Below, one piece after another: positions 1 through 8,402 of a DNA stretch of 8,402 bases. The notes beneath the pieces were generated by a model. It saw only the letters and a program-made list of their open reading frames with translations. It ran no database searches and was not told the origin of the DNA. Source of the DNA: an uncultured bacterium. GTDB taxonomy: Bacteria > Eisenbacteria > RBG-16-71-46 > CAIMUX01. Every line of letters begins with the position of its first letter. Within the stretch, counting starts at the first letter, position 1. The stretch lies in contig CAMPIC010000097.1 of NCBI GenBank assembly GCA_946886185.1, forward strand, positions 1-8,402, given 5' to 3'. The position numbers and the translations under genes were made by a program.

Positions 1-1970
1 CCGAGCAGCCCCCCTTCCTCCCCGCGTTGTCCCGTGTCGGTGAAGACCTCGCCCACGCACTTGCCCCCGATCGGACAGGGTAGCTCGAACGTTCCATCGC
101 GCTTCACCTCTCCGCCCAACGGAGCGCCGCCAGCGTCGAGCGGTCCCAGCTTGCGCCGCTTGAACCCGCGCATCGAGTTCACTCCACCCGAGTAGAACCG
201 CTCGTTCGCGAGCAAGTCCTGCGCCTCCCCGATCGGCTTGGCCCATCCTCCCGAGAGACGCGCCGCCGCCACCAGGCTCGATCCGATCAGCCGCTCGTAC
301 TTCGTCAAGGTAGCCTCCCCTTTGATGTATGGAGCGTCGGAGAGGATCTGCGGCACCGATACGGCGGTGGCGATGGAGACGATGCCGCCGGTCTGCGGAT
401 CGAGTCGGTCATTGGAGGCGTCGAGGAGGGCGTCCCAGAAAAACACGGTGGCATATCCACCGCTCTGCTCGAACGCCTCGGGATCGTCCGTGAGGATCTC
501 GACGTCCGCCGCCGTGAGCCGCACGCCGGTCTGATAGCTGATCTTGAGCGTCGGGCGATAGAGCAGCGAAAACACGACCTCTTCCGCCAGGCTGATGTAG
601 CTCTCTTCCGACTCACGCTCCAGGTTGTTCTGGATCTCGCCGCGGGTGCGCGCCCCGATCAACGCGGGCCACCAGACCGCGCCCGTCACCTCCTGGCGGT
701 GGAGGGAATAGAAGCCGCGCGCGCGGAAGCCGCGACCTCCTCCGAAGAGATTGCGATGTCGCCACGAGAGATGCGCGATGATGAAGTCGTCGGTCCAGTA
801 GCCGAGCCCCGTCTCCAGAGTGCGAGGGTCGATGTTGGAGAGCTCGACCCGCAGATCGAGCTCTCGCTCGTCCGTCGCGGATCCGAGCACGGTCGAATCG
901 GCCGGCTCGACGGGTGTCGACAGAGAGTCGGGCGGGATGGGGGTTCCGCTCATGTCCTCTCGCGGCGCCGTGGCGACGACCGCGGTGGTGTCCGCGCGCG
1001 CCACCGCCACATCGAGCGCTTGGGCTTCTCCCGGTGGGACCGAATCGGAAAACGCCGGGTAGATGCGAATCTGACGGAAGAGATCGAGCAACCGGAGCTG
1101 GTCGTGCGCCTGCGCGATGACGGACGGGGAGTAGCGCGTGCCCGACTCGATTCCAGCGGTCTTGCGCGCGAGCGGAGTGAGGTCGGTGCGCGTCCCTTCG
1201 ATGAGCAGATCGTCGAAGAAGTAGATCGGCCCGGGCGTCGCGACCAGCCTCACCATCACCGAATCGAGACCGACCGAAACGAGCTCCGTCTGCACCTGCG
1301 CGCGCGCGTGTCCGCGATGCTCGAGCCAGGAGCGGACCCACGCGGAGGAGCTCTGCACTTCCCGGTCTACGAGCGGCTTGCCCATCTCCAGCTTCACTTC
1401 ATCGCGCAAATCTCGCGCGCGATCGGGTGGAACCCCGGTCACTTCCACCCCGACCAGGCGCACGGGCGAGCCCGGCTCGACTTGAAGCCGCACCTTCACT
1501 TCCTTGTCATCGTCCTTTTCTACCTGCGCGAGGACTTGATTGCGGGGATATCCTTGCCGCGCGAGATAGAGGCGCACGCGCGCGATGTCTTCGCCGAGAT
1601 TGGACGCATAGATTGCGGGTTTGTCTTTGGTGAAGAGTTTCCGAGTGGGATTGAGAGCGAGACCCGATTTGATTTCGTCGGCATCGAGCTCGTCCGGAAT
1701 TCCTTTCAACTCGAGACTTCCCACCTCGAAAGCGCGGAACGGGTCGACCAGACGGGAAATCTCCTGTTCCGACTGCATCGGGGGAGGCTCGACGACCGCA
1801 GGAGAAAGCCCGCTCTCCGCTTCCTCGATTGCGATCGGGTCCGCCGGGGCCGCTTCCTGCGCAGAGACTCGCGTCCCTGAAAGGAGGACGGAGGACAGGG
1901 AGATCCACGCCGCAATCGAGATGGCGCGAAAGAGAGAGCGCGCCCGTTGACCGCACCTCGCGCGAGTCAC
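1..1970 (-). CDS. TamA-like Omp85 outer-membrane assembly protein, C-terminus outside window
   Basis: Omp85-superfamily protein expected to insert or export substrates at the outer membrane. The frame is open from a GTG at 1970-1968 to base 1 (656 residues visible). A signal peptide covers residues 1-37: basic start, hydrophobic 16-31, and V-S-A before Q-E. Three POTRA-like repeats follow at about 81-168, 169-247 and 248-375, then a beta-barrel from about 384. The barrel starts with a G-L-G-Y...H-R-N-L-F-G-G-G-R segment typical of TamA/BamA and carries the diagnostic lid-loop motif M-R-G-F at 600-603. Three POTRAs instead of five argue for a TamA-type protein over BamA. A roughly 55-residue Pro/Ser/Thr/Asp-rich stretch (about 312-368) sits inside POTRA3. 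The GTG shares four bases (GTGA) with the antiporter stop, which supports this start and translational coupling. Probably 60-80 residues are missing. Family assignment is strong; the TamA versus other Omp85 subtype is inference. Confidence 0.9.
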   Translation of the reverse strand, partial: MTRARCGQRARSLFRAISIAAWISLSSVLLSGTRVSAQEAAPADPIAIEEAESGLSPAVVEPPPMQSEQEISRLVDPFRAFEVGSLELKGIPDELDADEIKSGLALNPTRKLFTKDKPAIYASNLGEDIARVRLYLARQGYPRNQVLAQVEKDDDKEVKVRLQVEPGSPVRLVGVEVTGVPPDRARDLRDEVKLEMGKPLVDREVQSSSAWVRSWLEHRGHARAQVQTELVSVGLDSVMVRLVATPGPIYFFDDLLIEGTRTDLTPLARKTAGIESGTRYSPSVIAQAHDQLRLLDLFRQIRIYPAFSDSVPPGEAQALDVAVARADTTAVVATAPREDMSGTPIPPDSLSTPVEPADSTVLGSATDERELDLRVELSNIDPRTLETGLGYWTDDFIIAHLSWRHRNLFGGGRGFRARGFYSLHRQEVTGAVWWPALIGARTRGEIQNNLERESEESYISLAEEVVFSLLYRPTLKISYQTGVRLTAADVEILTDDPEAFEQSGGYATVFFWDALLDASNDRLDPQTGGIVSIATAVSVPQILSDAPYIKGEATLTKYERLIGSSLVAAARLSGGWAKPIGEAQDLLANERFYSGGVNSMRGFKRRKLGPLDAGGAPLGGEVKRDGTFELPCPIGGKCVGEVFTDTGQRGEEGGLL

Positions 1971-3844
1971 GATCCTGCGGGGTCGCGCCGGGTCCACCCC
2001 CCTCGTTCGAGTCGCTCCTCCGCGAGCTGCCGCTTCTCCTCGAGGATCGCGAACCAGACACGATCTTTGGGCGCCGGCCGGTACTCCTCGTCGATCGGGG
2101 CCCGTCGCGATCCTCTCTGGAACACCATCGGCAGAACATAGGCGGGCAGTTTCTCGTCCGTTTCCTCTTCTCCGAGGATCGGGTCGTCCGCGGGCGGCGA
2201 AGCCGCCTCCATCTCCCAGGACTCGATGGTTGCCAGTCCGCGCCGCAACCGGACGTCCCACAGCTCCAGATCGCGGTCGTGGCCGAAAAGCACGCGGCCG
2301 CCGATTCCGTGCACCATCTCCGCATTGACGCTCGCGTGCCCGCGCTGCAGGCCGACGTAGACGTGCGGAACCTTGAACTCCGTCCGGGCGATGCGCGCGA
2401 AGAGCAGGTTCACTTCCTCATTGCTCGTGGCGGCGATGCAGGCGCGCCGGCTCTCGACCTCGGCCCGGTTCAAGGTGGATTCGCGGAGCCCGCTGCCGAA
2501 GATGACCCGGAAGCCTTCGCGCTGCGCCGCGCTCGCGGCATCGGAGTTCGAATCGATGAAGACGACGTCGCGCCGATCTTCGGAAAGCAGCGTCCCGAGA
2601 GCCCGCCCCAAATCGCTCGCGCCCATGATGGCGAAACCCATGTTGGAAGGACGCCGGACGCCGAGCAGGTCGGCGAGCACTCCGCCGGTGATCCCCTGGA
2701 GCAGCACCGTCGAGGCGATGACGAAGAAGACCGTCGCCTGGAGCTCATGGCCTCCGGGGATTTGATGATCCGAGAGAGTCTGGGCAAACAGCGAGGCAAC
2801 CGCCGCCGCCACGATCCCGCGCGGAGCCAGCCAGGAGAGGAACAGCTTCTCCCGCACGGTCAGGCTCGACCCGACCGTGGAAGCGAGTATGTTGAGCGGC
2901 CGGACCACGAACATGAGCAAAGCCACCGCCGCGATCCCTCTCTTGCCCAGCGCCTGCACGTCCGCGAGGCGTACATCGGCCGCCAGCAGGACGAAGAGCA
3001 AGCCGATGAAAAAGATCGTGAGCTGCTCCTTGAACTCCACCAGGTCGCGCGCCACGCGCGTTCGCGCGTTTCCTACCACCATTCCGGCGACGATCACCGT
3101 TCCGATTCCGCTCTCCTCGAGGAGGAGGTTGCTCAGCTGGAACAACAAGACGGCCCCCCCGAGCACGAAGATGTTTTCCAGGCCCTCCGGGACGAGCTTG
3201 CGGCGCCGCAACAGAAATGCCATCGCGAACCCGCCGATGAGCCCGAAGGACGCTCCCAGCGCCAGCCGCCCAGCCACGCCGAGCGCGGCCAGCCCGAATG
3301 AGCTCTGCGTCGGTTGAATCGCGACCTGCAGAGCCACCACGGTGATGATCGCTCCCACCGCGTCGATGAACACGCCCTCCGCCTCGAGGATCGTGTGGAC
3401 GTTGTACTTCACCCGGATGCGGCGAAGCAGCGGAGTCACCACGGTCGGGCCGGTCACGATCACGAGCGTCCCGAACAGGATCGCGATGCGCCATTCCCAT
3501 CCCAGGACGTAATGGCCGATGAGCAGCCCGCACGTTCCCGTGACGAGCGCCCCGATCGTGATGAGCCGCTGGATCACGCCCGCTTCCCGGCGCAATCGCT
3601 TGAGATTGAGATTCAGACCACCGTCGAAGAGGATGATCGCGACCGCGAATCCGACCAGTCCGCGCAACGCGGGGCGCACGGTGTCGGGATCGATCCATCC
3701 CGCGAGGTCGGGACCGAGACAGACGCCGATCAGGAGCAGGAGGACGATGCCCGGCACGCGGAGGTGCCGGGCCAGGATCTGCCCCGCAACCCCCGCGGCC
3801 ATGGCGAGCGCGATCGTGAATTCCGCACCGAGGTGAGCGGTCAG
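1967..3844 (-). CDS. CPA1/NhaP-type cation:proton antiporter with C-terminal RCK (TrkA-N/TrkA-C) domain
   Basis: Inner-membrane antiporter exchanging Na+ or K+ for H+. With a CTG start it has 625 residues: a membrane domain of roughly 12-13 helices (about 5-395) and a cytosolic RCK domain (about 402-520 plus a TrkA-C-like end to about 610) that usually senses nucleotides or ions. Family marks are F-D-G-G-L-N-L at 73-79, T-G-P-T at 131-134, the E-G-V-F-I-D motif with the likely ion-binding Asp at 161, and A-P-R-G-I-V near 340. The Rossmann glycine motif reads G-A-S-D-L-G, with Ser at one usual Gly, and the acidic residue after beta-2 is kept (F-I-D-S). Start choice: the only in-frame ATG (3802) lies inside the first helix and has no SD. 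A CTG at 3844-3842 overlaps the ferritin stop as CTGA, has GAGGA nine bases upstream, and completes that helix. The stop overlaps the next gene. Na+ versus K+ specificity cannot be read from sequence. Confidence 0.92.
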   Translation of the reverse strand: MTAHLGAEFTIALAMAAGVAGQILARHLRVPGIVLLLLIGVCLGPDLAGWIDPDTVRPALRGLVGFAVAIILFDGGLNLNLKRLRREAGVIQRLITIGALVTGTCGLLIGHYVLGWEWRIAILFGTLVIVTGPTVVTPLLRRIRVKYNVHTILEAEGVFIDAVGAIITVVALQVAIQPTQSSFGLAALGVAGRLALGASFGLIGGFAMAFLLRRRKLVPEGLENIFVLGGAVLLFQLSNLLLEESGIGTVIVAGMVVGNARTRVARDLVEFKEQLTIFFIGLLFVLLAADVRLADVQALGKRGIAAVALLMFVVRPLNILASTVGSSLTVREKLFLSWLAPRGIVAAAVASLFAQTLSDHQIPGGHELQATVFFVIASTVLLQGITGGVLADLLGVRRPSNMGFAIMGASDLGRALGTLLSEDRRDVVFIDSNSDAASAAQREGFRVIFGSGLRESTLNRAEVESRRACIAATSNEEVNLLFARIARTEFKVPHVYVGLQRGHASVNAEMVHGIGGRVLFGHDRDLELWDVRLRRGLATIESWEMEAASPPADDPILGEEETDEKLPAYVLPMVFQRGSRRAPIDEEYRPAPKDRVWFAILEEKRQLAEERLERGGWTRRDPAGS

Positions 3845-4380
3845 CGGCCCAGTTCCTCGAGGAGGCTGACCAGGTCATCCGCGTGCTCTTCTTCCATTGC
3901 GAGAATGCCCTCGAGCATCCTGCGCGTCGTCGGATCGTCATTGCCCATGTACCGGATCATGTCCCCGTAGCTCTCGATCGCGATCCGCTCGGCGACCAGG
4001 TTCTCCTTGATCATGTCGATCAGGTCGCCCCCTTCCACGTACTCGGCATGACTGCGCGAAGTCAGTCCGTCGGGCGAGAAGTTGGGCTCTCCTCCCAGCT
4101 GGACGATACGCGCGGCGATCTCATCGGCATGGGCCTGCTCCTCGTTGGCGTGTTGGAGGAACTCCTGCGCGACGCTCTGCGCATGAATACCGCTCGCCAT
4201 GAAGTAGTGGCGCTTGTAGCGCAGGACGCACACCAGCTCGGTCGCAAGGGCCTCGTTGAGGAGCTTGATTACGATCTCGCGATCGGCTTTGTACCCCTCG
4301 GTGACCGCGCCCTGGTCCAGATGACGGCGCGCGCGCTCCCGAATCGCCTTGATGTCGGTCAAAAACGGTTTGTCGGTCAT
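3841..4380 (-). CDS. Ferritin-like diiron protein (bacterioferritin/Dps-like)
   Basis: 179-residue cytosolic four-helix protein of the ferritin-like superfamily, expected to oxidise and store or detoxify iron. The diiron ligand pattern is complete: E48 in helix A (A-T-E-L), E81-x-x-H84 in helix B (E-E-Q-A-H), E131 in helix C (V-A-E-R), and E163-x-x-H166 in helix D (E-E-E-H). The 33-residue step from E48 to E81 equals that of Escherichia coli bacterioferritin (18 to 51). The N-terminal tail (about 1-35) is charged and polar. The start is ATG at 4380 because a strong AAGGAGG lies five bases upstream; a longer frame from 4482 has no such signal and adds a basic, non-family tail. It lies 162 bases downstream of the peroxiredoxin and overlaps the antiporter by CTGA. 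Whether it forms a bacterioferritin-like cage or a smaller assembly cannot be seen; no obvious haem-ligand Met was identified. Confidence 0.9.
   Translation of the reverse strand: MTDKPFLTDIKAIRERARRHLDQGAVTEGYKADREIVIKLLNEALATELVCVLRYKRHYFMASGIHAQSVAQEFLQHANEEQAHADEIAARIVQLGGEPNFSPDGLTSRSHAEYVEGGDLIDMIKENLVAERIAIESYGDMIRYMGNDDPTTRRMLEGILAMEEEHADDLVSLLEELGR
3854..3858 (-). promoter_or_regulatory. Shine-Dalgarno GAGGA supporting the CTG start of the antiporter
   Basis: On the minus strand GAGGA lies within the last ferritin codons, with a nine-base spacer before CTG at 3844. The alternative ATG at 3802 has no purine-rich sequence in the 15 bases upstream. This site is the main reason to prefer the CTG start. 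Confidence 0.55.
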
Positions 4381-4385
4381 GGATT

Positions 4386-4392
4386 CCTCCTT
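4386..4392 (-). promoter_or_regulatory. Ribosome binding site of the ferritin-like gene
   Basis: AAGGAGG on the minus strand, five bases before the ATG at 4380. It decides the start codon and sits one base downstream of an 8-bp hairpin (4394-4414). Confidence 0.85.
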
Positions 4393-4393
4393 C

Positions 4394-4433
4394 GGTCGCT
4401 TCCGCGAAGCGACCCCGCGACTCTGTTCGCGGA
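4394..4433 (-). promoter_or_regulatory. Two overlapping, mutually exclusive hairpins in the ferritin leader
   Basis: In transcript order the first hairpin pairs TCCGCGAA (4433-4426) with TTCGCGGA (4408-4401) across a 17-base loop. The second pairs GGTCGCTT (4414-4407) with AAGCGACC (4401-4394) across a 5-base loop. Both stems are perfect 8-bp pairings and share bases 4401-4408, so they cannot form together. The second ends one base before the ribosome binding site. No T-tract follows, so this is not a standard intrinsic terminator. The structures are visible in the sequence; a regulatory role is inference. Confidence 0.4.
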
Positions 4434-4483
4434 GCCGTTTGCGGGCTGCGCCCGGCTTCGAATGTACAAAAGAAAGGCGCACC

Positions 4484-4506
4484 GCGCAGAAACCAGGTTT
4501 TCGCGC
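4484..4506. repeat. Imperfect 23-bp dyad, operator-like, between peroxiredoxin and ferritin genes
   Basis: The arms GCGCAGAAACC and GGTTTTCGCGC flank a single central A at 4495 and match at 9 of 11 positions, the mismatches being 4489/4501 and 4488/4502. It lies about 100 bases upstream of the ferritin start and about 40 bases after the peroxiredoxin stop. It could be a repressor or activator site for the ferritin operon, or an RNA hairpin at the end of the peroxiredoxin message. It does not resemble a classical Fur box. Confidence 0.35.
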
Positions 4507-4542
4507 GATACGCCAAGACTGCGTGAGGCCGGGATGGAGCTC

Positions 4543-4998
4543 TTATTGGGCTTCGATTCGCCTGAGGTCCTGCAGGACCTCCGCGGGATGCTCCGCCGGG
4601 TTCACCTTCGGATAGGTCGCTTCGATCTTCCCTTCGGGGTCGATCAAGTAAGATATCCGGCGTGGATGCTCCGCCGTCGGATCTTCGGCTGCTCCGTAGG
4701 CCAATCCGATCTTCCGATCGGTATCGCAGAGCAAGGGGAATTCGAAGTCGAACTTTTCGGCGAACGCCTTGTTCTCCGCTGCCGTGTCGAAGCTGATTCC
4801 CAGGACCTGGCAGTTCTTCTCTTGGAACTCGTCGGCGAGATCGCGGAACCCGCGACCCTCGGCCGTTCAGCCGGGGGTGTCGGCCTTCGGATAGAACCAG
4901 AGCAGGACGTGCTGTCCGCGAAGGTCGGACAACGCGAGCGTGTCTCCTTGATGTGTCTTGACGGTGAAGTCGGGTGCTTTGTCTCCGACCGAGAGCAT
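4543..4998 (-). CDS. BCP/PrxQ-type peroxiredoxin, probable selenoprotein with in-frame TGA (Sec44) at the catalytic position
   Basis: Thiol peroxidase of the bacterioferritin-comigratory-protein family, expected to reduce H2O2 and organic peroxides in the cytosol. Read through the TGA it has 151 residues, normal for the family. It begins L-S-V-G-D-K-A-P-D-F, has the W-F-Y-P-K-A-D-T-P-G segment at 34-43, then TGA as codon 44 where the peroxidatic Cys belongs, then T-A-E and F-R-D at 51-53. P37 and T41 complete the active-site P-x-x-x-T-x-x-C/U pattern, and R113/R114 probably supply the catalytic Arg. The family sequence continues uninterrupted to Q151 and TAA. Residue 49, the usual nearby resolving Cys position of many BCPs, is Arg; C63 and C91 are the only Cys left. 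The start is ATG 4998, with AAGGAGG four bases upstream. The alternative to recoding is a nonsense mutation or base-call error, but the intact downstream frame and SECIS-like hairpin argue for selenocysteine. Confidence 0.88.
4833..4865 (-). promoter_or_regulatory. Bacterial SECIS-like hairpin just 3' of the in-frame UGA
   Basis: Numbering U of UGA as 1, the RNA pairs C5-C8 with G34-G37, G10-G12 with C31-C33, and U15-G20 with C24-A29. Single-base irregularities are C9 and G13/G14 opposite U30, and the apical loop is G21-U22-U23. The core at positions 13-23, GGUCGCGGGUU, aligns with GGUUGCAGGUC of the Escherichia coli fdhF SECIS, including the loop G-U that SelB contacts, two bases nearer the UGA than in fdhF. 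The U equivalent to the bulged U17 of fdhF (here U15) can pair with A29, a difference. The hairpin lies within coding sequence, as in bacterial selenoprotein genes. Pairing was worked out by hand, without energy calculation. Confidence 0.72.
4867..4869 (-). other. Recoded UGA codon, probable selenocysteine 44
   Basis: TGA falls between GGC and ACG in the peroxiredoxin frame. The family consensus at this place is D-T-P-G-Cys-T, so the stop replaces only the catalytic Cys. Ferritin, antiporter and BipA genes in the window end in TGA, so the codon is a normal stop here and recoding must depend on local context. Confidence 0.8.
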
Positions 4999-5002
4999 AG
5001 AG

Positions 5003-5009
5003 CCTCCTT
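5003..5009 (-). promoter_or_regulatory. Ribosome binding site of the peroxiredoxin gene
   Basis: AAGGAGG on the minus strand, four bases before ATG at 4998. It selects this start over upstream in-frame ATGs at 5019 and 5079, which lack comparable sites and would add residues foreign to the family. Confidence 0.8.
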
Positions 5010-5117
5010 CGAACATGGTTCCGTCCGGTGGATCACTGAACTGGCTTGCAGGGCGGGCGAGATCCGCTTCTCGAACCATGGATCATCGCTGAGCCGTGAA
5101 GTGCCGTGAAACGATAC

Positions 5118-5132
5118 GCAAGAAGGGTGCCC
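5118..5132 (-). promoter_or_regulatory. Sigma-54-type (-24/-12) promoter candidate for the peroxiredoxin gene
   Basis: The minus strand reads GGGCAC-CCTTC-TTGC against the sigma-54 consensus TGGCAC-N5-TTGC. Only the first T differs, and the essential GG and GC keep their 10-base spacing. Transcription would start near 5106, giving a leader of about 108 bases to ATG 4998. No enhancer-binding site was identified, and a chance match is possible. Confidence 0.38.
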
Positions 5133-5225
5133 AGGGCGAGCCGGAGAGCGCCCTCTCAACGGAGTTGCCTTCCCTCCGCACTCTGCCCACGCGCCTCGCT
5201 ATGAATGGATCCGTTGAAGAGTCCC

Positions 5226-5657
5226 CTATCCTCCTCCAGTGGGGAGAGGATCGAGGCCGAACACCACCACGGCCACGATGAACCCGAATGTGACGAACAT
5301 GAGCCCCACACCCATGGCGGAAATCGAGCGAACCGGGTTCGGGTCCGCACCCCGGATCGCCAGGATGTCGCTGAATGGGATCGACACGGTGTCGGGATGT
5401 CCGATCAGCTCTCTCGACTCGAACTCCAGAACGAGGGTCGAATCGCGGAGCGCGTGCACCTCGCCCTGATCCTCGGCTCCTGACCGGCGGGCGATCCGCA
5501 CGTTCGTCCCCGGCGGAAAATGCTCCTCGAGCCGGGCCCGATCGATGGTTCCGATCGCGGTGGTGCGGCGCGCGGCGCATCCGCTGCTGAACAGCTCGCT
5601 CACCAGGAGCAGGATCAGGATCAGGGCAAGCGGTCGGGTCCGGAACCAGGCGGCGAT
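5226..5657 (-). CDS. Small probable lipoprotein with SH3-like core and C-terminal membrane segment, unknown function
   Basis: I do not recognise a family. Read from an ATC at 5657 it has 143 residues. Residues 1-26 form a lipoprotein-like signal: basic R-T-R, hydrophobic L-A-L-I-L-I-L-L-L-V, then L-F-S-S-G before C27. The lipobox is imperfect (Ser at -3) and a Glu at 21 is unusual. Residues 47-103 have the alternating beta pattern of a small SH3-like barrel: G-T-N-V-R-I, G-E-V, S-T-L-V-L-E-F, V-S-I-P-F-S-D-I. A hydrophobic segment at 112-135 is probably membrane-spanning, followed by a Pro/Gly tail. Start problem: a stop lies two codons upstream and no ATG, GTG or TTG precedes the signal sequence. 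GTG 5603 would remove the whole signal, while the ATC has AGGAGG nine bases upstream. The gene is divergent from BipA and 227 bases from the peroxiredoxin. It is probably real; start and localisation are inference. Confidence 0.7.
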   Translation of the reverse strand: MAAWFRTRPLALILILLLVSELFSSGCAARRTTAIGTIDRARLEEHFPPGTNVRIARRSGAEDQGEVHALRDSTLVLEFESRELIGHPDTVSIPFSDILAIRGADPNPVRSISAMGVGLMFVTFGFIVAVVVFGLDPLPTGGG

Positions 5658-5666
5658 GTTTCAGAT

Positions 5667-5672
5667 CCTCCT
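5667..5672 (-). promoter_or_regulatory. Shine-Dalgarno AGGAGG supporting the ATC start of the lipoprotein
   Basis: Perfect AGGAGG on the minus strand with a nine-base spacer to ATC at 5657-5655. The GTG at 5603 has no comparable site immediately upstream, so this element favours the longer, signal-peptide-bearing form. Confidence 0.55.
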
Positions 5673-5688
5673 GATGTGGCTGGAGGCG

Positions 5689-5694
5689 ATTTTA
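5689..5694 (-). promoter_or_regulatory. Possible -10 box (TAAAAT) for the lipoprotein gene
   Basis: TAAAAT on the minus strand matches TATAAT at five of six positions and would give a transcript starting about 10 bases before the AGGAGG. No good -35 hexamer was found at 16-18 bases, so support is weak. Confidence 0.3.
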
Positions 5695-5965
5695 CTCCAA
5701 TCGTCCCGGAGTTCACATCCCGTTGTGGCCATGCGACCTCCTCGTGGCGCATGGAGAAGTACCCGAGTGGGAGATCGACTCCGGCAAAACAGCGCGGATC
5801 TTCCTCCCGGACGGGGGATCGCTCTGCTATGCTCGGCGATTCTGGGCAGTCCGGATCGACACCCGATCGGCCTGCCATACGGAGGCTCGCCGGTCGGCTG
5901 GCCTCGCTCCCGAGCCTGCCGGGCACGGGAGCGCCGCCGTCGTCTCGAGATCAGGAAATCGTGGA

Positions 5966-7819
5966 ATGAACTCTATGAACAGTCCCCAGCGAAATGGACA
6001 GCCGAAACGCCGCGAAGATCGGCGCGCGGTCGCGATCGTCGCACACGTCGACCATGGAAAGACCACGCTGGTCGATGCCCTACTCCGGCAGACGGGGACG
6101 TTCCGCGCCAATCAGCGCGTCGCCGACTGCGTCATGGATTCGGGCGATCTCGAGCGGGAAAGAGGGATCACGATCCTCTCCAAGAACACGGCGATCGACT
6201 ACGGCGGCGCCGTGATCAACATCGTGGACACGCCGGGTCACCGTGACTTCGGATCGGAAGTGGAGCGAATCCTGTCGATGGTGGAAGGCGTGCTCCTCCT
6301 GGTCGACGCGTCGGAAGGGCCGCTCCCGCAGACGCGATTCGTCCTCAAGAAAGCGCTGGAGGGGGGGAAAAAGCCGATCGTGCTCATCAATAAGATCGAT
6401 CGCCCCGACGCGCGCGTCGTGGATGTGGAGGAGGAGATCCATGACCTCTTTCTCTCGCTCGCGACGGACGAAGCGCACCTGGAGTTCCCGGTCTATTACG
6501 GTTCGGGCAAGCTCGGTTTCGCTTCCACGAATCCGGACGCCCGCGACGGTGACTTGCGTCCCATCCTCGACGGGATCCTCACCCACATTCCCGCGCCCAT
6601 CATCACCGATCAGCAGTTCAAGATGATCGTGGCCAACATCGAATATTCCGATTTCCTGGGGCGGATGGCGATCGGCCGGATCCACTCCGGCACTGTCTCG
6701 TTGGTGAAGGATCTCGCCTCGGTCGCTCCCGAAGGACAGATTCAGGAGACGGGGCGGGCCGGCAAGATCTTCCTCTTCCATGGGCTCGAGCGGGTCGAAG
6801 TAAAGGAAGCCTCCGCCGGAGATATCGTGGTCATGTCCGGATTTCCCTCGATCGAGATCGGACACACCATCCTCGATCGCAGTGAGCCGACGCCTCTTTC
6901 CGGAATTCGCGTGGAAGAGCCGACGCTCTCGATGGAGTTCCGCATCAACGACTCTCCGTTTTCCGGAAGGAGCGGGAAATTCCTCACCAGCCGGCATCTC
7001 GCCGACCGCTTGCACAAGGAGCTGGAGAGGAACGTGGGACTGCGAGTGGAGCGCACCGACGTGCCGGAATCGTTCCGGGTCCTGGGACGGGGCGAGCTCT
7101 CCCTCTCCATCCTCGCGGAAACGATGCGCCGGGAAGGATACGAGCTCGCTCTGGGACGTCCCCAGGTGATCTTCCATCGCGACGAGAACGGCACGCTCCT
7201 GGAACCGTACGAAGAGCTGATCATCGATTGCGCCGACGACTACACCGGTGCCGTGATTTCCGCGGTGGGAGAACGGCGCGGCGAGCTGCGCCATCTGGGA
7301 CGTCACGGAGATCGCGCTCGCATGGAGTTCTCCATTCCGTCGCGCGGGCTGCTCGGATTCCGGACCGAGTTCCTCACCATGACGCGCGGCACGGGACTCT
7401 TGAACCATCTCTTCGACCAGTACGGCCCGCATCGCGGCGCGCTCCCGAACCGCAAGCGGGGAGCGATCATCGCCAAGGAGGGAGGGGACGTCACCTCCTA
7501 CGCGCTCGACCAATTGGCGGACCGCGGCGTCTTCTTCGTTCGCGCGACCGACAAGGTCTACACCGGGCAGATCGTGGGAGAGCACGCCAAGGAAGACGAC
7601 ATCGTCGTGCAGATCTGCAAGGCCAAGCATCTCACCAACATGCGGTCGTCCAACAAGGACGTGGACAATCGCTTGACCCCGCCTCGCGACCACACCATCG
7701 AGTCCGCCATCGAGTGGATCAATGAAGACGAGCTCGTGGAGGTCACCCCCGACGCCCTACGCATCCGGAAACGATTCCTGGACCACAACATGCGTCGAGC
7801 CAAGGCGAAGGTCGGCTGA
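5966..7819 (+). CDS. typA: Ribosome-associated translational GTPase TypA/BipA
   Basis: 617-residue translational GTPase related to EF-G and LepA that binds the 70S ribosome and supports 50S assembly and stress or low-temperature growth. G motifs are intact: G1 A-H-V-D-H-G-K-T at 26-33, switch I E-R-G-I-T-I at 65-70, G3 D-T-P-G-H at 88-92, and G4 N-K-I-D at 142-145. EF-Tu domain 2, EF-G III/V-like domains and the BipA-specific C-terminal domain follow; typical segments are the [10 protein letters not shown] stretch, the [10 protein letters not shown] stretch, and a basic C-terminus rich in Arg and Lys. Length is normal. ATG 5966 is preceded by AGGA with a nine-base spacer; ATG 5975 is an alternative. 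It is transcribed away from the lipoprotein and 72 bases before the HD-GYP gene, with no visible terminator between. The next gene is unrelated in function. Confidence 0.97.
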
Positions 7820-7891
7820 TTCCTCTCCACTAGCGCGAAAATAGCGAAGTTGGACCTGCCGTCCTCCGATGGTTGGGGCAGCAGGGGCCGT

Positions 7892-8402
7892 ATGATCCAG
7901 ATTTCCAGAGAATCATTGATGCGGTTCGTGCGCATCATGGCTACCGCGATGGACGCGGGCGATGCGTATACCCATGGTCGGGCCTACCGCTGCTCCAAGT
8001 ACGCCACGCGCGTCGGGAGGCGGATGGGGCTGACCGACGCCGAGATCCACCATCTCGAGTGCGCCGGCCTGCTCCAGGATCTGGGAAAGAAGATCGCGCT
8101 CCACGCCATCTCGCAGAAAGCGGGAGAGCTCACCCAGCTCGAGCGCGTGCAGATGAATCAGCACACCCAGATCAGCGCCGACATCCTCGGGCGGATCCCG
8201 TTCCTCAAGGAAGCTTCCAAGATCATCTCCGCGATGAACGAGCGGTTCGATGGTCATGGTCTCCCCGACCACCTCATCGGCAATGAGATTCCGCTACCCA
8301 GCCGGATCCTGGCCGTCGTTTCGGCTCTCGACGCCCTGCTGTCCAACCGGCCGCACCGCCGCGGCTTGAATGCCGAAGCCGCTTACACCGAGCTGCGCAA
8401 GG
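7892..8402 (+). CDS. Degenerate HD-GYP-domain protein, C-terminus outside window
   Basis: Cyclic-di-GMP phosphodiesterase fold whose visible 170 residues are almost all HD-GYP domain; downstream sequence is cut off. The fold is recognised by H28 in helix 1, L-L-Q-D-L-G-K at 60-66, K-A-G-E-L-T...E at 76-84, H91, E-R-F-D-G-H-G-L-P at 117-125, E-I-P-L-P-S-R-I at 132-139, and L-D-A-L-L-S-N-R-P at 146-154. Key residues differ from active members: the HD motif is QD (Q62), the H-H-E before R-x-D-G is M-N-E, G-Y-P is G-L-P, and the V-V-D position is V-V-S (S144). Most metal ligands are therefore missing, so phosphodiesterase activity is unlikely and a binding or scaffold role is inferred. ATG 7892 follows AGGGG by four bases; ATG 7919 and TTG 7850 are possible. 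The frame is open back to the BipA stop, so the exact start is uncertain. Confidence 0.8.
   Translation, partial: MIQISRESLMRFVRIMATAMDAGDAYTHGRAYRCSKYATRVGRRMGLTDAEIHHLECAGLLQDLGKKIALHAISQKAGELTQLERVQMNQHTQISADILGRIPFLKEASKIISAMNERFDGHGLPDHLIGNEIPLPSRILAVVSALDALLSNRPHRRGLNAEAAYTELRK

Follow-up and report, generated by a model that had tools for sequence, protein, structure and literature searches.

A probable selenocysteine-containing peroxiredoxin of the BCP/PrxQ type with an in-frame TGA at its catalytic codon

Known selenocysteine peroxiredoxins and the gene in the window

Peroxiredoxins (Prx) with selenocysteine (Sec) in a TxxU motif have been in print since 2005. In the excerpted parts of a study of the Sargasso Sea set, 43 sequences of this kind are assigned to COG1225 (PMC1088965), and one row of a GOS table gives 253 Sec-containing Prx as pfam00578 TxxU (PMC2398784). 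Excerpts of two reviews list the Sec Prx as COG1225 (Bcp) with a TxxU motif (PMC9312934) and as pfam00578 TxxU (PMC13188914). Another table lists 12 bacterial Sec-Prx and gives five events for them in what appears to be its Cys-to-Sec column (PMC1794560). As far as the excerpts go, four of these sources (PMC1088965, PMC9312934, PMC2398784, PMC13188914) agree with the original prediction that selenoperoxiredoxins are an established class. The gene described here, from a window of 8,402 nucleotides (the whole stretch of DNA that was analyzed), very probably adds a member to that class. A literature search that mostly covered papers outside subscription returned no Eisenbacteria or Eiseniibacteriota paper naming selenocysteine and no Eisenbacteria paper naming a selenoprotein.

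The features of the gene are as follows.

4543..4998, minus strand: BCP/PrxQ-type peroxiredoxin of 151 residues with a single TGA read through (profile matches, homologues, AlphaFold model)
5003..5009, minus strand: Shine-Dalgarno-like AAGGAGG, 4 nt 5' of the ATG at 4998 (sequence)
4867..4869, minus strand: TGA in frame as codon 44, occupying the peroxidatic site of the PxxxTxxU/C motif, putatively read as Sec
4852..4854, minus strand: Arg codon 49, at +5, with a middle base that is paired in the SECIS to the wobble position of the Arg52 codon
4726..4728, minus strand: codon 91, Cys, candidate resolving residue (homologue alignment)

The peroxiredoxin frame (minus strand, 4998-4543) has 152 codons from ATG to TAA. 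Its sole internal stop is the TGA at codon 44 (4869-4867), beyond which 107 codons follow. The original prediction was therefore correct in the coordinates, strand and frame of the gene, in the position of the TGA and in the 107 codons leading to a normal end. At the composition of the window a run of 107 open codons has a chance of about 0.03, so the openness of the frame is by itself weak evidence.

The read-through protein matches the AhpC-TSA profile (PF00578) with 130 bits, the cut-off being 26. Its best NCBIfam model is bcp NF006960 at 112.4 bits, under the cut-off of 140, and it scores 99.7 bits against the PrxQ model NF053650, under the cut-off of 260. We therefore name the protein BCP/PrxQ-type and assign it to neither equivalog. 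The BCP-type identity first proposed for it is upheld by the AhpC-TSA score and the PxxxTxxU motif, though not by the bcp model, whose cut-off was missed. An AlphaFold model of the Cys form has a mean pLDDT of 96.9, and the closest solved structure is 3drn Bcp1 (TM 0.91). In sequence and predicted fold (TM 0.88-0.91) the window protein is like the Cys BCP/PrxQ proteins 3drn (Bcp1), 5epf (BcpB) and 5iiz (X. campestris PrxQ). Unlike them, it is predicted to carry Sec instead of the peroxidatic Cys, lacks a Cys at +5 and has Cys91.

With the Sec Prx of COG1225, as the excerpts describe them, the window gene shares the PF00578 family, a Sec codon within T-x-x-U (T41-P-G-U44 here) and a bacterial SECIS directly downstream. 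It differs in its probable host, Candidatus Eisenbacteria, and in the lack of a +5 Cys. The host is suggested by the TypA protein of the window, which shares 97% identity with an unnamed protein and 90% with one named Candidatus Eisenbacteria, while matches near 75-80% carry mixed names that include Eisenbacteria and Acidobacteriota. In twelve of the relatives' genomes the best TypA identities were 44-57%, and none of the twelve was taken for an Eisenbacteria genome. This likeness is one of family and motif, the named reference WP_011365628.1 lying outside the alignment. A further Sec-peroxiredoxin is PrxU of Eubacterium acidaminophilum, which we take to be the protein represented by NCBIfam NF040737. 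The window protein, likewise a predicted Sec peroxiredoxin, scores 56 bits against a cut-off of 270 for that model and is therefore not a PrxU.

Recurrence of the TGA among relatives

To follow codon 44 beyond the window, genome contigs were scanned once, which gave 213 relatives, and the best 80 of the 213 loci were used. Codon 44 could be aligned at 83 places in these 80 loci and is TGA at 58 places (57 loci), TGC at 23 and TGT at two; the 25 TGC/TGT rows take in a distant paralogue in L028. The TGA thus lies at the site of the peroxidatic Cys, as was originally claimed, and the alignment of Cys and Sec forms that had been proposed as a check reveals an exchange of TGA and Cys at one codon. 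The TGA form is found in loci labelled Acidobacteriota, Myxococcota, Binatota, Rokuibacteriota and Planctomycetota, among others.

A protein search returned 4770 homologues at E <= 0.001 among 4791 candidates. The best 120 of the 4770 are 58-66% identical to the window protein across 93-99% of its length, and residue counts refer to these 120 listed homologues. P37, T41 and R114 are invariant in all 120; at position 44, 112 have Cys and eight have Trp. The Trp entries are database proteins P0004, P0016, P0017, P0019, P0034, P0035, P0051 and P0066; they are probably Sec-Prx whose TGA was translated by gene callers under code 4.

When the 43-residue front piece ahead of the TGA was used as the query, 58 proteins were found and all 58 stop at ...DTPG. 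This search takes only proteins 0.55 to 1.75 times the query length and so excludes full-length forms; it demonstrates that cut-short entries ending at one residue exist, not that every entry is of this kind. The claim that annotation loses the gene accordingly holds for the 58 short database entries ending at the TGA site and is not shown for every entry. One cluster, P0242, whose representative is identical to the front piece of the window, is listed with 23 contigs.

These counts bear directly on whether the gene is a pseudogene or a sequencing error, that is, a TGC or TGT Cys codon mutated or misread as TGA. A single base separates TGA from either codon, and most of the listed homologues (112/120) do have Cys at this position. 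The same TGA, however, stands at 58 of the 83 aligned places, so the TGA in the window is no isolated error. The 58 short front pieces that all end at one residue and the 23 contigs of the cluster identical to the window also argue against a mutation or misreading, as do the family sequence kept after the TGA and the covarying hairpin described below. We regard a pseudogene or an error as very improbable.

A quick tree was computed from 84 Prx rows, including the very long row of the L028 paralogue; it has few columns and many of its forks are open. The window falls in a group of 28 Sec and two Cys rows (support 91, unstarred), and the row nearest to it by path is the Cys form of L020. Sec/Cys changes on this tree number at least 11, compared with 21.7 when the labels are shuffled, and its starred branches force at least five switches.

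Several relatives are of interest in their own right. A contig labelled Planctomycetota carries a tandem pair of Sec-type Prx (L079:3503-3925 and 4001-4435) with TGA at codon 44 in both, and one contig, L056, encodes a Sec-type Prx (3731-4165) together with a Cys-type Prx (1654 onward). The Sec-type Prx of L006, a MAG titled Klebsiella pneumoniae, groups with Binatia and deltaproteobacterial sequences, and the MAG is probably mislabelled. Plasmid records with a Prx match number 482, all less than 60% identical, and the five listed ones are annotated bcp. Two stretches in viral contigs fitted a search pattern, neither of them encoding a relative.

A covarying hairpin downstream of the TGA

A bacterial SECIS lies directly 3' of the UGA and has a small apical loop containing a guanosine, according to the excerpted text of PMC1088965. 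The hairpin in the window fits this rule, as it comes right after the UGA and has a G in its small apical loop. This SECIS, the absent Cys at +5 and the probable host lineage were not part of the original prediction.

4839..4857, minus strand: bacterial SECIS core with an 8-bp stem and a GUU loop at 4849-4847 (fold, covariation, covariance model)
4833..4865, minus strand: longer hairpin predicted from the window sequence alone, inside a 63-nt fold of -24.7 kcal/mol

The stem of the SECIS begins 12 nt past the T of the TGA. The folding energy of the hairpin has a z-score of -2.13, with three of 200 shuffles equally stable; among 2000 synonymous recodings, 150 fold equally well and 56 retain all eight pairs. 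The energy alone is only modestly unusual and is weak evidence for a SECIS, and covariation was therefore used.

The TGA-type alignment has 59 rows, 56 of them distinct, and 91.3% of its cells are paired. Two-sided changes number 17 in these rows against a shuffled mean of 2.8, none of 500 shuffles reaching as high, and they are confined to three of the eight pairs. Sliding the partners along the TGA-type alignment brings pairing down to 35-51%. Two pairs, 15-29 and 16-28 by alignment column, are broken in 18 and 10 of the 56 TGA-type rows, respectively. The same columns in 24 Cys-type rows (an alignment that omits L028:8246) are 66.1% paired, with one two-sided change and no excess over shuffles.

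The SECIS pair that stands out most clearly is the one between codon 49 (middle base) and Arg52 (wobble base). The CGN codons for Arg52 pair with codon 49 in 50 of 53 cases among the TGA-type rows and in 13 of 22 among the Cys-type rows. The codon for Gly50 is GGG at 51 of 54 glycine codons in TGA-type rows versus two of 16 in Cys-type rows, a constraint on synonymous codon choice that belongs to the TGA forms.

A covariance model was trained on the TGA-type rows with the window left out (58 rows). It gives the SECIS of the window 61.3 bits, a score that reflects in part coding sequence shared with the Cys-type loci too and, slightly, the TGA codon; elsewhere in the window no place scores above 10.0 bits. 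The 58 training places score from 35.4 to 64.6 bits, and the best of 23 Cys-type loci reaches 30.4 bits. An Rfam search of the window at E up to 5 returned two matches to snoRNA families, both far under the gathering scores, which we take as chance.

Decoding of the UGA and the putative enzyme

The genomes of the 80 loci were searched for selB and tRNA-Sec. A selB over the curated cut-off is found in 54 of the 57 TGA-form genomes and in 11 of the 23 genomes with TGC/TGT only; for a tRNA-Sec scoring 60 bits or higher the counts are 47 of the 57 and 10 of the 23. One or the other is present in 56 of the 57 TGA-form genomes versus 12 of the 23 (Fisher p 1.3e-6, which overstates independence, as the genomes are related to each other). 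The 60-bit line was set after the scores were seen, because five of 14 control genomes pass Rfam's own tRNA-Sec cut-off of 47 bits; at that lower cut-off there is a match in 43 of 50 and 21 of 30 genomes. Two of the 14 controls have selB. L034 is the one TGA-form genome that yielded no selB over cut-off and no strong tRNA-Sec. The genomes of L052 and L056 have a tRNA-Sec and no selB over cut-off; L052 (CP070734.1), a single-chromosome record, combines its Sec-type Prx with a tRNA-Sec of 71 bits.

The UGA might instead be a true stop giving a 43-residue product, or be read as Cys or another residue without Sec machinery. The support for Sec machinery does come from the genomes of relatives and not from the organism of the window, as this alternative would allow. 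The short product, however, would be without an active site, and family identity is maintained over the 107 codons past the UGA. The covariation and the synonymous constraint are particular to TGA forms, and selB or a strong tRNA-Sec accompanies the TGA in all but one of the TGA-form genomes, both of which speak against a stop as well as against readthrough by other means. There is accordingly very little to recommend either version.

An alternative genetic code, with TGA as Trp or Gly throughout the genome, is the least credible explanation: Trp does occupy position 44 in eight of the best 120 homologues, probably through the code 4 calls, but the antiporter, ferritin and TypA genes of the window use TGA as their terminal stop and none has it internally, indicating a genome that is not recoded, and Trp or Gly would moreover destroy the peroxidatic residue and leave the SECIS with no purpose. 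We rejected a pseudogene, a sequencing error and an alternative code on the basis of the recurrence of the TGA, the ends of the front pieces and the TGA stops of the neighboring genes.

The selenocysteine reading put forward in the original prediction is thus favored by the TGA/Cys exchange, by covariation specific to the TGA forms, by selB or tRNA-Sec in the relatives and by the TGA stops of the neighbors, which together argue for a working selenoprotein. We are confident that the gene encodes a Sec-containing thiol peroxidase of the BCP/PrxQ type whose UGA at codon 44 is read by SelB and Sec-tRNA. For the organism of the window itself we infer Sec insertion, as we do the chemistry and the reductant. 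SelB and Sec-tRNA would decode the UGA under the direction of the hairpin that starts 12 nt downstream. The predicted product has 151 residues, with Sec in P37-x-x-x-T41-P-G-U44 and the conserved R114. By analogy with the peroxiredoxin family, the selenolate of Sec44 would reduce hydrogen peroxide or organic peroxides and be converted to a selenenic acid.

A resolving Cys at +5 occurs in many, not all, BCP/PrxQ members. Position 49 is Cys in 87 of the 120 listed homologues and Arg in the window protein, and among the TGA-type places of the relatives' loci 24 of 58 have Cys there. Since this common resolving position is Arg49 here, oxidized Sec44 may be restored by thiols, with thioredoxin acting either directly or via Cys91. 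Cys91 is common to 113 of the 120 listed homologues; it is about equally common in Cys forms, which counts against a role as resolver. The other cysteine, Cys63, is matched in none of the 120. Positions 49 and 91 both lack Cys at four of the 58 TGA-type places, so a mechanism with one Sec must be possible in some of these proteins. More tentatively, and less likely than not, the gene may represent a BCP/PrxQ branch in which Sec works without the +5 Cys, either using Cys91 as a new resolver or having its selenenic acid reduced directly, in Candidatus Eisenbacteria, a group for which the literature searched gave no report of Sec use.

On the same strand as the Prx gene, and about 160 nt further downstream, the window encodes a ferritin-like protein (3841-4380, minus strand; PF00210, 95 bits). 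The two genes could plausibly form an iron-storage and peroxide-defense pair. This pairing was not seen in the 80 loci: six window proteins compared by tblastn with these loci (within 4 kb of the Prx) had no match, the Prx query giving 83 in the same database. Just upstream of the ferritin start, at 4395-4413, lies an inverted repeat whose 8-bp arms match perfectly and are 3 nt apart; it is perhaps an operator or an RNA hairpin. A 125-aa ORF at 5226-5603 on the minus strand matches nothing in Pfam or NCBIfam; by eye, a hydrophobic segment lies close to its C-terminus.

The class of Sec Prx is itself already known. This gene is a clean case of one that annotation can cut at the catalytic codon, where the 58 short entries end. 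With its coupled codons 49 and 52 it is well suited as a natural test of the limits that a SECIS in a coding region sets on the active-site helix of the enzyme.
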